From an uncultured Bacilli bacterium (GTDB taxonomy: Bacteria; Bacillota_I; Bacilli_A; RF39; UBA660), in contig CANRAH010000005.1 of the NCBI GenBank assembly GCA_947628565.1, positions 1 to 64,000 of the forward strand: 64,000 bases of DNA, in the 5' to 3' direction. Both the position numbers and the translations under genes were made by a program. The notes beneath the pieces were generated by a model. It was not told the DNA's origin, searched no databases, and was given only the letters and a program-made list of their open reading frames with translations. Below, one piece after another: positions 1-64,000 of the stretch; position 1 is the first letter of the stretch, and every line of letters begins with the position of its first letter.

Positions 1-94
1 CACTGTTCGTATATTGTATAATTTAATTATATAATATACTTACTTTTTTACAGGCCTTGTAGTATATTTTGGAATATTTTATATAAATATTAAA

Positions 95-349
95 TTAAAT
101 TAATATTATTTTATCACCGTTTTTTATATTATTTTCTTTTACTGAACCCTTAGTAAATATAGTTCCTGTACTAGACATAAGTACAGAATCTTTCTTTAAA
201 GGATAATGTCCTAACGATAATTCATTTATTGCCTTTACTATTAAATCAGTAGCAACTTTAATACTTTTAGAAACAGGAATATAAATATTGTATTCTTCTT
301 CTATCATAGGTACTACAACTACAACTAATATTTTATTCGTCATCGTCAT
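95..349 (-). CDS. YukD/EsaB-like ubiquitin-fold T7SS protein (copy 1); start ATG at 349 or 343
   Basis: 84 aa, NKILVVVVVPMIEEEYNIYIP...NIKNGDKIILI; paralogous to 10107..10358 and directly overlaps the end of an EssC gene. Confidence 0.8.
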   Translation of the reverse strand: MTMTNKILVVVVVPMIEEEYNIYIPVSKSIKVATDLIVKAINELSLGHYPLKKDSVLMSSTGTIFTKGSVKENNIKNGDKIILI

Positions 350-3300
350 CCTCCTCTGTATCAGAATTGTTAAGGACTTTTATAAGAATTGGGTTCCCTT
401 TCTTTATAGCATAACCAAACCTATTACCAATTTCTTCTTTTATATATTTTGGATTTTTAGAAAGCTTAATGGTATATTGATCTGAAATACCATCTCCTAT
501 CCAAATACCATGGTTACTTGAGACAACTGTTTTAAACCAATTTTCATATTCAAAACTTTTTATATTATCTATAACATCAACTATAACTATACTAATTTTT
601 CTTAAATCCTTAATCATAGTAATCATGCTATCTAACTTATCCTGTAAATCAGGCGATAATTTGTTTTTAAATTGTGTAATTCCAACTATAATTATAAGTA
701 AATCCTGACAATTTTTAATTGAATCTACATTATAATTATTAGAAATATATGTTTCATTTAATTTTTCTATATATGAATATATTTTTTTAAATATTTCATC
801 AAAGTTTTCTTTATAATAATTTACTTTAAATACTTCATTTTCAAATAATTTTTCTGCATCTAAAACATTAATTGAAACATTTTGACTTTTTTCACATACT
901 TTAATAAATTCAGGTATAAATGTTTCAAATGCAGTAGTTTCTGTTGATGATATTATAGTTACTGGTTTTGTCCTTAAATCAAATGTAGAAACTTTTAAAC
1001 TATTTTTTTCTACACCCACAGGTATACTATCCAATCCCTTAATATAATCTTTTACTACATCAAAATTTACTATTTTAGGTAATATTGGTACTTTTTTTGC
1101 TTTATTTTCAAATTTTTTATTTAATTCATCACATAACTTTTTAATATATTCAGCATTATTATCATTAGTTTTGAAACTAGCTGATTGGAATTCATAAATT
1201 TCTTTAAATTTAATTAATCCTCTTCCCTTTATCTTTGATGGATAAAGGCCATGTGTATTACCTACAATATCAGAATAATCATTTTCATCATTAAGCTGTA
1301 ATACTAAATTTTGTTTGAAATTCTGTTTTAGTTTATATCTTATAAAATTTACTCCATTTGTAGTAAGTATAAACATAACTCCGTATTTATGTCCTTCTCT
1401 AGTAATACTATTAAAATCATCAGAGAAATCCGGATACATTTCATCAAAAGCCTCATAAAGATTTATTATTACAACTATATTAGGCATCATTTTCCCACTA
1501 TTTTTTATATATGAAGAATAGCTACCACCATATTCAGAAAATAATTTTTTACGTGTATCTATTTCTTCTTTCAACATCTTAAATAAATTGTTTATCTTTT
1601 CCGTATCACTCGAAAGTAATACATCACCTATTTGTGGCGCATTTTCAAATAATTTAAGTGTTTCAGCTCCAAAATCCATTACATAAAAATTTACTTCATC
1701 TGGAGTATGTCTTATAATAGTTGAATATATAATTGTTTGAAGTAAATCATCTTTACCCATTCCTGCAGCCCCATATATTATAGCATTTCCATCGTTAGAT
1801 AAAGGCAATGTAAGTAAATGTTGTGACTGTGAATTTGGAGCATCATATTCTCCTATAACAGGATTAATAATGCATGGCTCACTTATATAATTATATTTTT
1901 TTTCAAGTTCATCTACATATATTTTATCTGGTATTTTAGGTAACCATAAATCTTTAGCAAATACATTTTGCTCTTTACCCAAATTATATAAATAATTTAC
2001 TATATTAGAAAGTTCTTCTCCATTTGCTTTTGCATTAATGTTTGTTTCTTCCTTATCTACATTTTTTATTACATATCCAACATTATTTATAAAACTTATA
2101 TTTGTATCTATTTTTCTTTTTATTTTATCTGTATTTTGATATGGAACTCCTGCATAAGCGGATTGTCCTAAAGCGAAAAATTCATTATATCCAACTTGAA
2201 GATAAAATCTACCAACATTGTGTAATGCAGCTGCATCAGGGCATTTAATCATATCAACACTATCTGATTTGTCTTGAACCTTTAAGCAAACTCTAAATTT
2301 GGTATTAGACCAAATTTGATCATCTACTACTCCACTTGGTTTTTGTGTTGCAAGAATCAAGTGAACACCAAGTGAACGACCTATACGCGCTGTTGAAATT
2401 AATTGTTCCATAAATTCTGGTTGCTGTGTTTTTAACTCTGCAAATTCATCACTTATAATAAATAAATGTGGAACTGGTATTTCAACTTTTCCTTCTCTTC
2501 TTAATTTTTGATATTTATATATATCAATCGTACTTTCATTTAATTTTTGTCTTGCATCATTAAATATTGTTTGTCTTCTTTTAAGTTCACTTTCAATAGA
2601 TGCTAAACTTCTTTTCATGTCATTTACATCTAGATTTGTTATTGTTCCTGCAAGATGTGGAATATGTACACCTGTTTCTTTGTTTTCAAATGCCCCAGCT
2701 AATCCTCCACCTTTATAATCTATAAGTACAAATGCTACTTCATCTGGATGATAATTTACTGCCATTGAAAGTATATAAGTTATTATAAATTCAGATTTAC
2801 CTGATCCTGTCATACCTGCTACAAGTCCATGTGGTCCATGAAACTTTTCATGCAAATCAAGTTTAAATAATTCACCATTCGTATCTACACCAACAGGAGC
2901 CGACAAACTCGTTATTGGATTATTATTTTTCCATCTGTTTAAAGGATTTAACTGTTCTATTTTTCCTACACTATACATTTCCAAAAATCCTAATTTATCT
3001 GGCAAAGAATATCTATCTTTCGCCATTTCTATAGGTATATTAGCAACAACCTTATTTATTTCTTTAATATTTAAATCTCCAATAAAATCGGCTTTAAAAG
3101 TTTGTTGTTTATCACTCGTAAGTTCATTTTCAAAGACTACAGACTGATTTAAATCTACATTAATAAATGTTGTACATTCATTAGGTAATCCTAAAAGCCT
3201 TTCTTGTACGATTAACATACTAAATCCTAAATTAATTTTTTGAGATAATGTATCCTTTATTATCTCAATATTCCTTAATGATTGATAATCATCAGTTATT

Positions 3301-4964
3301 AATAAAAAATAAGGTTTATAACTTTTATAATCTTCACTTCTTAACTTGGTAGTATCCCCATCTTCATATTTTCTATTTTGAAGATAATTATCTAAATATA
3401 TAGATATTTGATTGGCTTCATCTACATCCGTTGAAAAAAATCTAATAGTTTTATCATCATCGCTTAAATATGGTGATGTTTTTAAAAATTTCCATTTATA
3501 CTCATTTTCTTTAGAAGTCATTATAACTATCTTTAAATCTTCATAACTATAAAAGGTCATAAGTTGTAATAAAAGGCCTTCAATAAATATCTTTGTTATT
3601 TCAGATTTACCTATTATAGCCGATATATATTTTTTAGTTAAATTTACAGTTACAGGCACATCAGTCATAACTTTAGTTTCTGCGCCCAATTTGTCTAAAA
3701 CTTCTCTTAAATTATTTTTTGTAAGTGAAAAATGTTCTATAGGATAATTAACCTTAACAAAAGGTTCAACATTACCAATTCCAATTCTCAAATTAAGAAA
3801 GTCATCATGTTCTATTTTACGTTCCCATAAATTTCTTTTTCTATTTATTATTATTTGTTTACAATCTGCTAGTGACAAATTATTTTCTATCAATGATTGT
3901 CTTTGCCTTGATACAATATTTCTTATATATTGTCTTCTTTCTTCTATATATTCATTATATTTCTTTATTCTCAATGCTTCTCTTTTCTTTTTTTGTCTAG
4001 ATGCATATTGTTTTTGTAATAAAGGCCAAAAAAGCATACTTAAAAGCATTGCACCACAAGTTATCAATGATGGTAAAGCAGATTTTACTGTTTGTGTTCC
4101 CTCAATAACATTGTTTACAGCAGTTATTCCAGATACCATTGATGTTAAACCCATCGTTATCATAGGACCTATAGTATAAGCAAGTGGCATTTCATCTTGC
4201 TTTTCTTGCTCTGGTGGTGGATCGATATCTACGGTATCCTCCTCAACGCTCGTTCTAAATCTAGGCATCCTGAAAAAATATTCCGATTTATCGTACACTC
4301 TTATACTAGTATCTTCTTCTTTCTCTTGTTCTTCATTTGGAATATTTAATGGTGCTCTTTTCCTTAATACTTGGGTATTATAATTTATCACACCTTTTGG
4401 ATTATTTAAAATTATGTAATTACCACATATAATTATTTTTAATCCCATTATGCAAACAACATCACCTATATTAAGATTGGAACTTTCCATTGCAATACCA
4501 TTAACAAATAACACTCCATTATTATTAAGGTTTTTACAGCTCCAAACCCCATTAACCGATTGAATTAAACATTGCTTATCAGAAATATATTTATTATTAT
4601 AGTTTATAGTATTATTAGTACCACTACCTACGTAAATTTGGCAGTTACTGCCAACTTCAAATTCACTTGAATTAGCATCGTATACAGGAGATGTATGTAA
4701 AATATAACTGTATTGTTCGCCCTCTACCTGTAACTCATAAAATTCGTATTCTTCAAGAGCAATTTCAGAAACATTATTTCCATTATATATTATCTTAGTT
4801 TCAAAATTGCTTTTTAAAATCCATTTCCCATCTTTTGCCTCTATATTAATAAGATTTCTTTTTATATTGTTTTTGTCTTTATCTTCAATCCAAAAACTTC
4901 CATTTATCTCAAGTGGAAGATTTGTATTATATATTTTTCCATATTTTATTAATGATACCCTCAT
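333..4964 (-). CDS. essC: T7SS FtsK/SpoIIIE-type ATPase EssC (copy 1)
   Basis: 1543 aa; N-terminal FHA-like region, two TM segments (~GPMITMGLTSMVSGITAV / LITCGAMLLSMLFWPLL), Walker A GMTGSGKS, Walker B VLIDYKGG, second ATPase-like domain with GAAGMGKD. Confidence 0.95.
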   Translation of the reverse strand: MRVSLIKYGKIYNTNLPLEINGSFWIEDKDKNNIKRNLINIEAKDGKWILKSNFETKIIYNGNNVSEIALEEYEFYELQVEGEQYSYILHTSPVYDANSSEFEVGSNCQIYVGSGTNNTINYNNKYISDKQCLIQSVNGVWSCKNLNNNGVLFVNGIAMESSNLNIGDVVCIMGLKIIICGNYIILNNPKGVINYNTQVLRKRAPLNIPNEEQEKEEDTSIRVYDKSEYFFRMPRFRTSVEEDTVDIDPPPEQEKQDEMPLAYTIGPMITMGLTSMVSGITAVNNVIEGTQTVKSALPSLITCGAMLLSMLFWPLLQKQYASRQKKKREALRIKKYNEYIEERRQYIRNIVSRQRQSLIENNLSLADCKQIIINRKRNLWERKIEHDDFLNLRIGIGNVEPFVKVNYPIEHFSLTKNNLREVLDKLGAETKVMTDVPVTVNLTKKYISAIIGKSEITKIFIEGLLLQLMTFYSYEDLKIVIMTSKENEYKWKFLKTSPYLSDDDKTIRFFSTDVDEANQISIYLDNYLQNRKYEDGDTTKLRSEDYKSYKPYFLLITDDYQSLRNIEIIKDTLSQKINLGFSMLIVQERLLGLPNECTTFINVDLNQSVVFENELTSDKQQTFKADFIGDLNIKEINKVVANIPIEMAKDRYSLPDKLGFLEMYSVGKIEQLNPLNRWKNNNPITSLSAPVGVDTNGELFKLDLHEKFHGPHGLVAGMTGSGKSEFIITYILSMAVNYHPDEVAFVLIDYKGGGLAGAFENKETGVHIPHLAGTITNLDVNDMKRSLASIESELKRRQTIFNDARQKLNESTIDIYKYQKLRREGKVEIPVPHLFIISDEFAELKTQQPEFMEQLISTARIGRSLGVHLILATQKPSGVVDDQIWSNTKFRVCLKVQDKSDSVDMIKCPDAAALHNVGRFYLQVGYNEFFALGQSAYAGVPYQNTDKIKRKIDTNISFINNVGYVIKNVDKEETNINAKANGEELSNIVNYLYNLGKEQNVFAKDLWLPKIPDKIYVDELEKKYNYISEPCIINPVIGEYDAPNSQSQHLLTLPLSNDGNAIIYGAAGMGKDDLLQTIIYSTIIRHTPDEVNFYVMDFGAETLKLFENAPQIGDVLLSSDTEKINNLFKMLKEEIDTRKKLFSEYGGSYSSYIKNSGKMMPNIVVIINLYEAFDEMYPDFSDDFNSITREGHKYGVMFILTTNGVNFIRYKLKQNFKQNLVLQLNDENDYSDIVGNTHGLYPSKIKGRGLIKFKEIYEFQSASFKTNDNNAEYIKKLCDELNKKFENKAKKVPILPKIVNFDVVKDYIKGLDSIPVGVEKNSLKVSTFDLRTKPVTIISSTETTAFETFIPEFIKVCEKSQNVSINVLDAEKLFENEVFKVNYYKENFDEIFKKIYSYIEKLNETYISNNYNVDSIKNCQDLLIIIVGITQFKNKLSPDLQDKLDSMITMIKDLRKISIVIVDVIDNIKSFEYENWFKTVVSSNHGIWIGDGISDQYTIKLSKNPKYIKEEIGNRFGYAIKKGNPILIKVLNNSDTEEDDDDE

Positions 4965-5051
4965 AATATAACCTCTTTATTCTATATAAATTATACAATT
5001 TAAGATGATTATATAATTTATATATTCCGTTTTGGAATTTGTAAAGATTAA

Positions 5052-5082
5052 TAAAAAATCAAGGTTTATTACCTCGATTTTA
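5052..5082 (-). terminator. Rho-independent terminator downstream of the FDENG-repeat gene
   Basis: minus strand AAAATCGAGGTAATAAACCTTGATTTTTTA hairpin plus U-tract. Confidence 0.65.
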
Positions 5083-5104
5083 CTTAATAAAATTCACTTA
5101 ATTT

Positions 5105-5938
5105 TTATTCGCCTATTACAACACCTTTTTCATCAAAGTTATAGTCTTTTTTACTCTCAGTGTAATTAGGCAATCCTGGACCTATTGGTGGTATTTTATC
5201 TAATTCAGTTTCATCTGATTCGTTTTTAACGGCAATTACTGTACCATTTTCATCAAATTCATAATCATTAGACTGTTCTAATTCTTTTCTTCCTACTGAT
5301 ATAACTGTACCATTTTCGTCAAATTTTATTTCATTCAATTTTAAATCATTTTCTGAATTAGATTCTTCCACACTGACTACTGTACCATTTTCATCAAATT
5401 CAATATTTTTAAATATATTGGATGTATTATTAGTACTATTTTCTATATTTTCTTTATATTCTTTATGAAAAGGATTATCCATAACATAATTATTTTCTAC
5501 ACTAATTACTGTACCATTTTCATCAAATTTGATATTATCTAAATTGTTGCTTTTTTCTTCGTTAACTGGTTCTGCTATCCTAACAACCCCATTTTCATCA
5601 AATAATAACTTAGAGTAAGAACTATTTGATGTAAGAAATGGCGTATTTTTATTTTTTTCACTTTTACTAATATTACCTGTCAACCTATTTAATATTGACA
5701 TAAATTTTGTTTCTTCTTCATTCTTAAAGCCCATAAAATCAATATTTTCTATATCAGTATGATTAAAGGTCAACGTTTGATTAGGTAAAAGCATCCCCTC
5801 TGGATAAACACAACCTACATAATCATTAATTTTTAAATTTCCGTTAAATTCAACTGAATAATAGCCTGTTATCATATATTTTTTGTTTTTTCCTTTTAAT
5901 GTACAAATTGTTCCTATGGGTAAATATTTTTCTTCCAT
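5105..5938 (-). CDS. DUF4176-like T7SS-associated protein with C-terminal FDENGTV repeats (track ORF starts at 5974; SD-preceded ATG at 5938)
   Basis: N-term LPIGTICTLKGKNKKYMITGYY...DYVGCVYPEGMLLPNQTLTFNHTDIENIDFMGF resembles DUF4176; six F-D-E-[NK]-G-x-V repeats follow. Confidence 0.7.
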   Translation of the reverse strand: MEEKYLPIGTICTLKGKNKKYMITGYYSVEFNGNLKINDYVGCVYPEGMLLPNQTLTFNHTDIENIDFMGFKNEEETKFMSILNRLTGNISKSEKNKNTPFLTSNSSYSKLLFDENGVVRIAEPVNEEKSNNLDNIKFDENGTVISVENNYVMDNPFHKEYKENIENSTNNTSNIFKNIEFDENGTVVSVEESNSENDLKLNEIKFDENGTVISVGRKELEQSNDYEFDENGTVIAVKNESDETELDKIPPIGPGLPNYTESKKDYNFDEKGVVIGE

Positions 5939-5997
5939 TTTAACACCTCTTTTTATCCTAAAATGATTATACAAAAAAAAGTAAAAAAAAGCAATAA

Positions 5998-6309
5998 CTA
6001 TTTTATTGCACTTTCTCTTAATAAAATTGAATAATCCTCTATATCATAAAGATTAGAACTTAATTCATTGCTTGTTTCTGAAAACAATTTAGAACTTTTA
6101 TAAATTTTATTGCTAATTAATTTCATTTTATCTAAATCTTCTTGTAATTTATCATCAAGATTTTTTAAATATTTTTTATATTCGAAATCAGATGGTATAT
6201 CCAATTGATTACTTATTGAAATAGCTTTTTGCAAATTATTTACAGAATTTTCAAAATTGGAACTAATTAAACCATTAATTTCATTTTGGTTATAATAAAT
6301 TTTCGTCAT
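5998..6309 (-). CDS. Small helical T7SS-locus protein (WXG100/ESAT-6-like size, no WXG)
   Basis: 103 aa, predicted all-alpha, inside T7SS operon. Confidence 0.6.
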   Translation of the reverse strand: MTKIYYNQNEINGLISSNFENSVNNLQKAISISNQLDIPSDFEYKKYLKNLDDKLQEDLDKMKLISNKIYKSSKLFSETSNELSSNLYDIEDYSILLRESAIK

Positions 6310-6315
6310 AATATC

Positions 6316-6612
6316 TCACCCTATATTTTTTATATCATTTTGATATTTATCTGCTGCAACTAATAAATGATTACCATATTTATTCAAAGTATTAATCAAT
6401 TTAGCATATTGTATTTTTTCTATATTTGCTCTTCTAATAAAACCATTTGCAGATGTTCCTACCCATTCCATTGTATTACTACTGATATTAGATATTCTAG
6501 TAAACATTGCATTAAACTCTTCATTTAATTCCTTAGTTAGTCTCAAAATATCTTGACCACTATCGTTTAATTTATCAGTATCTACTATTAAATTAGCCAT
6601 AATTTTTATCAC
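6316..6612 (-). CDS. WXG100 family protein
   Basis: 98 aa with central MEWVGTSANGF (W-x-G) between helical halves. Confidence 0.75.
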   Translation of the reverse strand: MIKIMANLIVDTDKLNDSGQDILRLTKELNEEFNAMFTRISNISSNTMEWVGTSANGFIRRANIEKIQYAKLINTLNKYGNHLLVAADKYQNDIKNIG

Positions 6613-6893
6613 ATACCTTCTATACTATTATCTATATCTTTTAATTCTTTGTTTATTTCTACTAAAATAGTATTTTCCAAATATTTTTTCCTACTTATTA
6701 AATCTTGTCTAATCGAACTAGTCTCTTCATCATCGATTGCCTTTGAATCTACTGTATATATGTCTTTTAATTTTTGAGATGGAACTTCTAGAGCATCTAT
6801 AATATTATTCAAATAATTTATTATTAGATTTACATTATATTTTAAATTTGCATACTTTTTTTTATCACTCAAAATCTTACTAACATCATTCAT
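6609..6893 (-). CDS. Small helical T7SS-locus protein
   Basis: 94 aa, overlaps neighbour stop/start, helical composition. Confidence 0.55.
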   Translation of the reverse strand: MNDVSKILSDKKKYANLKYNVNLIINYLNNIIDALEVPSQKLKDIYTVDSKAIDDEETSSIRQDLISRKKYLENTILVEINKELKDIDNSIEGM

Positions 6894-6904
6894 TATATCA
6901 CCCT

Positions 6905-7234
6905 TTATTTATAATCACGATTTTCAATCTTTCCTGTTGATTGTTTTATATAAAATGACATATCACTATTTATACCCTCAAATCTCGACTTCAATTTAAT
7001 AAAGTCATCTGCATAACTAATAATATTTTTATTTATAATATTAAAATTCGTTTTGAAATTTTCAAATTTATTTCTATAATTAGTAGCTTCTTCACATATA
7101 TAAAATTCCTTAGTTCTATCAATAACATCAATAATTTGATTTAAAGTTTTACTAATTCTTTCGGCATAACCATAAATATCTAATGCAATCTTATCTATGC
7201 CATCATTATTTATTCCAATATTATTTTGCATCAC
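6905..7234 (-). CDS. Small helical WXG100-like T7SS-locus protein
   Basis: 109 aa helical hairpin-like sequence; same operon. Confidence 0.55.
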   Translation of the reverse strand: MMQNNIGINNDGIDKIALDIYGYAERISKTLNQIIDVIDRTKEFYICEEATNYRNKFENFKTNFNIINKNIISYADDFIKLKSRFEGINSDMSFYIKQSTGKIENRDYK

Positions 7235-7284
7235 ATCACCTATCTTCTAAATATATTTTATATTATTTAAAAAATAAATGCAAT

Positions 7285-7311
7285 AAAAAGTGTACTATTT
7301 ATACACTTTTT
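7285..7311 (-). terminator. Terminator overlapping the 3' end of the lipoprotein gene
   Basis: perfect 10-bp inverted repeat AAAAAGTGTA-N7-TACACTTTTT. Confidence 0.7.
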
Positions 7312-8995
7312 GTAAATTTTCCTCGTTAAATTGTTTTTGAACATTTTTTATGCTTGAAGTTGCTTCTGATTTTAATGATTCTGCTCTTTCGTTCAAATAT
7401 GAAATTTTTTGTTCATCTAAAAATTCTAAGCTGTAATTTTTAGCGATGTTTCCATCATCTAGTTTTATATTTGATCTATATTCCAAAAACATTTCTTCTA
7501 TACTTTCTTGACTACAATTTAAACATTTTGATAATTGGTAAAAGAAATTATCTTGTATTTCTATATATTTATTGATAAATTCTTCATTATATTCATATTT
7601 TTCTTGTTCATCATATTTTAAATGATTATTTAAATCGTTTTCAAATAATGATATTAAATAAAATACGTCTTCTAGTGTAGCATTCTTGCCGACTATATTT
7701 TTAGATAAATTTCTATAAAATAATTTAGATAACGTTTGACAAATTGAACTTTTAACATTGTAATTTATTTCATCAACTAATTCGCTTGTCTTTAATGTGC
7801 CTGTTTGCTCTTGATATGCTTTATAAAAGTCATTTGGTGCTTGTTGCATTACTTCAATTGAATACATCAAATTTAAAATCTCTAATTTATCACTCGCACT
7901 AGACACATTAAAATATTTATATAAATCATCTAAAGTTCTTTTGAAGGAAAGTTCTTCCGTATCATTTACATTATAATTATCATTTAATATATTTACTAAA
8001 CTTAAGCTTTCCAAATAACCTATCATATTTTTATATACTAATAAATCATGCCCAGTATAATTCATCATATTTTTTTCAGCAGATGCCTCATACAACCAAG
8101 AAAAATTTAAAGAATTTACTTTTAAATTATTAAAACTATAACTTAATCCAAAATTATTTTTTAAATTAGGATTATTTTTTAAATCACAATTGCATCCTTT
8201 TTGTAACAAATGGTTTATTTCGTGTATAAATACATCTTTATCTGTTTCATTACCATTAATCATCTGAGCAATTTTTAGCATATTAGGTGATAATATTAAA
8301 CAATTGTCATCAGTTACAAACGCATTGTTTACGGATGATAATTGATTAAATATTTTTAAATCACTTAAAACACATTTAACTCTTTCAACATTTATGCTTT
8401 TATTTTCTTTTATATAATTATTAATCGTATTTACAATAATTTCACATATTGACTTTAATTCCTTTGTTTTTAAATCTTTATATATTGTTATTGATAATGA
8501 TTTTTTATATTTTTCATTATTATTTTTTACCGTACTATATAAAGAATCAATTGTTATACTACTTAATGAACTTTTATGCGAAGTAACTAAATTTAATTTA
8601 TTATATTCAGTTAATGAACTATTAAAATCATATAATTTCTCATATTCATAATAAGTTACCAAACTATTTAAATATTCATTAAAGCCATTAAAATTTTCAA
8701 TCTTAAAATCTATTGGTGTTTTTGTTATATTGCCATATTCTAAATCTGTCATAGGTCCTTTTTTATCAATTATTTTTTCAGAATCTTCACTATCACTATA
8801 ATTACCTTTATATTCTTCAATATTACCATCATCTAAAGTATATTCAGCATCTGGTGTTTGCTTTAAAGTAAAATTCCTGTTATTTGATAAACTACCACAT
8901 CCATTTAAAATAATCGTACCTGATATTAAAATAGGTATTAGCGCTAATTTCCTTGTTTTATATAAATTTAGCTTATTAACATATTCCTTTTTCAT
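7295..8995 (-). CDS. Lipoprotein with HEXXH metallopeptidase (gluzincin-like) signature, T7SS-associated
   Basis: lipobox ...IILNGCGS; DVFIHEINHLLQKG (HExxH) and downstream WLYEASAEK (putative third zinc ligand). Confidence 0.7.
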   Translation of the reverse strand: MKKEYVNKLNLYKTRKLALIPILISGTIILNGCGSLSNNRNFTLKQTPDAEYTLDDGNIEEYKGNYSDSEDSEKIIDKKGPMTDLEYGNITKTPIDFKIENFNGFNEYLNSLVTYYEYEKLYDFNSSLTEYNKLNLVTSHKSSLSSITIDSLYSTVKNNNEKYKKSLSITIYKDLKTKELKSICEIIVNTINNYIKENKSINVERVKCVLSDLKIFNQLSSVNNAFVTDDNCLILSPNMLKIAQMINGNETDKDVFIHEINHLLQKGCNCDLKNNPNLKNNFGLSYSFNNLKVNSLNFSWLYEASAEKNMMNYTGHDLLVYKNMIGYLESLSLVNILNDNYNVNDTEELSFKRTLDDLYKYFNVSSASDKLEILNLMYSIEVMQQAPNDFYKAYQEQTGTLKTSELVDEINYNVKSSICQTLSKLFYRNLSKNIVGKNATLEDVFYLISLFENDLNNHLKYDEQEKYEYNEEFINKYIEIQDNFFYQLSKCLNCSQESIEEMFLEYRSNIKLDDGNIAKNYSLEFLDEQKISYLNERAESLKSEATSSIKNVQKQFNEENLQKVYK

Positions 8996-9057
8996 TCCGA
9001 TTTCCCCCTTTTGAAATTGAATTGTATATTACCACTTTTGAAAAAAAAAGTCAAATT

Positions 9058-9085
9058 AAAAGGTAAATAACTAATTTACCTTTTT
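9058..9085 (-). terminator. Terminator downstream of the WXG100-like gene pair
   Basis: AAAAGGTAAAT..ATTTACCTTTT inverted repeat with U-rich tract on minus strand. Confidence 0.6.
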
Positions 9086-9131
9086 AAAACTTATTTTTTG
9101 TTTTATTAATATTATCTATATTAATAACTGA

Positions 9132-9608
9132 TTATCTTGAAGATTCTTGATATTCAGAATATGCTGAACTTGTGCTATCAGCTGTTTTTCTAATACTTGA
9201 AGCTACATTTGCATCTTTAGATTCATATGCTTCTTGTACTAATGTTAATTGATCGTTAAATGCTAACATTTGGCTACAAATCGCACTACAAGCAACTTTT
9301 ACTGCTTCAATGTATGTTCTCATAGCCTCTGCATATTCTCCTTTAAATGCTATTTCAGGATTATAATTTTCAAGTTCATTTAATGCACTTTTTATATTAT
9401 CAACATAAGTTCTTACAGCCTGTTTCATAGTTGGTATATGACCAACATTAATTCCGACAACAGTTGTACCATTTCTAAATGCTGATTGTATCTCATCTAG
9501 AGTTCTATTTACAGTATTAGTAAATGTGTCTTTTATTTTGCCAACACCAGATTGAATGGCATTATTAGCTATATTTTCTACTCTCTGTATTTCTGTTATC
9601 CAAGACAT
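9132..9608 (-). CDS. Putative T7SS secreted helical protein
   Basis: 158 aa, helical, Ala/Ser-rich C-terminus, adjacent to a WXG protein. Confidence 0.55.
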   Translation of the reverse strand: MSWITEIQRVENIANNAIQSGVGKIKDTFTNTVNRTLDEIQSAFRNGTTVVGINVGHIPTMKQAVRTYVDNIKSALNELENYNPEIAFKGEYAEAMRTYIEAVKVACSAICSQMLAFNDQLTLVQEAYESKDANVASSIRKTADSTSSAYSEYQESSR

Positions 9609-9626
9609 AATATTCTCCTTTCTATA

Positions 9627-10019
9627 CTAAAATGAAACAACATCATCGTTTTCTTGAACTAATTGTTCATCTTGTTGAGCCCAGTTTTCTATCATTTCAG
9701 AAACTAAAGATTCAATATTTTTTTTGATTAAATTTAATTCTTGTGTAACAACATCAGTTGCCTTATATAAATTATTTTCAAAATTTGCTTCTGCTTTTCC
9801 TTGCCATCCAGCTTGAAAAGTTTGAGTTACTGAATCAGTGTTATTTAAAGCCTCAATTGCATGAGTTATTGCTTGTCTATTTATTCCATCCAAATAATCA
9901 TACGCACCTTTAACACTAACACCTATACTTAAATCTGATATACCAAGCTTGTTTTCAGCTGATGCCATTTTTTTCAATGAACTGCCAACAATATTTAAAC
10001 TCGTATCAATTACACCCAT
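9627..10019 (-). CDS. WXG100 family T7SS protein
   Basis: 130 aa with FQAGWQGKAEANFENN (W-x-G). Confidence 0.75.
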   Translation of the reverse strand: MGVIDTSLNIVGSSLKKMASAENKLGISDLSIGVSVKGAYDYLDGINRQAITHAIEALNNTDSVTQTFQAGWQGKAEANFENNLYKATDVVTQELNLIKKNIESLVSEMIENWAQQDEQLVQENDDVVSF

Positions 10020-10106
10020 TTTTTCACCACCTTACCTTATACCTATAATACAAGTATACAATAATTTGAATTTTATTTCAATAATATTTTTGCAGTTTTA
10101 CATTTT

Positions 10107-10358
10107 CTATATCAAAATAAGTCTCGTTCCATTTCTAATATTTGTTTCCCTAACCAATGAATTGATTCCATACCTTTCTCCGTTTGTATCAAATAATGAT
10201 GTATATTTTGTTCCATCATATATACCATTTGTAAGTTCTTTAATAGCTTTATTTAATAAAACTATAATATTACCTATCTTTTTATTTATTGGTATATATA
10301 TATTATAAACTTCATCAATATCAGGAACAACCACTTCAACAAGTATTTTATTTTTCAT
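10107..10358 (-). CDS. YukD/EsaB-like ubiquitin-fold T7SS protein (copy 2; track ORF starts at 10382)
   Basis: MKNKILVEVVVPDIDEVYNIYIP...ETNIRNGTRLILI; ATG at 10358 preceded by AGGGGTGATC. Confidence 0.8.
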   Translation of the reverse strand: MKNKILVEVVVPDIDEVYNIYIPINKKIGNIIVLLNKAIKELTNGIYDGTKYTSLFDTNGERYGINSLVRETNIRNGTRLILI

Positions 10359-13300
10359 TTTGATCACCCCTGTCAATAACATACTTTATAATAGTATGTG
10401 CACCTTTTGTTATTGCAAATGCCATAAAATCAAAATCTGTCTTTTTATCTTCCAAAGATAAATTACTTATATTTATTGACATTTGTGTGCCAACCTCATT
10501 ACCTAACCATATACCATTAGAAGTATCTACCTGAGATTGATACCATGTTTCTAATTGTAAGTTCTTATAATCAGAATAATTATCAACAAATATAAAGAAG
10601 CTTTGATTGAATGTAGAAGAAGCCATAAATAAATTATTTATTATTTGTTTTCCTACCTGTGTCAATTGTGTTTTTAATCCCGCTGCACCTACAAACATAT
10701 ATAAATTTATCATATTACTTTTCTTCTCATTAACTATTTCGTTATTTATAATGGCCATTTCATTATCAAAATTACTCTTTATTACTTTTATATTTTCATA
10801 ATCCCCATCAAAAGCATCTGAAAAATCAACTATTTTAAAATTAATATTAGGTATTTTTTTTATTAATTTAATAAGCGCTAATATAAAATCAAATTTATGA
10901 GGTAAATCATTTCCTATTACAATGTTGAATTTAGATTGTGTAAAATTATATGTAAATACATCTTTTGTATTTATATCATATCCAATAGGTAAATTTGATA
11001 ATGATATATTATCTACTTTTAAGTCATCAATCGTTACTATATTAGGCACAGTTTTTATTTTCTTTGCTCTTGTGGTATATGCTGCACTCAATTGATCAGA
11101 TGCACTCTTAACTACATTATTTAACTGTTTAACATCTGTTATTATTGCAGTTTGAAATTCATATCCAGTATCATCTTTTGAAATAATTCCTCTACCAAAT
11201 GTCTTTGTTGGAATCAATCCCTTAGGAGCCCCTACAAGGCCTCTATAATCACTACCATCTGCAAGTTGTAAAGCAATTTTATTTGCAAAATATTGTGTTG
11301 TTCTCATTCTTATACTATTTGTAGTTGTGCAAGTTAAAATAAATTCTACACCATATTTTGAGCCATCTCTATACATTGTTTGAATAGCTTCAGCTAATTT
11401 ATTATAAGTTTCACTGAATATTTCATAGTTATTAATTATAAACACTAATAAAGGATCCTTATTACCACTATTTTCACAATAATTCTTGTAATTACCTGCA
11501 TAATCTGCATATTCATCTTTTCTTCTTTCAATTTCATCGTTTGCAAATGATAATATATTGATTATTTTTTCTTGTTCGTCAACTGTTGCTATGTCCCCAA
11601 CATGAGGAAATTTATAGAACATTTTAAGTGTTTCAGCCCCACAATCAATTATATAAAAATTTACTTCATCTGGAGTATGCTCTATACTAGTAGACCAAAG
11701 AATAGTTACAACCAAATTTTCTTTACCACTACCACTTTGACCATAAATTACTGTATTATTTGATAAATCTAAATTCAATATTCCTTGTGATTGAGCATTA
11801 GGATTATCATATTCTCCTATTACTGGATTAATAAAATAAGGAATTGGCTTATAATTATACTTCTTCTTTATTTGATCTATAAATATTTCATTAGGTATTT
11901 TATCTAACCACATTTTTCTAGTTTTAATATTTTCTTTAATACCTAAATTATAGATATATTTTACTATATTTGTAAGTTGTTCTCCTAAATCTTCTGTTGT
12001 TTCTTTTTTTGCAACATCATTTATAGATTTAATTACATTACCAGTATTATTTACAAAGTTTATTGAATCATCAACTTTCTTTATTATTCTATCAGTAGGT
12101 ATATATTTAGCTCCTCCCCATCCTGATTGACCAATATCGAAATAATCGTCGTAACCTACTTGAAGATAAAATCTACCAGTTTCTTTTATTGATGCAGCTT
12201 CTGGACGTTTTAACATCTCCATCGAATCGGATTTATCTTGAACCTTTAAACAAACCTTAAACTTTGAGTTAGACCATATTTGATCATTAACAACTCCACT
12301 TGGTTTTTGTGTTGCAAGAATCAAATGAACACCAAGTGAACGACCTATACGTGCAGTGGATACAAGTTCGTTTAAAAATTCTGGTTGTTGACTTTTAAGT
12401 TCTGCAAATTCATCACTTATTATAAATAAGTGTGCCATAGGTTCATCTATTAAACCTTCACGATATAATTTTTGATATTTATATATATCCATTGTGCTTT
12501 CATTTAATTTATCCTTAACCTCGTTAAATTTTCTTTGTCTTCTTTTGAGCTCACTAGAAATAGATACTAAAGTTCTATTCATTTCAGCAGTATCAAGATT
12601 TGTAATCGTTCCAACTAAATGAGGAATTTTAACTCCCGTTTCTTTATTTTCAAAAGCACCTGCAAGACCTCCACCTTTATAATCTATAAGAACGAACTGT
12701 ACTTCATAAGGATGATAATTTACTGCCATTGAAAGTATATAAGTTATTATAAATTCAGATTTTCCTGAACCTGTAGATCCAGCTATTAGTCCATGCGGTC
12801 CATGAAATTTTTCATGTAAATCTAATTTAAATAATTCTCCATCTGAATGAACTCCAATAGGAGTAGATAAACTAACAACAGGATTATTTGTTTGCCATCT
12901 ATTTAATATATTTAGCTGTTCTATTTTTCCTACTCCATACATATCTAAAAAAGATAAACTTGTTGGAAGAATTGATAATCCATCTTTAGTTAAAAGAGGG
13001 ACATTAGATAATCTTACACTAATTGCATTCATATTAATATTTTTTTCATATTCATTTACAAATAAAACTTGTGACTGTGAACTAAGTTTTTTTTCTAGTA
13101 CACAACTATCCTTTTCACCAATCTCAACGAACTTTTCACACTTATTAGGTAAATTTTTCATACTATTACCTATTGTTACTAATGAAAATCCAAAATTTAC
13201 TTTATTTCTTTCTATGAAGTCTACTATTGATGTATTTTTTACAAATTTATAATCATCAGTTATTATTAAATAATATGGTAAACTATTTTTATATTTTTTT

Positions 13301-14958
13301 AATTTTTGTTCATCTTGATCACTTTCAATACTTCCTTCTGAATCAGAGCCTGATTCTGTTCTTTTCTTAAATTCTTCTTCCAAATAATTTGATACTTCTT
13401 TTAATTCATCTTGAGTAGTTGCAAAGAATCTAATGCTTTTATCATCACTCCAAGTATGTGGCAAAAATTTTGCAAATTCCCATCTTTTTTCATTTTGCTT
13501 ATTAGTTAATATTACTATTTTTAAATCAGTTGCGCTATGAAGAGCTAAAATTTGAGTGATTATTCCGTTTATATAATCATCTTTATAAGTACAATTAAAT
13601 ACAAATGACAATATAGTTTGATTAGTTAAATTAACAGTTATAGGAACATCAGATAAATTTTTTGATTTTTTATCTACTTCATAAACCATTTCCTGCAAAT
13701 TATCTACATCCAAAGTAAATCTTTCTTGAGGAGCACTTACATTAACAAAAGATTTAATTGTACCTATACCAAGTCTTACCTGTAAAAAGTCCTCATCAAC
13801 AATTTCTCTTGACCAAAAATGTCTATTCTTTTTAAGAATTACATCAACGCATTCTTTTACAGATAAATTATTTTCTCTTAATATTTGAGCTTCCTCTTTT
13901 AATGCATTTTGTATTTTAGTATCCATTTTTTCCAAGTATGCTTTATATTTTGTTTGTCTTTCTTTTTCTCTTTTTTTCCTTTTTCGTTTTTGATACGCAG
14001 AAGTTATTCTTGGCATTATTAAACTTCCAAAAATCATTGATGCTACTGTTATTATTTGTGGTAAAACTTGAATCCAAGTGCTTTGTCCACTTGATATTGT
14101 AGATACAACAGAAAAACCCATCATAAGAGAAGAAGTTGCCATAGTAACACTTGAACCAATAGTAAGTAAAACAGGAAGTTCTTCTTGATTTTCACCATTA
14201 GGTGGTGCATCAATTTGAATTTCTACTGGATCAACAGTTGGAACCAAACGAGGTATATGATAAAAATATTCATCTTCCATATATAAATCTACATTAGCTT
14301 CCTCATCAGTGGCTGGTGTGTATTTAGTATTATCGATAACATCTAATTCCTGAAATGCACTAATACCTTTAACAACAACGCATTTTTTAGGATTATTTAT
14401 TTTTATAAAATTCTTCATCCATATTATTTTTAATCCATTTATAAATATTACATCACCTAAAGTCAATTTTGCTGTAAGAACTCTATCACCATTTATATAT
14501 GTTCTATATGTATCATCTGAGCTTCCTGCTATATACCACTCATTATTTACAAGCTTTATTTCAGCATGAAGTTGACTAGTTAAATTATTTGTATAATAAA
14601 TATTTGTATTAGGAGAAGAACCAATAGTTATACTTTTTAAATTTTTTATATCTAATTTGTAAGTTTCATCCTCTTTACTTGGAAGTGCGAATAAAGTTAC
14701 ATACCCATCTTGACCTAATATTTTTAAAGAATAATAACTATAATTTTCAAGTATTACAGAATCTAAGCAATTAGTTCCATCTATTATATTTACTGTTCCA
14801 TTACTCTTTAATTGCCATTTACCATTGTTTGCTTCAACAGTTACAAAATTATCGTTTTTTGTATTGTATCCAATATATGGTATTAAAAAGGAATCTTCTA
14901 CTTTTTCTGGAAGATTAAACTTTGTTATTTTAAATCTATCAAGTATAAATATTTTCAT
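10348..14958 (-). CDS. essC: T7SS FtsK/SpoIIIE-type ATPase EssC (copy 2; track ORF starts at 14976)
   Basis: FHA-like N-term, TM pair, Walker A GSTGSGKS, VLIDYKGG, second domain GQSGSGKE; paralogue of 333..4964. Confidence 0.95.
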   Translation of the reverse strand: MKIFILDRFKITKFNLPEKVEDSFLIPYIGYNTKNDNFVTVEANNGKWQLKSNGTVNIIDGTNCLDSVILENYSYYSLKILGQDGYVTLFALPSKEDETYKLDIKNLKSITIGSSPNTNIYYTNNLTSQLHAEIKLVNNEWYIAGSSDDTYRTYINGDRVLTAKLTLGDVIFINGLKIIWMKNFIKINNPKKCVVVKGISAFQELDVIDNTKYTPATDEEANVDLYMEDEYFYHIPRLVPTVDPVEIQIDAPPNGENQEELPVLLTIGSSVTMATSSLMMGFSVVSTISSGQSTWIQVLPQIITVASMIFGSLIMPRITSAYQKRKRKKREKERQTKYKAYLEKMDTKIQNALKEEAQILRENNLSVKECVDVILKKNRHFWSREIVDEDFLQVRLGIGTIKSFVNVSAPQERFTLDVDNLQEMVYEVDKKSKNLSDVPITVNLTNQTILSFVFNCTYKDDYINGIITQILALHSATDLKIVILTNKQNEKRWEFAKFLPHTWSDDKSIRFFATTQDELKEVSNYLEEEFKKRTESGSDSEGSIESDQDEQKLKKYKNSLPYYLIITDDYKFVKNTSIVDFIERNKVNFGFSLVTIGNSMKNLPNKCEKFVEIGEKDSCVLEKKLSSQSQVLFVNEYEKNINMNAISVRLSNVPLLTKDGLSILPTSLSFLDMYGVGKIEQLNILNRWQTNNPVVSLSTPIGVHSDGELFKLDLHEKFHGPHGLIAGSTGSGKSEFIITYILSMAVNYHPYEVQFVLIDYKGGGLAGAFENKETGVKIPHLVGTITNLDTAEMNRTLVSISSELKRRQRKFNEVKDKLNESTMDIYKYQKLYREGLIDEPMAHLFIISDEFAELKSQQPEFLNELVSTARIGRSLGVHLILATQKPSGVVNDQIWSNSKFKVCLKVQDKSDSMEMLKRPEAASIKETGRFYLQVGYDDYFDIGQSGWGGAKYIPTDRIIKKVDDSINFVNNTGNVIKSINDVAKKETTEDLGEQLTNIVKYIYNLGIKENIKTRKMWLDKIPNEIFIDQIKKKYNYKPIPYFINPVIGEYDNPNAQSQGILNLDLSNNTVIYGQSGSGKENLVVTILWSTSIEHTPDEVNFYIIDCGAETLKMFYKFPHVGDIATVDEQEKIINILSFANDEIERRKDEYADYAGNYKNYCENSGNKDPLLVFIINNYEIFSETYNKLAEAIQTMYRDGSKYGVEFILTCTTTNSIRMRTTQYFANKIALQLADGSDYRGLVGAPKGLIPTKTFGRGIISKDDTGYEFQTAIITDVKQLNNVVKSASDQLSAAYTTRAKKIKTVPNIVTIDDLKVDNISLSNLPIGYDINTKDVFTYNFTQSKFNIVIGNDLPHKFDFILALIKLIKKIPNINFKIVDFSDAFDGDYENIKVIKSNFDNEMAIINNEIVNEKKSNMINLYMFVGAAGLKTQLTQVGKQIINNLFMASSTFNQSFFIFVDNYSDYKNLQLETWYQSQVDTSNGIWLGNEVGTQMSINISNLSLEDKKTDFDFMAFAITKGAHTIIKYVIDRGDQNEK

Positions 14959-14997
14959 AACTTTACTCCTTATCATTCTTTATAATAATTATACAAA

Positions 14998-15027
14998 AAA
15001 ACTATTTTTTTTACAATAGTCTTTTAA
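14998..15027 (-). terminator. ffh terminator
   Basis: AAAGACTATT-N-AATAGTTTTTTT on minus strand. Confidence 0.6.
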
Positions 15028-15030
15028 ATA

Positions 15031-16335
15031 TTAAAATGGCATTTTCATTTTCCCATTTTTCATCATTTTCATCATTTTTTTCATTTGTTCAAATTGATTA
15101 AGCAATCTATTAACCTCTTCAACACTTCTATTTGATCCTTTAGCTATTCTTTGCTTTCTACTTGCTTTAAGTATTTCTGGATGTCTTCTTTCATATGGTG
15201 TCATTGAAAGTATTATAGCTTCTATATGTGCCATATCCTTAGGATCAATTTTAACACCTTTAAGTTCTTTAGGAATTCCTGGAATCATTTTAATCAAACT
15301 TTCAAGTGGTCCCATTCTTTTTATCTGTTTAAATGTACTTAAAAAATCTTCTAAATCAAACTTACCCTGTTCCATTTTTTTAGCAGTCTTTTTTGCCTCT
15401 TCCTCATCTATTACTTCTTCTGCTTTTTCTATCATGGAAATAATATCTCCCATTCCTAGTATTCTAGTTGCCATTCTATCAGGATAAAATTCATCTAATC
15501 CATCCATTTTTTCACTTACTCCAATAAATTTTATTGGAACATTTGTTAAATGACGAATTGAAAGTGCTGCTCCACCTCTTGTATCACCATCTAGTTTAGT
15601 TAGTATAGCACCTGTTAATGGTAGTTCATTATTAAATCCCTCGATAACATTTATAGCATCCTGTCCTACCATACTATCTAAAACGAGCAATATTTCATTA
15701 GGATTAACTGAATCATTGATATTTTTTAATTCTTCCATTAATTTATCATCTATATGAAGTCTTCCTGCTGTATCTATTAAAACATAATCAAATTTATTTT
15801 CTTTAGCATATTTTACTGCATTACTTGCTATTAAAACAGGATCCTCTTTACCTTCATCATAAACTTCTATGTTAAGTTCTCGACCTATAGTTTTTAATTG
15901 ATCTATAGCAGCTGGACGATATACATCACAAGCAACAAGTAAAGGATTTTTCTTATATTTTTTTCTAAGTAACAAAGCAAGTTTTCCAATAGTAGTTGTT
16001 TTACCACTTCCTTGAAGTCCCACAAGCATAAGTATACTAGGATTTCCTTTAATATATATATCTTCTTTTTGACCACCTAATAACTCAACCAATTCATCTT
16101 TAAGTATTTTTACAAATTGTTCACCTGGACTTAAACTTTTAGTAACTTCTAATCCTATAGCTTTTTCTTTTACATTATTTATAAATTCTTTTACTACTTT
16201 ATAATTTACATCAGCTTCAAGAAGAGCAAGTCTAATTTCCCTTGTTACTTCACTTATATTACTTTCAGTAATTTTTCCATAACCTCTTATTTTATTTACT
16301 GCATTTTGTAATCTTTCTCCTAAACTCTCAAACAT
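15031..16335 (-). CDS. ffh: Signal recognition particle protein Ffh
   Basis: GLQGSGKTTTIGKLA, DTAGRL, TKLDGDTRGGAAL, C-terminal M domain. Confidence 0.98.
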   Translation of the reverse strand: MFESLGERLQNAVNKIRGYGKITESNISEVTREIRLALLEADVNYKVVKEFINNVKEKAIGLEVTKSLSPGEQFVKILKDELVELLGGQKEDIYIKGNPSILMLVGLQGSGKTTTIGKLALLLRKKYKKNPLLVACDVYRPAAIDQLKTIGRELNIEVYDEGKEDPVLIASNAVKYAKENKFDYVLIDTAGRLHIDDKLMEELKNINDSVNPNEILLVLDSMVGQDAINVIEGFNNELPLTGAILTKLDGDTRGGAALSIRHLTNVPIKFIGVSEKMDGLDEFYPDRMATRILGMGDIISMIEKAEEVIDEEEAKKTAKKMEQGKFDLEDFLSTFKQIKRMGPLESLIKMIPGIPKELKGVKIDPKDMAHIEAIILSMTPYERRHPEILKASRKQRIAKGSNRSVEEVNRLLNQFEQMKKMMKMMKNGKMKMPF

Positions 16336-16361
16336 TTTATCACCACTATATATTATATAAA

Positions 16362-16394
16362 AAAAAGAATAGTTTTGTCTATCCTTTTTAAAAT
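16362..16394 (-). terminator. Terminator after GH3 gene
   Basis: AAAAAGGATAG-N-CTATTCTTTTTTTT. Confidence 0.65.
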
Positions 16395-16405
16395 AATCAC
16401 TTTAA

Positions 16406-17761
16406 TTACTTATTATTTTCTATCATTAATCCTTTATAATATTTCCATGCTAATACTCTAAAAGCCAATTTATCTATTTGAGCTTCACTAATTTTATTTT
16501 CATTAAGTGCGGTTTTAATTTCATTTATACTTTTTTCATAATCAGTTGTTATAATTAAATCATTTCCAGCTAAAATAGCATTAACAGTTGTATTTTCTAA
16601 ATCGGTTAAAGCACCCATAGATATATCGTCAGTCATAATTATTCCTGTAAATTTTAAATCATCTCTTAATAAATTATGCACACCAACAGAAAGTGATGCT
16701 GGATTAGATGGATCTATACTACTTACAATATTATGGCTTACAAGTATAGCTTCAGCTTTAGCATTTATTCCTGCTATAAAAGGTGGTAAATCAGTAGTCT
16801 TTATATCTTCAAGTGATCTTGAATCAGTAACTTTAGACTGATGTGTATCAGCATTATTTCCATATCCTGGAAAATGCTTTAAAGTATACGATACACCTGT
16901 ATTTTTACTTGCTTCTATTACTGCTTTTGCATATTCACTTGTAATATTAGTATCCTTTTGTAAGGATCTTTGATACATATAATCATCAGGTGATGTAGAC
17001 ACATCTACAACAGGAGCTAAATTGACATTAAGGCCTAAACTTTTTAAAAGATCACTTTTTTCTTTAGTATCTTGCTTTATTAAATCAATGCCACCTTCTT
17101 CATATAACTGACTTGGCGATTTGAAAGGTTCACTTCTTAAATTAGGATTACTACTTACTCTAACTACATTACCACCTTCTTCATCAACAGCTGTTAAAAG
17201 TGGTATTTTAGATTTTTCCTGTAACTTATTTATCATTGAAATAACTTCATCTTTGGTTTTGTTTTTAAAATCTTTTGCAAAAAATACAAAGCCACCAAAA
17301 TTATATTTATTTAAATCATTCAATGCATTATCATAATATCTAACAAGTAGAATCTGCCCTATTTTTTCATCTAAAGATAGTTCATCTAATTTATTTTTAG
17401 CAAGTAAATAATATGTAGAAAATATTCCATTATCATTATTTGAATCTTTAATATCATTACTTATTTTATTATTTACTTTATAACTTATCACCTCTGCATC
17501 TTGAATACTCTTATTTTTATCAAGTAATCCAGAATATTCTAGCACTATAGAATCACCAACAGTAAATGTAACATCTTCATTTTTAAATTTATAAATAACA
17601 TTGTTGCTATCTTGAATAGTTAATATACCATTTTCATTCGATAAAACTAAAGCTTCAATTTTATTTGTTTCAATGACTGTTTCTTTATCTTTGGTAAATA
17701 AAAATACTCCTATTCCTAATATTATTAATCCTATTAAACAAAATACAACTTTTTTATTCAT
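16406..17761 (-). CDS. Glycoside hydrolase family 3 / NagZ-like, membrane-anchored
   Basis: N-term TM; KHFPGYGNNADTHQS and MTDDISMGAL motifs. Confidence 0.9.
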   Translation of the reverse strand: MNKKVVFCLIGLIILGIGVFLFTKDKETVIETNKIEALVLSNENGILTIQDSNNVIYKFKNEDVTFTVGDSIVLEYSGLLDKNKSIQDAEVISYKVNNKISNDIKDSNNDNGIFSTYYLLAKNKLDELSLDEKIGQILLVRYYDNALNDLNKYNFGGFVFFAKDFKNKTKDEVISMINKLQEKSKIPLLTAVDEEGGNVVRVSSNPNLRSEPFKSPSQLYEEGGIDLIKQDTKEKSDLLKSLGLNVNLAPVVDVSTSPDDYMYQRSLQKDTNITSEYAKAVIEASKNTGVSYTLKHFPGYGNNADTHQSKVTDSRSLEDIKTTDLPPFIAGINAKAEAILVSHNIVSSIDPSNPASLSVGVHNLLRDDLKFTGIIMTDDISMGALTDLENTTVNAILAGNDLIITTDYEKSINEIKTALNENKISEAQIDKLAFRVLAWKYYKGLMIENNK

Positions 17762-17871
17762 TTAATCACCTACACTAATATTATACATTAATTATAATAA
17801 AATATGAAAAATAAATTTATTTTATGTATTTATACAATGTAAAATAAGAAAAAAAGTGTAAATTTACACTT

Positions 17872-20800
17872 TTAATCTAATAATTCTTGTTCTAGAGCTT
17901 CAAGTGGCTCTTCATTTAGGTTATCAAGTTCTAATTCATATGATGCATTTCTATATTTTTTAGCACCAGTTCCTGCTGGTATTAATTTACCAAGTATAAC
18001 ATTTTCTTTTAATCCTTCAAGTTTATCAACTTTTCCATGAATTGCAGCATCAGTAAGAATACGAGTTGTCTCTTGGAATGAAGCTGCTGATAAGAATGAA
18101 TCTGTTTCCAAACTTGCCTTAGTAATTCCAAGTAAAATTGGTCTTCCTGTGGCAGGACGTTTTCCTTCAAGAATTAATCCTTTATTAACATCAGTAAATT
18201 TATTTATATTAACCATTGTTCCTGGTAAAAAGAATGAATCACCAGAATTAATAATCTTAATTTTAGAAATCATACGTTTAGCTATAATCTCTACGTGTTT
18301 ATCTGAAATATCAACACCTTGAGAACGATAAACTTTTTGAGTTTCAGATAGAATATATTGTTGTGTTGTTATAGGATCTGTCACAACAAGTAATTCTTTT
18401 GGACTAATAGCTCCATAAGTAAGCCTTTGTCCAGCTTTTACCTCTTGACCTTCTTGAACAGTAAGTTTTACATTGTAATTTGTTGTATGTTTACGAGTTT
18501 CTACATCATTTTTAATATTAATAATGTACTTACCATTTTCCTCTTCTATCTTAGTTACAACGCCATTAATTTCAGCTATAGAAGCTTTACCTTTAGGATT
18601 ACGAGCTTCAAATAACTCTTGAACACGAGGTAAACCTTGAGTGATATCATCACCAGCAACTCCACCTGTATTAAATGTACGCATTGTAAGTTGTGTTCCT
18701 GGTTCTCCGATTGATTGAGCAGCCATAATTCCTACAGCTTCTCCTTCTTCAACTATACTACCAGTTGCAAGATTTCTACCATAACATTTTTGACATACAC
18801 CATGTTCAGTTTTACAAGTAAGTACAGTCCTAATTGGTACTTTTGTGATTCCAGCCTGAATTATTTTGTCAGCTAATTGTTCAGTTATATAAGTATTTCT
18901 TTCACAAATAACTTCTTTTGTTTCAGGATGTAAAATCTTTTTATTTGTATATCTACCTAAGATACGGTCGTATAATGATTCAATTACAGTTCCATCTGCT
19001 TCATTTATAAATGCCTCAACTATCGTTCCAGCTTCAGTTCCACAATCTTCTTCTCTTACAATTATATCTTGTGATACATCAACTAAACGACGAGTTAAAT
19101 ATCCAGCATCAGCTGTTTTTAAAGCTGTATCAACTGCACCCTTACGAGTTCCGTGTGTAGATAAGAAGAATTCAGAAACTGTTATACCTTCACTAAATGA
19201 TGATATAACGGGAATTTCTTCAGATTGTCCATTTGGCTTAGAGAACAATCCTCTCATACCAACTAATTGTGTATATGAACCCATATCACCACGAGCTTTA
19301 CTAGTCATCATTATACAGATAGGATTATCTTTATCCTCTTTAACCATACTTTCAAGTTCAGCTGAAATTTGCTTTTTAGTATCTGTCCATATAGAAATAA
19401 CTTTTTGATATCTTTCTTCATCAGTAATAAGTCCACGTTTAAATTGTTTGTTAACCTGATCTACTAGTGCTTGACTATTAGCTATAATTTCAGGTTTTTT
19501 CTTAGATTCTTTAATATCACTAATTGCTATACTTATACCTGATAAAGTTGAATATTTAAATCCTAAATCCTTTAATTTGTCAAGCATAACAGAAGTTTCA
19601 GTTGTTTGATAGCGCTTATAAATTTGAGCAATTAACTTAGATAATACACCTTTATTAAATGCGTCAACTATAGGCATATCTTTAATTATTTCAGGAATAT
19701 TTTCTCCTCTATTTATAAAGAATTTACTTGGAGTAATTTTTTCAATATTCTCACTTGTACCTTCAGCAATATATTGAAATGAATCTGGGAATATCTCATT
19801 AAATATTATCTTACCTGGAGTAGTAACTAAATACTTATCCATATATTTATCTGGGAATATTTTATGTTTAAATGAACTTACTGGTACAGCAATTCTTGTA
19901 TGAAGTGTAATTTCACGTCTTTCATAACACATTAATGCTTCATTTGGATCTTTAAATACTCTACCCTCACCATCAAGTCCAGGTTTTTCAATAGTTATAT
20001 AATAATTTCCAAGTACCATATCCTGTCCTGGTGTAACTATTGGTTTTCCATCTGATGGTTTTAAGATATTATTAGCACCTAACATAAGAATTCTAGCTTC
20101 TGCTTGTGCTTCTTCAGTTATAGGTACGTGAACAGCCATCTGGTCACCATCGAAATCCGCATTAAATGCTGCACACACAAGTGGATGAAGTCTTATACTT
20201 CTTCCCTCTATTAATTTTGGTTCAAATGCTTGAATACCAAGTCTATGTAGTGTTGGAGCACGGTTTAACATTACTGGATGTTCTTTTATTTTTTCCTCAA
20301 CTACATCCCAAACTCTTGGATCTTGATTTTCAATCATTCTTTTAGCAATTTTAATATTGCTTGCAATTTCTTTTTGTACAAGTCCGTTTATTACATGTGG
20401 TTTGAATAACTCTAAAGCCATTTCTTTTGGTATTCCACACTCGTACATCTTTAAACTTGGTCCAACGACAATAACGCTACGTCCTGAATAGTCAACACGT
20501 TTTCCAAGTAAATTTTGACGGAAACGTCCTTGTTTACCTTTTAGCATACTTGCTAAAGATTTAAGTGGTCTATTACCAGCTCCAGTAATATTACGTCCGC
20601 GTCTACCATTATCAAATAAAGCATCAACAGCTTCTTGCAACATACGTTTTTCATTTTGAATAATAATAGATGGGGCACCTAATTCCATTAATTTTTTCAA
20701 ACGATTGTTACGATTTATTACACGTCTATATAAATCGTTTAAATCAGATGTGGCAAATCTTCCACCATCAAGTTGAATCATTGGTCTAAGTTCTGGTGGA

Positions 20801-21507
20801 ATTACAGGAAGAGCCGTCAAAATCATCCATTCTGGACGGTTTCCTGATTCCAAAAATGCATCTAAAACATCTAAACGCTTAATTAAACGTATTCTTTTTT
20901 GACTTTGTGAATCTTTAATTGATTCTATTTCAGCTTTAAGATTTGCTACCTCTTTTTCAAGATCAACCTCTTCAAGCAATTCTTTAATAGCTTCAGCACC
21001 CATACCTACTCTAAAACTATCACCATATTTTTCATAATAAGCACGGTACTCTTTATCACTTATTGTTTGCTTTTTTTCAAGTGGTGCTGGTCCTGGATCT
21101 AGTACTACATAACTTACGAAATATAATACCTCTTCAAGATCCCTTGGGCTCATATCAAGAACTAAACCCATTCTTGATGGTACACCCTTGAAAAACCAAA
21201 TATGAGATACTGGAGTTGCAAGCTCAATATGTCCCATACGTTCACGACGTACTTTAGAACGAGTAACCTCAACTCCACATCTATCACATATAATGTTTTT
21301 ATATCTTAGTCTTTTATATTTTCCACACGCACATTCAAAATCTTTAGTAGGACCAAATATTTTTTCACAATATAATCCGTCTCTTTCTGGTTTTAAAGTA
21401 CGATAGTTTATAGTTTCTGCTTTTTTTACTTCACCATATGACCAAGAACGAATTTTTTCAGGTGAGGCAATGCTTATTTTTAATCCTTCAAAATTATTAA
21501 CATCCAT
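17872..21507 (-). CDS. rpoC: DNA-directed RNA polymerase beta' subunit
   Basis: [12 protein letters not shown] catalytic motif, full-length 1211 aa. Confidence 0.99.
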
Positions 21508-24500
21508 TATTCCTCATCTCCTTCTTGAATATCATCTATATCATCTATTGAATTTTCTTCAAATTCATCATAATCATCATATTCACTTTCAAACTCATCA
21601 TGGTATTCTTCTTCATCATTCAAATTATCTTCAAATTCTTCAAAAGCTTCGTCATCTTTTGAATCATCATTAATCAATTTAGCATCTATTTTTTCTTCTT
21701 TAATATCTATTAAATTATCATCTTTATCTGCTTCTTCTAATTCTTTAAGTTCAACAAAATTTCCTTTGTCATTTAGGACTGTAATATCAAGTCCTAATGC
21801 TTGGAACTCTTTTATTAAAACTCTAAAGCTTTCAGGTACTCCAGATTTTGGAATTGGTGTTCCTTTTACTAACGCTTCATAAACTTTTACACGTCCAACA
21901 ACATCGTCAGATTTAATAGTCATCATCTCTTGAAGTACATGAGCTGCACCATATGCATATAGTGCCCAAACTTCCATTTCTCCAAATCTTTGACCACCAA
22001 ATTGTGCTTTACCACCTAAAGGTTGTTGTGTAACCATACTGTATGGTCCAGTAGAACGTGCATGAAGTTTATCATCAACCATGTGATGAAGTTTAATCAT
22101 ATACATTACTCCAACACTTATACGATTATCGAATGGTTCTCCTGTTCTTCCATCGTATAGAACAGTTTTTCCATCTTCATCTATTCCAGCTTCTTTTAAA
22201 GCATCAATAATTTCATCTCTATTAGCACCACTAAATACAGGTGTTGCTACATAAATACCTAATTTTTTAGCTGCTTGACCTAAGTGCATTTCTAGTATTT
22301 GTCCAATATTCATACGGCTTGGAACTCCAAGTGGGTTAAGTAAGATATCAACAGGTGTTCCATCAGCTAAATATGGCATATCTTCTGATGGTAAAATAAG
22401 TGAAATAACACCTTTATTTCCATGACGTCCTGCCATTTTATCTCCAACAGTTATTTTACGCTTTTGAGCGATATAAACACGAACTATCTTTGAAACTCCA
22501 GCTGGAAGTTCATCTGTATCTTCTTTAGTAAATACCTTTACATCGTGTACAATTCCTTCTCCACCATGTGGAACACGTAAAGAAGTATCTCTAACTTCAC
22601 GAGTTTTCTCGCCAAATATAGCATGTAAAAGTTTTTCTTCGCTTGTTAATTCAGCCATTCCTTTTGGTGTAACCTTACCTACTAATATATCATCATCATG
22701 TACTTCAGTTCCTATACGAATAAGTCCATTTTCATCTAGATTCTTACGAGCTTCTTCTGATACATTTGGAATATCCCTTGTAAACTCTTCAGGTCCAAGC
22801 TTAGTATCACGACATTCAATCTGATAATCTTGAATATGTATTGATGTATAAACATCATCTCTAACTAATCTTTCATTTAATATAACAGCATCCTCATAAT
22901 TGTATCCATTAAAATTCATGAAAGCAACAGTTACATTTCTACCTAAAGCCATTTCTCCTAAATCTGTAGAAGGTCCATCAGCTATAACTTGTCCTTTAAA
23001 TACTTTATCATTTACTCTTACAATTGGTTTTTGATGATAACAAGTGCCAGCATTACTTCTTTCAAATCCATTTAAATAATATGTGTCAACTCCACCTTTA
23101 GTTTTAACAAGTATTTTTTCTGAATCCACATAATCTACTACACCATCAGCTTTAGCTATTACAACAGCTCCACTATCTTTAGCACTTATAGCTTCAATTC
23201 CTGTTCCAACAATTGGAGCTTCACACTTGATAAGTGGTATTGCTTGACGTTGCATGTTAGATCCCATAAGTGCACGTTTACCATCATCATGCTCCAAGAA
23301 TGGAATACCAGCAGTAGTTATAGATACAACTTGTTGACTTGAAACGTCTATATAATCTACATCTGTACTTTTTATCATTATATTCTCGCCACGATAACGT
23401 ACAGGAACTCTTTCGTCAACGAAGTTATCATTATCATCTAATTTTACTGTTGCCTGTGATATATGATATTCCAACTCTTCATCTGCAGTCATATATTTTA
23501 TTTCATCTGTTAAATGTCCATTTGAAACTTTTCTATATGGAGTCATTATAAATCCATAATCATCTACTCTAGCATAAGATGCTAAAGCTGTGATAAGTCC
23601 TATATTTGGTCCTTCTGGAGATTCTATTGGGCAAAGTCTTCCATAATGTGATGGGTTAACATCACGAACTTCCATACCAGCTCTATCTCTAGACAAACCA
23701 CCAGGCCCTAAACTTGATAAACGACGTTTGTTTGCAAGTTCTGCTACTGGATTTGTTTGATCCATAAATTGTGATAACTGACTGCTTCCAAAGAATTCCT
23801 TAATAGCAGCAGTTAAAGGTCTAATATTTATCAATGTTTTTGGAGTTACTTCATCTAGTTCTTGAGTACTCATTCTATCACGAATAACTCTTTCAATTCT
23901 AGATACACCAACTCTAAATTGGTTTTGTAAAAGTTCTCCTACTTGTCTTACACGTCTATTTGATAAATGGTCTATTTCATCATATGAACCTATTCCTTCA
24001 TGTAAATTCAAATAATAAGAAACAGTTGCATATACATCTGAAATAGTAAGTCTTTTTTCAGTAATACTTTGATCATTACCAATAATTTTAATAACTTTTT
24101 CAGGGTTCTTTTTAGAATAAACATTTACAATTTGTACTTTATTATAAGAATCTAATTCTTGATTTATTAGTACCTCTTTTACACCATACCCATTTTCCAT
24201 TATTGGTTTTAATGTTTCCAATACTTCTTTAGTTACTAAAGTACCTTTTTCACAAATAAGATTTCCATCTACTTTAATATCTTCTGCAAGTATAGAATCA
24301 TATAATCTATCAATTACATTCAATTTTTTATTAAATTTGTAACGTCCTACCTTAGCTAAATCATACCTAAATGCATCAAAAAATCTAGATATTAATTGAT
24401 TCTTTGCACTATCCAAAGTACTTGGCTCACCTGGTCTTAACTTTGAATGTATATCTATTAATGCTTCATCAGTATTTTTATTTGTATCTTTTTCTATGGT

Positions 24501-25160
24501 ACGCATAATATAATCATCTTCACCAAATAAATCTACTATATCAGCATCGCTAGATAAACCTAAAGCTCTAAGTAAAGTAGTAACTGGAACTTTACGTGTT
24601 CTATCGATACGGCAGTATATTACATCTCTTGCATCCGTTTCATATTCAAGCCATGTACCACGTGTTGGTATTATCTGTGAAGTAATTATTGGTTTCCCAT
24701 TCTTTTTATCTATTTCTCTAGAATAGTATGCGCTTGGTGAACGCACTAATTGTGATACAATAACACGTTCAGCACCGTTTATTATAAATGTACCACTATC
24801 TGTCATAATAGGCATATCGCCTAAATAAATTTCTTGCTCTTTAACCTCACCGGTCTCTTGGTTAAAAAGTCTTGCTTGCACTTTTAATGGTGCAGCATAG
24901 GTTGCATATCTGTCTTTGCAACCTTTAATTGAGTATCTTGGCTCTTCAAAAGAATATTCTCCAAATTCTAATGTCATATTTCCATTAAAACTTTCTACTG
25001 GGAAAATATCGTCGAATACTTCTTGTATTCCATTAGTCATAAATTCATTATATGACTTTTTTTGAATTTCCAACAAATTGGAAAGTTCAAGTGCATTTTT
25101 AGTTTTTGCATAACTTCTTCTTTCACGGTAATCACCGAATTTTTTTACTGTATAAGCCAC
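21507..25160 (-). CDS. rpoB: DNA-directed RNA polymerase beta subunit, long acidic C-terminal tail
   Basis: canonical beta sequence ([13 protein letters not shown] etc.), 1217 aa. Confidence 0.99.
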
Positions 25161-25194
25161 TCTTTCACCCCATAAACTATATTTTATCTAGAAC

Positions 25195-25220
25195 GCATAT
25201 ATTAGGAAAATAATATATGC
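25195..25220 (-). promoter_or_regulatory. Perfect hairpin in rpoB 5' leader
   Basis: GCATATATTA-GGAAAA-TAATATATGC, 10-bp perfect stem, no U-tract. Confidence 0.6.
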
Positions 25221-25257
25221 CGCCAATTTATAATTTTACATCATTTCAATCAATAAG

Positions 25258-25845
25258 TCAATAAGTTTGTAAATCAATTACAAAAAAACCTTTACTTTTA
25301 ATAATCAAATTTACCTTATAGTATTCCTCCATATCACGCATAACACTTTTTGCGCCTTGATCCTTACTTATTACAAATATTAAATGGCCTTTTTCTTTTA
25401 AATATTCTTTAGCATTTACAAGTATTTCATATAATATTTTTTTACCTACTCTAATTGGAGGATTAGTTATTATATAATCATATTTTTTAGTTACATTGCT
25501 ATAAACATCACTTTCAAAAATGTTTACATTTACTTGATTTAATTTTGCATTTATTCTTGCTAAATTTAAAGCTCTTTCATTTATATCTAGCATATCAACT
25601 TGAGCATTTGTATTAGCTTTTATATATATACCAATAGGGCCATATCCACATCCAAAATCAAGTACATCGCCATTTATACTTTTTAAATCTATATTTTCAA
25701 GCAAAGTTCTTGTAGCAAAATCAAGTCCTCTTTTTGAAAATACATTATTATCAGTTTTAAATGTATAAAGTTTATTACCAATATTTGCTCTTGTTGTAAC
25801 GATATTGCTTTTAACATCAGTTTCTTTATCAAAATAATGACTCAT
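25258..25845 (-). CDS. Class I SAM-dependent methyltransferase (RsmC/YbxB-like)
   Basis: DFGCGYGPIGIY and ITNPPIRVGK motifs; rplL-ybxB-rpoB synteny. Confidence 0.9.
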   Translation of the reverse strand: MSHYFDKETDVKSNIVTTRANIGNKLYTFKTDNNVFSKRGLDFATRTLLENIDLKSINGDVLDFGCGYGPIGIYIKANTNAQVDMLDINERALNLARINAKLNQVNVNIFESDVYSNVTKKYDYIITNPPIRVGKKILYEILVNAKEYLKEKGHLIFVISKDQGAKSVMRDMEEYYKVNLIIKSKGFFVIDLQTY

Positions 25846-26363
25846 TTGATTCCCTTCACCATTTCTTTTATAACATCGTTTTGAGATTTTATTAAAAGTT
25901 CATCAAAAAATTTTTTTCTTAAATTTGAAAACTCTTTATCATAAAACAATTTACTTTTACCTAAAGGTAAATGAATTATGTTGTGCAACTTTTCAAATTC
26001 TACTAATTCATTTGGATTAATTTTATAGCGATTTAACGTTTCTAAATTGGTATAAAGAACATAATCCGCACTTTGTATATCCACTAAATATGACTTTTTA
26101 AATTCGTCATGCTTATACGCACCCATATAAACTAATATATCCGAATCATTTTTAGTAGTTAAAGCTATATAGTTAAAAGCACTATTAGAATCATATTTTA
26201 AACTTTCATATTGCTCTATTTTTTTACATAAACTCAAGTATTCTTTTATAATTGCGTTTTCTTCTAATTCTTCTTTTGTTTTTTTTAATTTCTTTAATTC
26301 TTGTTCTAAAGACAATAAAAAGTAATATTTTTTTCTTGCATTATTTACTTCATTATCAGTCAT
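25842..26363 (-). CDS. Hypothetical protein
   Basis: 173 aa ORF inserted between rplL and ybxB-like gene; no family recognised. Confidence 0.6.
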   Translation of the reverse strand: MTDNEVNNARKKYYFLLSLEQELKKLKKTKEELEENAIIKEYLSLCKKIEQYESLKYDSNSAFNYIALTTKNDSDILVYMGAYKHDEFKKSYLVDIQSADYVLYTNLETLNRYKINPNELVEFEKLHNIIHLPLGKSKLFYDKEFSNLRKKFFDELLIKSQNDVIKEMVKGIK

Positions 26364-26387
26364 AATACCTCCTTAAAGAAACGGCGA

Positions 26388-26415
26388 AAGCCCATACTAA
26401 TATTAGTACAGGCTT
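26388..26415 (-). terminator. Hairpin downstream of rplL (terminator or attenuator)
   Basis: AAGCCTGTACTAATATTAGTATGGGCTT inverted repeat. Confidence 0.55.
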
Positions 26416-26432
26416 AAACCTTAAAAGTTCAA

Positions 26433-26804
26433 TTATTTTAATTCAATAGTTGCGCCAGCTTCTTCAAATTTAGCTTTAAGTTCATTAGCTTCAGAAGTAG
26501 CAACTTTTTCTTTGATAACTCCACCATTATCAGCAATAGCTTTAGAATCTCCAAGACCTAATCCTGTAACTTCTTTAATTATTTTGATAACAGCTATTTT
26601 GTTAGCACCTGCACTTGCAAGTACTACGTCAACAGTGCTTGGAGCATCATTTTGAGCATCAGCTTGAGCAGGTGCTGCAGCAACAGCAACAGCTGTTGGG
26701 TCAACTCCAAATTCTTCCTTCATTAAATCTACTACTTCTTTAATTTCTAAAAGAGTCATTTCTTTTAGTGAATCAATAATTTCTTTTGCGCTTAATTTTG
26801 CCAT
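26433..26804 (-). CDS. rplL: 50S ribosomal protein L7/L12 (track ORF starts at 26825)
   Basis: MAKLSAKEIIDSLKEMTLLEIKEVV...; SD GAAAGGAG before ATG 26804. Confidence 0.98.
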   Translation of the reverse strand: MAKLSAKEIIDSLKEMTLLEIKEVVDLMKEEFGVDPTAVAVAAAPAQADAQNDAPSTVDVVLASAGANKIAVIKIIKEVTGLGLGDSKAIADNGGVIKEKVATSEANELKAKFEEAGATIELK

Positions 26805-26829
26805 AATTTTATCTCCTTTCAACATTTAA

Positions 26830-27321
26830 TTATTTTTCTAAATTTTCACTATGTAAGTTTAAGCAAATTGCAAAATCCCTTGGGATAGCAAGTAACCCAC
26901 TTGCAAACATTGTAAGTAATCCTTCTCTTGATGGAATAGTTGCAAGTTTTTTAAGTTCATCTATTAAAGTAATTTTACCATCTACTATACCAATTTTCAT
27001 TTCAAGTTTATCATGAGTTTTAGAAAACTCAGCTACAGCTTTAATTGGTTCGATGATATCTTTACCAAAAGCAACAACTTTTGGACCATTTAATTCATCT
27101 GAAATATCAATATTTAAATCTTTTAAAGCTCTTGCAACTAAAGTATTTTTATAAACTTTAAGTTCAGAATTAGATTCTTTTAATTTTCTTCTAAGTTCCA
27201 TTACCTCACTAACAGTTAAACCATTATTATTAAGGAAAATAAATGAACTAGATTCTTTTACATTATTAGATATTTCATCAATAATTTCTTGCTTTTTCTC
27301 TAATATTTTTGGATTTGCCAT
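26830..27321 (-). CDS. rplJ: 50S ribosomal protein L10 (track ORF starts at 27339)
   Basis: MANPKILEKKQEIIDEI...; AGGAGGTG SD before ATG 27321. Confidence 0.97.
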   Translation of the reverse strand: MANPKILEKKQEIIDEISNNVKESSSFIFLNNNGLTVSEVMELRRKLKESNSELKVYKNTLVARALKDLNIDISDELNGPKVVAFGKDIIEPIKAVAEFSKTHDKLEMKIGIVDGKITLIDELKKLATIPSREGLLTMFASGLLAIPRDFAICLNLHSENLEK

Positions 27322-27344
27322 AAAACACCTCCTAATCATTTAAT

Positions 27345-27465
27345 ACCAATAAAAATGTCCTACATACACGTAGGACAAACTGAAACTTATTTTAAGTTCC
27401 TCGGTAGGATATTTAAGAATTCTCACCTACTGTCTACGGTACTATTATTTCCAACTCGAATTTAT
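27345..27465 (-). ncRNA. Ribosomal protein L10 leader
   Basis: minus strand GTAGACAGTAGGTGAG..ATATCCTACCGAGG...GTCCTACGTGTATGTAGGAC. Confidence 0.85.
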
Positions 27466-27494
27466 TTTAACATATTTTTTTTTGCTTGTAAATA

Positions 27495-28190
27495 CTAAAT
27501 TTCAAAACTTGATGAATCGATTTTAATTCCTGGACCCATAGTCGTTGAAATTGATATATTTAATATATATTTACCTTTAACTGCACTTGGCTTAGTCTTA
27601 TTTATCAATGATACAAAAGATGTAATATTTTGAACTAATTTATCCGCATCGAATGATTTTTTACCAACTATAACTGCAACGTTTCCAAAAGAATCAGTTC
27701 TATATTCAACACGTCCTTTTTTAACATCTTCGACAGCCTTTTTAACATCCATAGTAACTGTTCCAGTTTTTGGATTTGGCATTAAACCACGAGGTCCTAA
27801 AATACGTCCTATTTTACCTAATGCAGGCATCATATCTGGTGTAGCTATCATAGTATCAAAATCAAACCAATTTTCATTAGCTATTTTATCTATTAAATCT
27901 ACATCCCCTACATAATCAGCATTAGCATCTTTAGCCTCTTGTGCTTTAGCACCACGAGCAAGAACTAACACTTTTTTAGTTTTACCAATACCATTTGGAA
28001 GAACTGTAGCTCCTCTTAATTGTTGATCAGCCTTCTTTGTGTCTAAGTTAAGACGCATAACAAGTTCAACTGTTTCATCAAATTTAGCTACATTAGTTTC
28101 TTTTAATATTTTTATTGCTTCATCAATTGAATAAGCTTTACCTTTTTCTATTTTAGCTAAGGCCTCATTATATTTTTTTCCTCTTTTCAT
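27495..28190 (-). CDS. rplA: 50S ribosomal protein L1
   Basis: [10 protein letters not shown]...[15 protein letters not shown]. Confidence 0.98.
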
Positions 28191-28258
28191 AATAACCTCC
28201 TATTTAATTTTTTATATTAATGATAATGAAAAGCGGAATTCATAATCTATCAATATTT

Positions 28259-28681
28259 CTATTCTTCTACTTGAACACCCATGTTTTTTGCAGTTCCACT
28301 TACAATTTTCATGGCTTCTTCTATTGTATAACAATTAAGATCTGGTAACTTTATCTCTGCAATTTGTCTTAATTGTTCTTTTGTCATCTTTCCAACAGAT
28401 TCCTTAGAACCTTTATTTGATCCTTTTTTAATATTGCATATTTTCTTTATTAAAAATGGAGTTGGTGGAGTTTTAATTACAAACGTGAAACTTCTATCAT
28501 CATAAATAGAAATTACAACTGGTAAAATATCTCCCATTTTATCTTTTGTTGCATCATTATATTTTGTACAAAATTCTTGTAAATTTATTCCAGCTGGTCC
28601 AAGAACAGTTCCAACAGGTGGAGCTGGTGTTGCTTTTCCGGCTGGGATTTGTAATTTTATCTCTTTAACTAATTGTGCCAC
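28259..28681 (-). CDS. rplK: 50S ribosomal protein L11, probable GTG start at 28681 (track: 28690)
   Basis: PAGKATPAPPVGTVLGPAGINLQEFC; SD AGGAGGTG overlaps the upstream GTG at 28690. Confidence 0.96.
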   Translation of the reverse strand: MAQLVKEIKLQIPAGKATPAPPVGTVLGPAGINLQEFCTKYNDATKDKMGDILPVVISIYDDRSFTFVIKTPPTPFLIKKICNIKKGSNKGSKESVGKMTKEQLRQIAEIKLPDLNCYTIEEAMKIVSGTAKNMGVQVEE

Positions 28682-28704
28682 GGAAAACACCTCCTATATT
28701 ATTT

Positions 28705-28772
28705 TACTTTCCGTCGTGGTCCAAATGCTCCGCTTACTTGATAATAAATATCAAATCATTAGCTCCCACAAA
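28705..28772 (-). promoter_or_regulatory. Putative L1-binding/autoregulatory leader of rplK-rplA
   Basis: minus strand GTGGGAGCTAATG...GGACCACGACGG preceding the rplK SD. Confidence 0.45.
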
Positions 28773-28833
28773 ATCTATATTTTTAAATATAGCCATATAA
28801 GAATAACACATTTTATATTTTTTTGCAATAGAT

Positions 28834-29895
28834 TTAACAACGTTTTCTAAAAAAATCATTATAAATGCTAACACGATTTATCATAATTTTCATTTTTTTA
28901 GAATTTTCTTCTAAATATAAAGGGTTAATTCTTTTATTTAATTTTTTTATTTTAAAATATTTTATATCTAAATATTTATTTTTTATATGATTATCAAAAT
29001 TATAACCACTTAAAATTTCTTCTCCATATACAAACAGCTTAATTTCATCTTTTACGATAATATTTAAAATAATTCTTTTATCTAAATAAGGCATCTTTTC
29101 AAGTAATATAGCTAATGGAAAATCTAATTTTAATATTTTAATATACCCATCTATATCTTTCGTATCCATAGATAAATTTAATTTTTTTAACACTTGGTAC
29201 GCAAAATAATAGTCATTTTTTAAAAGCAATATCTTTGCGACTTTTAAAGCTTCATTGCTATCTAAAAAAGGCAATATATCATTTAGCATTTTATCTTTAT
29301 GACTTTTATAAATCTTACTATTAAAATAATTTATAACAAATAAATTATACATATGATCTTTTTTAGAATAGTTAATTATCATATCCTCAATATTTTCAAC
29401 AAAATCTAAATCAACTAAAGATGTTTCAATTAAAATATCTAAAATACGAATAGCTTCTTTATAATGATTAGATATAATTAATTCACAAATACTGCTTTTT
29501 ATAAAATCTACATATTTAGAATTTATTTTTAAAATTGTTTTATTAGTTACAAGTCTTAAAAATTTTTGTTTATCTTTTATATAATATTCAAGTATAAAGT
29601 TAAGTATATCACTTTTGAATAATTCTACATATTTATATATAAATTCAAAATTATCTTTGGTTGAATTTATAATATATATTTTAAATACTTCATAAAAATT
29701 TTCCGAATTTATCAAGTGAATTATACTACCATTTTGAATATTATAATCAACATAATCCACTAACAAAGATTTATTATCTAATTTTAAAAGTTTATTTAAT
29801 ATATCATCTATATTAAAATTCTTAACCTGTTTCAAAAACTTATTTAAACATTTTTTATCATTATAATTTAATACATTATCAAATGAACTGTCCAC
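28834..29895 (-). CDS. Hypothetical protein (353 aa, helical) between nusG and rplK
   Basis: long ORF starting 1 bp after nusG stop. Confidence 0.65.
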   Translation of the reverse strand: MDSSFDNVLNYNDKKCLNKFLKQVKNFNIDDILNKLLKLDNKSLLVDYVDYNIQNGSIIHLINSENFYEVFKIYIINSTKDNFEFIYKYVELFKSDILNFILEYYIKDKQKFLRLVTNKTILKINSKYVDFIKSSICELIISNHYKEAIRILDILIETSLVDLDFVENIEDMIINYSKKDHMYNLFVINYFNSKIYKSHKDKMLNDILPFLDSNEALKVAKILLLKNDYYFAYQVLKKLNLSMDTKDIDGYIKILKLDFPLAILLEKMPYLDKRIILNIIVKDEIKLFVYGEEILSGYNFDNHIKNKYLDIKYFKIKKLNKRINPLYLEENSKKMKIMINRVSIYNDFFRKRC

Positions 29896-29896
29896 A

Positions 29897-30430
29897 TTAT
29901 GCCTTCTCTATTTCAGTAAATAATACTTCTACGGTAGTCTCTTGTCCAAATAAATCAAGTGAAATTTCCATTTTTTGATTTACCATATCAACAAGTTTAA
30001 CTTTTCCAAACATGTTAGCAAATGCTCCACTTATAACCTTTACTGTATCGCCAACATTTATTTCGTTTACAACATCAATTCTACTCATTCCCATGTTTCC
30101 AAGGATTTTATCCACTTCACTTTTAGTTAGTGGGAATGGTTTAGCTCCTTTACCACTTGAACCTATAAATCCTGTAACGCCTGGAGTATTACGCACAACA
30201 AACCATGCTTCGTCTGTCATAATCATTTCAACTAATATGTATCCAGGAAACATTTTTGAATCCTTTTCTACTTCTTTCCCATTTTTTACTACAATCTCTT
30301 TTGTAGATGGAACAACTACACGAAATATATAATCTTCCATTCCCATTGAGCTTGCACGCATTTCAAGTTTTTCTTTTACCTTATTCTCATGCCCTGAATA
30401 AGTATTAACAACATACCATTCTTTTTCCAT
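29897..30430 (-). CDS. nusG: Transcription termination/antitermination protein NusG
   Basis: EWYVVNTYSGHENKVKEKLE..., KOW domain VKVISGAFANMFGKV. Confidence 0.98.
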   Translation of the reverse strand: MEKEWYVVNTYSGHENKVKEKLEMRASSMGMEDYIFRVVVPSTKEIVVKNGKEVEKDSKMFPGYILVEMIMTDEAWFVVRNTPGVTGFIGSSGKGAKPFPLTKSEVDKILGNMGMSRIDVVNEINVGDTVKVISGAFANMFGKVKLVDMVNQKMEISLDLFGQETTVEVLFTEIEKA

Positions 30431-30609
30431 TAACTAAACACCTTCACAATCAAACTTATTATTCCATCAGAAGCTGTAAAGAATGCCATAAAAAACAATA
30501 TAATAGTTATAGTAGCAATAGAAAACTTAACCATTTCCAATTTTTTAGGCCATCTAACTTTCTTCATTTCTTTTTTTACATTTACAAAAAATCTAGCTAA
30601 CTTTTTCAT
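30430..30609 (-). CDS. secE: Preprotein translocase subunit SecE (absent from supplied ORF track)
   Basis: manual translation MKKLARFFVNVKKEMKKVRWPKKLEMVKFSIATITIILFFMAFFTASDGIISLIVKVFS; KKVRWP signature; TTAATG overlap with nusG. Confidence 0.95.
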   Translation of the reverse strand: MKKLARFFVNVKKEMKKVRWPKKLEMVKFSIATITIILFFMAFFTASDGIISLIVKVFS

Positions 30610-30709
30610 TTAACACCTACTTTAATATTATGATTTTTTTCTAAAATAAAAACACTTATATGTGCTTCCATTTAAATATTAACACAAACAAGTATTTGTG
30701 TCAATAGTT

Positions 30710-31489
30710 TTATTTAGTTTTTCTATATTGAATATTATATGTTATTCTTAATTTTAATTTAATTGGAACAAATCTTTCAAATAAATAAACAAGTTTCATC
30801 TTTAAGCCTGGAATTATAAGTAATTTTCTTTTAAACATTTTATTTAATGCATATTTAGCTACATATTCACTAGATAAAGCTTTTATTTTAAATTCACAAT
30901 TAGCCACTTTATTAAAATTGGTATCAACAGGGCCAGGGCATAAACAACTTATATGAACATTGCTTTTCATTTCCCTTAATTCTTCATATAATGCAAGAGT
31001 TAAATGATATACATATGCTTTAGTTGAGTAATAGGTTGCCATTAAAGGGCCAGGTGTAAATGCACTTGCTGAAGATACGTTAAGTATATATCCATTATCT
31101 TTTTTTACAAAATCTTTCAAAAATAATTTTGTTAAATATTCTAAGGACTTTACATTTAAATCTATCATAGATAATTCTTTTTCTTCCGAAGTTTTAATAA
31201 ACGATCCAATAAGTCCAAATCCTGCATTATTAATTAATATATCTATATTTTCGTTTTTAACTTCATTATATAGCTTTTTACAGTTATCAATATTACTTAA
31301 ATCCATACATATTATATCTACTTTAGTTTTTAACTCTATTTTTAATTTTTCCATAGGTTCTTTACTTCTAGCCACTAATATTAAATCATAACCTTTATCG
31401 CTTAAAACACGGGCCATATCTCTACCTATACCACTACTTGCTCCTGTTATCAACGCTTTCATTTTATCACCTTTATTATTATAATCCAA
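30710..31489 (-). CDS. SDR family NAD(P)-dependent oxidoreductase
   Basis: TGASSGIGRDMA, NNAG, YYSTK motifs. Confidence 0.92.
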   Translation of the reverse strand: MDYNNKGDKMKALITGASSGIGRDMARVLSDKGYDLILVARSKEPMEKLKIELKTKVDIICMDLSNIDNCKKLYNEVKNENIDILINNAGFGLIGSFIKTSEEKELSMIDLNVKSLEYLTKLFLKDFVKKDNGYILNVSSASAFTPGPLMATYYSTKAYVYHLTLALYEELREMKSNVHISCLCPGPVDTNFNKVANCEFKIKALSSEYVAKYALNKMFKRKLLIIPGLKMKLVYLFERFVPIKLKLRITYNIQYRKTK

Positions 31490-31519
31490 AATTAAAGAAA
31501 AAACATAAAAATGTTTTCT

Positions 31520-32875
31520 CTAATTACTATTATCTTTTACAATCCAGCCATTAGGTAAATATCTTTCGCCAGTATATCCATATCCTCCAGCTACACTTAT
31601 TACTTCTCCATCTACAACCATTGAACTAGATCCACCACCATCTAAATTACTTGCATTATATGCACCATAATCAAGAAGAATATTAGTAAGTTCTGCCATA
31701 TCTACTCCTAAGCTGTGTCCTGGTCTTCTACCATCTATAACAAGAAGCAATACTATTCCATCTTTTCTTTGGCCTATAGCACTTCTTGGAGCAATTCCAT
31801 ATCCACCATTACCTTTAAAGGTTGCTGGTTCTCCATTTACTATCAAAAATGGTCCAAATGATACAGCATCACGTATACCCATATCTATTGCTTCTTTAGC
31901 GCTTGCTTTAGTTAAGACAAGTTTATCATCATTAGTAAATCCGATAATTCCTCCACCCCAACCGGTGTCACCATTATCACATACGATTTCACCATCGATT
32001 ATTACTACACCAACAGGTGTATATTCATATGATGCATTATAGGAAAAACCACTAGCATTTATACCTGCTAAACCATTATTTTTCTTTATCAAATTTGGTA
32101 ATTGCATACCACCAGCTTTTAAATTTGGTACTTGCGCAATTTCAACATTTTTAGGATCATAAACAACTAATAAATGTCCTTTATATCCGTTTCCTTCAAT
32201 ATCTATAACTTTATATATATCATTTCCAGGATCACGAGTTAACACCTCTTCATCATGAGGAGATAATATCTCTTGTTCATTTTTATTAGTGTTAGTATCT
32301 ATATCTTCTTTATTTGATTCACCTTCAGGTTCAATAACAATATTATCAGCCATTATTCTATTTATACTTTTTTCATTAAAAAATATATACGCTAAATACT
32401 TATGAGACATAGTTGTCATAGCGCTAGTGACCCAAAGGTTTCTAAAATATGAAATAGGCCCATACATCAAAAATAAGCATACGATAGCCACTAAATCCAT
32501 AAAGGAAAATATAGTAACACCAATAATTTTCTTTTTACTTTTTTTAGGTTTAGAAGTCTTTTCATCTTTTTTATTTTTAACTTCTTTTTTTATTTCTTCT
32601 TTTTTATCTGTTTCTTCATTTTTTTCGTTTGTTTCCATCTTTAAATTTAAATCATTATCTATTTTTGATGGATCAACCAACTTTATATTTAATAATTTTT
32701 TTTCTTTTACATTATTATTATTATTTTCAGGTAGTAAAATATCTTCCATAACTGGCATTTCTGACTTTTTCTTTATCGAAGATATCAAATCATCATCATT
32801 ATTATTTATATTTATTGAAACCAAAGTTTTTTCTATATCATTATATATTTCTAAAACGTCATTTTCCTTATCCAT
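31520..32875 (-). CDS. Phosphodiester glycosidase family (NAGPA-like) membrane protein
   Basis: C-term GINASGFSYN..., DGRRPGHSLGVDMAELTNILLDYGAYNASNLDGGGSSSMVVDG; TM preceded by Lys/Glu-rich region. Confidence 0.88.
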   Translation of the reverse strand: MDKENDVLEIYNDIEKTLVSININNNDDDLISSIKKKSEMPVMEDILLPENNNNNVKEKKLLNIKLVDPSKIDNDLNLKMETNEKNEETDKKEEIKKEVKNKKDEKTSKPKKSKKKIIGVTIFSFMDLVAIVCLFLMYGPISYFRNLWVTSAMTTMSHKYLAYIFFNEKSINRIMADNIVIEPEGESNKEDIDTNTNKNEQEILSPHDEEVLTRDPGNDIYKVIDIEGNGYKGHLLVVYDPKNVEIAQVPNLKAGGMQLPNLIKKNNGLAGINASGFSYNASYEYTPVGVVIIDGEIVCDNGDTGWGGGIIGFTNDDKLVLTKASAKEAIDMGIRDAVSFGPFLIVNGEPATFKGNGGYGIAPRSAIGQRKDGIVLLLVIDGRRPGHSLGVDMAELTNILLDYGAYNASNLDGGGSSSMVVDGEVISVAGGYGYTGERYLPNGWIVKDNSN

Positions 32876-32882
32876 ATTCCAC

Positions 32883-33014
32883 CTAATTAAATTTTAAATA
32901 ATAATAAACTAATCTAAACCCGAAAATAAACACTAAACTCAATAAAAAAATAATACTAAATATTATAAATATCTTACTTTTATTCCTTCTCTTTTTACTC
33001 TTTTCTTTTTTCAT
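32883..33014 (-). CDS. Small single-TM basic protein (43 aa, not in ORF track)
   Basis: MKKEKSKKRRNKSKIFIIFSIIFLLSLVFIFGFRLVYYYLKFN; its stop overlaps the SD (TTAGGTGG) of the next gene. Confidence 0.5.
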   Translation of the reverse strand: MKKEKSKKRRNKSKIFIIFSIIFLLSLVFIFGFRLVYYYLKFN

Positions 33015-33088
33015 ATACATCACATTTTTATTATATTATGATTGTCGTTTTATGTCAAGATTATATATTTTATTAAATAAAAAAGAGC

Positions 33089-33760
33089 TTACGCTCCAAA
33101 ATCATTTTGATAACTAATCATACTAGTAGTATCTACCCCAGGCATTTCTTTAAATTTATCTAATATTTTTAAATCTCTATCTTTAGATTCAACCTCAAAT
33201 GTAAGTTCTACCATATCTTTAGTAATTGATTTACTTTTAATTTTTATCTTAGATAATTTTTTTAACTCTTTAAATATATCATCATCTATAGCACTATTAT
33301 ATTTAATGATAAATAGATATTGTGTATTTACTTTAAATCCCATAATGTATCCTATGAAATATAATATTCCTATTCCAAGAGATGCAATTATAGCAACTAA
33401 ATATAGTCCTGCACCACTCATAATACCAGCAGTTATACTCCAAAACATAAATACCGTATCAGTTGGTTCTTTTATAGCAGTTCTAAATCTTACAATAGAA
33501 AGAGCTCCAACCATACCTAGTGATAAAGCTAAGTTAGAACTAATTGTTCTAATTACCATAGAAGTTACCATTGCAAGTAATATAATACATAAGGAAAAAG
33601 ATTTAGAATAAACAACTCCACTATATGTTTTTCTATAAATAAACACAATGAAAACTCCAATAACAAATGCTACTAAAAGTGAAAACAATATTTTGTCTAC
33701 AGAAATAGTTCCTGTAAATTCTTGTATAACACTTTTTTTAATCATATCTACAAAACTCAT
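33089..33760 (-). CDS. DUF4956 domain membrane protein
   Basis: MVGALSIVRFRTAIKEPTDTVFMFWSI; next to VTC and CotH genes. Confidence 0.85.
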   Translation of the reverse strand: MSFVDMIKKSVIQEFTGTISVDKILFSLLVAFVIGVFIVFIYRKTYSGVVYSKSFSLCIILLAMVTSMVIRTISSNLALSLGMVGALSIVRFRTAIKEPTDTVFMFWSITAGIMSGAGLYLVAIIASLGIGILYFIGYIMGFKVNTQYLFIIKYNSAIDDDIFKELKKLSKIKIKSKSITKDMVELTFEVESKDRDLKILDKFKEMPGVDTTSMISYQNDFGA

Positions 33761-33774
33761 ATTTTTACTCCTTT

Positions 33775-34491
33775 TTATTTTATACTTCTACACATAGCAA
33801 ATTTAGAAAATGCTTGCCTAAACATAGGAACACTAGATAAAATAATTGCTATAGCAGAAGGTAAAACCTCATTAAATTTTACTTCTAATACAACTTCGTT
33901 TTCATCTATAACAGGATACGTCGTTGCATTTTTGTCATATATATTATAATTATATAATCCTGATTTTATATTAGAATCGAAAGTTATCCTAACATCCGAT
34001 ATAGGATATGTATAAGCTATTCTTTTATAATCAACAATAACCGAAGGCTTTAATTTTTTTAACTTTGTATCAACTAAAAATTTACATAATAAATTATCAT
34101 CCTTAGGTATAGCGCCTTCTAGTCTATCCTCTATAATTCTATCACATATTTTTTTATTTATCAATATTTGATCTTTTGATGTTTTATTCTCATGCTTATA
34201 CTTACATTCTAATCTTATGAAACTATAATCATCATTATATACTCTAATTCTATATTTTTTCCTATATTCTACCCCTTCAATTTTTTCATTGTATGCAGTT
34301 TGATTTTCATCATCAAAATATAAACTTCTAATAAAATAACTGTTATCCTCATTAACTGAGTTTGAATCAACATCCATTATTAACTTAAGTTTCTCTTTCA
34401 ATATTGTGGCAACATTTTTGTTTATTATAAATTTTATTTCATTTCTATATTTTCTCATATTAATCACCAAAATACTTTTCCATTTCTGCAT
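33775..34491 (-). CDS. VTC domain-containing (polyphosphate polymerase-like) protein
   Basis: RNEIKFIINK..., YRKKYRIRVYNDDYSFIRLECKYK, VIVDYKRIAY. Confidence 0.88.
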   Translation of the reverse strand: MQKWKSILVINMRKYRNEIKFIINKNVATILKEKLKLIMDVDSNSVNEDNSYFIRSLYFDDENQTAYNEKIEGVEYRKKYRIRVYNDDYSFIRLECKYKHENKTSKDQILINKKICDRIIEDRLEGAIPKDDNLLCKFLVDTKLKKLKPSVIVDYKRIAYTYPISDVRITFDSNIKSGLYNYNIYDKNATTYPVIDENEVVLEVKFNEVLPSAIAIILSSVPMFRQAFSKFAMCRSIK

Positions 34492-37330
34492 TACTCAAAT
34501 TAAAGAAACTTTTAGCTGTTTTCTTCAAATAATCTTCTCTTAAGTTTGTATATTTTCTTAATTCTTCAATATTATTTTCCCATTCTTGCATAGTCATATT
34601 GTATCTTTTTTGATTTCGTTCCATCTCAGGCTTTAACATATTATATAATTCATCAATTTTCTTTAGTACTCTTTCTTTATTCCATACTTTCTTTAACTGA
34701 TAACTAATTCGAGTTAAAAGAGTATCTTTAAATTCATCATTTTTTATAAGAGCACGCATAAGTGTAGTCGGTACTTTAAGTCTACTCATACCATCAGGTT
34801 GTACCGTAAAATTGAAATAATTCAAATTATAATTCCACATTGCAAAATCCAAATCATAAAAAATCATTTTTATCTTTCCAGAATCTACATCTTCGTGCCA
34901 ATAAAATCTTGTATTTACTATGTCATTGTTAGTAATCCAATTCTCAGCTGCCCAAAAATCAGCATAACTTTCTATATCAAGTATACTTTTTACATATTCA
35001 TAATTACTTTGTATACTTAAATCATGGGTCTGTACATATTTAATTAAATCGGAGTACTTAGTAATGGAACCTACAGTTACATTGTTATCTATTCTAACAA
35101 TATTTGATTTTGAAGGATCAACATTATAATTATTTGAAATAAATGTTTCATCTACTTTTTCACGAATATTATAAACTCCATAATATTCACCATTTATATA
35201 AAGAATTATAGGTTTATAGGCTTGAACCTTTAAATTTGTAACTCCATCTACTAAAGATGTCATAAGTATATCTCTTATAAAGGCGGATTCCTGATCTTGA
35301 GATCCAGAACGCAAAACTAAAGTATCAAAATTTGAATAATCTCTATTTTCAAATACTTGATAATTCAGACTACCTTCTCCATACTTTTTCCTAAATTTTA
35401 AAGAATAACTTTTTTTTGCCAATCCTCTAGTAGAACCACCAAATAATTTTAATCCACAAGGAATACTAAAACTTTTTCCGTTTTCATAAAGTTCTGCATA
35501 TGCACTAACTTCTAAATCTTCATTCCAAGGATTATTTTGAATTCTGTTAAAGTCACTTCCCTGCAAAGAAACTGACATAACTGGTAATGTATGATTTTCA
35601 TTTATTATATATGACAAAGTAACTACATCACTTTCAAGCTTACCGCTTTTATAACTCATAGCTTTTACAACAGTAGTTTTATTAAGTAAAATGGGACCAT
35701 CATATACTTTAGATTTCGTTGTTGGAGTACTACCATCTAAAGTGTAATAAATTGTCCCATTACCATTCATCTCTAAATTAATTCCATCAGTATCATTATA
35801 CACGCCAGATGGAGTATTATACTTTGGAATATATGCTACACTATTTACTCCAGTACCATTTGCGCTATTAGGTGTTGGAGTTTTGAAATAATATACACCA
35901 TAATCCTTTTTCCCCAAACTATATCCTAACGGAACATTTGCAATGAAAATTGAATCAATGATATCATTACCTTTTACTAAATATAATGATTCAACATCGG
36001 ATAACTTAAAGTTAGCATGAGCATAGCTATTATTACTTAAATTAGTATCTCCACTTGCCATTATAATATAGTATTCACCAGATTTAAGAGAAACATCTGG
36101 GAGATTGAATTTTTTCAAATTATCGTCATTGTTAGTTAAATAATAATCTTTTAAGTTAATTGTTTCATTTGAATTATTTTTAAGTTCTATCCAATCATAA
36201 TATGTATAACCATTTTGAGGTAAATATGAATAATTATTGTTCATAACCTCATTTATTATTAGTGTTTTACCGCTTTTAAGTTTATGCTTTGAAAATTCAT
36301 CAATTCCAGAAGATGTATTTTCATATCCTGGGCTTATGTTACTAGTTTCAAAGAAATTTTCATCTTCATAAACCAGTGCTATACCATTTGGTATATTTTT
36401 ATATTCTAATTTATCAATTATTTTTCCTTTATTATTAGTAAGAACCGCAGCTCCAGTCTTAGATTTTAAATTAAATCCTGAATATATCTCATCATCATTT
36501 GTATCATAATCATCCATATATATAGTAAGGATTTCACCTTTACCTAGAGTAACATCGGATAAGCAATATTTAAATGGTATGTCTATATCATTAGAAATAC
36601 AATATCCATTCAAATTTGTTGCATCACCATTATTAATTATTTCTATATAACCTGAATAATCTCCATAACTGTTTTTAAAATTTCCATCATTTTTTGGTAA
36701 TACTTCATTAATTTTAACAGTACCATCAACAATTAAAGATTTCTTATATTCTTCATATCCTTCTTTAGTATTAGCAAAACCTGGAGTAGCTTTAGCAGTC
36801 TCAAACCAAGTACCATTTAAATCACGTGCCATTACCTCGTTTTTTTTGATCGATTTTATATCAATCGCATCAATTACTTTTCCTTTTGCATTTACAAAAA
36901 ATAAAGACTCTCCACCACTACTTAATTTAAAATTAGCATATAATCCATTTCTACTTTGACCTGTTAAATATACAACTAAATATGATTTAGCTTTTATTGT
37001 GACTTCTGGAAAAGCCCATTTTGTTTTATTATTTCTATCACTTAATCCATAGTTTTTTAAATTAATATCATAGTCATTTCCATTATATATTTCAATCCAA
37101 TCGGAAACATCACCGTCTTCTGATGCAACCGCTCCTGAATTAGATGTCATAATCTCATTTATTACAAGTTTTGTATAACTAGCATCTCCTGTTGGTAGAT
37201 CTTTTTCAAGAAGTTTATCTTCGGTATTATCTACGACAAACATATCGATTAATATGAATATAATAATAGCTATAATCATAATTAAAATTGATTTTTTATT
37301 TTTATTTATAAATGATTTATTTATACTCAT
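34460..37330 (-). CDS. Multi-domain CotH kinase family protein with three lamin-tail-like domains and a CHB_HEX-like domain
   Basis: TKLVINEIMTSNSG / TVKINEVLPKNDG / TLIINEVMNNN; IYYTLDGSTPT; CotH KSYSLKFRKKYG, LYINGEYYGVYNIREKVDE, MIFYDLDFAMWN. Confidence 0.9.
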   Translation of the reverse strand: MSINKSFINKNKKSILIMIIAIIIFILIDMFVVDNTEDKLLEKDLPTGDASYTKLVINEIMTSNSGAVASEDGDVSDWIEIYNGNDYDINLKNYGLSDRNNKTKWAFPEVTIKAKSYLVVYLTGQSRNGLYANFKLSSGGESLFFVNAKGKVIDAIDIKSIKKNEVMARDLNGTWFETAKATPGFANTKEGYEEYKKSLIVDGTVKINEVLPKNDGNFKNSYGDYSGYIEIINNGDATNLNGYCISNDIDIPFKYCLSDVTLGKGEILTIYMDDYDTNDDEIYSGFNLKSKTGAAVLTNNKGKIIDKLEYKNIPNGIALVYEDENFFETSNISPGYENTSSGIDEFSKHKLKSGKTLIINEVMNNNYSYLPQNGYTYYDWIELKNNSNETINLKDYYLTNNDDNLKKFNLPDVSLKSGEYYIIMASGDTNLSNNSYAHANFKLSDVESLYLVKGNDIIDSIFIANVPLGYSLGKKDYGVYYFKTPTPNSANGTGVNSVAYIPKYNTPSGVYNDTDGINLEMNGNGTIYYTLDGSTPTTKSKVYDGPILLNKTTVVKAMSYKSGKLESDVVTLSYIINENHTLPVMSVSLQGSDFNRIQNNPWNEDLEVSAYAELYENGKSFSIPCGLKLFGGSTRGLAKKSYSLKFRKKYGEGSLNYQVFENRDYSNFDTLVLRSGSQDQESAFIRDILMTSLVDGVTNLKVQAYKPIILYINGEYYGVYNIREKVDETFISNNYNVDPSKSNIVRIDNNVTVGSITKYSDLIKYVQTHDLSIQSNYEYVKSILDIESYADFWAAENWITNNDIVNTRFYWHEDVDSGKIKMIFYDLDFAMWNYNLNYFNFTVQPDGMSRLKVPTTLMRALIKNDEFKDTLLTRISYQLKKVWNKERVLKKIDELYNMLKPEMERNQKRYNMTMQEWENNIEELRKYTNLREDYLKKTAKSFFNLSNAEMEKYFGD

Positions 37331-37470
37331 ACCTCACCTACTTATACAAATATTTTATCATAAAAAAAGAAATATTAAAATACTAATATTCTTATATTAT
37401 AAGTTTATGTCAAGTATTTGTAAAAATAAATAATTTTTATGAACTTTAATTTTTTAATTATCTAATAAAA

Positions 37471-37495
37471 AATGAAACTAATTATATAGTTTCAT
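37471..37495 (-). terminator. rpmA terminator overlapping the stop codon
   Basis: ATGAAACTA..TAGTTTCAT plus U-tract. Confidence 0.65.
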
Positions 37496-37769
37496 AAACG
37501 CTAACTTGTTTTTTATCTTTTCCTAAACGTTCATATTTTACATATCCGCTTATTTTAGCATAAACAGTATCATCAGAACCGATTCCAGCATTAACACCTG
37601 GATAAATTCTAGTTCCTCTTTGACGATATATAATAGATCCTCCTGTTACATACTCACCATCGCTTGCTTTTGCTCCTAATCTTCTACCAGCAGAATCTCT
37701 ACCATTTTTTGTTGATCCTTGACCTTTTTTATGGGCAAATAATTGGATATTTAATGTCATCAATTTCAT
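37482..37769 (-). CDS. rpmA: 50S ribosomal protein L27 with cleavable N-terminal extension
   Basis: [26 protein letters not shown]. Confidence 0.97.
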
Positions 37770-37783
37770 GAGATGGCACCTCC

Positions 37784-38086
37784 CTATCTTATTTTAATAT
37801 ACTCTTTATAATTTTTTCTTAATTCTTGAAACATGCTTATCATATTTTCCATTAAAATATTTATAACATCATTATAATATAATATTCCAATTTCAAGAAA
37901 TCCGTCATCCTCACTATAAACAATTGATTCACCATCTATTTTTATAATCGCATTAACTGTAGTTATTGCAATTGAAGAAATAGATGAACAGACAATATCA
38001 AATCCTTCATCTGCGTAATCAGCATGTCCTTTAATTCTAACGAAATTTATATAATTATCTTTTCTTTTAACATCGACTGTTATCAT
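37784..38086 (-). CDS. prp: Ribosomal-processing cysteine protease Prp
   Basis: [28 protein letters not shown]; located between L21 and L27. Confidence 0.95.
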
Positions 38087-38087
38087 A

Positions 38088-38390
38088 TTATTTTACCACG
38101 ATTTTTTTGATTTCAACTTTAGTGTATGGTTGACGATGTCCTTGAGTTCTATGGTAATTTTTCTTTTGATTATATTTATAAACTATAATCTTTTTACCCT
38201 TACCATTTTTTACAACTTCACCTTCAACATAAGCATTAGTTAAAACAGGTGTTCCATAAATACCATTAGCCATTAAAACTTTATCAAATTTTACTTTGTC
38301 ATTAGCTTCTTTGTCTAATTTTTCGATATAAAGAACTGTACCTTCTTCAACATAATATTGCTTTCCACCAGTTTCTATAACTGCTTTCAT
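38088..38390 (-). CDS. rplU: 50S ribosomal protein L21 (track ORF starts at 38420)
   Basis: [17 protein letters not shown]...; AGGAGG SD before ATG 38390. Confidence 0.97.
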
Positions 38391-38399
38391 AAATCCTCC

Positions 38400-38478
38400 T
38401 TTTAAACTAAGACTCACCATTAAGGTACTTACGTTTCAAAACCTTTTCTGTGTGGTTGTAGAGTGAGGCCCTACACGT
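38400..38478 (-). ncRNA. Ribosomal protein L21 leader (putative)
   Basis: CGTGTAGGGCCTCACTCTACAACC...CCTTAATGGTGAGTCTTAG directly upstream of rplU. Confidence 0.65.
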
Positions 38479-38489
38479 TTTAAATAATA

Positions 38490-39239
38490 TCATAAATTGT
38501 TTGTAATGTCAAACATTTTCTTCAAAAAATAGTTTTCTGTCATATATTTTTCATCTATATAAAACAAATGTCTATAATCTTTTTTCATTTCAGATACATT
38601 ATTAATTATTTTTTTATGTTTAAATTTAAACTCATTTAAATATCTTTCAAGTAAAAATTTATTAAAAATTTCTTTTCTTTCTTTATATAATTTATTGACT
38701 TCTAAAAATAGAAAAGATAAAACCAATATAAATAATTTATTGATTTTGAAAAACAGTATTGAAAATATAATTATCAAAATATAAGAAATTATTACTGAAA
38801 TTAATAAACTATTTTTAAAACTCGTTATTTTATTTAATAATACATTAAGTATTTTAGATCCATCCAAAGGATATATTGGTATCAAATTAAATATTATTAT
38901 GAAATAATTAATCATGTCAAAATATTCATAATCTATATATTGTTTAATTATCATATAAAAGATAAATTGAAATATGACTCCTGATATTGCAATCAAAAAT
39001 TCCTCTATTAGTGGTCTATTTATTATTTCATTAAATTTAGTAAGTCCACCAAAAGGAAGAATAATAATTTTATCTATATTCCATTTAAAGAATAATGCCA
39101 TTATTATATGTCCTAATTCATGAATTGTTATAATAAGCATAAAGTAACTTATAAATCTAAAATGGCCTATTAAAATAAATATTAACACACAAATTAAAAA
39201 AAGAGGATGCAAATATATTTTATTTAAGATATTCTTCAT
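38490..39239 (-). CDS. M50 site-2 metalloprotease, SpoIVFB-like
   Basis: ITIHELGHIIMALF (HExxH) and IYPLDGSKIL; B. subtilis-like synteny with rplU. Confidence 0.88.
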   Translation of the reverse strand: MKNILNKIYLHPLFLICVLIFILIGHFRFISYFMLIITIHELGHIIMALFFKWNIDKIIILPFGGLTKFNEIINRPLIEEFLIAISGVIFQFIFYMIIKQYIDYEYFDMINYFIIIFNLIPIYPLDGSKILNVLLNKITSFKNSLLISVIISYILIIIFSILFFKINKLFILVLSFLFLEVNKLYKERKEIFNKFLLERYLNEFKFKHKKIINNVSEMKKDYRHLFYIDEKYMTENYFLKKMFDITNNL

Positions 39240-39756
39240 AATTTAATATATTTGAATCTTTTTTATACACTAAATATAGATTTTTATTAGCTTCACCTAA
39301 AACAGATCCTTTTTTTACATAATCATAAAGTTTAACATTCGTGTTATTAATATTTCCATACCATTCATCTATACCATCTACTCTTTGAACTATTATTGTA
39401 TTGCCATATCCCTCTTTATCACCAATAAATACCACAATTCCACTTTCTTCAAGTGGCACTAAATAGTTATCATCAACGGTAAGTTTAACTCCATCCATAT
39501 ATTTTTCTTTATCATTATACACTAATTTTTCGCTGAAAACTGCATCTGTTTTTATTATGTTATCAAGTATATCAGTATTACCAATGTATTTGTTATAAAG
39601 CTTTTTTAAATACGTATACGAAATATTGTTATCATATACTTGTTTATAAAAATTATTTTTAAAACTTGTACTAGACTTTATTAAAATTAAAACTACAAGC
39701 ATTAATATTATCGAAATTAAAGTTTTAGAAAAAAAGATTGTTCTTTTATTTTTCAT
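39220..39756 (-). CDS. SpoIVFA-like membrane protein with degenerate LytM/M23 domain
   Basis: N-term TM; GIVVFIGDKEGYGNTIIVQRVDGIDEWYGNI; overlaps SpoIVFB-like gene. Confidence 0.75.
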   Translation of the reverse strand: MKNKRTIFFSKTLISIILMLVVLILIKSSTSFKNNFYKQVYDNNISYTYLKKLYNKYIGNTDILDNIIKTDAVFSEKLVYNDKEKYMDGVKLTVDDNYLVPLEESGIVVFIGDKEGYGNTIIVQRVDGIDEWYGNINNTNVKLYDYVKKGSVLGEANKNLYLVYKKDSNILNYEEYLK

Positions 39757-39804
39757 GGCATCACCAATAAAAGTATATGATACACATTAAAAATATTAGA
39801 ACAA

Positions 39805-40407
39805 TTATTTTTCTTTTATCAAATGTTTATTTAAAGAGTAATATTGTACTCCAGATATAATTGACATTATAGTAGCTACAAAAAGTAATGCCTTTGAAAC
39901 TGAAATATTCCAAAGTTCAAATGGTAAATTATAGAAAAATGTAAGTACAATTCCTACCATAAGACAAGCTGTTTTTATTTTTCCAGATTTAATTGCAGCT
40001 ACAACTTTACCTTTACTTGCTGCAAGCATTTTAATTGAATTAACTACACTATCTCTAATAATTATTATTACTGGTATAATTGGATGTATAAATCCTTGAG
40101 ATGCAAGTATAATTAATACTGAATTAACAAGAATTTTATCTGCAATAGCATCAATCATTTTACCAAAATCAGTAATCAAATTATATTTACGAGCAAAATA
40201 ACCATCTAAAAAATCAGTTAAAGATGCTATTATAAATAATACTCCTGCAACTATATATTTCAAATCTATAACTATAGCTTCATTTACAAATATTTTAGGT
40301 ATTTCAAGTCCAAATAATGTAGTTATATAATTACCACCTAATAAAATTATTATTATTATTATAGTAATTATAATTCTTGATATTGTAAGTTTATTAGGCA
40401 AGTTCAT
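39805..40407 (-). CDS. pgsA: CDP-diacylglycerol-glycerol-3-phosphate 3-phosphatidyltransferase (track ORF starts at 40425)
   Basis: MNLPNKLTISRI, DFLDGYFARKYNLITDFGKMIDAIADK. Confidence 0.95.
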   Translation of the reverse strand: MNLPNKLTISRIIITIIIIIILLGGNYITTLFGLEIPKIFVNEAIVIDLKYIVAGVLFIIASLTDFLDGYFARKYNLITDFGKMIDAIADKILVNSVLIILASQGFIHPIIPVIIIIRDSVVNSIKMLAASKGKVVAAIKSGKIKTACLMVGIVLTFFYNLPFELWNISVSKALLFVATIMSIISGVQYYSLNKHLIKEK

Positions 40408-40897
40408 AAATATTAACTCCTTCATCCACTATTGTATTTGATATTTTTTCATCATCTTTCGTTACAAGTAAAACTATAATATATATAATAACTACTATAA
40501 AAAGAATAATTCCACTTACTATCAAATAACTTGGAACATTTTTTTGTTTACTCTTTTCCATCGTATAAGGTGATGAAATTTTAACTGTCTTTAGTTTTTT
40601 TTCTTTTTTTCTTTGTTCTTTCTCTGCTTTTTTTATATCATCCAATGAAATTTTAGATGTAAAATCAAATAAATATTCGTTAAATTCTTCTACCATTTCA
40701 TCATAATCTAATCCTAAATATTTGGAATAATTTTTTATAAACATTTTCAAATAAAAAATATCTTTAAATGCCTCTTTATTTCCCTGTTCTATGTTTTCTA
40801 ATTGAGATGGTCTAAGTTTCAAATCTAAAGCAGCTTCTTCTAGTGTAATTCCCATAGACTCACGTGCTTCTTTTAATTTTTCTCCAATCTCTTTCAT
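40394..40897 (-). CDS. RodZ-like helix-turn-helix membrane protein
   Basis: GEKLKEARESMGITLEEAALDLKLRPSQLENIEQG, C-terminal TM. Confidence 0.85.
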   Translation of the reverse strand: MKEIGEKLKEARESMGITLEEAALDLKLRPSQLENIEQGNKEAFKDIFYLKMFIKNYSKYLGLDYDEMVEEFNEYLFDFTSKISLDDIKKAEKEQRKKEKKLKTVKISSPYTMEKSKQKNVPSYLIVSGIILFIVVIIYIIVLLVTKDDEKISNTIVDEGVNIYELA

Positions 40898-40924
40898 TTT
40901 TACCTCAATTCTATAATAAAAATA

Positions 40925-41268
40925 ATATTTTATAAGCCATGTTCTGTTCTCCTATATAGGAGCGACAAATATTTATCTACTTAAAACTAAGTCCCTAGAT
41001 TAGTTCATTTCCTTTTCTAGAGTTCCCCTACCAAAATTTGGGTTTCTCACTCGCGGGGTTTACCACGTTCCACTTCCACAATTTCTTGCTTATTCGTCAC
41101 TTTGGCACTTTTATACTTAATCTAACCATATTAAAACTTAGGTTATTTCAGAGCCGTTAGCTTACGCTACCAAAAGTTATTTTTTCCTTTTGCACGAACA
41201 CTACAACCATCTCAGATTGTGTGAGCATGGACTTTCCTCTACATTATAAAAAATGCAGCATTTGTCAA
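40925..41268 (-). ncRNA. rnpB: RNase P RNA
   Basis: minus strand GTAGAGGAAAGTCCATGCTCACA...GGTAAACCCC...GAGAACAGAACATGGCTTATA. Confidence 0.92.
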
Positions 41269-41272
41269 AATA

Positions 41273-41599
41273 TTATTCTTTGCCATAAATTATTTTTTCT
41301 AATTTTGAAATGCGTCTTAATATATCAGAATTAGAAACATTACCGCTACTACTTTCCTCAGATAAAACATCAAGTTTAGTCTTCAAGTTTCTGATTTCTT
41401 GTTTTAGCCTAATATTATCTTCAATAAGATCCTTCTTATCTTTTTCTAATTCACTAATTATAGAATTCATCTCTTCATAATCTTTTATTATAACATCTAA
41501 ATATTTATCAACTTCTTGTGGACTATAACCTCTTGTATTTATTTTAAACTCTTTTTCTAAAATATCATTACTAGTCAAAATTACTCTATCTTTGTACAT
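41273..41599 (-). CDS. gpsB: Cell division protein GpsB/DivIVA family (track ORF starts at 41614)
   Basis: LTSNDILEKEFKINTRGYSPQEVDKYLDVIIKDYEEM. Confidence 0.92.
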   Translation of the reverse strand: MYKDRVILTSNDILEKEFKINTRGYSPQEVDKYLDVIIKDYEEMNSIISELEKDKKDLIEDNIRLKQEIRNLKTKLDVLSEESSSGNVSNSDILRRISKLEKIIYGKE

Positions 41600-41707
41600 T
41601 ACACTCCACCTCACTTATTCCTTTTAAATTATCTCAAAAAAAAAAGCTTTTGTCAATACAAGGAAATATATACTAGCTAAGGTAAATAACCTAAAATATA
41701 TTAAAAA

Positions 41708-41803
41708 CTACTTACCCTTAATTGAGTAAGTAGAAAGTTTTATATAACTTACATCATTTATCATATTATTAAATATACTCTCTATATGAGAATTATTATT
41801 CAT
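41708..41803 (-). CDS. Candidate 31-aa small protein
   Basis: SD GAGGTGATAAG then ATG; MNNNSHIESIFNNMINDVSYIKLSTYSIKGK; terminator hairpin CTACTTAC..GTAAGTAGTTTTT overlaps the stop. Confidence 0.4.
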   Translation of the reverse strand: MNNNSHIESIFNNMINDVSYIKLSTYSIKGK

Positions 41804-41940
41804 CTTATCACCTCACCCATATATTAGCACTTTTAGATTTCAAAATGTTGTGTTTCGACAAAACTAGCTAAAACTTTCTAAAGTGATTTTTTTAAGTAGA
41901 AAAATTATTTATTTTATTGTATAATATTGTTGGTGATTTT

Positions 41941-42504
41941 ATGAATTATCCGGGTGGTTTGAAAAAGGATTGCATAAAAACAAGAACATATAGTAATAGA
42001 GGAATGAATTTAGAATGGGATTTAAATGATTCTAATGAATATTATTTAATTAACAATATAGCTGTTATATACAAAAAACCTACCCCTATAACTATAAATA
42101 AAGTAGATTATAAGGCAAGAAATGATGCAGTTATTAAAGAAGCTCACTTTAAAACTCCATCAACCACTGATTACAATGGGATATATAAAGGAAAATATAT
42201 AGATTTTGAGGCAAAGGAAACGAAAAGTTTAACAAGTTTTCCCTTAAATAATATACACAAACACCAGATTGAACACTTGAGAAGAATTAATGCACATGGT
42301 GGTATTGGATTTATAGTCATAAGATTTACATCACTTGATGAAACATATCTTTTGTTTATAAATGATTTGCTAGAATTTTTGGATAATAATACAAAGTCAT
42401 CAATTCCTATTTCCTATTTTAAAGAAAAAGGACATATAATTAAAGGAGGAATATCTCCCAGACTTGACTATTTAAAAATAATTGATAAAGAGGTGTTTAT
42501 ATGA
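41941..42504 (+). CDS. recU: Holliday junction resolvase RecU (track ORF starts at 41917)
   Basis: TDYNGIYKGKYIDFEAKETKSLTSFPLNNIHKHQIEHL; GGTG SD before ATG 41941. Confidence 0.95.
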   Translation: MNYPGGLKKDCIKTRTYSNRGMNLEWDLNDSNEYYLINNIAVIYKKPTPITINKVDYKARNDAVIKEAHFKTPSTTDYNGIYKGKYIDFEAKETKSLTSFPLNNIHKHQIEHLRRINAHGGIGFIVIRFTSLDETYLLFINDLLEFLDNNTKSSIPISYFKEKGHIIKGGISPRLDYLKIIDKEVFI

Positions 42505-45353
42505 AAAAAGAAAAGAAAAAAGGTAAAGTTAAAAAGAAGGGGCAAAAAATAAAAAAACAAAATAGATTTACAAAAATTAAATCTATCTTCACAAAACATA
42601 TAATAGACATATTATTAATTATCGCTCTTCTAGTAATATTTGCTTTATTAATGAAATTTTTAAGTCTTAAAAAAGCAATTATATTATTCGGTTTAATAGT
42701 TATATTTTATATGATTTTAAGATTTATTTTAGGAAGCTTTACAGTACCTAAAAGAGAAAGAAAGAAAACTCTAAAAAAACGTCTTAAAGTATTGTTTATA
42801 ATTTTTCTTGGATTTTTTATAACTGGAATTATATGCGTTGTACTTTTTGCATCATATATTGTTATGAATGCTCCAGAATTTAACGAAGAACTACTCTACG
42901 TAAAAGAGCCATCAATAATTTTAAATAATAATGGTGAAGAAATTGCTAAATTAGGAGCTGAAAAACGTGTTGCTGTAACTTATGATGAACTTTCAGAAGT
43001 TTTAATAGATGCAATTATTGCAACGGAGGATTCAAGATTTTTTGAACATAATGGTGTTGACTGGGCAAGATTTTTAAAAGCTTCAATTTATCAAGTTTTA
43101 GGTTATCACGATGCTGGTGGTGGATCTACATTAACAATGCAAGTTTCAAAAAATGCATACACTGATAAAGAAGATGAAGGAATTGAAGGAATAATAAGAA
43201 AATTCACTGATTTGTACGTTTCAATGTTTATCCTTGAAAAGAATTATACAAAAGAACAAATTATGGAATTCTATGTCAATTCACAATGGCTTGGAAAAAA
43301 TACTTTCGGTGTTGAACAGACAGCTCTTACCTACTTTGGAAAAAGCGTAAAAGATTTGAATGTTTCTGAAGCCGCCATGATTGCTGGTTTATTCCAAGCA
43401 CCTGGAAGATATGATCCATACAAAAATCCGGAGGCTACAGAAGAAAGAAGAAAAAAAGTTTTATCACTTATGTTAAGACATGGTTACATAAATAAAAAAG
43501 AATACGAAGTAGCCTTAAAGATGACTGTAGATAAAATCGTATTACCTCAATCAGAAAGTATATATGCAAGTGGTGAGGTATCTCAATACCAATCATTTAT
43601 AGATACTGTTGTTGAAGAAGTAAAAGAAAAAACTGGTAAGAATCCATATTCAACATCTATGATTATATATACAACTTTAAACACTGATGTTCAAGATTAT
43701 TTAAATGATATTATGACAGGTAAATCATTTACTTGGGAAAATGATGTAATACAATCAGGAATTGCTATTGTAAATGTCAAAGACGGTAGTGTTGTTGCAA
43801 TAGGTGGCAATAGATCTTCTAATATAATAGATTCTTATAACTTTGCAACAGATCTTAATAATCAAATTGGTTCAACAGCAAAACCTTTATATGATTATGG
43901 TCCTGCTATTGAATATAACAATTGGTATTCTGGACAATTAATCGTAGATGAACCATCATCATACACTGGTGGTAAAGCTGTTAAAAATTGGAATGGAACA
44001 TTTGAAGGATTAGAAACAATGAGAATTGCTTTAAAAGGTTCAAGAAATATTCCAGCACTTAAAACATTTAAACAAAATGATAAATCTAAAGTTATAAATT
44101 TTGTTACTAATTTAGGTTTAACTCCTGAGATATATTCTTGTAATGACGGATATAAACTTTCATATAAATGGTTTAATAAAGCGGTATGTGTAAATAAAAA
44201 CGATGTAAACGATGTTGTTAACCCTATTGTTTCAAATACATTACACGAAGCACATTCAATTGGTGGATATAATGGAGAATCTCCTCTTTCTATGGCAGCA
44301 GCTTATGCAGCATTTGCCAACGGAGGTGTATATACAGAACCATATACTTTTACTAAAATCGTATTCAAAGATACAAATGAAGAATTCGTAAACGATATCA
44401 AAAAGACTAAAGCTATGAGCGAAGAAACTGCATATATAATAAGTGATATGTTAGCAACAACTGCTACACAAGCTATGCTAAGATATTACAATATAAATGG
44501 TGTCAAATATGCTGCAAAAACAGGAACTACTAATTTTGATGATGCCACTTATAAAGCAAAAGGTATTCCAAGTAGTGCTGTTCACGATTTATGGACAGTT
44601 GGATTTAATACAGAATATGCAATTGGTTTATGGTATGGATATGAAGATAAAGATATAGATAAAGACCATTATAATACCATTAGTAGAGGAAATAACTTAA
44701 GATTGTTCCAAGCTGTTGGTAAAAAAGTATTCACAAATAAAGATAACTTTAAACAACCTAGTGGTGTTGTTGCTGTCGAGATAGAATCAGAAAATGTTAC
44801 TGCTATGTTACCAAGTGAATTTACACCAAGTAATTTAAGACAAACTGAATTATTTATAAAAGGAACTGAACCTACCACAGTATCACCTAGATTCGACAAA
44901 TTGAAACCTGTATCAAATTTAAAATCTACAGTAAATAATAATGAAGTTACACTTACTTGGGATTCAGTAGCCACACCTTTAATTAATACCGAAGCAGGTT
45001 TAAGATCAGAATTCAGTAAATTATTTGAAAATGCAAATTATTTAGATTCTTTCATATCAGGAAGATTAAATTATATTAATTCTTATGTTGGTGGTATTGG
45101 ATACAACATTTATATTAAGAATGATGACGGTTCATTAAAACTACTAGATTTTGTAACTAGTAACAAATACACTACAACACTTGATATAGCTGGCGATTAT
45201 ACATTTGTAGTAAAAACTTCATATTCTATATTTAAAAGCAATATGAGTGATGGAGTTAGTGTTGATTGCAATATTAAATCATCAAGCGTAGTAATACCTC
45301 CTAAACCTACTCCAGATCCTGGCGAAACAGAGCCACCTGGTGAAACAAATTAA
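42501..45353 (+). CDS. ponA: Penicillin-binding protein 1A (transglycosylase/transpeptidase)
   Basis: ATEDSRFFEHNGVD, GGSTLTMQ, AKTGTT; recU-ponA synteny. Confidence 0.95.
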   Translation: MKKEKKKGKVKKKGQKIKKQNRFTKIKSIFTKHIIDILLIIALLVIFALLMKFLSLKKAIILFGLIVIFYMILRFILGSFTVPKRERKKTLKKRLKVLFIIFLGFFITGIICVVLFASYIVMNAPEFNEELLYVKEPSIILNNNGEEIAKLGAEKRVAVTYDELSEVLIDAIIATEDSRFFEHNGVDWARFLKASIYQVLGYHDAGGGSTLTMQVSKNAYTDKEDEGIEGIIRKFTDLYVSMFILEKNYTKEQIMEFYVNSQWLGKNTFGVEQTALTYFGKSVKDLNVSEAAMIAGLFQAPGRYDPYKNPEATEERRKKVLSLMLRHGYINKKEYEVALKMTVDKIVLPQSESIYASGEVSQYQSFIDTVVEEVKEKTGKNPYSTSMIIYTTLNTDVQDYLNDIMTGKSFTWENDVIQSGIAIVNVKDGSVVAIGGNRSSNIIDSYNFATDLNNQIGSTAKPLYDYGPAIEYNNWYSGQLIVDEPSSYTGGKAVKNWNGTFEGLETMRIALKGSRNIPALKTFKQNDKSKVINFVTNLGLTPEIYSCNDGYKLSYKWFNKAVCVNKNDVNDVVNPIVSNTLHEAHSIGGYNGESPLSMAAAYAAFANGGVYTEPYTFTKIVFKDTNEEFVNDIKKTKAMSEETAYIISDMLATTATQAMLRYYNINGVKYAAKTGTTNFDDATYKAKGIPSSAVHDLWTVGFNTEYAIGLWYGYEDKDIDKDHYNTISRGNNLRLFQAVGKKVFTNKDNFKQPSGVVAVEIESENVTAMLPSEFTPSNLRQTELFIKGTEPTTVSPRFDKLKPVSNLKSTVNNNEVTLTWDSVATPLINTEAGLRSEFSKLFENANYLDSFISGRLNYINSYVGGIGYNIYIKNDDGSLKLLDFVTSNKYTTTLDIAGDYTFVVKTSYSIFKSNMSDGVSVDCNIKSSSVVIPPKPTPDPGETEPPGETN

Positions 45354-45385
45354 AAATCATTAAGAAATTCTTAATGATTTTTTTT
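45354..45385. terminator. Bidirectional terminator between convergent ponA and nth
   Basis: AAAATCATTAAGAAATTCTTAATGATTTTTTTT. Confidence 0.8.
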
Positions 45386-45985
45386 ACATATATTAATTAA
45401 TTTGCAATCATCACATATAGGATTTTTAGATTTACATTTATATCTACCGAACAGAACCAATTGATGATGTAACCTTGATAAATTATAATTTTTAAACTTT
45501 TTCATTAACTTATTTTCTATTTGTAAAACATCGTCATTAGGATTTGCAATTTTTAATCTTTTGCTAACCCTTGATACGTGCGTATCAACAGCTATAACAT
45601 TTTCGGAATAAAGATTCGATAAAACCACATTAGCAGTTTTTCTTCCTACACCACTTAAACTTTCTAGATACTTTCTATCATTTGGGACTATACCATTTTG
45701 ATCTTGCAATAATGATTTGGCTATTTTAATAATATTAGAAGCCTTTTTGTTAAATGTACCTATTGGCTTTATTATTTCAATTATATCATCAATATTAGCA
45801 TTACTAAGCTTTTCCAAAGTATCGTACTTTTTAAATAGTACTTCCGTTACCATATTAACTCTAGAGTCCTTTGTTTGCGCACTTAACATAACAGCAATTA
45901 ATAACTCATAGTCCTTATTATAATTTAATTCACATCGAGGATTAGGAAATAATTCATCCATATAATTAATTATTAAATTATTCAT
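45371..45985 (-). CDS. nth: Endonuclease III
   Basis: LSAQTKDSRVN, LSGVGRKTANVVLSN, 4Fe-4S Cys motif CKSKNPICDDCKLINIC. Confidence 0.96.
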   Translation of the reverse strand: MNNLIINYMDELFPNPRCELNYNKDYELLIAVMLSAQTKDSRVNMVTEVLFKKYDTLEKLSNANIDDIIEIIKPIGTFNKKASNIIKIAKSLLQDQNGIVPNDRKYLESLSGVGRKTANVVLSNLYSENVIAVDTHVSRVSKRLKIANPNDDVLQIENKLMKKFKNYNLSRLHHQLVLFGRYKCKSKNPICDDCKLINICKKNH

Positions 45986-46610
45986 TTAACCAATCATAAT
46001 CAAATAATTCTTTATTTTTATTGGAATTATTGCTTTTAAACTTTCTTCTATCATTTTCTACATCCTCTTTTGTTTTTATACCTTTTCTACCCCATTCATA
46101 AATAATTTTATCTATATATCTTAAATTATTAACTCCATTATAAGTAGCCTCTTTTAATGCTAATTTTATAAGTTCTTCACTATATCCGTTATCTAGCCAT
46201 CCAGTAATAATTTCATATTCCATAGGTGATAACGTCCTTGCAAACTCCGTTTCAAATACACTATATATATTTGAATCTTTTTTCTCATCAACATCAATAA
46301 GTGAAAAGGCAATTTTTTCAAATAAAGAATCTAAATTTATAAACTCACATCTTACATTATTAACCTTTTTCATTTCTATTTTCATAATGTTTTTTTCTGA
46401 TAAAGATGATATTGTTTCTAACACTGTATTTAAATCAATTTTTAAATCATTAGATATTTGTTTAGGATTATAAATATTACTGTTTTGATTTATTAAATAT
46501 ATAATCAATACAAATTCGCTATCAGTTATATTTAATTTTTTATAATTAAACATTAATTCTTTAGGAATTTGATAATTTATGCTTTTTAATAATTCTATCA
46601 ACTGACTCAT
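45978..46610 (-). CDS. dnaD: DnaD-like replication initiation protein
   Basis: EYEIITGWLDNGYSEELIKLALKEATYNGVNNLRYIDKIIYEW; overlaps nth. Confidence 0.92.
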   Translation of the reverse strand: MSQLIELLKSINYQIPKELMFNYKKLNITDSEFVLIIYLINQNSNIYNPKQISNDLKIDLNTVLETISSLSEKNIMKIEMKKVNNVRCEFINLDSLFEKIAFSLIDVDEKKDSNIYSVFETEFARTLSPMEYEIITGWLDNGYSEELIKLALKEATYNGVNNLRYIDKIIYEWGRKGIKTKEDVENDRRKFKSNNSNKNKELFDYDWLNE

Positions 46611-46682
46611 AAAACCACCTACCTAAATTATATATTAATTATATTTTTAAATCAAGTAAAAAATAAAAGATGTAAACACCTT

Positions 46683-47948
46683 TTATTTTTCCTCTTTCTT
46701 AATTATATCAAATACTTTTTTTACCTCTAAATCATATTTTATATAATCTAAATTATCATTATATTGTTTTTTTACTTCTTCTTTTGTCATATTATATTTT
46801 ATAGCTAATTTTTCTAGCTCATCATCAATTTCCTTATCAGTTACATTAATTTTTTCAACTTTAATGATTTCCTCTATTATTAATCTATATTTGATTCTCT
46901 TTAAGGCTTCTTCTTTATATTGCTCTTTCAAAACATCTTTTGAAGAATTTGTATATTTATAAAATTGTTCCAAAGATAATCCTTGCATAGATAAATGCTC
47001 ACCAAATTGTTCAACAATTCTTTCCTCTTCGTCATTTACCATTGTATCAGGAACATCGATTACAGTTGTTTCTAATATTTTATTAAGTAAATTCTCTATG
47101 TGTTTTTCTTCTATTTGTGTTTCTTTACTTGCTTTTATATTTTCTTTAACTTGTTTTTCTAAAGCTTCTTTACTATCTATTCCTTCCATACCTAAGTCAT
47201 CAAAAAATTCTTTATCTAGTTCTGGAATTTTAACTTCTTTTACTTCGTTTACTTTAACCTTAAATACAGCATCCTTACCTTTTAAATCTTCAGCTCGATA
47301 ATCTTCTGGAAATTTTACCTTTACATCTTTTTTATCTCCAGCTTTAAGCCCAATTAATTGCTCTTCAAATCCAGGAATAAATGTGTTTGAACCAATACCA
47401 AGTGAATAGTTTTCAGCTTTACCACCTTCAAAAGCTACATCTCCTACAAAGCCTTCAAAATCAATAATAGCTATATCGCCATTCTCAATACTTCCATCTT
47501 TGACAATATTTTCTTTATAGTGTTCTCTCATATGATTTATCGAATCTTCTATTTCATCTTTAGTAACTTTAACTGTCTCTTTTTTTACACCTAAATTAGT
47601 ATATTTACCAAGCTTTACTTCTGGTTTTAAAGTAATTATAAACAAATATTCAATATAATTTTCATTTACATCTTTTATATCTAATATTGGTTGAGCGGCA
47701 ATTTCTAAATTTTTATTTTCCTCCAATAATTTATTATAAGCATCTTCTACGCAATAATTAGAAGCTTCCATATATAAAGATTCTATTCCGTATTTTTTTA
47801 AAAATACATTTTTAGGAGCTTTACCTGGCCTAAATCCATCTATTTTTGCTTTTGCATTTGCTTTCTTGAATGCCTTATCTAATGCTTCTTGCCATTTTTC
47901 ACCTTCAATTTTAATTGCAATTTCCTTTAAATTTTTATTTTTTTCCAT
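46683..47948 (-). CDS. tig: Trigger factor (track ORF starts at 47999)
   Basis: GFRPGKAPKNVFLKKYG; FKBP domain; ATG 47948 preceded by GGAGG. Confidence 0.96.
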   Translation of the reverse strand: MEKNKNLKEIAIKIEGEKWQEALDKAFKKANAKAKIDGFRPGKAPKNVFLKKYGIESLYMEASNYCVEDAYNKLLEENKNLEIAAQPILDIKDVNENYIEYLFIITLKPEVKLGKYTNLGVKKETVKVTKDEIEDSINHMREHYKENIVKDGSIENGDIAIIDFEGFVGDVAFEGGKAENYSLGIGSNTFIPGFEEQLIGLKAGDKKDVKVKFPEDYRAEDLKGKDAVFKVKVNEVKEVKIPELDKEFFDDLGMEGIDSKEALEKQVKENIKASKETQIEEKHIENLLNKILETTVIDVPDTMVNDEEERIVEQFGEHLSMQGLSLEQFYKYTNSSKDVLKEQYKEEALKRIKYRLIIEEIIKVEKINVTDKEIDDELEKLAIKYNMTKEEVKKQYNDNLDYIKYDLEVKKVFDIIKKEEK

Positions 47949-48012
47949 AAATAACCTCCAATACCTATATAGTATATAATAAATTTTAATTTTTAGCAAT
48001 AGAAAAAAAGAG

Positions 48013-48648
48013 TTAGTTTTTAAGTTTTTCTAAAGCTTCTTTGTAATCTTGCTTAGTGATGAAACTGCCAACTACACAAATATCTGCTTTATCACATTTT
48101 TTTATAGTTTCATCATTGATTCCACCATCAACCTCTATTAAATACTTATAATTAAACTCTTTTCTTAAATTATATAGTTTTTCTATTTTTTCAACACTAT
48201 TTTCAATAAATTTTTGACCTCCACGACCAGGTTCAACGCTCATAACTAAAATCAAATCTAAAAATTCTAAATACTTAGAAACTTCTTTTATATCCGTTGA
48301 TGGTTTAATGGACATTCCAACTTTAATACCTAATTGTTTAATATAATTGATAACACTACTAACTTCACTAGCAGCTTCATAATGGAATGTAATAAACTCA
48401 GGATTAAATTGTTTAAATGAATCAATATATTTTTTTACATCACTTACCATTAAATGCACATCTTTAGGTTTCTTTGTATATTTTAAAATTTCATAAAATT
48501 CTTCATATGTATATGTTTTGTTTTCGACAAATATTCCATCCATAACATCTAAGTGTAGATAATCAATATCTAATGAATCCAATTTTGAAACCTCTACATT
48601 TTTTGGTTCCTTAATATCTAAAAATGATGCTGATATTGCTACTTTCAT
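48013..48648 (-). CDS. rpe: Ribulose-phosphate 3-epimerase
   Basis: LHLDVMDGIFVENKT, MSVEPGRGGQKFI, EVDGGIN. Confidence 0.95.
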   Translation of the reverse strand: MKVAISASFLDIKEPKNVEVSKLDSLDIDYLHLDVMDGIFVENKTYTYEEFYEILKYTKKPKDVHLMVSDVKKYIDSFKQFNPEFITFHYEAASEVSSVINYIKQLGIKVGMSIKPSTDIKEVSKYLEFLDLILVMSVEPGRGGQKFIENSVEKIEKLYNLRKEFNYKYLIEVDGGINDETIKKCDKADICVVGSFITKQDYKEALEKLKN

Positions 48649-48651
48649 AAA

Positions 48652-49479
48652 TCACCTTTTCTTTATAAATTTCAAATAATTTTCATATCTAGTTTTAAGT
48701 ATATTTCCGTTTTTGACATTTTCCTTTACACCGCATTTTAATTCATTTACATGCATACAATCCTTATATTCACATAAATTTTCATAATTTCTAAATTCAA
48801 TAAAATTATTTTTTATATCTATATCCTTAATTTTGTCGAATTCTAATGCAGAAAAGCCTGGCGTATCAGCTATAAGTCCTCCTAATGAATTAATTAATTC
48901 TGTGTGCCTTGTCGTATGCTTTCCTCTATTAAGAGCAAATGATACTTCACCTGTTTTAAGATTTAATTTAGAATCAAGGCGATTTAAAAGAGAACTTTTA
49001 CCTGCACCACTTTGACCTACAAAAACAGTAATTTTATCCTTAAATATATTCTTAAGTTCGCTATCTGTATTAATAAAAACTTTATAACCTATTTTTCTAT
49101 AATAATCAATATAGTTATTTATTTCTTTTAATTCATCAGAATTAAGTAAATCTAATTTTGTAAAACATATTATTGGAGTTACTTTGTTGTATTCTATTAT
49201 ATTTAAAAGTTTATCAAGCAAATTAGTAGAAAAATCAGGTATTTTTACGCTTGTTACGATAAGTGCTTGATCTACGTTTGCAATACTAGGCCTTGTAAGT
49301 TGATTTTTTCTATCTAATATATCAACTATAATTTTTTTTTCTTTGTCAATAATTACATCATCACCAACTAAAGGTGTTATATTCAAATTTCTAAATTTTC
49401 CTCTTGCTTTACAAACATACCTTTTGCCATCATCAAATACAGTATAATCATTACTTATTTGTTTTATAATTTTACTCAT
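48652..49479 (-). CDS. rsgA: Ribosome small subunit-dependent GTPase RsgA (track ORF starts at 49503)
   Basis: GQSGAGKSSLLNRL, DTPGFSALE; circularly permuted GTPase plus Cys/His zinc site. Confidence 0.96.
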   Translation of the reverse strand: MSKIIKQISNDYTVFDDGKRYVCKARGKFRNLNITPLVGDDVIIDKEKKIIVDILDRKNQLTRPSIANVDQALIVTSVKIPDFSTNLLDKLLNIIEYNKVTPIICFTKLDLLNSDELKEINNYIDYYRKIGYKVFINTDSELKNIFKDKITVFVGQSGAGKSSLLNRLDSKLNLKTGEVSFALNRGKHTTRHTELINSLGGLIADTPGFSALEFDKIKDIDIKNNFIEFRNYENLCEYKDCMHVNELKCGVKENVKNGNILKTRYENYLKFIKKR

Positions 49480-51187
49480 TATCTTCGTTTTCTTCCTCTT
49501 CAATATCTTGTTTCGAATTAGTAACTACCGTTATTGTAATTGATGTACCTTCTCTTACTTCATCTCCAACGGCTCTTGATTGAAGGATAATTGTTCCTTC
49601 TATGAAATTATTATCTTCTTCTGATCTAAATATACAAGTTATTTTATTGTCATCACAAAATTGTTGTACCAAATCTTTCGTATAAGTTCCATCTGTAAAA
49701 TCTGGATATACAGATATAAGAACAGCATAAACAAGCTCTATTACATCGTTATTTTTTTGTAATCTAGCTCCTTCTTCAACACTTTGTGATATTATAGTAT
49801 TTTCATCTATATTATCATCTTTTGTTACTTTCTTTGGAGTAGTTACAACTCTTATATTTTGTTCTTCTAAATATGCCTTTATAGTTTCTAAATTCTTACC
49901 TTCATAATTTTCTACTAAAACTGTATCTTCGTATGAAGAAACTTTTATAATTACTGAATTACCTTCTTTTAGTTTCGTATTTGATTTGGGGCTTGAAGAT
50001 ACAACCAATCCTTCTTCAACTTCCTCATCAAATACATATTGTACATCGCAAGAAAGACCAACGGCTTTTATTTTTTTACACGCATCTTTTTCGGTTAATC
50101 CAACAAGTTCATCAGGAACATAAACTGCTTTTGTTTTTTTTGATGAAAATACCCATATAAACCCTAATCCAAGTAATAATATTATAACACATACAGTGCC
50201 TATTATTTTTAAAGCCATGTTAATTCTTTTATCAGATTTATCTAAATCTTCTTCATCGCTTTTATCCTTTTTGTTTCCTTTTAATTCTAATTTTGTTATA
50301 GTTTTTGTATTTTCTAAATTTTGTTCTGGATTAGAATAAACCATTCTTTCTTCATTAGATCTTTCAGGATTTAAACAAGTTTTTAAATCCTCATACATTT
50401 CAGATACACTATCATATCTGTTCTTAGGATTTTTAGCACATGCTTTAAGTATTATATTCTCTACACTTTGTGGAATATCAGGATTAATCTTACAAACACT
50501 TGGAATCGGTTCTTTCATATGTTTAATTGCTATTTCAACCGCATTATCACCTTTAAATGGAACTTTGCCAGTTAAAAGTTCAAACATAAGTATACCAAGA
50601 GAATATATATCACTTTTAATAGTTGAACCACTACCACTTGCTTGTTCAGGTGGTAAATAATGTACAGAGCCCATGACTGAATTTGTTTGAGTAAGCTCAT
50701 TACTATTCAAAGCCATAGCTATACCAAAGTCTGTAATTTTTACCCTTCCATCTTCTAAAATCATGACATTTTGGGGTTTTATATCTCTATGAATTATGTA
50801 ACTATCGTGCGCACAAGCTATACCACTTGCAAGTTGCAACATTATATCTATAGCTTCTGTTAAATTAAGTGGTCCTCTTCTTTTTATTAAACTTTTTAAG
50901 GTCTTACCATTTACATATTCCATAATGATAAAGTATCTACCATTATCTTCACCTACATCATATACCTCTACAATATTAGGGTGCCTAAGTGAACTGGCTG
51001 AATTGGCTTCTCTTTGAAATCTTCTTACGAATTTTTCATCATCAGCTAAATCCCCTCTAAGTATTTTGACTGCAACTTCCCTTTCAAGTATTGTATCCCA
51101 TGCAAGATACACATTTGCCATTCCACCTTCACCAATTGATTTTATAATCTTATATCGATTATCAATAAGTTCCCCTTTATTAATCAT
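49472..51187 (-). CDS. prkC: Ser/Thr protein kinase PrkC with PASTA repeats
   Basis: GEGGMANVYLAWD, HRDIKPQNVMI, DFGIA; C-terminal PASTA repeats. Confidence 0.95.
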   Translation of the reverse strand: MINKGELIDNRYKIIKSIGEGGMANVYLAWDTILEREVAVKILRGDLADDEKFVRRFQREANSASSLRHPNIVEVYDVGEDNGRYFIIMEYVNGKTLKSLIKRRGPLNLTEAIDIMLQLASGIACAHDSYIIHRDIKPQNVMILEDGRVKITDFGIAMALNSNELTQTNSVMGSVHYLPPEQASGSGSTIKSDIYSLGILMFELLTGKVPFKGDNAVEIAIKHMKEPIPSVCKINPDIPQSVENIILKACAKNPKNRYDSVSEMYEDLKTCLNPERSNEERMVYSNPEQNLENTKTITKLELKGNKKDKSDEEDLDKSDKRINMALKIIGTVCVIILLLGLGFIWVFSSKKTKAVYVPDELVGLTEKDACKKIKAVGLSCDVQYVFDEEVEEGLVVSSSPKSNTKLKEGNSVIIKVSSYEDTVLVENYEGKNLETIKAYLEEQNIRVVTTPKKVTKDDNIDENTIISQSVEEGARLQKNNDVIELVYAVLISVYPDFTDGTYTKDLVQQFCDDNKITCIFRSEEDNNFIEGTIILQSRAVGDEVREGTSITITVVTNSKQDIEEEENEDNE

Positions 51188-51926
51188 GACTTTCCTCCTT
51201 ATTAATCTCTAAGTAAGCTACCGATATATTATCAGTCCCACCACGATTATTTGCTTTAAAAACTAATTTTTCTAATCTATCCTTAATAGAAGTATTTTCA
51301 GATAGAACTTTAGCTATTTGAACATCATCTAACATATTTGTAAGCCCATCACTGCACAAAAATATTCCATCTATATTAAGTTCTACACTAAATATATCCA
51401 TCTCAACATTAGGACTAGATCCAAGTGCTTTCATAAGCACATTTTTTTTAGGATGATTTTTTGCTTCTTCTGGAGTAAGCTCACCACTTTTTACAAGTAA
51501 ATTTACTAGCGTATGATCTATTGTTATCTTATGTAATTTTTTGTTTTTAAATATATATCCTGATGAATCTCCAATATTGCCTATAAGTAAGAATGAGTTA
51601 GTTAAAACAGCAAGCACTATAGTTGTTCCCATACCTTCACTTTCGCTGTGCTCCTTTTCATATTTAAATATTTGAGCATTAGCCTCGCTTACTGTACTTT
51701 GAATCCAATTAATAGCATCTTCCTTGTTTCCAACACTACTTATATTTGTAAATCTATCGCATATTAAATTTAAAGCTATTGATGATGCTATTTCACCATC
51801 TTTATGACCACCCATACCATCAGCCACTATAAGAAGTTTTTCACCTTGCATATTTTCACATATGCATACACTATCTTCATTTCTTAATCTGACTTTTCCT
51901 GGATCAGTTATATAATAATATTCCAT
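51180..51926 (-). CDS. prpC: PP2C family phosphatase PrpC (track ORF starts at 51965)
   Basis: VADGMGGHKDGEIAS, GNIGDSSGY, CSDGLTNML, GGTDNISV. Confidence 0.95.
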   Translation of the reverse strand: MEYYYITDPGKVRLRNEDSVCICENMQGEKLLIVADGMGGHKDGEIASSIALNLICDRFTNISSVGNKEDAINWIQSTVSEANAQIFKYEKEHSESEGMGTTIVLAVLTNSFLLIGNIGDSSGYIFKNKKLHKITIDHTLVNLLVKSGELTPEEAKNHPKKNVLMKALGSSPNVEMDIFSVELNIDGIFLCSDGLTNMLDDVQIAKVLSENTSIKDRLEKLVFKANNRGGTDNISVAYLEINKEESHD

Positions 51927-51928
51927 AC

Positions 51929-52951
51929 TTACACCTCCAGATAATGTGAACGCAATTGTCCACAAGCAGCATTAACTTTGCTACCGAATTCCCTTCTAAT
52001 TGTTACACCTATATTGTTTTTCTTCAAAACATCATAAAATGCTAAAATAGAATCTTTACTACTCTTTTTATATTCTATATGACTTGTCTCATTATATGGT
52101 ATTAAATTGACATAACAATTTATTCCTTTAAGTAAAGAAGAAAGTTTTAATGCACATTCTTTTGAATCATTTATATCTTTTAACATTATATATTCAAAAG
52201 TAACTCTTCTATTTGTCTTATTTATATAATATTTAACAGCATCAATAATTTCTTCTATTTTATACACTTTATTAATATTCATAATAGAATCCCTTATTTC
52301 GTTAGTTGGAGCATGAAGACTTATAGCTAAATTAACTTGCTTATCGAAATTTGCAAATTCTTTTATTTTAGGAACTATACCACAAGTTGACACCGTAATA
52401 TGTCTACTTCCAATATCAAGTCCTTTACCTGAATTTACAATATCTATAAACTTTATTACATTATCATAATTATCAAAGGGTTCTCCTATTCCCATTAAAA
52501 CTATATGTGTAATTTTTTTACTAATATCTTTACCAACCATAAGTATTTGAAGGACCATTTCGTATGTTTTTAAATTTCTAACTTTTTTAAGCCTACCACT
52601 TTCACAGAATTTGCACCCCATATTACATCCTACCTGTGTTGATATGCAAATACTTGTACCATAATCATGGTACATAACAACAGCTTCAACTTTTTCATTA
52701 TCATCTAACTCAAATAAATATTTACTAACATCTACATCTTCTTTTTTATCTATTATTTTAAGTTTTCCAAAATAAAAATCTTGTTTTAACATATTAATAG
52801 TTTCCTTTGAAACATTTCTCATATCATCAAAACTATTAATACCCTTTTTATAAACCCAATCGAATACTTGAACAGCCTTAAATTTTTTATTGTTTTTATC
52901 TAAAAAATATCTCTCGAGTTCCTCAAGTGTTACTCCATATATATTATTCAT
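51929..52951 (-). CDS. rlmN: 23S rRNA (adenine2503-C2)-methyltransferase RlmN
   Basis: radical SAM CNMGCKFCESG, VLMGIGEPFDNYDNV. Confidence 0.96.
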   Translation of the reverse strand: MNNIYGVTLEELERYFLDKNNKKFKAVQVFDWVYKKGINSFDDMRNVSKETINMLKQDFYFGKLKIIDKKEDVDVSKYLFELDDNEKVEAVVMYHDYGTSICISTQVGCNMGCKFCESGRLKKVRNLKTYEMVLQILMVGKDISKKITHIVLMGIGEPFDNYDNVIKFIDIVNSGKGLDIGSRHITVSTCGIVPKIKEFANFDKQVNLAISLHAPTNEIRDSIMNINKVYKIEEIIDAVKYYINKTNRRVTFEYIMLKDINDSKECALKLSSLLKGINCYVNLIPYNETSHIEYKKSSKDSILAFYDVLKKNNIGVTIRREFGSKVNAACGQLRSHYLEV

Positions 52952-53051
52952 AATTACACCTATAACAATTATATCAAAAATAACTATAAAGTCAAACTTT
53001 AAATATAAAATAAAGAAAAAAATATTTACTTTAAAAATAAATATTTTAAGT

Positions 53052-53678
53052 TCAAAGTTTAAATTTTACATATCGTATACCAAACGATTTATATATACTA
53101 GATGCCCTAGGTAATCCAAAAATTCTAGCAAATATTAAATTGTAAAATTCATCTATTAGTACAATAGATAAAAGAGTAACACATATTGCTATAAAAACTT
53201 TGTTTTTTATATGCTTTGCTAAATAAAAACAAAATGGTACTATAACATACATAAGTAAAAGCCCTGAAAGTCCAAAAAATAGTACACTTCTAAGACATAC
53301 AAAACCATTAATATTTCCAAAGTTTAATATCTCTTCATTATAATTCCAATATCTATCTTTACATATAAGATATATACCTAATCCTGAAAAATATTCAAGT
53401 AAACCACATGTAAAAGTACTTACTAAAAATACTTTAAATGGCTTTTTCCTTATTTTATATGTTAAAAAATATATTAAAACGGCACCAATAGCATAAATAT
53501 TTATCCAAGGTAAAAAATTACCTCCTCTATAATAGAAATACTTCATACCTCCATTAAAATAATAGAAGATAAATTCATATATAAATCCAAAGAAGCCACT
53601 TATAACTATTATTAAACTTATTATTGCAAACATCGTCTTTTTATCAAAAGAATGTTTATTTTCTATATAATTTTTCAT
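53052..53678 (-). CDS. CmpB-like multi-TM putative ABC transporter permease
   Basis: multiple TM segments; GLLEYFSGLGIYLICKDRYWNYNEEILNFGNINGFVCLRSVLFFGLSGLL typical of this family. Confidence 0.8.
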   Translation of the reverse strand: MKNYIENKHSFDKKTMFAIISLIIVISGFFGFIYEFIFYYFNGGMKYFYYRGGNFLPWINIYAIGAVLIYFLTYKIRKKPFKVFLVSTFTCGLLEYFSGLGIYLICKDRYWNYNEEILNFGNINGFVCLRSVLFFGLSGLLLMYVIVPFCFYLAKHIKNKVFIAICVTLLSIVLIDEFYNLIFARIFGLPRASSIYKSFGIRYVKFKL

Positions 53679-53706
53679 ATTTCACTCCAATAAATTATTA
53701 AATAAA

Positions 53707-54930
53707 TTACCTGCCAGAAAAATATTGTCCTCTAGCTGGAAAATTTAAAATGTTTCTTGGATCAAAAGATCTTGATTGAAAATCAGAGTACCAAAAATAA
53801 TCTGTCATATATAAGCCTGTTCCCATTTGCAAATGCAAATGAGCTCCAGTTGAGCAACCATCCCAAGTCTCTATACTAGGAACACCACCTGAATATGCAA
53901 TAACTGTATCTTTAGTTACAGCTTGACCAACTGATACATTGATAGAAGATAAATGGAAATAACTTGATGTATATTTTTTACCATTAACAACATGTGCAAT
54001 ATATACCATATTTCCGCCACAAGAACTTTTTCTAGTTATTTTGACAACTATTCCGTCTGCTATTGAATATACTTTAGTACCATGACTTACTCCAATATCA
54101 ATTCCATAATGAAAAGATGAACCATAATAAGATGAATATCCATAATTTGCATTTACTCTACCAGATGTAACTGGCATATAGAATCCAGATGAATTTGGAA
54201 CAAAACTACCACTACTTGAATTATTTGGGTGATTATATCTATATTGACAATCATTTAAATCCTCTGTTTGACTACATTTATAAGTATTTTCATAAGTATT
54301 AATCATTTGTTTTAAATCAGAAATTTCACTTTTTATATCAATACTTGCATCTGAAATATTTTTTAAATCATTTCCAAGTTTACTTAATTGTTCAGAAAGT
54401 TCATCTTCAAGATTGTTTAACGAAACTTGCTTTGATGCTAATTCACTTATTTTTTGCTTATTTTGATTTGTTAAATTATTATATTCATTTATTTTACTTT
54501 GACAATAACTAGCTAATTGTTCAGAAACAGCTAAACGATAAATAAAGTCCGTAAAATTAGCTGCGTTAAATACATATTCTAAATAAAGATTATTTGAACT
54601 TGATAATTGATAATAATTTATTATAAGTTTTATATCTTCTTGCATATTATCTATTTTTGAAGATAATTCTTTTATTTCTTGATCTAACGTACTTATATCA
54701 TTTTGTATTTGACTCTTCTCTCTATTTAAAGAATCTATTTTTTTATTTATAGTTTGTATTTCCGATTCTGTTTTATTTTTATCTGCCTCATTATTATTAT
54801 ATTTAGCCTCAGCATCACTTAATTCTTTTTTTAAATCACCTAAAGTTTTAGCTTGTATGTTTGTTTTACACATAAAAATCAAAATTAATGTGATTATAAT
54901 ACTAAATATGTAACGAAAATAATTTTTCAT
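53707..54930 (-). CDS. EnvC-like M23 murein hydrolase/activator (track ORF starts at 54942)
   Basis: signal peptide, coiled coil, HYGIDIGVSHGTKVYSIADGIVVKI, GAHLHLQMG. Confidence 0.92.
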   Translation of the reverse strand: MKNYFRYIFSIIITLILIFMCKTNIQAKTLGDLKKELSDAEAKYNNNEADKNKTESEIQTINKKIDSLNREKSQIQNDISTLDQEIKELSSKIDNMQEDIKLIINYYQLSSSNNLYLEYVFNAANFTDFIYRLAVSEQLASYCQSKINEYNNLTNQNKQKISELASKQVSLNNLEDELSEQLSKLGNDLKNISDASIDIKSEISDLKQMINTYENTYKCSQTEDLNDCQYRYNHPNNSSSGSFVPNSSGFYMPVTSGRVNANYGYSSYYGSSFHYGIDIGVSHGTKVYSIADGIVVKITRKSSCGGNMVYIAHVVNGKKYTSSYFHLSSINVSVGQAVTKDTVIAYSGGVPSIETWDGCSTGAHLHLQMGTGLYMTDYFWYSDFQSRSFDPRNILNFPARGQYFSGR

Positions 54931-55066
54931 TGAAACCTCCAAAGATTTAATACATACTCCCTACTTAATTATATCATGATCGATATTAAAAACAATGAAA
55001 ATTTATTGAAAATTATATTAAATTTTATTTATTAAACAAAATGACCTCGTGTAAAAATATATTTTA

Positions 55067-55780
55067 CTACTTACAATAATTTATTAATTCTATAATGGTT
55101 GGATTACTATTTTTACTAACCACCCAATATTCATTCTTTTCATCAAAGTTGCATCTATAAACATCGTAAAATGGTGTATCATAATATATAACATTACCAG
55201 TAGTAGTTGTTCTAATTCTAAACATTGGAGCTTCATCATTCATTTTTACATTTACATAATCAGTAAATAATAAAATCATCATTGAGATAGTAAAAATAAT
55301 TATTAATAAAAACAATCGTTTATACCATTTAATTGGATGTAATAGTCTTGAAATTCCAACCATAAATACCAATATTCCCAAAACAGAATAAATAGAACCC
55401 CAACTACTTTCACTTGGAAAAATCATAATTGCTGACATAGATATAAATAATCCAAATATAACTAAAATTAAAAATATTAAAATTTTATACTTATTTAATT
55501 TATTTAAAGAATAATCTATAGTATTTACAATATTTTCATCAAATTTTATTTTATCATTAACTTTTTCATCTATTTTTTTACCACTTAATAATTCATTAAT
55601 TGAAATACAAAGTATTTCACATAGTGGTTTAAATAATGATAGATCTGGCATATTTTTACCAGTTTCCCAATTACTTACCGAGCGGTCTGTTACACCTAAT
55701 TGTTCTGCTAAATCTGATTGAGTTATTCCTTTTGCTTTTCTACATTCAGCAATAAATTTTCCAATACGTTCTTGATCCAT
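55067..55780 (-). CDS. XRE-family HTH regulator with C-terminal TM segments (track ORF starts at 55804)
   Basis: GKFIAECRKAKGITQSDLAEQLGVTDRSVSNWETGKNMPD. Confidence 0.9.
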   Translation of the reverse strand: MDQERIGKFIAECRKAKGITQSDLAEQLGVTDRSVSNWETGKNMPDLSLFKPLCEILCISINELLSGKKIDEKVNDKIKFDENIVNTIDYSLNKLNKYKILIFLILVIFGLFISMSAIMIFPSESSWGSIYSVLGILVFMVGISRLLHPIKWYKRLFLLIIIFTISMMILLFTDYVNVKMNDEAPMFRIRTTTTGNVIYYDTPFYDVYRCNFDEKNEYWVVSKNSNPTIIELINYCK

Positions 55781-55980
55781 AATTTTCACTCCTTTCATCA
55801 ACATATTTTATAGTGAAAAAATATGTTTGAACACGAAACAAAGCTTGAGTCCTTTTTTTATAATTACTTTTAACTAACTATAAATATTCTATCACTAAAT
55901 ATTGATAGTTTATACATTACATTTAAACATAATAAAAAGTTATGATGAAAATTTATCATAACTTTTCAAATATATGGCTA

Positions 55981-56226
55981 TTATGCAAGAATTCTTATAT
56001 AATTCTTTATTTCCCTTTCCGTAAGTATTTTACCTTGACTTATAACCTTTTCATCTATTATTAGTATTGGGGTATTCGATGCATTATAGCTTTTTAAAGA
56101 TTTGTCATCATCTATAATTTCAATTTCAAAATTAGAATTTATTTTTTCTTGATCCAAAACTTTTTTTACATTTTTTAACAATTTAATTCTATTACTAGAA
56201 TTTTTACCAATAACTTTTATTTTCAT
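55981..56226 (-). CDS. Thioredoxin_3-like small protein lacking the CxxC motif
   Basis: KIKVIGKNSSNRIKLLKNVKKVL...NTPILIIDEKVISQGKILTEREIKNYI. Confidence 0.7.
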   Translation of the reverse strand: MKIKVIGKNSSNRIKLLKNVKKVLDQEKINSNFEIEIIDDDKSLKSYNASNTPILIIDEKVISQGKILTEREIKNYIRILA

Positions 56227-56451
56227 AAAATCTCTCCTTTATTTAATTTTATTTTATAGAATTATAAATTTATTACATTATCACCTTCTTTATAGATTAT
56301 ATTATATCTTTTAAATGTTAAAAATTTGTTAAAATTTTGTAAAATTTTTATAAAAAGCCACAAATATTATAATTGTGATCATAATTAATACTAACTATTT
56401 AGTATTTCTAATATCAAATTTTCAATTTAATAATTTATTTTTTACATTTAA

Positions 56452-56482
56452 AAAGTGAAATAAAATTATTTTATTTCACTTT
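56452..56482 (-). terminator. Long-stem terminator overlapping the 3' end of the EEP gene
   Basis: AAAGTGAAATAAAAT-T-ATTTTATTTCACTTT perfect inverted repeat. Confidence 0.65.
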
Positions 56483-57271
56483 AACATCAGTATATACACC
56501 CTTATGATCTGTTACTTTATCTAACATATCATCATCTATTAATCCTGCATTTTGTATTTCCCAATTTTTAGGAATAAATATATGATCTATAGCAGTTTTA
56601 TTATCAAACTTATCTGCATTCGTTTTATCGTTAACTTCTACCCTTTTTAATCCTAATTTATCCAACGCATGTATAAATTCATCAAAATGGCTATCTGTGC
56701 CTACTTCCATATTAAAATCTCCAGTTAAAACTATTGGATAGTCTTTGCTTAATATCTTTATTATATCATAAATATTTTTCAATTGCTTTATCTGGATATT
56801 CTTTAGCTGATAATCTAAATGTGTATTTACTGCATATATATTACCAATACTTTCATCTTTTATTTCAGCAATAGTAATAATTCTAGGCATAATAGATCCT
56901 TTTTTTAAACTTTCTAATAAATCCTTGGGATTATTAGGAAACCAAGGCAATAAATTAGTTGTCGTTGTTAATACATCTTTATTTGTTATTATAGAGTTAT
57001 TCTCGTTAAAAGATTCTATTACACCTATATTTTTAACTAATTTAGAACTACCATATCTATACTCACCATACAATTTATATGTTTTTAAATGATTTAGTAG
57101 TCTTTTAGAAAATACCCTAGTAAGTTCTTGTGTACCTAGAAAATAATACCCTGTTTTTTCTATATGATTAGCAAGTATTTGCGCATTATCTAATCCATCA
57201 GAAGTTAATCCTCCGGTTCTATTAGTTTTGCTGTTTTGTGTATTTAAAGTTCCTATTTTTATAGTAGACAT
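56471..57271 (-). CDS. Endonuclease/exonuclease/phosphatase family protein
   Basis: IGTLNTQN, GTQEL, NTHLDYQ, LTGDFNME, DHIFIP, TDHKGVYTDV. Confidence 0.88.
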   Translation of the reverse strand: MSTIKIGTLNTQNSKTNRTGGLTSDGLDNAQILANHIEKTGYYFLGTQELTRVFSKRLLNHLKTYKLYGEYRYGSSKLVKNIGVIESFNENNSIITNKDVLTTTTNLLPWFPNNPKDLLESLKKGSIMPRIITIAEIKDESIGNIYAVNTHLDYQLKNIQIKQLKNIYDIIKILSKDYPIVLTGDFNMEVGTDSHFDEFIHALDKLGLKRVEVNDKTNADKFDNKTAIDHIFIPKNWEIQNAGLIDDDMLDKVTDHKGVYTDVKVK

Positions 57272-57576
57272 AAATGTCCCTCCGATAAGTAATTATAGCA
57301 TATCCTAAACTATTATTCAAATAACATAATTTACTACAACTAAAACTAATCAAAATACCGTACTGAATTTATATATGCCTTGTTTGATCGAATATAGTTA
57401 TAATGCGTATACTTTTTAACAAATCATTTGTCATTTGATAAATAATTAGCTACATATCGTTTTTCCATACATAAAATTTATTAGAATCTAACATTTGTTG
57501 GAATACACATTTTTTAGGCTTTTTAGTTTTCTTATAAAAAGAGTCACATTTCAAATTTTAATGCTTTTATAGAGTA

Positions 57577-58173
57577 TTATTTCAATTTATTAAATTTACT
57601 TACATATGGCTCATATATTTCTTTATAATCATTTAAGGACTTATCTACATCAATCATATAATTTTGCATAATTGCATTATATTGTTCATCATCATAAAAT
57701 TCATTAACTAATTTTCCACCTAATGAAACAATAGTTTTCCAAGACGCTAAATTATCTTTATTACAACTTAACATAGCATCTTTTATTCCATATTTTTGTA
57801 AAACCTTAAGTCCTAAATATAAATTTATTTTATTATATCCTTTTCCTCTTTCAGATGGTCTTATACCATAACCTATATGTCCACCCAATTTTTTTAATTT
57901 ATCATTAAGAATTAAACGAATATTAATCATACCTACTATTTTATTATCATTTTCTCTTACCAAAAAATATGTTATTTTTGGTACTTTTTCTTCATTGGGT
58001 ATCGTATTATAATCTTCTTCTAATTTTTTTAACCAACCTTCATAATCATCTAAATATTTTTGAATGCCTCCACTACCATTAATATTAGAATTATATTTAT
58101 AGTGCTCCTTAATATAATCAAGTGCGTCTTCCTTTCTTTCGATAGAGGGTGTTTCATATTTTAATTTTTCCAT
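57577..58173 (-). CDS. GNAT family N-acetyltransferase
   Basis: VGMINIRLILNDKLKKLGGHIGYGIRPSERGKGYNKINLYLGL. Confidence 0.88.
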   Translation of the reverse strand: MEKLKYETPSIERKEDALDYIKEHYKYNSNINGSGGIQKYLDDYEGWLKKLEEDYNTIPNEEKVPKITYFLVRENDNKIVGMINIRLILNDKLKKLGGHIGYGIRPSERGKGYNKINLYLGLKVLQKYGIKDAMLSCNKDNLASWKTIVSLGGKLVNEFYDDEQYNAIMQNYMIDVDKSLNDYKEIYEPYVSKFNKLK

Positions 58174-58406
58174 ACTATCACCTTTTATTATTTCATTATA
58201 TTTGTATTTTTCCTATATGATTTTATTATATCATACATTTTTATGAATAAAACACAAGTTTATTCTATAAAAAAGCTTCTATTGTGTGTATAATTTCTCA
58301 CTATGTAGCTTGTAAAAATTTAATTATACATACTTGCATATTTAATAATTAATCTATCAAATATGTTTTTTCACTAACTCTTTTTGAATAAGTTTGCCTT
58401 TCTAAC

Positions 58407-58449
58407 AAAAAAGTGCGGTATTATACTATATAAATAACTCCGTACTTTA
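58407..58449 (-). terminator. Candidate terminator of RT-GNAT transcript
   Basis: minus strand AAGTACGG-N21-CCGCACTT followed by TTTTG. Confidence 0.5.
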
Positions 58450-58553
58450 CGTGTAAATGTTTTAACTCATATAATGCTTATATCCTCTCACTTGTCATAA
58501 TATTATTATAAATTTTTTAAATGCCAATTTTTAAAGGATAAGTTATTTATTTT

Positions 58554-59045
58554 TCAAAGTTCAAATAAATATATATTTTCTAAATATTTATCTCTAAATA
58601 AACGATTTCCTATATATTTTCCACCAAGATGTTTATAAAAATCATTTGCTGGATTTCCATTTAAACATCCTATAATAATTTTTTTTATTCCATGATTTAA
58701 TATTTTTTGAGTAGCATAATCATATAACAATTTACCATAACCATTTTTTTGATATTCCTTTAGTATATATAAAGAATGTATTTCAGCTGCATTTTCATAT
58801 TCTTTATTTTCTAAAGTGAAATAAACCCATCCAATTATTTTATTATCTAACGTTAAAACATAATAATTTGACTGACTATTAATATTATTTTTTAGTCTTT
58901 CAGCATTTTCTGTTTCTCCATTTAATAAATTAGTTAATAAATCATCATCGACTATTCCTTTGTAAGTGGTATTCCAAACCGTAGCAATACAATGCGCTAA
59001 TTCTTGTGAATCTTCTTTTTTTCTTTTTCTAATTATTGGTTTCAT
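58554..59045 (-). CDS. GNAT family N-acetyltransferase (possible retron accessory)
   Basis: AEIHSLYILKEYQKNGYGKLLYDYA; ATG 26 nt downstream of RT stop with AGGGGAA SD. Confidence 0.85.
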   Translation of the reverse strand: MKPIIRKRKKEDSQELAHCIATVWNTTYKGIVDDDLLTNLLNGETENAERLKNNINSQSNYYVLTLDNKIIGWVYFTLENKEYENAAEIHSLYILKEYQKNGYGKLLYDYATQKILNHGIKKIIIGCLNGNPANDFYKHLGGKYIGNRLFRDKYLENIYLFEL

Positions 59046-59071
59046 ATTATTTCCCCTATTTATAAAATTAA

Positions 59072-60025
59072 TTAATAATAATTTATTAAATTTTCTAGAA
59101 ATTTTTTATATTCATTAAATTCGTTATCATTTTCATTTATTTGTAAAACATACAATATTTTTCCATAAAGTATATTTAAATATTTTAATTTATCAATATT
59201 TATTTTTTTCTTTTCCATATGAGAATTTAAACCAAACTTTTTTATATAATATACTTCTTGTCTTATTGCTTTACGATATTTTGAACTAACTTGTGCTTTT
59301 TCATTTACTATAATTCCTGTTACATTTTGGCTTGCTGATTTATGAACAACATGTATTTTTTTATCATTTAATTCTAATCCCAACTTATATAGCATTTTTC
59401 TAACTTTAATTATTATTTCACTTGGATTAAAATTTCCTGAAAAAGTCATATCATCTGAATATCTTGTATATGATATGTTCTTTTCTTCACACCAATTTCC
59501 CAGTATCTCATCAAATTCTTTCATAACCAAATTAGAAATATATGCAGATGTTGGTGAACCTTGAGTTAAATGCTCATCATATGTACATAAATATGTTAAT
59601 AACATCCCTACAGATTTTGGAAAATATTCTATAGAAAAGCAAGAATTATATATATCTACAAAAAATATATTTTCAAAGAAATCTACAATATCTAATTTCA
59701 ATATTATTTTTTTATTAATATGTGGAATAGCATTATCTTTTAATGATAAACCTTTATGATATGCTTTAGCATATTTTGATATAGATTTATTGTTAAGGAT
59801 ATTAGTTAAAATTTGCTTTTGAATATGCTTTAAAAGTGAACTAGGTTCGTGTATAGTTCTATATTTACCATTCCTTTTTCTAATTTTATATATATTATAA
59901 TTTTTTTCTATATTGTTACTAATAGAATATAATGTTTTTATATACTTCTTTTTATCTTTACAATTAAATAAATCGAGAGATAGTAAAAATTCATTACATT
60001 CTTTTGTTCCAATATATTTCCACAT
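59072..60025 (-). CDS. Retron-type reverse transcriptase (track ORF starts at 60040; SD-supported ATG at 60025)
   Basis: NAIPH (NAxxH), LKLDIVDFFENI, QGSPTSAYISNLVM, YTRYSDDMTFS, NVTGIIVN (VTG). Confidence 0.92.
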   Translation of the reverse strand: MWKYIGTKECNEFLLSLDLFNCKDKKKYIKTLYSISNNIEKNYNIYKIRKRNGKYRTIHEPSSLLKHIQKQILTNILNNKSISKYAKAYHKGLSLKDNAIPHINKKIILKLDIVDFFENIFFVDIYNSCFSIEYFPKSVGMLLTYLCTYDEHLTQGSPTSAYISNLVMKEFDEILGNWCEEKNISYTRYSDDMTFSGNFNPSEIIIKVRKMLYKLGLELNDKKIHVVHKSASQNVTGIIVNEKAQVSSKYRKAIRQEVYYIKKFGLNSHMEKKKINIDKLKYLNILYGKILYVLQINENDNEFNEYKKFLENLINYY

Positions 60026-60041
60026 TTTTACTACCTCCACT

Positions 60042-60199
60042 GAATTGCAGCGCTAATGATATTATAATTTGGAGATGGACTAGCGAAGCTACTACACAAC
60101 GTGTAGATAAGTCCTTTGGAAAATTACAATTAATCGTCTTAACTAATTTAATCCCTTAACGACTCGTTAAAGTAGGAATAAATCCAATCACCACTGCAA
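60042..60199 (-). ncRNA. Putative retron msr-msd ncRNA
   Basis: a1 TTGCAGTG (60192-60199) pairs with a2 CGCTGCAA (60045-60052); msr-like hairpin TTAACG-AGT-CGTTAA (60156-60170); msd-like stem ATTGTAATTT/AAATTATAAT (60121-60130/60061-60070) enclosing GGACT/AGTCC and two hairpins; directly 5' of RT. Confidence 0.8.
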
Positions 60200-60203
60200 A
60201 AAT

Positions 60204-60212
60204 ATTATATCA
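60204..60212 (-). promoter_or_regulatory. Extended -10 promoter of the retron
   Basis: minus strand TGATATAAT (TG-N-TATAAT), ~5 nt before the a1 repeat. Confidence 0.7.
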
Positions 60213-60337
60213 CATAATTTTATTTTTTATATAATTTTATTTTTCATATCTTTTTAATTAAAATAAAATCTCTCTTATCATTAAATATTCTAATGTTTTA
60301 CACTTTTAACTATTATCATTTTATTTAATCATTTTAC

Positions 60338-60589
60338 TTAATTATGATCTTTGACACTTTTTACCTCTTTCAATTCAAATCTATATTTTTGTTTAACATC
60401 TGGATATTTTTTATGATCTACTTCACTCAAAAACATTTCTAAAGGTCTTATATAAAGACTGTTATCTCCATATAAGGCTCTATACACAACATATTTTTCT
60501 TTTGTTTCGGAATGATTAGCAACATCAACGACTAAATAATAATCCCCTTTAAAATGTTTATAAATTCCATTAATTTTTAACTCGTTCAT
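60338..60589 (-). CDS. DUF1653 domain protein
   Basis: [46 protein letters not shown]. Confidence 0.85.
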
Positions 60590-60701
60590 AAAATTATTTC
60601 TCCCTTCATTATATCTTCAGTATACCATATTTTAACAATATGCTTAATTATTTATATAAAATTTTTTTAAAGGTTCAAAGCACAAACTTTATACTTATAT
60701 A

Positions 60702-61853
60702 TTATTTGCTTAATATTTTATCATCAATAAAAACATAATTTAATCTTTTTCCCAATCCACTTAATAACTCATACGTTATTGTTCCAGACTTTGATGCTAT
60801 CATTTCTGCTGTTACTTGATTATCAGCTCCTATTAAAGTAACTATATCCCCCTGTTTAATATTTTTTATATTGGAAACATTAATCACTAATTGATCCATA
60901 CATATCATTCCAATTATTTCTGCATACTCATTTCCAACTAAAACTTTAACATTTTTACATGATAAATTTCTAGGATAACCATCAGCATATCCTATAGAAA
61001 TAGTGGCTATCTTTTCTTTGTTCGATGCTTTGTATTTCCTTCCATAACTTACTGTTTCATTTTTATATATTTCTTTAATGCTTGATACTCTTGCTTTAAG
61101 AGATAATACTGGCAAAAGAGAAATATTTTTTTTACAATATGATTTTAAATCACTATGAACTCCATACATTATAATTCCTGTTCTTACATAATCAAATTCT
61201 AATTCTGAATAATTTAAAACTCCATAACTACTTTGAAGATGAACTTTACCAACATTAATATCGTTAGATTTTAATTCATCAATCAAACTATAAAATCTTT
61301 TAATTTGAAGATTTGTAAATTTAATATCACTTTTCTTATTACTGTCTGCAACACATAAATGAGAAAAAATTCCTAAAACGTCAATATTATCATAATTATA
61401 AATTTGTTTTATAAAATCAATTTTTGAATAATGAATTCCAATTCGATTCATTCCTGTATTTATTTTAATATGAACTTTAAGTTTTTTATTTAATTTAATG
61501 GTAGCTATATTCTTTGCATATTCTTCATCAACTATTGTTTGAATTAAATCATATTCTATAACATATTTTAAATTTTCTATACTAGTATATCCCAAAATAA
61601 GAATATTTCCTTTTATATTATTTTCTCTTAAAGAAATAGCCTCTTCTAAAGTTGCAACTGCAAAATCAAAAATACCAATGTTGTTAAGTTTATGAGAAAT
61701 CTCTATCATACCATGCCCATAAGCATTTGCTTTAACTACCGCCATTATTTTTGTTTTAGGAGAAATTATTTTCTTTATTTCCATAATATTGTGCTTCAAA
61801 TTATTTAAATCTATTTCAACCCAGGCTCTATCCATTAATAATTCATTTTTCAT
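60702..61853 (-). CDS. alr: Alanine racemase
   Basis: MAVVKANAYGHGMIE PLP-Lys motif, RTGIIMYG, SIGYADGYPR. Confidence 0.95.
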   Translation of the reverse strand: MKNELLMDRAWVEIDLNNLKHNIMEIKKIISPKTKIMAVVKANAYGHGMIEISHKLNNIGIFDFAVATLEEAISLRENNIKGNILILGYTSIENLKYVIEYDLIQTIVDEEYAKNIATIKLNKKLKVHIKINTGMNRIGIHYSKIDFIKQIYNYDNIDVLGIFSHLCVADSNKKSDIKFTNLQIKRFYSLIDELKSNDINVGKVHLQSSYGVLNYSELEFDYVRTGIIMYGVHSDLKSYCKKNISLLPVLSLKARVSSIKEIYKNETVSYGRKYKASNKEKIATISIGYADGYPRNLSCKNVKVLVGNEYAEIIGMICMDQLVINVSNIKNIKQGDIVTLIGADNQVTAEMIASKSGTITYELLSGLGKRLNYVFIDDKILSK

Positions 61854-62009
61854 TTGTTTCCTCCTTTTTAGTAATACACACTAAAAATAAACTAATTTTT
61901 TTCAATATAATTATATGTAAAAAATATTTATAATACATATATCTATGTACGTCCAAAATGCATATTTGAGAATTGTATAATAATTTAAAAGAGATTATCC
62001 ACAAATAAA

Positions 62010-62044
62010 GAGAAATTATCAAAAAAATGACAATTTCTTTTTAT
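62010..62044 (-). terminator. Terminator after cyclophilin-like gene
   Basis: AAAGAAATTGTCA..TGATAATTTCTCTTT. Confidence 0.55.
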
Positions 62045-62074
62045 ATTTAATCATAAAAATTATAATTTATCCTT

Positions 62075-62578
62075 CTAATTATTTTCAAATTTTACAGTAA
62101 TATTACCATCACCTAAATCTTCTAAATTATCAATATGTCCTAGTTTAGTATAGCTATAACTTGTGTCAAATGATTTATAAAATATAACTAAACAATTATT
62201 ACCGTATAACATTATATCTCCTGCAGTAATATGTTTAGGATTTGTTGAATTTGTAGTCAATGAATAATTCATATAAACATACTTTTCATTTTTATTTAAT
62301 TCTTCCATATTAAATTCTTGTGGTAACAAATTCAAAAATTCTTTTACAGTTTCATTATCTTCAATTGTTGCACTATATTTCTTGTTGTTTATAATTACAT
62401 TAATACTTTTAGCATTCTCCATTTTCTCTTTTTCCTCACCTTTATTCTCATCATTATAATTTTCAGTAACTTTTATAATTGAACTATTACTAAATATTTT
62501 AACTTGTAATATATCAAGTATAATAATTCCAATCAAAAATCCCAAAATAATTAAGGTAACCTTTACACTTTTTTTCAT
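62075..62578 (-). CDS. Membrane-anchored cyclophilin-like fold protein
   Basis: N-term TM; INVIINNKKYSATIEDNETVKEFLNLLP...AGDIMLYGNNCLVIFYKSF. Confidence 0.75.
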   Translation of the reverse strand: MKKSVKVTLIILGFLIGIIILDILQVKIFSNSSIIKVTENYNDENKGEEKEKMENAKSINVIINNKKYSATIEDNETVKEFLNLLPQEFNMEELNKNEKYVYMNYSLTTNSTNPKHITAGDIMLYGNNCLVIFYKSFDTSYSYTKLGHIDNLEDLGDGNITVKFENN

Positions 62579-62698
62579 AATTTCACCATTTTTACAAATT
62601 AATATTTAAATATTTTATTCTTTTAAATAACTATTATAGTATATATTTTTCGTTTATATCATTAACTTCATAATTCATTGCTTTCAATGTTAATTACA

Positions 62699-63115
62699 CT
62701 AATATGAATTAAATTGTTCTTCTAATTCTACTATTTTTTTCTTATTTATTATGTTTTCATCGTATGTGATAAAGATGTTTAAATTATATTTATTAATATA
62801 ATCAAAATCACTATAGGCACTAATTATTCCATCAGTTTCAAGTAAATCATCTATCATACCTTTTAAGCAGTATTCACAGCATAAATCTTTTATAACGATT
62901 CTATATTCCTTTATATTATTTTTTGAATATTTATTAAAGGCAACAATCGATGGTATTTTTACTATATCTAAATATAATAATATTTCCATTTTTAAAAGTT
63001 TTAATGAAATAATATTAGAAGCATATTCAACATATATTTCGTTTTCTTCATTATTTATTTTAACACTTTTAACACCATCTAAAGTTTTTAAATAATATGC
63101 TAAATCATCATTCAA
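62699..63115 (-). CDS. HMA-like protein with CCEYC motif
   Basis: EYRIVIKDLCCEYCLKGMIDDLLETDGIISAYSDFDY; ferredoxin-like pattern. Confidence 0.55.
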   Translation of the reverse strand: MNDDLAYYLKTLDGVKSVKINNEENEIYVEYASNIISLKLLKMEILLYLDIVKIPSIVAFNKYSKNNIKEYRIVIKDLCCEYCLKGMIDDLLETDGIISAYSDFDYINKYNLNIFITYDENIINKKKIVELEEQFNSY

Positions 63116-63155
63116 GAAATCCGAATATTCTATTTTTAATGTTAGTTTATCAATA

Positions 63156-63989
63156 TTACATATCGTCCTTTTTTTTATATTTTATGCTTTTCTTATCACT
63201 ATTTTCTACTTTTAACTGTTCATCAATACCTATACTATAACTAGCATTCTCATAATTTGCAATACAATTAGATAATATTGGATAATACTTAATTAGATCA
63301 TTTATTGATTTTTCTAAAACAATAGGAGTACTATTGCCCAATAGTATATTATTATATTCGTCATCTGTTAATACTTTAAAATATCCAAATGAACATATAT
63401 TTCCCAAATTATCTTTAAAATTTATTGTAAATGACGAATCAAATAATACAGCTGGGCTATTACCATATCCTTTTGGAAATATAATATTAAACGCATGATT
63501 TTCATTATTTCTTTTCCCTATAACAAATTGAGAATCTATCCCAAGAATTTTAAATATATTATGTGCTAACCCAGTGTTTTCAGAGCAAAAAGCAGCCTTA
63601 TTTTTATAAAATTCTTTTATTGACAAACTTTTTTTACCAGTTTTCATTGCGTTAAAATAAAGTAGTTGCCTTTTTTCCAAAGTGTCATAAATATTATCTT
63701 TACTTTCTTTACTTGACATATAATTAAATATTTCAAGCATTAATGGCTTAAAGAGAAATAATTCATTTAAATAAGTTTTTTCTGTTGCTAATTTCTTTAT
63801 TAATTCAAAATAAGGTAACACATCATCGTAAATTAAATTAGGGCATTCCTTATTTTTTAATGAAGCAACAGGTTTAAATTTAACTTTACTTGAAATATAA
63901 TCATCAAAAATAGTTGTATATCCTTGACCAACTACTTTTTCTTGAGCAATACTTTCTAATTCTTCAATTCTTAATTTTATGAATGACAT
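63156..63989 (-). CDS. Transglutaminase-like cysteine protease-fold protein
   Basis: AFCSENTGLAHNIFKILGIDSQFVIG..NENHAFNIIF..VLFDSSF (Cys-His-Asp order). Confidence 0.6.
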   Translation of the reverse strand: MSFIKLRIEELESIAQEKVVGQGYTTIFDDYISSKVKFKPVASLKNKECPNLIYDDVLPYFELIKKLATEKTYLNELFLFKPLMLEIFNYMSSKESKDNIYDTLEKRQLLYFNAMKTGKKSLSIKEFYKNKAAFCSENTGLAHNIFKILGIDSQFVIGKRNNENHAFNIIFPKGYGNSPAVLFDSSFTINFKDNLGNICSFGYFKVLTDDEYNNILLGNSTPIVLEKSINDLIKYYPILSNCIANYENASYSIGIDEQLKVENSDKKSIKYKKKDDM

Positions 63990-64000
63990 TATTTCTTCAT

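Follow-up and report, generated by a model that had tools for sequence, protein, structure and literature searches.

Does a reverse transcriptase (RT) gene that lies between a structured RNA and a GNAT acetyltransferase gene mark a retron with an unfamiliar effector, or a retron with no effector of its own? The question is raised by a 64,000-nt stretch of DNA (the window) from an uncultured Bacilli bacterium, in which promoter, msr-msd RNA, RT and GNAT had been read from the letters as one tripartite system. We conclude that the locus is very probably a stand-alone retron of the Ec107 type and that the GNAT gene is a bystander. The retron itself, comprising promoter, msr-msd and retron RT, holds as originally predicted and is supported by both the RT family and the covariation of the noncoding RNA (ncRNA). 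The window leads to approximately 45 relatives in gut Bacilli that carry the same RNA, have no effector and occupy many independent insertion sites, a comparative set with which the function of an effector-less retron, its mode of movement and the importance of individual RNA features can be studied. From a single locus, the RT-GNAT pairing could have been misnamed a defence system, and the comparison guards against that.

The cassette occupies positions 60212-59072 of the minus strand and consists of an extended -10 promoter, a structured RNA of ~155 nt, a Shine-Dalgarno sequence and the RT gene. The features, all on the minus strand, are as follows:

60204-60212, minus: extended -10 promoter element TG(A)TATAAT (TGaTATAAT), read from the sequence, with a predicted transcription start at ~60197
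60034-60199, minus: whole retron ncRNA (msr-msd), matched by covariance model R1 (162 bits, E 3.5e-29; the model's 38 sequences include that of the window)
60192-60198, minus: a1 repeat TGCAGTG, pairing with a2 (alignment columns 2-8)
60191, minus: candidate branching G, within TRGYG and directly after the a1 duplex, invariant in 38/38 sequences
60154-60185, minus: msr stem-loops (covariation, helices 2 and 3)
60185-60175, minus: msr stem 1, a short GGA/TCC stem
60172-60154, minus: msr stem 2, a CTTTAACG-AGT-CGTTAAGG hairpin, whose AGT-loop hairpin is also found in E. coli Ec107
60061-60130, minus: msd, a long stem enclosing a CTACAC/GTGTAG hairpin (covariation, helices 4-6)
60046-60052, minus: a2 repeat CGCTGCA (alignment columns 210-216)
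60034-60038, minus: Shine-Dalgarno GGAGG of the RT gene, read from the sequence
59072-60025, minus: retron RT, 317 aa, Ec107-like (PADLOC, identity to the E. coli RT, tree)
58554-59045, minus: GNAT acetyltransferase (Pfam Acetyltransf_1), a neighbour judged not to be part of the retron

The extended -10 element expected ahead of the ncRNA is seen at 60212-60204 and is kept in nearly all homologues, where the alignment of loci places TGNTATAAT at the same position ahead of a1. The hairpin and U-tract thought to close the transcript at ~58.4 kb proved to be at chance level, with a fold z of -0.5, 54 of 200 shuffles folding equally well and a scan for terminators returning no terminator-like site. 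No boundary, whether terminator or other, was found that would place the GNAT gene within the retron transcript.

The reverse transcriptase among known retrons

The window RT contains all three motifs attributed to it, namely NAIPH (the NAxxH of region X), VTG (region Y) and the YSDD core; the RT call stands, and only its length is revised, from 318 to 317 aa, ATG 60025 being the most likely start. Across the loci of the clade, some of which are truncated, NAxxH is present in 44/46 and VTG in 42/46. The top PADLOC score of the window RT is to RT_Ec107-like (421.9 bits), followed by RT_III-A (346.6 bits), and the group II intron RT model of NCBIfam gives it just 43.5 bits. In a maximum-likelihood tree, which contained no DGR RT, RTs from Bacilli grouped with that of E. 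coli in a single clade (100/100), itself nested within the RTs of type III-A. Scores and tree together assign the window RT to the retrons, apart from the RTs of group II introns. The window RT thus combines a best match to RT_Ec107-like with membership of the clade that holds E. coli Ec107, although the latter has a long branch, so that its exact position within the Ec107-like clade is unsure, and an unusual composition. Purifying selection on the RT is strong, with an omega of 0.144 between the window RT and that of its sister locus (L018), and of 0.06-0.17 for the 15 RT pairs of lowest dS.

Ec107 is classed as "type III-unk"; it has long been known and, to our knowledge, is an orphan among retrons for which no accessory gene has been reported. 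The pyrE-ttk (slmA) interval, which we take to be the insertion site of Ec107 in E. coli, holds an RT with a YCDD motif that scores 437 bits against RT_Ec107-like, shares 39% identity with the window RT over 310 aa, stands in place of an intergenic palindrome present in K-12 and occurs in 378/5426 E. coli genomes, at one place in each. Both the YCDD motif (PMC6868368) and the replacement of a 34-bp palindrome (PMC6868368) have been reported for Ec107, and it is by these two traits and the PADLOC model, rather than by a match to the original Ec107 entry, that this site is identified as Ec107. Ec107 (Eco5) and the window retron share the RT_Ec107-like family (319 and 317 aa, respectively), an RNA matched by the same covariance model with a1/a2 and an AGT-loop hairpin, and a bare msr-msd-RT cassette that lies right after a gene stop codon and has no effector gene. 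They differ in the catalytic motif (YSDD in the window, YCDD in Ec107), in the AT-richness of the window retron, in location (many chromosomal sites for the Bacilli members, whereas Ec107 sits at one fixed E. coli site) and in that the msd and branch point of the window retron are predicted.

The closest RT outgroup is type III-A (PRTase, winged helix and RT; e.g., the Vagococcus lutrae plasmid NZ_CP116505, L221), whose ncRNA also lies directly upstream of an RT of similar size. In true III-A relatives, PRTase_III-A and WH_III-A genes stand upstream in Vagococcus and a PRTase gene also in Faecalibacterium (L049, L011), whereas the window clade has neither at its loci, and at the window locus no PRTase and winged-helix pair adjoins the RT. 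The lineage probably descends from type III-A retrons, with the PRTase and winged-helix effector genes lost. Another type III-related retron without PRTase is Retron-Sda1, which combines a type III RNA with HipA/DUF3037 instead (PMC12548924); Sda1 has a replacement defence pair, whereas nothing comparable recurs in the window clade. Two separate observations were made among the other RTs. In Pontibacter, an RT_III-A-like retron (L052:3706-4589) is preceded, in place of PRTase, by a DUF4365/PDC-M02A protein and by another whose end resembles WH_III-A, possibly an effector replacement like that of Retron-Sda1. One genome (G003) carries a second, distant RT (30% identity; L017, G003:C71:631-1344) that adjoins an ATPase-like gene.

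Covariation in the msr-msd RNA

The structured ncRNA proposed upstream of the RT, with its a1/a2 repeats, is borne out by covariation and by the model match. The single-sequence fold of the window ncRNA has a z of -2.2, and the alignment of 38 homologues supports the a1/a2 pairing, two msr stems, the long msd stem and its internal hairpin. In this 40-pair structure, 93.1% of cells are paired, compared to 33-46% when the structure is slid by 1-3 columns, and two-sided changes occur in 26 of the 40 pairs (11.4 in shuffles), the typical swaps being GCAGTA/TACTGC and GCAATA/TATTGC, together with T-A to A-T where the repeat ends. For a1/a2, 98% of cells are paired and 4/7 pairs show two-sided changes.

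Model R1, built from Bacilli RNAs only, also matches the E. coli Ec107 RNA (L207, E 6e-6; L208, E 1e-6), which places the two RNAs in one homologous group; it gave no match on five type III-A-like loci. Across 145 related genomes, R1 is found as one copy directly upstream of the RT in 10/10 genomes with an Ec107-like RT and in 0/135 of the others, so that RNA and RT are linked. Neither the window RNA nor its Ec107 counterpart in E. coli has an Rfam family. The ordinary Rfam matches lie elsewhere in the window, namely RNase P class B (40928-41273), an L10 leader (27341-27457) and an L21 leader (38400-38467).

The TGnTATAAT promoter would transcribe the msr-msd RNA together with the RT. As in characterised retrons, the a1/a2 duplex would then allow priming by the RT at the invariant G that follows a1, a role assigned to G 60191 because known retrons have their priming G in the corresponding place. 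By the same analogy, the RT would copy the msd stem, the predicted template, into a branched RNA-DNA molecule (msDNA) with an expected ~75-80 nt of DNA, which presumably remains RT-bound.

Neighbouring genes, insertion sites and possible function

If such an RT-msDNA complex is made, on what does it act? Across ~47 Ec107-like loci, many of them from metagenome assemblies, no recurrent neighbour was found beyond orthologous insertion sites, the genes at other loci including those for YjbR-domain and ferritin-like proteins, a ZIP transporter, lexA, pyrG, metK, an AAA ATPase and others (some names, where Pfam gave no match, were read from the protein sequences). The cassette holds no accessory gene, as in the E. 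coli order pyrE-RT-slmA. Because no linked effector exists at ~46 Bacilli loci or at the E. coli locus, a toxin-antitoxin scheme in cis is unsupported. The AAA ATPase, upstream in 6 loci, was considered as a partner and rejected, since those loci represent one lineage of sites; 10 further homologues (≥53% identity) have no adjoining RT in the 1.5 kb of flanking sequence retrieved.

In place of the cis scheme, a partner that belongs to the host or is unlinked seems likeliest, though unproven. We tentatively suggest, at somewhat less than even chances, that the RT-msDNA complex is a phage or stress sensor that acts on a host-encoded or unlinked partner and not on a toxin of its own. Slightly more speculative is the broader proposal that a toxin-less retron lineage is kept by selection in both Bacillota and Pseudomonadota, that its msDNA complex needs no effector dedicated to it and acts either directly or via a conserved host protein, and that the ~1.15-kb cassette travels into host genes at their 3' ends.

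That the retron instead has its own effector encoded in trans, elsewhere in the chromosome, appears rather unlikely. The strong purifying selection on an RT without any linked gene and the lack of a cis partner across the ~47 loci would be explained in this way, but such an effector would need to travel with an often-moved cassette, and the ancestral PRTase is absent from all ten RT-bearing genomes tested. A trans PRTase partner was set aside on the result of that search, whose single divergent query recovered its source locus and a 26%-identical one but could miss distant PRTases.

The distribution of the cassette bears on whether it has a host function at all. Upstream genes are co-directional in 40/44 loci, several of which share one ancestral insertion, and their stop codons typically lie 180-240 nt ahead of the RT start, so that the RNA starts almost directly past the upstream gene. 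In related genomes, filled and empty versions of the same site were recovered between pyrG and the ZIP transporter gene (filled in L183/L184, empty in L185) and between rluB and spoVS (L116/L117 compared to L119/L120), and the retron is inserted at several different sites. At pyrG-ZIP, the cassette is flanked by the stop codon of pyrG on one side and, on the other, by a hairpin that is present in the empty site. Insertion ahead of the terminator of the host gene fits this site, and at E. coli pyrE a palindrome is replaced; as a general rule it is nevertheless unsupported, terminator-like hairpins after the RT being no more frequent over all loci (19/45) than in shuffles (88/225). For the window retron, no empty site was found, its close relatives lacking the window gene order. 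Viral contigs contained no relative, all phage and plasmid matches were below 60% identity, and the plasmid matches inspected were other retron types or had annotation too incomplete to tell.

A selfish or neutral retroelement cassette, spread by horizontal transfer and without host function, would account for the many insertion sites, for the patchy presence of the Ec107-like RT (10/86 family genomes) and for decayed copies such as a broken RT (L178:994-1501), an msr remnant without RT (L181:702-850), L048 and others. We nonetheless regard it as improbable, more so than an effector in trans, in view of the low omega, the intact motifs in most copies, the lack of any mobility gene in the cassette and the long retention at orthologous sites (at least 7 genomes at pyrG-ZIP; the E. 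coli pyrE-slmA fraction given above). Under the favoured reading of a stand-alone retron, the lineage would persist in the form of a compact cassette of ~1.15 kb, which has entered the chromosome at many sites and mostly follows closely behind a gene of the same direction.

The adjoining GNAT gene

The GNAT open reading frame was correctly described: it spans 58554-59045, starts 26 nt past the RT stop and has its own Shine-Dalgarno-like GGGGAA. Its proposed membership of a tripartite RT-ncRNA-GNAT system fails on recurrence, as a GNAT gene adjoins the RT in 1/~47 Ec107-like RT loci, that of the window, and in none of the other ~46. A YjbR-domain gene takes its place at the sister locus L018, and the nearest GNAT homologues (77% identical), from two genomes of the same genus that lack a window-type RT, are solitary beside hsp20/mnmA. 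Co-occurrence of the GNAT and RT families is not significant (p = 0.24, own genome left out), PADLOC has no match for the GNAT, and we found no paper on GNAT as a retron effector.

Recent recruitment of the GNAT as a toxic effector restrained by the RT-msDNA complex is therefore highly improbable, even with its position close behind the RT on the same strand and the type III precedent of Retron-Sda1 (PMC12548924), given that other RTs have unrelated genes equally close; non-recurrence, the sister locus and the solitary homologues all speak against it, and it was rejected. We judge the GNAT gene to be the next host gene, an unrelated neighbour of the stand-alone retron. It is followed by a second, different GNAT gene (57577-58173), of which the genome holds a paralogue at 61% (G000:C1:179910-180497).

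What the first reader, a model, noticed from the sequence alone, without database searches (positions are those of the whole stretch)
60042..60199. Fold of the candidate msr-msd RNA
Read on the minus strand: TTGCAGTG (a1) ... hairpin TTAACG-AGT-CGTTAA ... long stem ATTGTAATTT/AAATTATAAT (one G-U) ... inner stem GGACT/AGTCC enclosing hairpins CTACAC-GTT-GTGTAG and TAGC-TTC-GCTA ... CGCTGCAA (a2, 8 bp with one G-U), which ends a few nt before the RT SD GGAGGT. The branched msd tip (two hairpins on one stem) is unusual versus a simple msd hairpin.
Basis: seen in the sequence. Interest (0 to 1): 0.75.

Follow-up and report, generated by a model that had tools for sequence, protein, structure and literature searches.

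The report
Solitary retron RNA, forked msd tip
The sequence is a genuine retron RNA template that its neighbouring reverse transcriptase should copy into a small folded DNA; it belongs to a scattered, effector-less family in uncultured gut Bacilli whose RNA fold, including the forked tip, is upheld by evolution and whose compact cassette sits where the host gene's transcription terminator is found in relatives.

Summary
The region upstream of the RT gene (window 59072-60025, minus) is a retron msr-msd RNA. 52 distinct homologous RNAs were collected, all directly upstream of RT homologues (about 45-85% identical to the window's). In a 37-sequence alignment the proposed helices pair in 96.2% of cells (31-47% when slid), with 90 two-sided compensatory cells against 19 shuffled. 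The forked tip is real and usual in this family. Hairpin A is nearly invariant; hairpin B varies and, in the DNA strand, often carries a GC-GN(N)A-GC mini-hairpin (21 of 52 members, 1.4 expected, none in the RNA strand). The RT is Ec107-like with retron motifs, under purifying selection. No gene apart from the RT is shared across relatives' surroundings: a solitary retron without linked effector. Comparisons with retron-free relatives at lexA and pyrG (both flanks), plus rluB and a lipoprotein gene, show the cassette where a terminator palindrome otherwise stands, as reported for Ec107. msDNA production and function are untested. New variant of a known kind.

The parts
60204..60214 (-). promoter: extended -10 (TGTGATATAAT) placing the RNA start at about a1
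   Evidence: sequence; a TATAAT-like box with TG(N) sits at the same place in most relatives
60192..60199 (-). a1 arm TTGCAGTG
   Evidence: helix 1: 96.1% cells paired, 5 of 7 pairs with two-sided changes
60191..60191 (-). candidate priming (branching) guanosine, first unpaired base after a1, context (A/G)G(T/C)
   Evidence: invariant in 37 of 37 (G9); known retrons prime from a G in AGC (PMC6868368). Inferred
   Evidence: helix 2: 99% paired, 3 of 3 pairs with two-sided changes
60154..60172 (-). msr hairpin 2, CTTTAACG-AGT-CGTTAAGG; loop region GAGUC conserved
   Evidence: helix 3: 100% paired; stem swaps in relatives, e.g. TTTAGCG/CGCTAA, TTTAGTG/CACTAA, TTTAATG/CATTAA
60121..60130 (-). msd main stem, 5' arm ATTGTAATTT
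   Evidence: helix 4: 93.8% paired, 4 pairs with two-sided changes
60061..60070 (-). msd main stem, 3' arm AAATTATAAT
   Evidence: as above
60111..60114 (-). inner stem 5' arm GGAC
   Evidence: helix 5; fifth pair T-A only 19/37
60077..60080 (-). inner stem 3' arm GTCC
   Evidence: as above
60092..60106 (-). tip hairpin A, CTACAC-GTT-GTGTAG
   Evidence: helix 6: 99.5% paired, closing pair C-G to T-A in 9 relatives
60081..60091 (-). tip hairpin B, TAGC-TTC-GCTA; on the cDNA (plus) strand TAGC-GAA-GCTA, containing GCGAAGC at 60083-60089
   Evidence: mini-hairpin class from PMC4686876
60053..60135 (+). predicted cDNA (msDNA DNA part), about 80-87 nt; 3' end uncertain (about 60130-60139)
   Evidence: inferred from retron anatomy; folds as DNA to stem plus forked tip, z = -2.32
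60045..60052 (-). a2 arm CGCTGCAA
   Evidence: helix 1
60034..60038 (-). Shine-Dalgarno GGAGG of the RT gene
   Evidence: sequence; conserved in relatives
59072..60025 (-). retron reverse transcriptase, 317 aa, NAIPH / YSDD / VTG motifs
   Evidence: PADLOC RT_Ec107-like E=3.6e-127, Pfam RVT_1, PDB Ec86 RT 4.9e-32, dN/dS 0.14-0.17 in pairs with the window

Best explanation
A solitary, Ec107-like retron. SHOWN: a structured RNA (60199 to about 60045, minus strand) with a1/a2 closing stem, two msr hairpins and an msd stem with a forked tip is conserved directly upstream of a conserved retron-type RT under purifying selection; no partner gene travels with the pair; at the sites compared the cassette stands where relatives have a terminator palindrome. 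INFERRED: the RNA is transcribed from its own extended -10 promoter; the RT binds the msr hairpins, primes from the 2'-OH of G60191 and copies the msd from 60053 to about 60130-60139 on the plus strand, giving an msDNA of about 80-87 nt that refolds into a stem with two small hairpins, one of them a GNA-loop mini-hairpin that is especially stable as DNA. LEAST CERTAIN: what it is for. The likeliest role (perhaps one in three) is a phage-sensing RT-msDNA complex whose effector is unlinked, or that acts without a dedicated effector. The confidence given is for the retron msr-msd identity and anatomy, not for the role.
For: Covariation; RT homologues in 20 public contigs, 9 of 397 class genomes and 45 of 388 family genomes, with the RNA upstream of nearly all intact copies; RT family and motifs; purifying selection; invariant G; no shared neighbour; empty sites; GN(N)A motif in cDNA strand 21/52 vs 1.36 expected and 0 in template strand.
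Against: No msDNA measured. The single-sequence fold is weak (z = -1.92). No Rfam family matches, so the RNA is not an already modelled msr. Most experimentally studied defence retrons have a linked effector and none was found. Nearest-neighbour folding does not show hairpin B to be favoured in DNA over RNA (mean closing-pair probability 0.31 vs 0.35) and hardly forms it in the long-tip relatives.
Confidence: 0.86

Rival explanations
1. A tripartite defence retron of a known type (for example III-A) whose effector gene was overlooked or lies on another contig.
For: RT_III-A models also score strongly (E=3.4e-104); effectors are the rule in studied retrons; the window genome is only 79% complete.
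Against: No gene other than the RT is shared by more than 9 of about 65 loci, and the one shared by 9 is the upstream neighbour in a few closely related loci. RT_Ec107-like outscores RT_III-A by 75 bits. Many neighbours are housekeeping genes such as lexA, rluB, metK, pyrG, der and ychF.
Confidence: 0.12
2. A structured 5' leader that regulates the RT mRNA and is not reverse-transcribed.
For: It lies just upstream of the SD, and a2 ends 6 nt before it.
Against: Anatomy is that of a retron: closing a1/a2 stem, invariant unpaired G after a1, msr hairpins, long msd stem, retron RT. Conservation of a GN(N)A motif only in the cDNA sense suggests selection on the DNA product.
Confidence: 0.04
3. Rival to the terminator-targeting reading only: the terminator replacement reflects ordinary homologous exchange or drift of short intergenic DNA, not insertion aimed at terminators.
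For: Co-direction with the upstream gene (46/49) does not exceed background (87.6%, p=0.13). Few sites are comparable on both flanks. Inside one genus the retron after pyrG appears vertically inherited and decaying.
Against: At lexA, flanks of 96.5% and 92.7% identity meet a sharp swap of 26 bp for 1211 bp, between the lexA stop codon and the terminator T-run; pyrG, rluB and a lipoprotein gene show the same pattern; Ec107 is reported to replace a palindromic 34-bp intergenic sequence (PMC6868368).
Confidence: 0.4

Closest known systems
Retron-Eco5 (Ec107) and PADLOC RT_Ec107-like retrons
   Same: best and nearly full-length RT profile match (residues 9-312 of 317 on model 2-306 of 307); described as replacing a palindromic 34-bp intergenic sequence with no mobile element nearby (PMC6868368), as seen here
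Type III-A retrons (PADLOC RT_III-A)
   Same: second-best RT profile
   Different: no PRTase or winged-helix partner gene shared across relatives
Retron-Eco1 (Ec86)
   Same: closest solved RT structures (7v9u, 7v9x); general msr-msd anatomy
   Different: RT only distantly related; Ec86 has a linked effector (own knowledge) and none is seen here
d(GCGAAGC) / GNA-loop mini-hairpin DNAs
   Same: GC-GNA-GC or GC-GNNA-GC sequence present in the predicted cDNA tip
   Different: described for synthetic DNA and aptamers (PMC4686876); its presence in msDNA is a prediction here

Membership tests
Retron | Reverse transcriptase with retron motifs NAxxH (region X), VTG (region Y), YxDD | tested here: met
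   NAIPH, VTG, YSDD in the translation; PADLOC, NCBIfam and PDB matches to retron RTs
Retron | Upstream structured RNA with a1/a2 inverted repeats enclosing msr and msd | tested here: met
   covariation in 37 relatives
Retron | Priming guanosine next to a1 | tested here: inconclusive
   invariant unpaired G at 60191 in context (A/G)G(T/C), AGC in some relatives; 2'-5' linkage not testable
Retron | Produces msDNA | not testable with these tools
   needs an experiment
Ec107-like retron | RT belongs to the Ec107-like profile family | tested here: met
   421.9 bits, E=3.6e-127, best of 47 PADLOC families; no tree with Ec107 itself was built
Ec107-like retron | Stands without accessory gene and replaces a palindromic intergenic sequence | tested here: inconclusive
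   met in relatives, but no empty site was found for the window's own copy
Type III-A retron | Linked PRTase and DNA-binding effector genes | tested here: not met
   no shared neighbour
Rfam msr | Match to an Rfam covariance model | tested here: not met
   no match even up to E=5

The most novel reading that the evidence does not exclude
A solitary retron lineage that spreads as a minimal 1.2-kb element (promoter, msr-msd, RT and terminator) by swapping itself for intrinsic terminators between a gene's stop codon and the terminator's T-run, and whose msDNA has been selected as a folded DNA with DNA-specific motifs: a GNA mini-hairpin arm, and purine-rich TGGA/TGRA mismatches in both arms of the msd internal loop.
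Probability: 0.27. Interest if true: 0.78.

Novelty: new variant of a known kind. Interest (0 to 1): 0.52.

Why it matters
Retrons are now understood as RT, RNA and effector defence systems. A family found in about one in nine sampled genomes of one Bacilli family (45 of 388), under purifying selection but without any linked effector, bears on whether RT plus msDNA can act alone or recruit host proteins. The terminator-replacement pattern, seen here at several loci and reported once for Ec107, makes the old question of how solitary retrons move directly testable. A compact forked msDNA may also interest people who use retrons to make DNA in cells.

Tried and rejected
Rfam at gathering and relaxed thresholds: no msr match. 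Linked effector: none shared. Orientation bias towards gene 3' ends: 46/49 looked striking but equals background 198/226, p=0.13, so dropped. DNA-over-RNA preference of hairpin B by nearest-neighbour folding: not seen; I do not know whether the software's parameters include a GNA bonus, and the long-tip relatives have a third arm (TTACAC/TTGCAC) that competes with hairpin A. Empty site for the window's own copy: flanking genes are not syntenic in congeners. Terminator overlapping the RT stop: 25 of 51 loci against 11.4 in shuffles, suggestive only, since AT-rich ends inflate it and mononucleotide shuffling is a weak null. Viral-contig scans gave no answer twice. Phage and plasmid collections hold only distant RTs, under 60% identity. 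Literature for a solitary-retron class or the TGGAA motif: nothing useful in the held library; Mestre 2020 is not held.

Full report
OBSERVATION. The RNA runs on the minus strand from about 60199 (a1) to 60045 (a2), the SD is 6 nt further on, and the RT start codon is at 60025. One sequence alone gives weak support: MFE -40.4 kcal/mol, z = -1.92, 10 of 200 shuffles as good. Comparison was therefore needed.

COMPARATIVE PROOF. RT homologues were found in 20 public contigs, in 9 of 397 genomes of the class including the window's own, and in 45 of 388 genomes of the same family. Directly upstream of nearly every intact copy lies a recognisable version of the RNA, 52 distinct ones in all. On a 37-sequence alignment (A2) the structure pairs in 96.2% of cells; 19 of 39 pairs show changes on both sides; 90 compensatory cells against 19.2 +/- 3.5 in shuffles; sliding the partners by 1-3 columns drops pairing to 31-47%. 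A consensus prediction made without the proposed structure gives essentially the same helices. The structure tested was derived from the window's sequence, which tends to favour it over slid versions, but the two-sided changes are not explained by that.

CORRECTIONS TO THE FOLD. There are two msr hairpins, not one: GGA/TCC at 60175-60185 was missed and is among the best supported. The second msr hairpin is 8 bp. The G just after a1 (60191) is invariant in all 37 and sits where known retrons prime (AGC context; PMC6868368).

THE FORKED TIP. Hairpin A (CTACAC/GTGTAG) is nearly invariant, with its closing pair switching C-G to T-A in 9 relatives. Hairpin B varies in length and sequence. Read in the cDNA sense, 21 of 52 members carry GC-GNA-GC or GC-GNNA-GC, with middle bases A, G, T and C and several GNNA forms, against 1.36 expected from dinucleotide shuffles and none in the template sense. 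GNA and GNNA loops closed by at least two G-C pairs are described as extraordinarily stable, nuclease-resistant DNA mini-hairpins, Tm 78 C for GCGAAGC (PMC4686876). The 52 members share ancestry, so the excess is not 21 independent events, and standard folding parameters do not show a DNA preference. I treat this as a good hypothesis. Likewise, the conserved internal loop between main and inner stem is purine-rich in the DNA strands: TGGA in the left arm and TGRA in the right in most members. That this could stack as tandem G-A pairs is my own inference.

THE RT. 317 aa, motifs NAIPH, YSDD and VTG; PADLOC RT_Ec107-like 421.9 bits against 346.6 for the next family; closest solved structure Ec86 RT. 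dN/dS is 0.11-0.21 in eight pairs, so the protein is kept by selection, although decayed or split copies exist.

NO LINKED EFFECTOR. Within about 1.5-5 kb of some 65 loci, no gene other than the RT is shared by more than nine, and those nine share one upstream gene and are closely related. Neighbours include lexA, rluB, metK, pyrG, der and ychF (names are my reading of the translations). In the window the RT is followed 27 nt later by a GNAT acetyltransferase gene that is not a shared neighbour in the relatives.

WHERE IT SITS. In G428 the cassette lies between lexA and a convergent nucleotidyltransferase gene. G624 has the same lexA protein and no retron. Flanks align at 96.5% and 92.7%, and 1211 bp replace 26 bp taken up by the palindromic terminator AAAAAATACGAGTTATCGTATTTTTT. 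After pyrG, retron-bearing congeners have the cassette next to the stop codon, and G803 has a terminator there with the same downstream gene. After rluB, G291 and G744 carry the retron, G633 and G742 a terminator. After a lipoprotein gene, G546 carries the retron and G754 a terminator, with only the upstream flank compared. Ec107 is reported to replace a palindromic 34-bp intergenic sequence (PMC6868368). A proposed preference for co-directional insertion did not survive the background test, and since many intergenic regions hold a terminator, four sites do not prove targeting.

MECHANISM. Shown: structured RNA, conserved RT, no linked partner, terminator swap at the compared sites. Inferred: own promoter, priming from G60191, cDNA 60053 to about 60130-60139, refolding to a forked DNA. 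Unknown: biological role; phage sensing is likeliest by analogy with other retrons.

VERDICT. Real, correctly interpreted, with small errors. A new variant of a known kind: a solitary Ec107-like retron with forked msd. The forked tip alone is of moderate interest; the solitary, terminator-replacing habit adds most.

Noticed in passing
window 58554-61853: The retron's surroundings look accessory: the alanine racemase (60702-61853; above the NCBIfam cut-off for the VanT-G catalytic domain) is found in 1 of 16 congeneric genomes and the GNAT gene in 4 of 16.
   Followed up: partly
L130, L131 (after pyrG), L029, L064, L066, L067: Decayed copies of the family: RT deleted with ncRNA kept, ncRNA remnant only, or split and frameshifted RTs, suggesting recurrent loss.
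   Followed up: partly
L097 after rluB: At the site that holds the retron in two congeners, G743 carries what looks like an insertion-sequence transposase gene instead of the terminator.
   Followed up: no
long-tip relatives, e.g. L010, L014, L017: The msd tip has a third arm (TTACAC/TTGCAC) able to pair with the 3' arm of hairpin A, so two mutually exclusive hairpins are possible.
   Followed up: partly
RT 3' ends, e.g. L006, L043, L045, L049, L063: The RT stop codon often lies inside an intrinsic-terminator-like hairpin with T-run (25 of 51 loci have such a site nearby, 11.4 expected).
   Followed up: partly
window 40928-41273, 27341-27457, 38400-38467: RNase P class B, L10 leader and L21 leader RNAs.
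   Followed up: no
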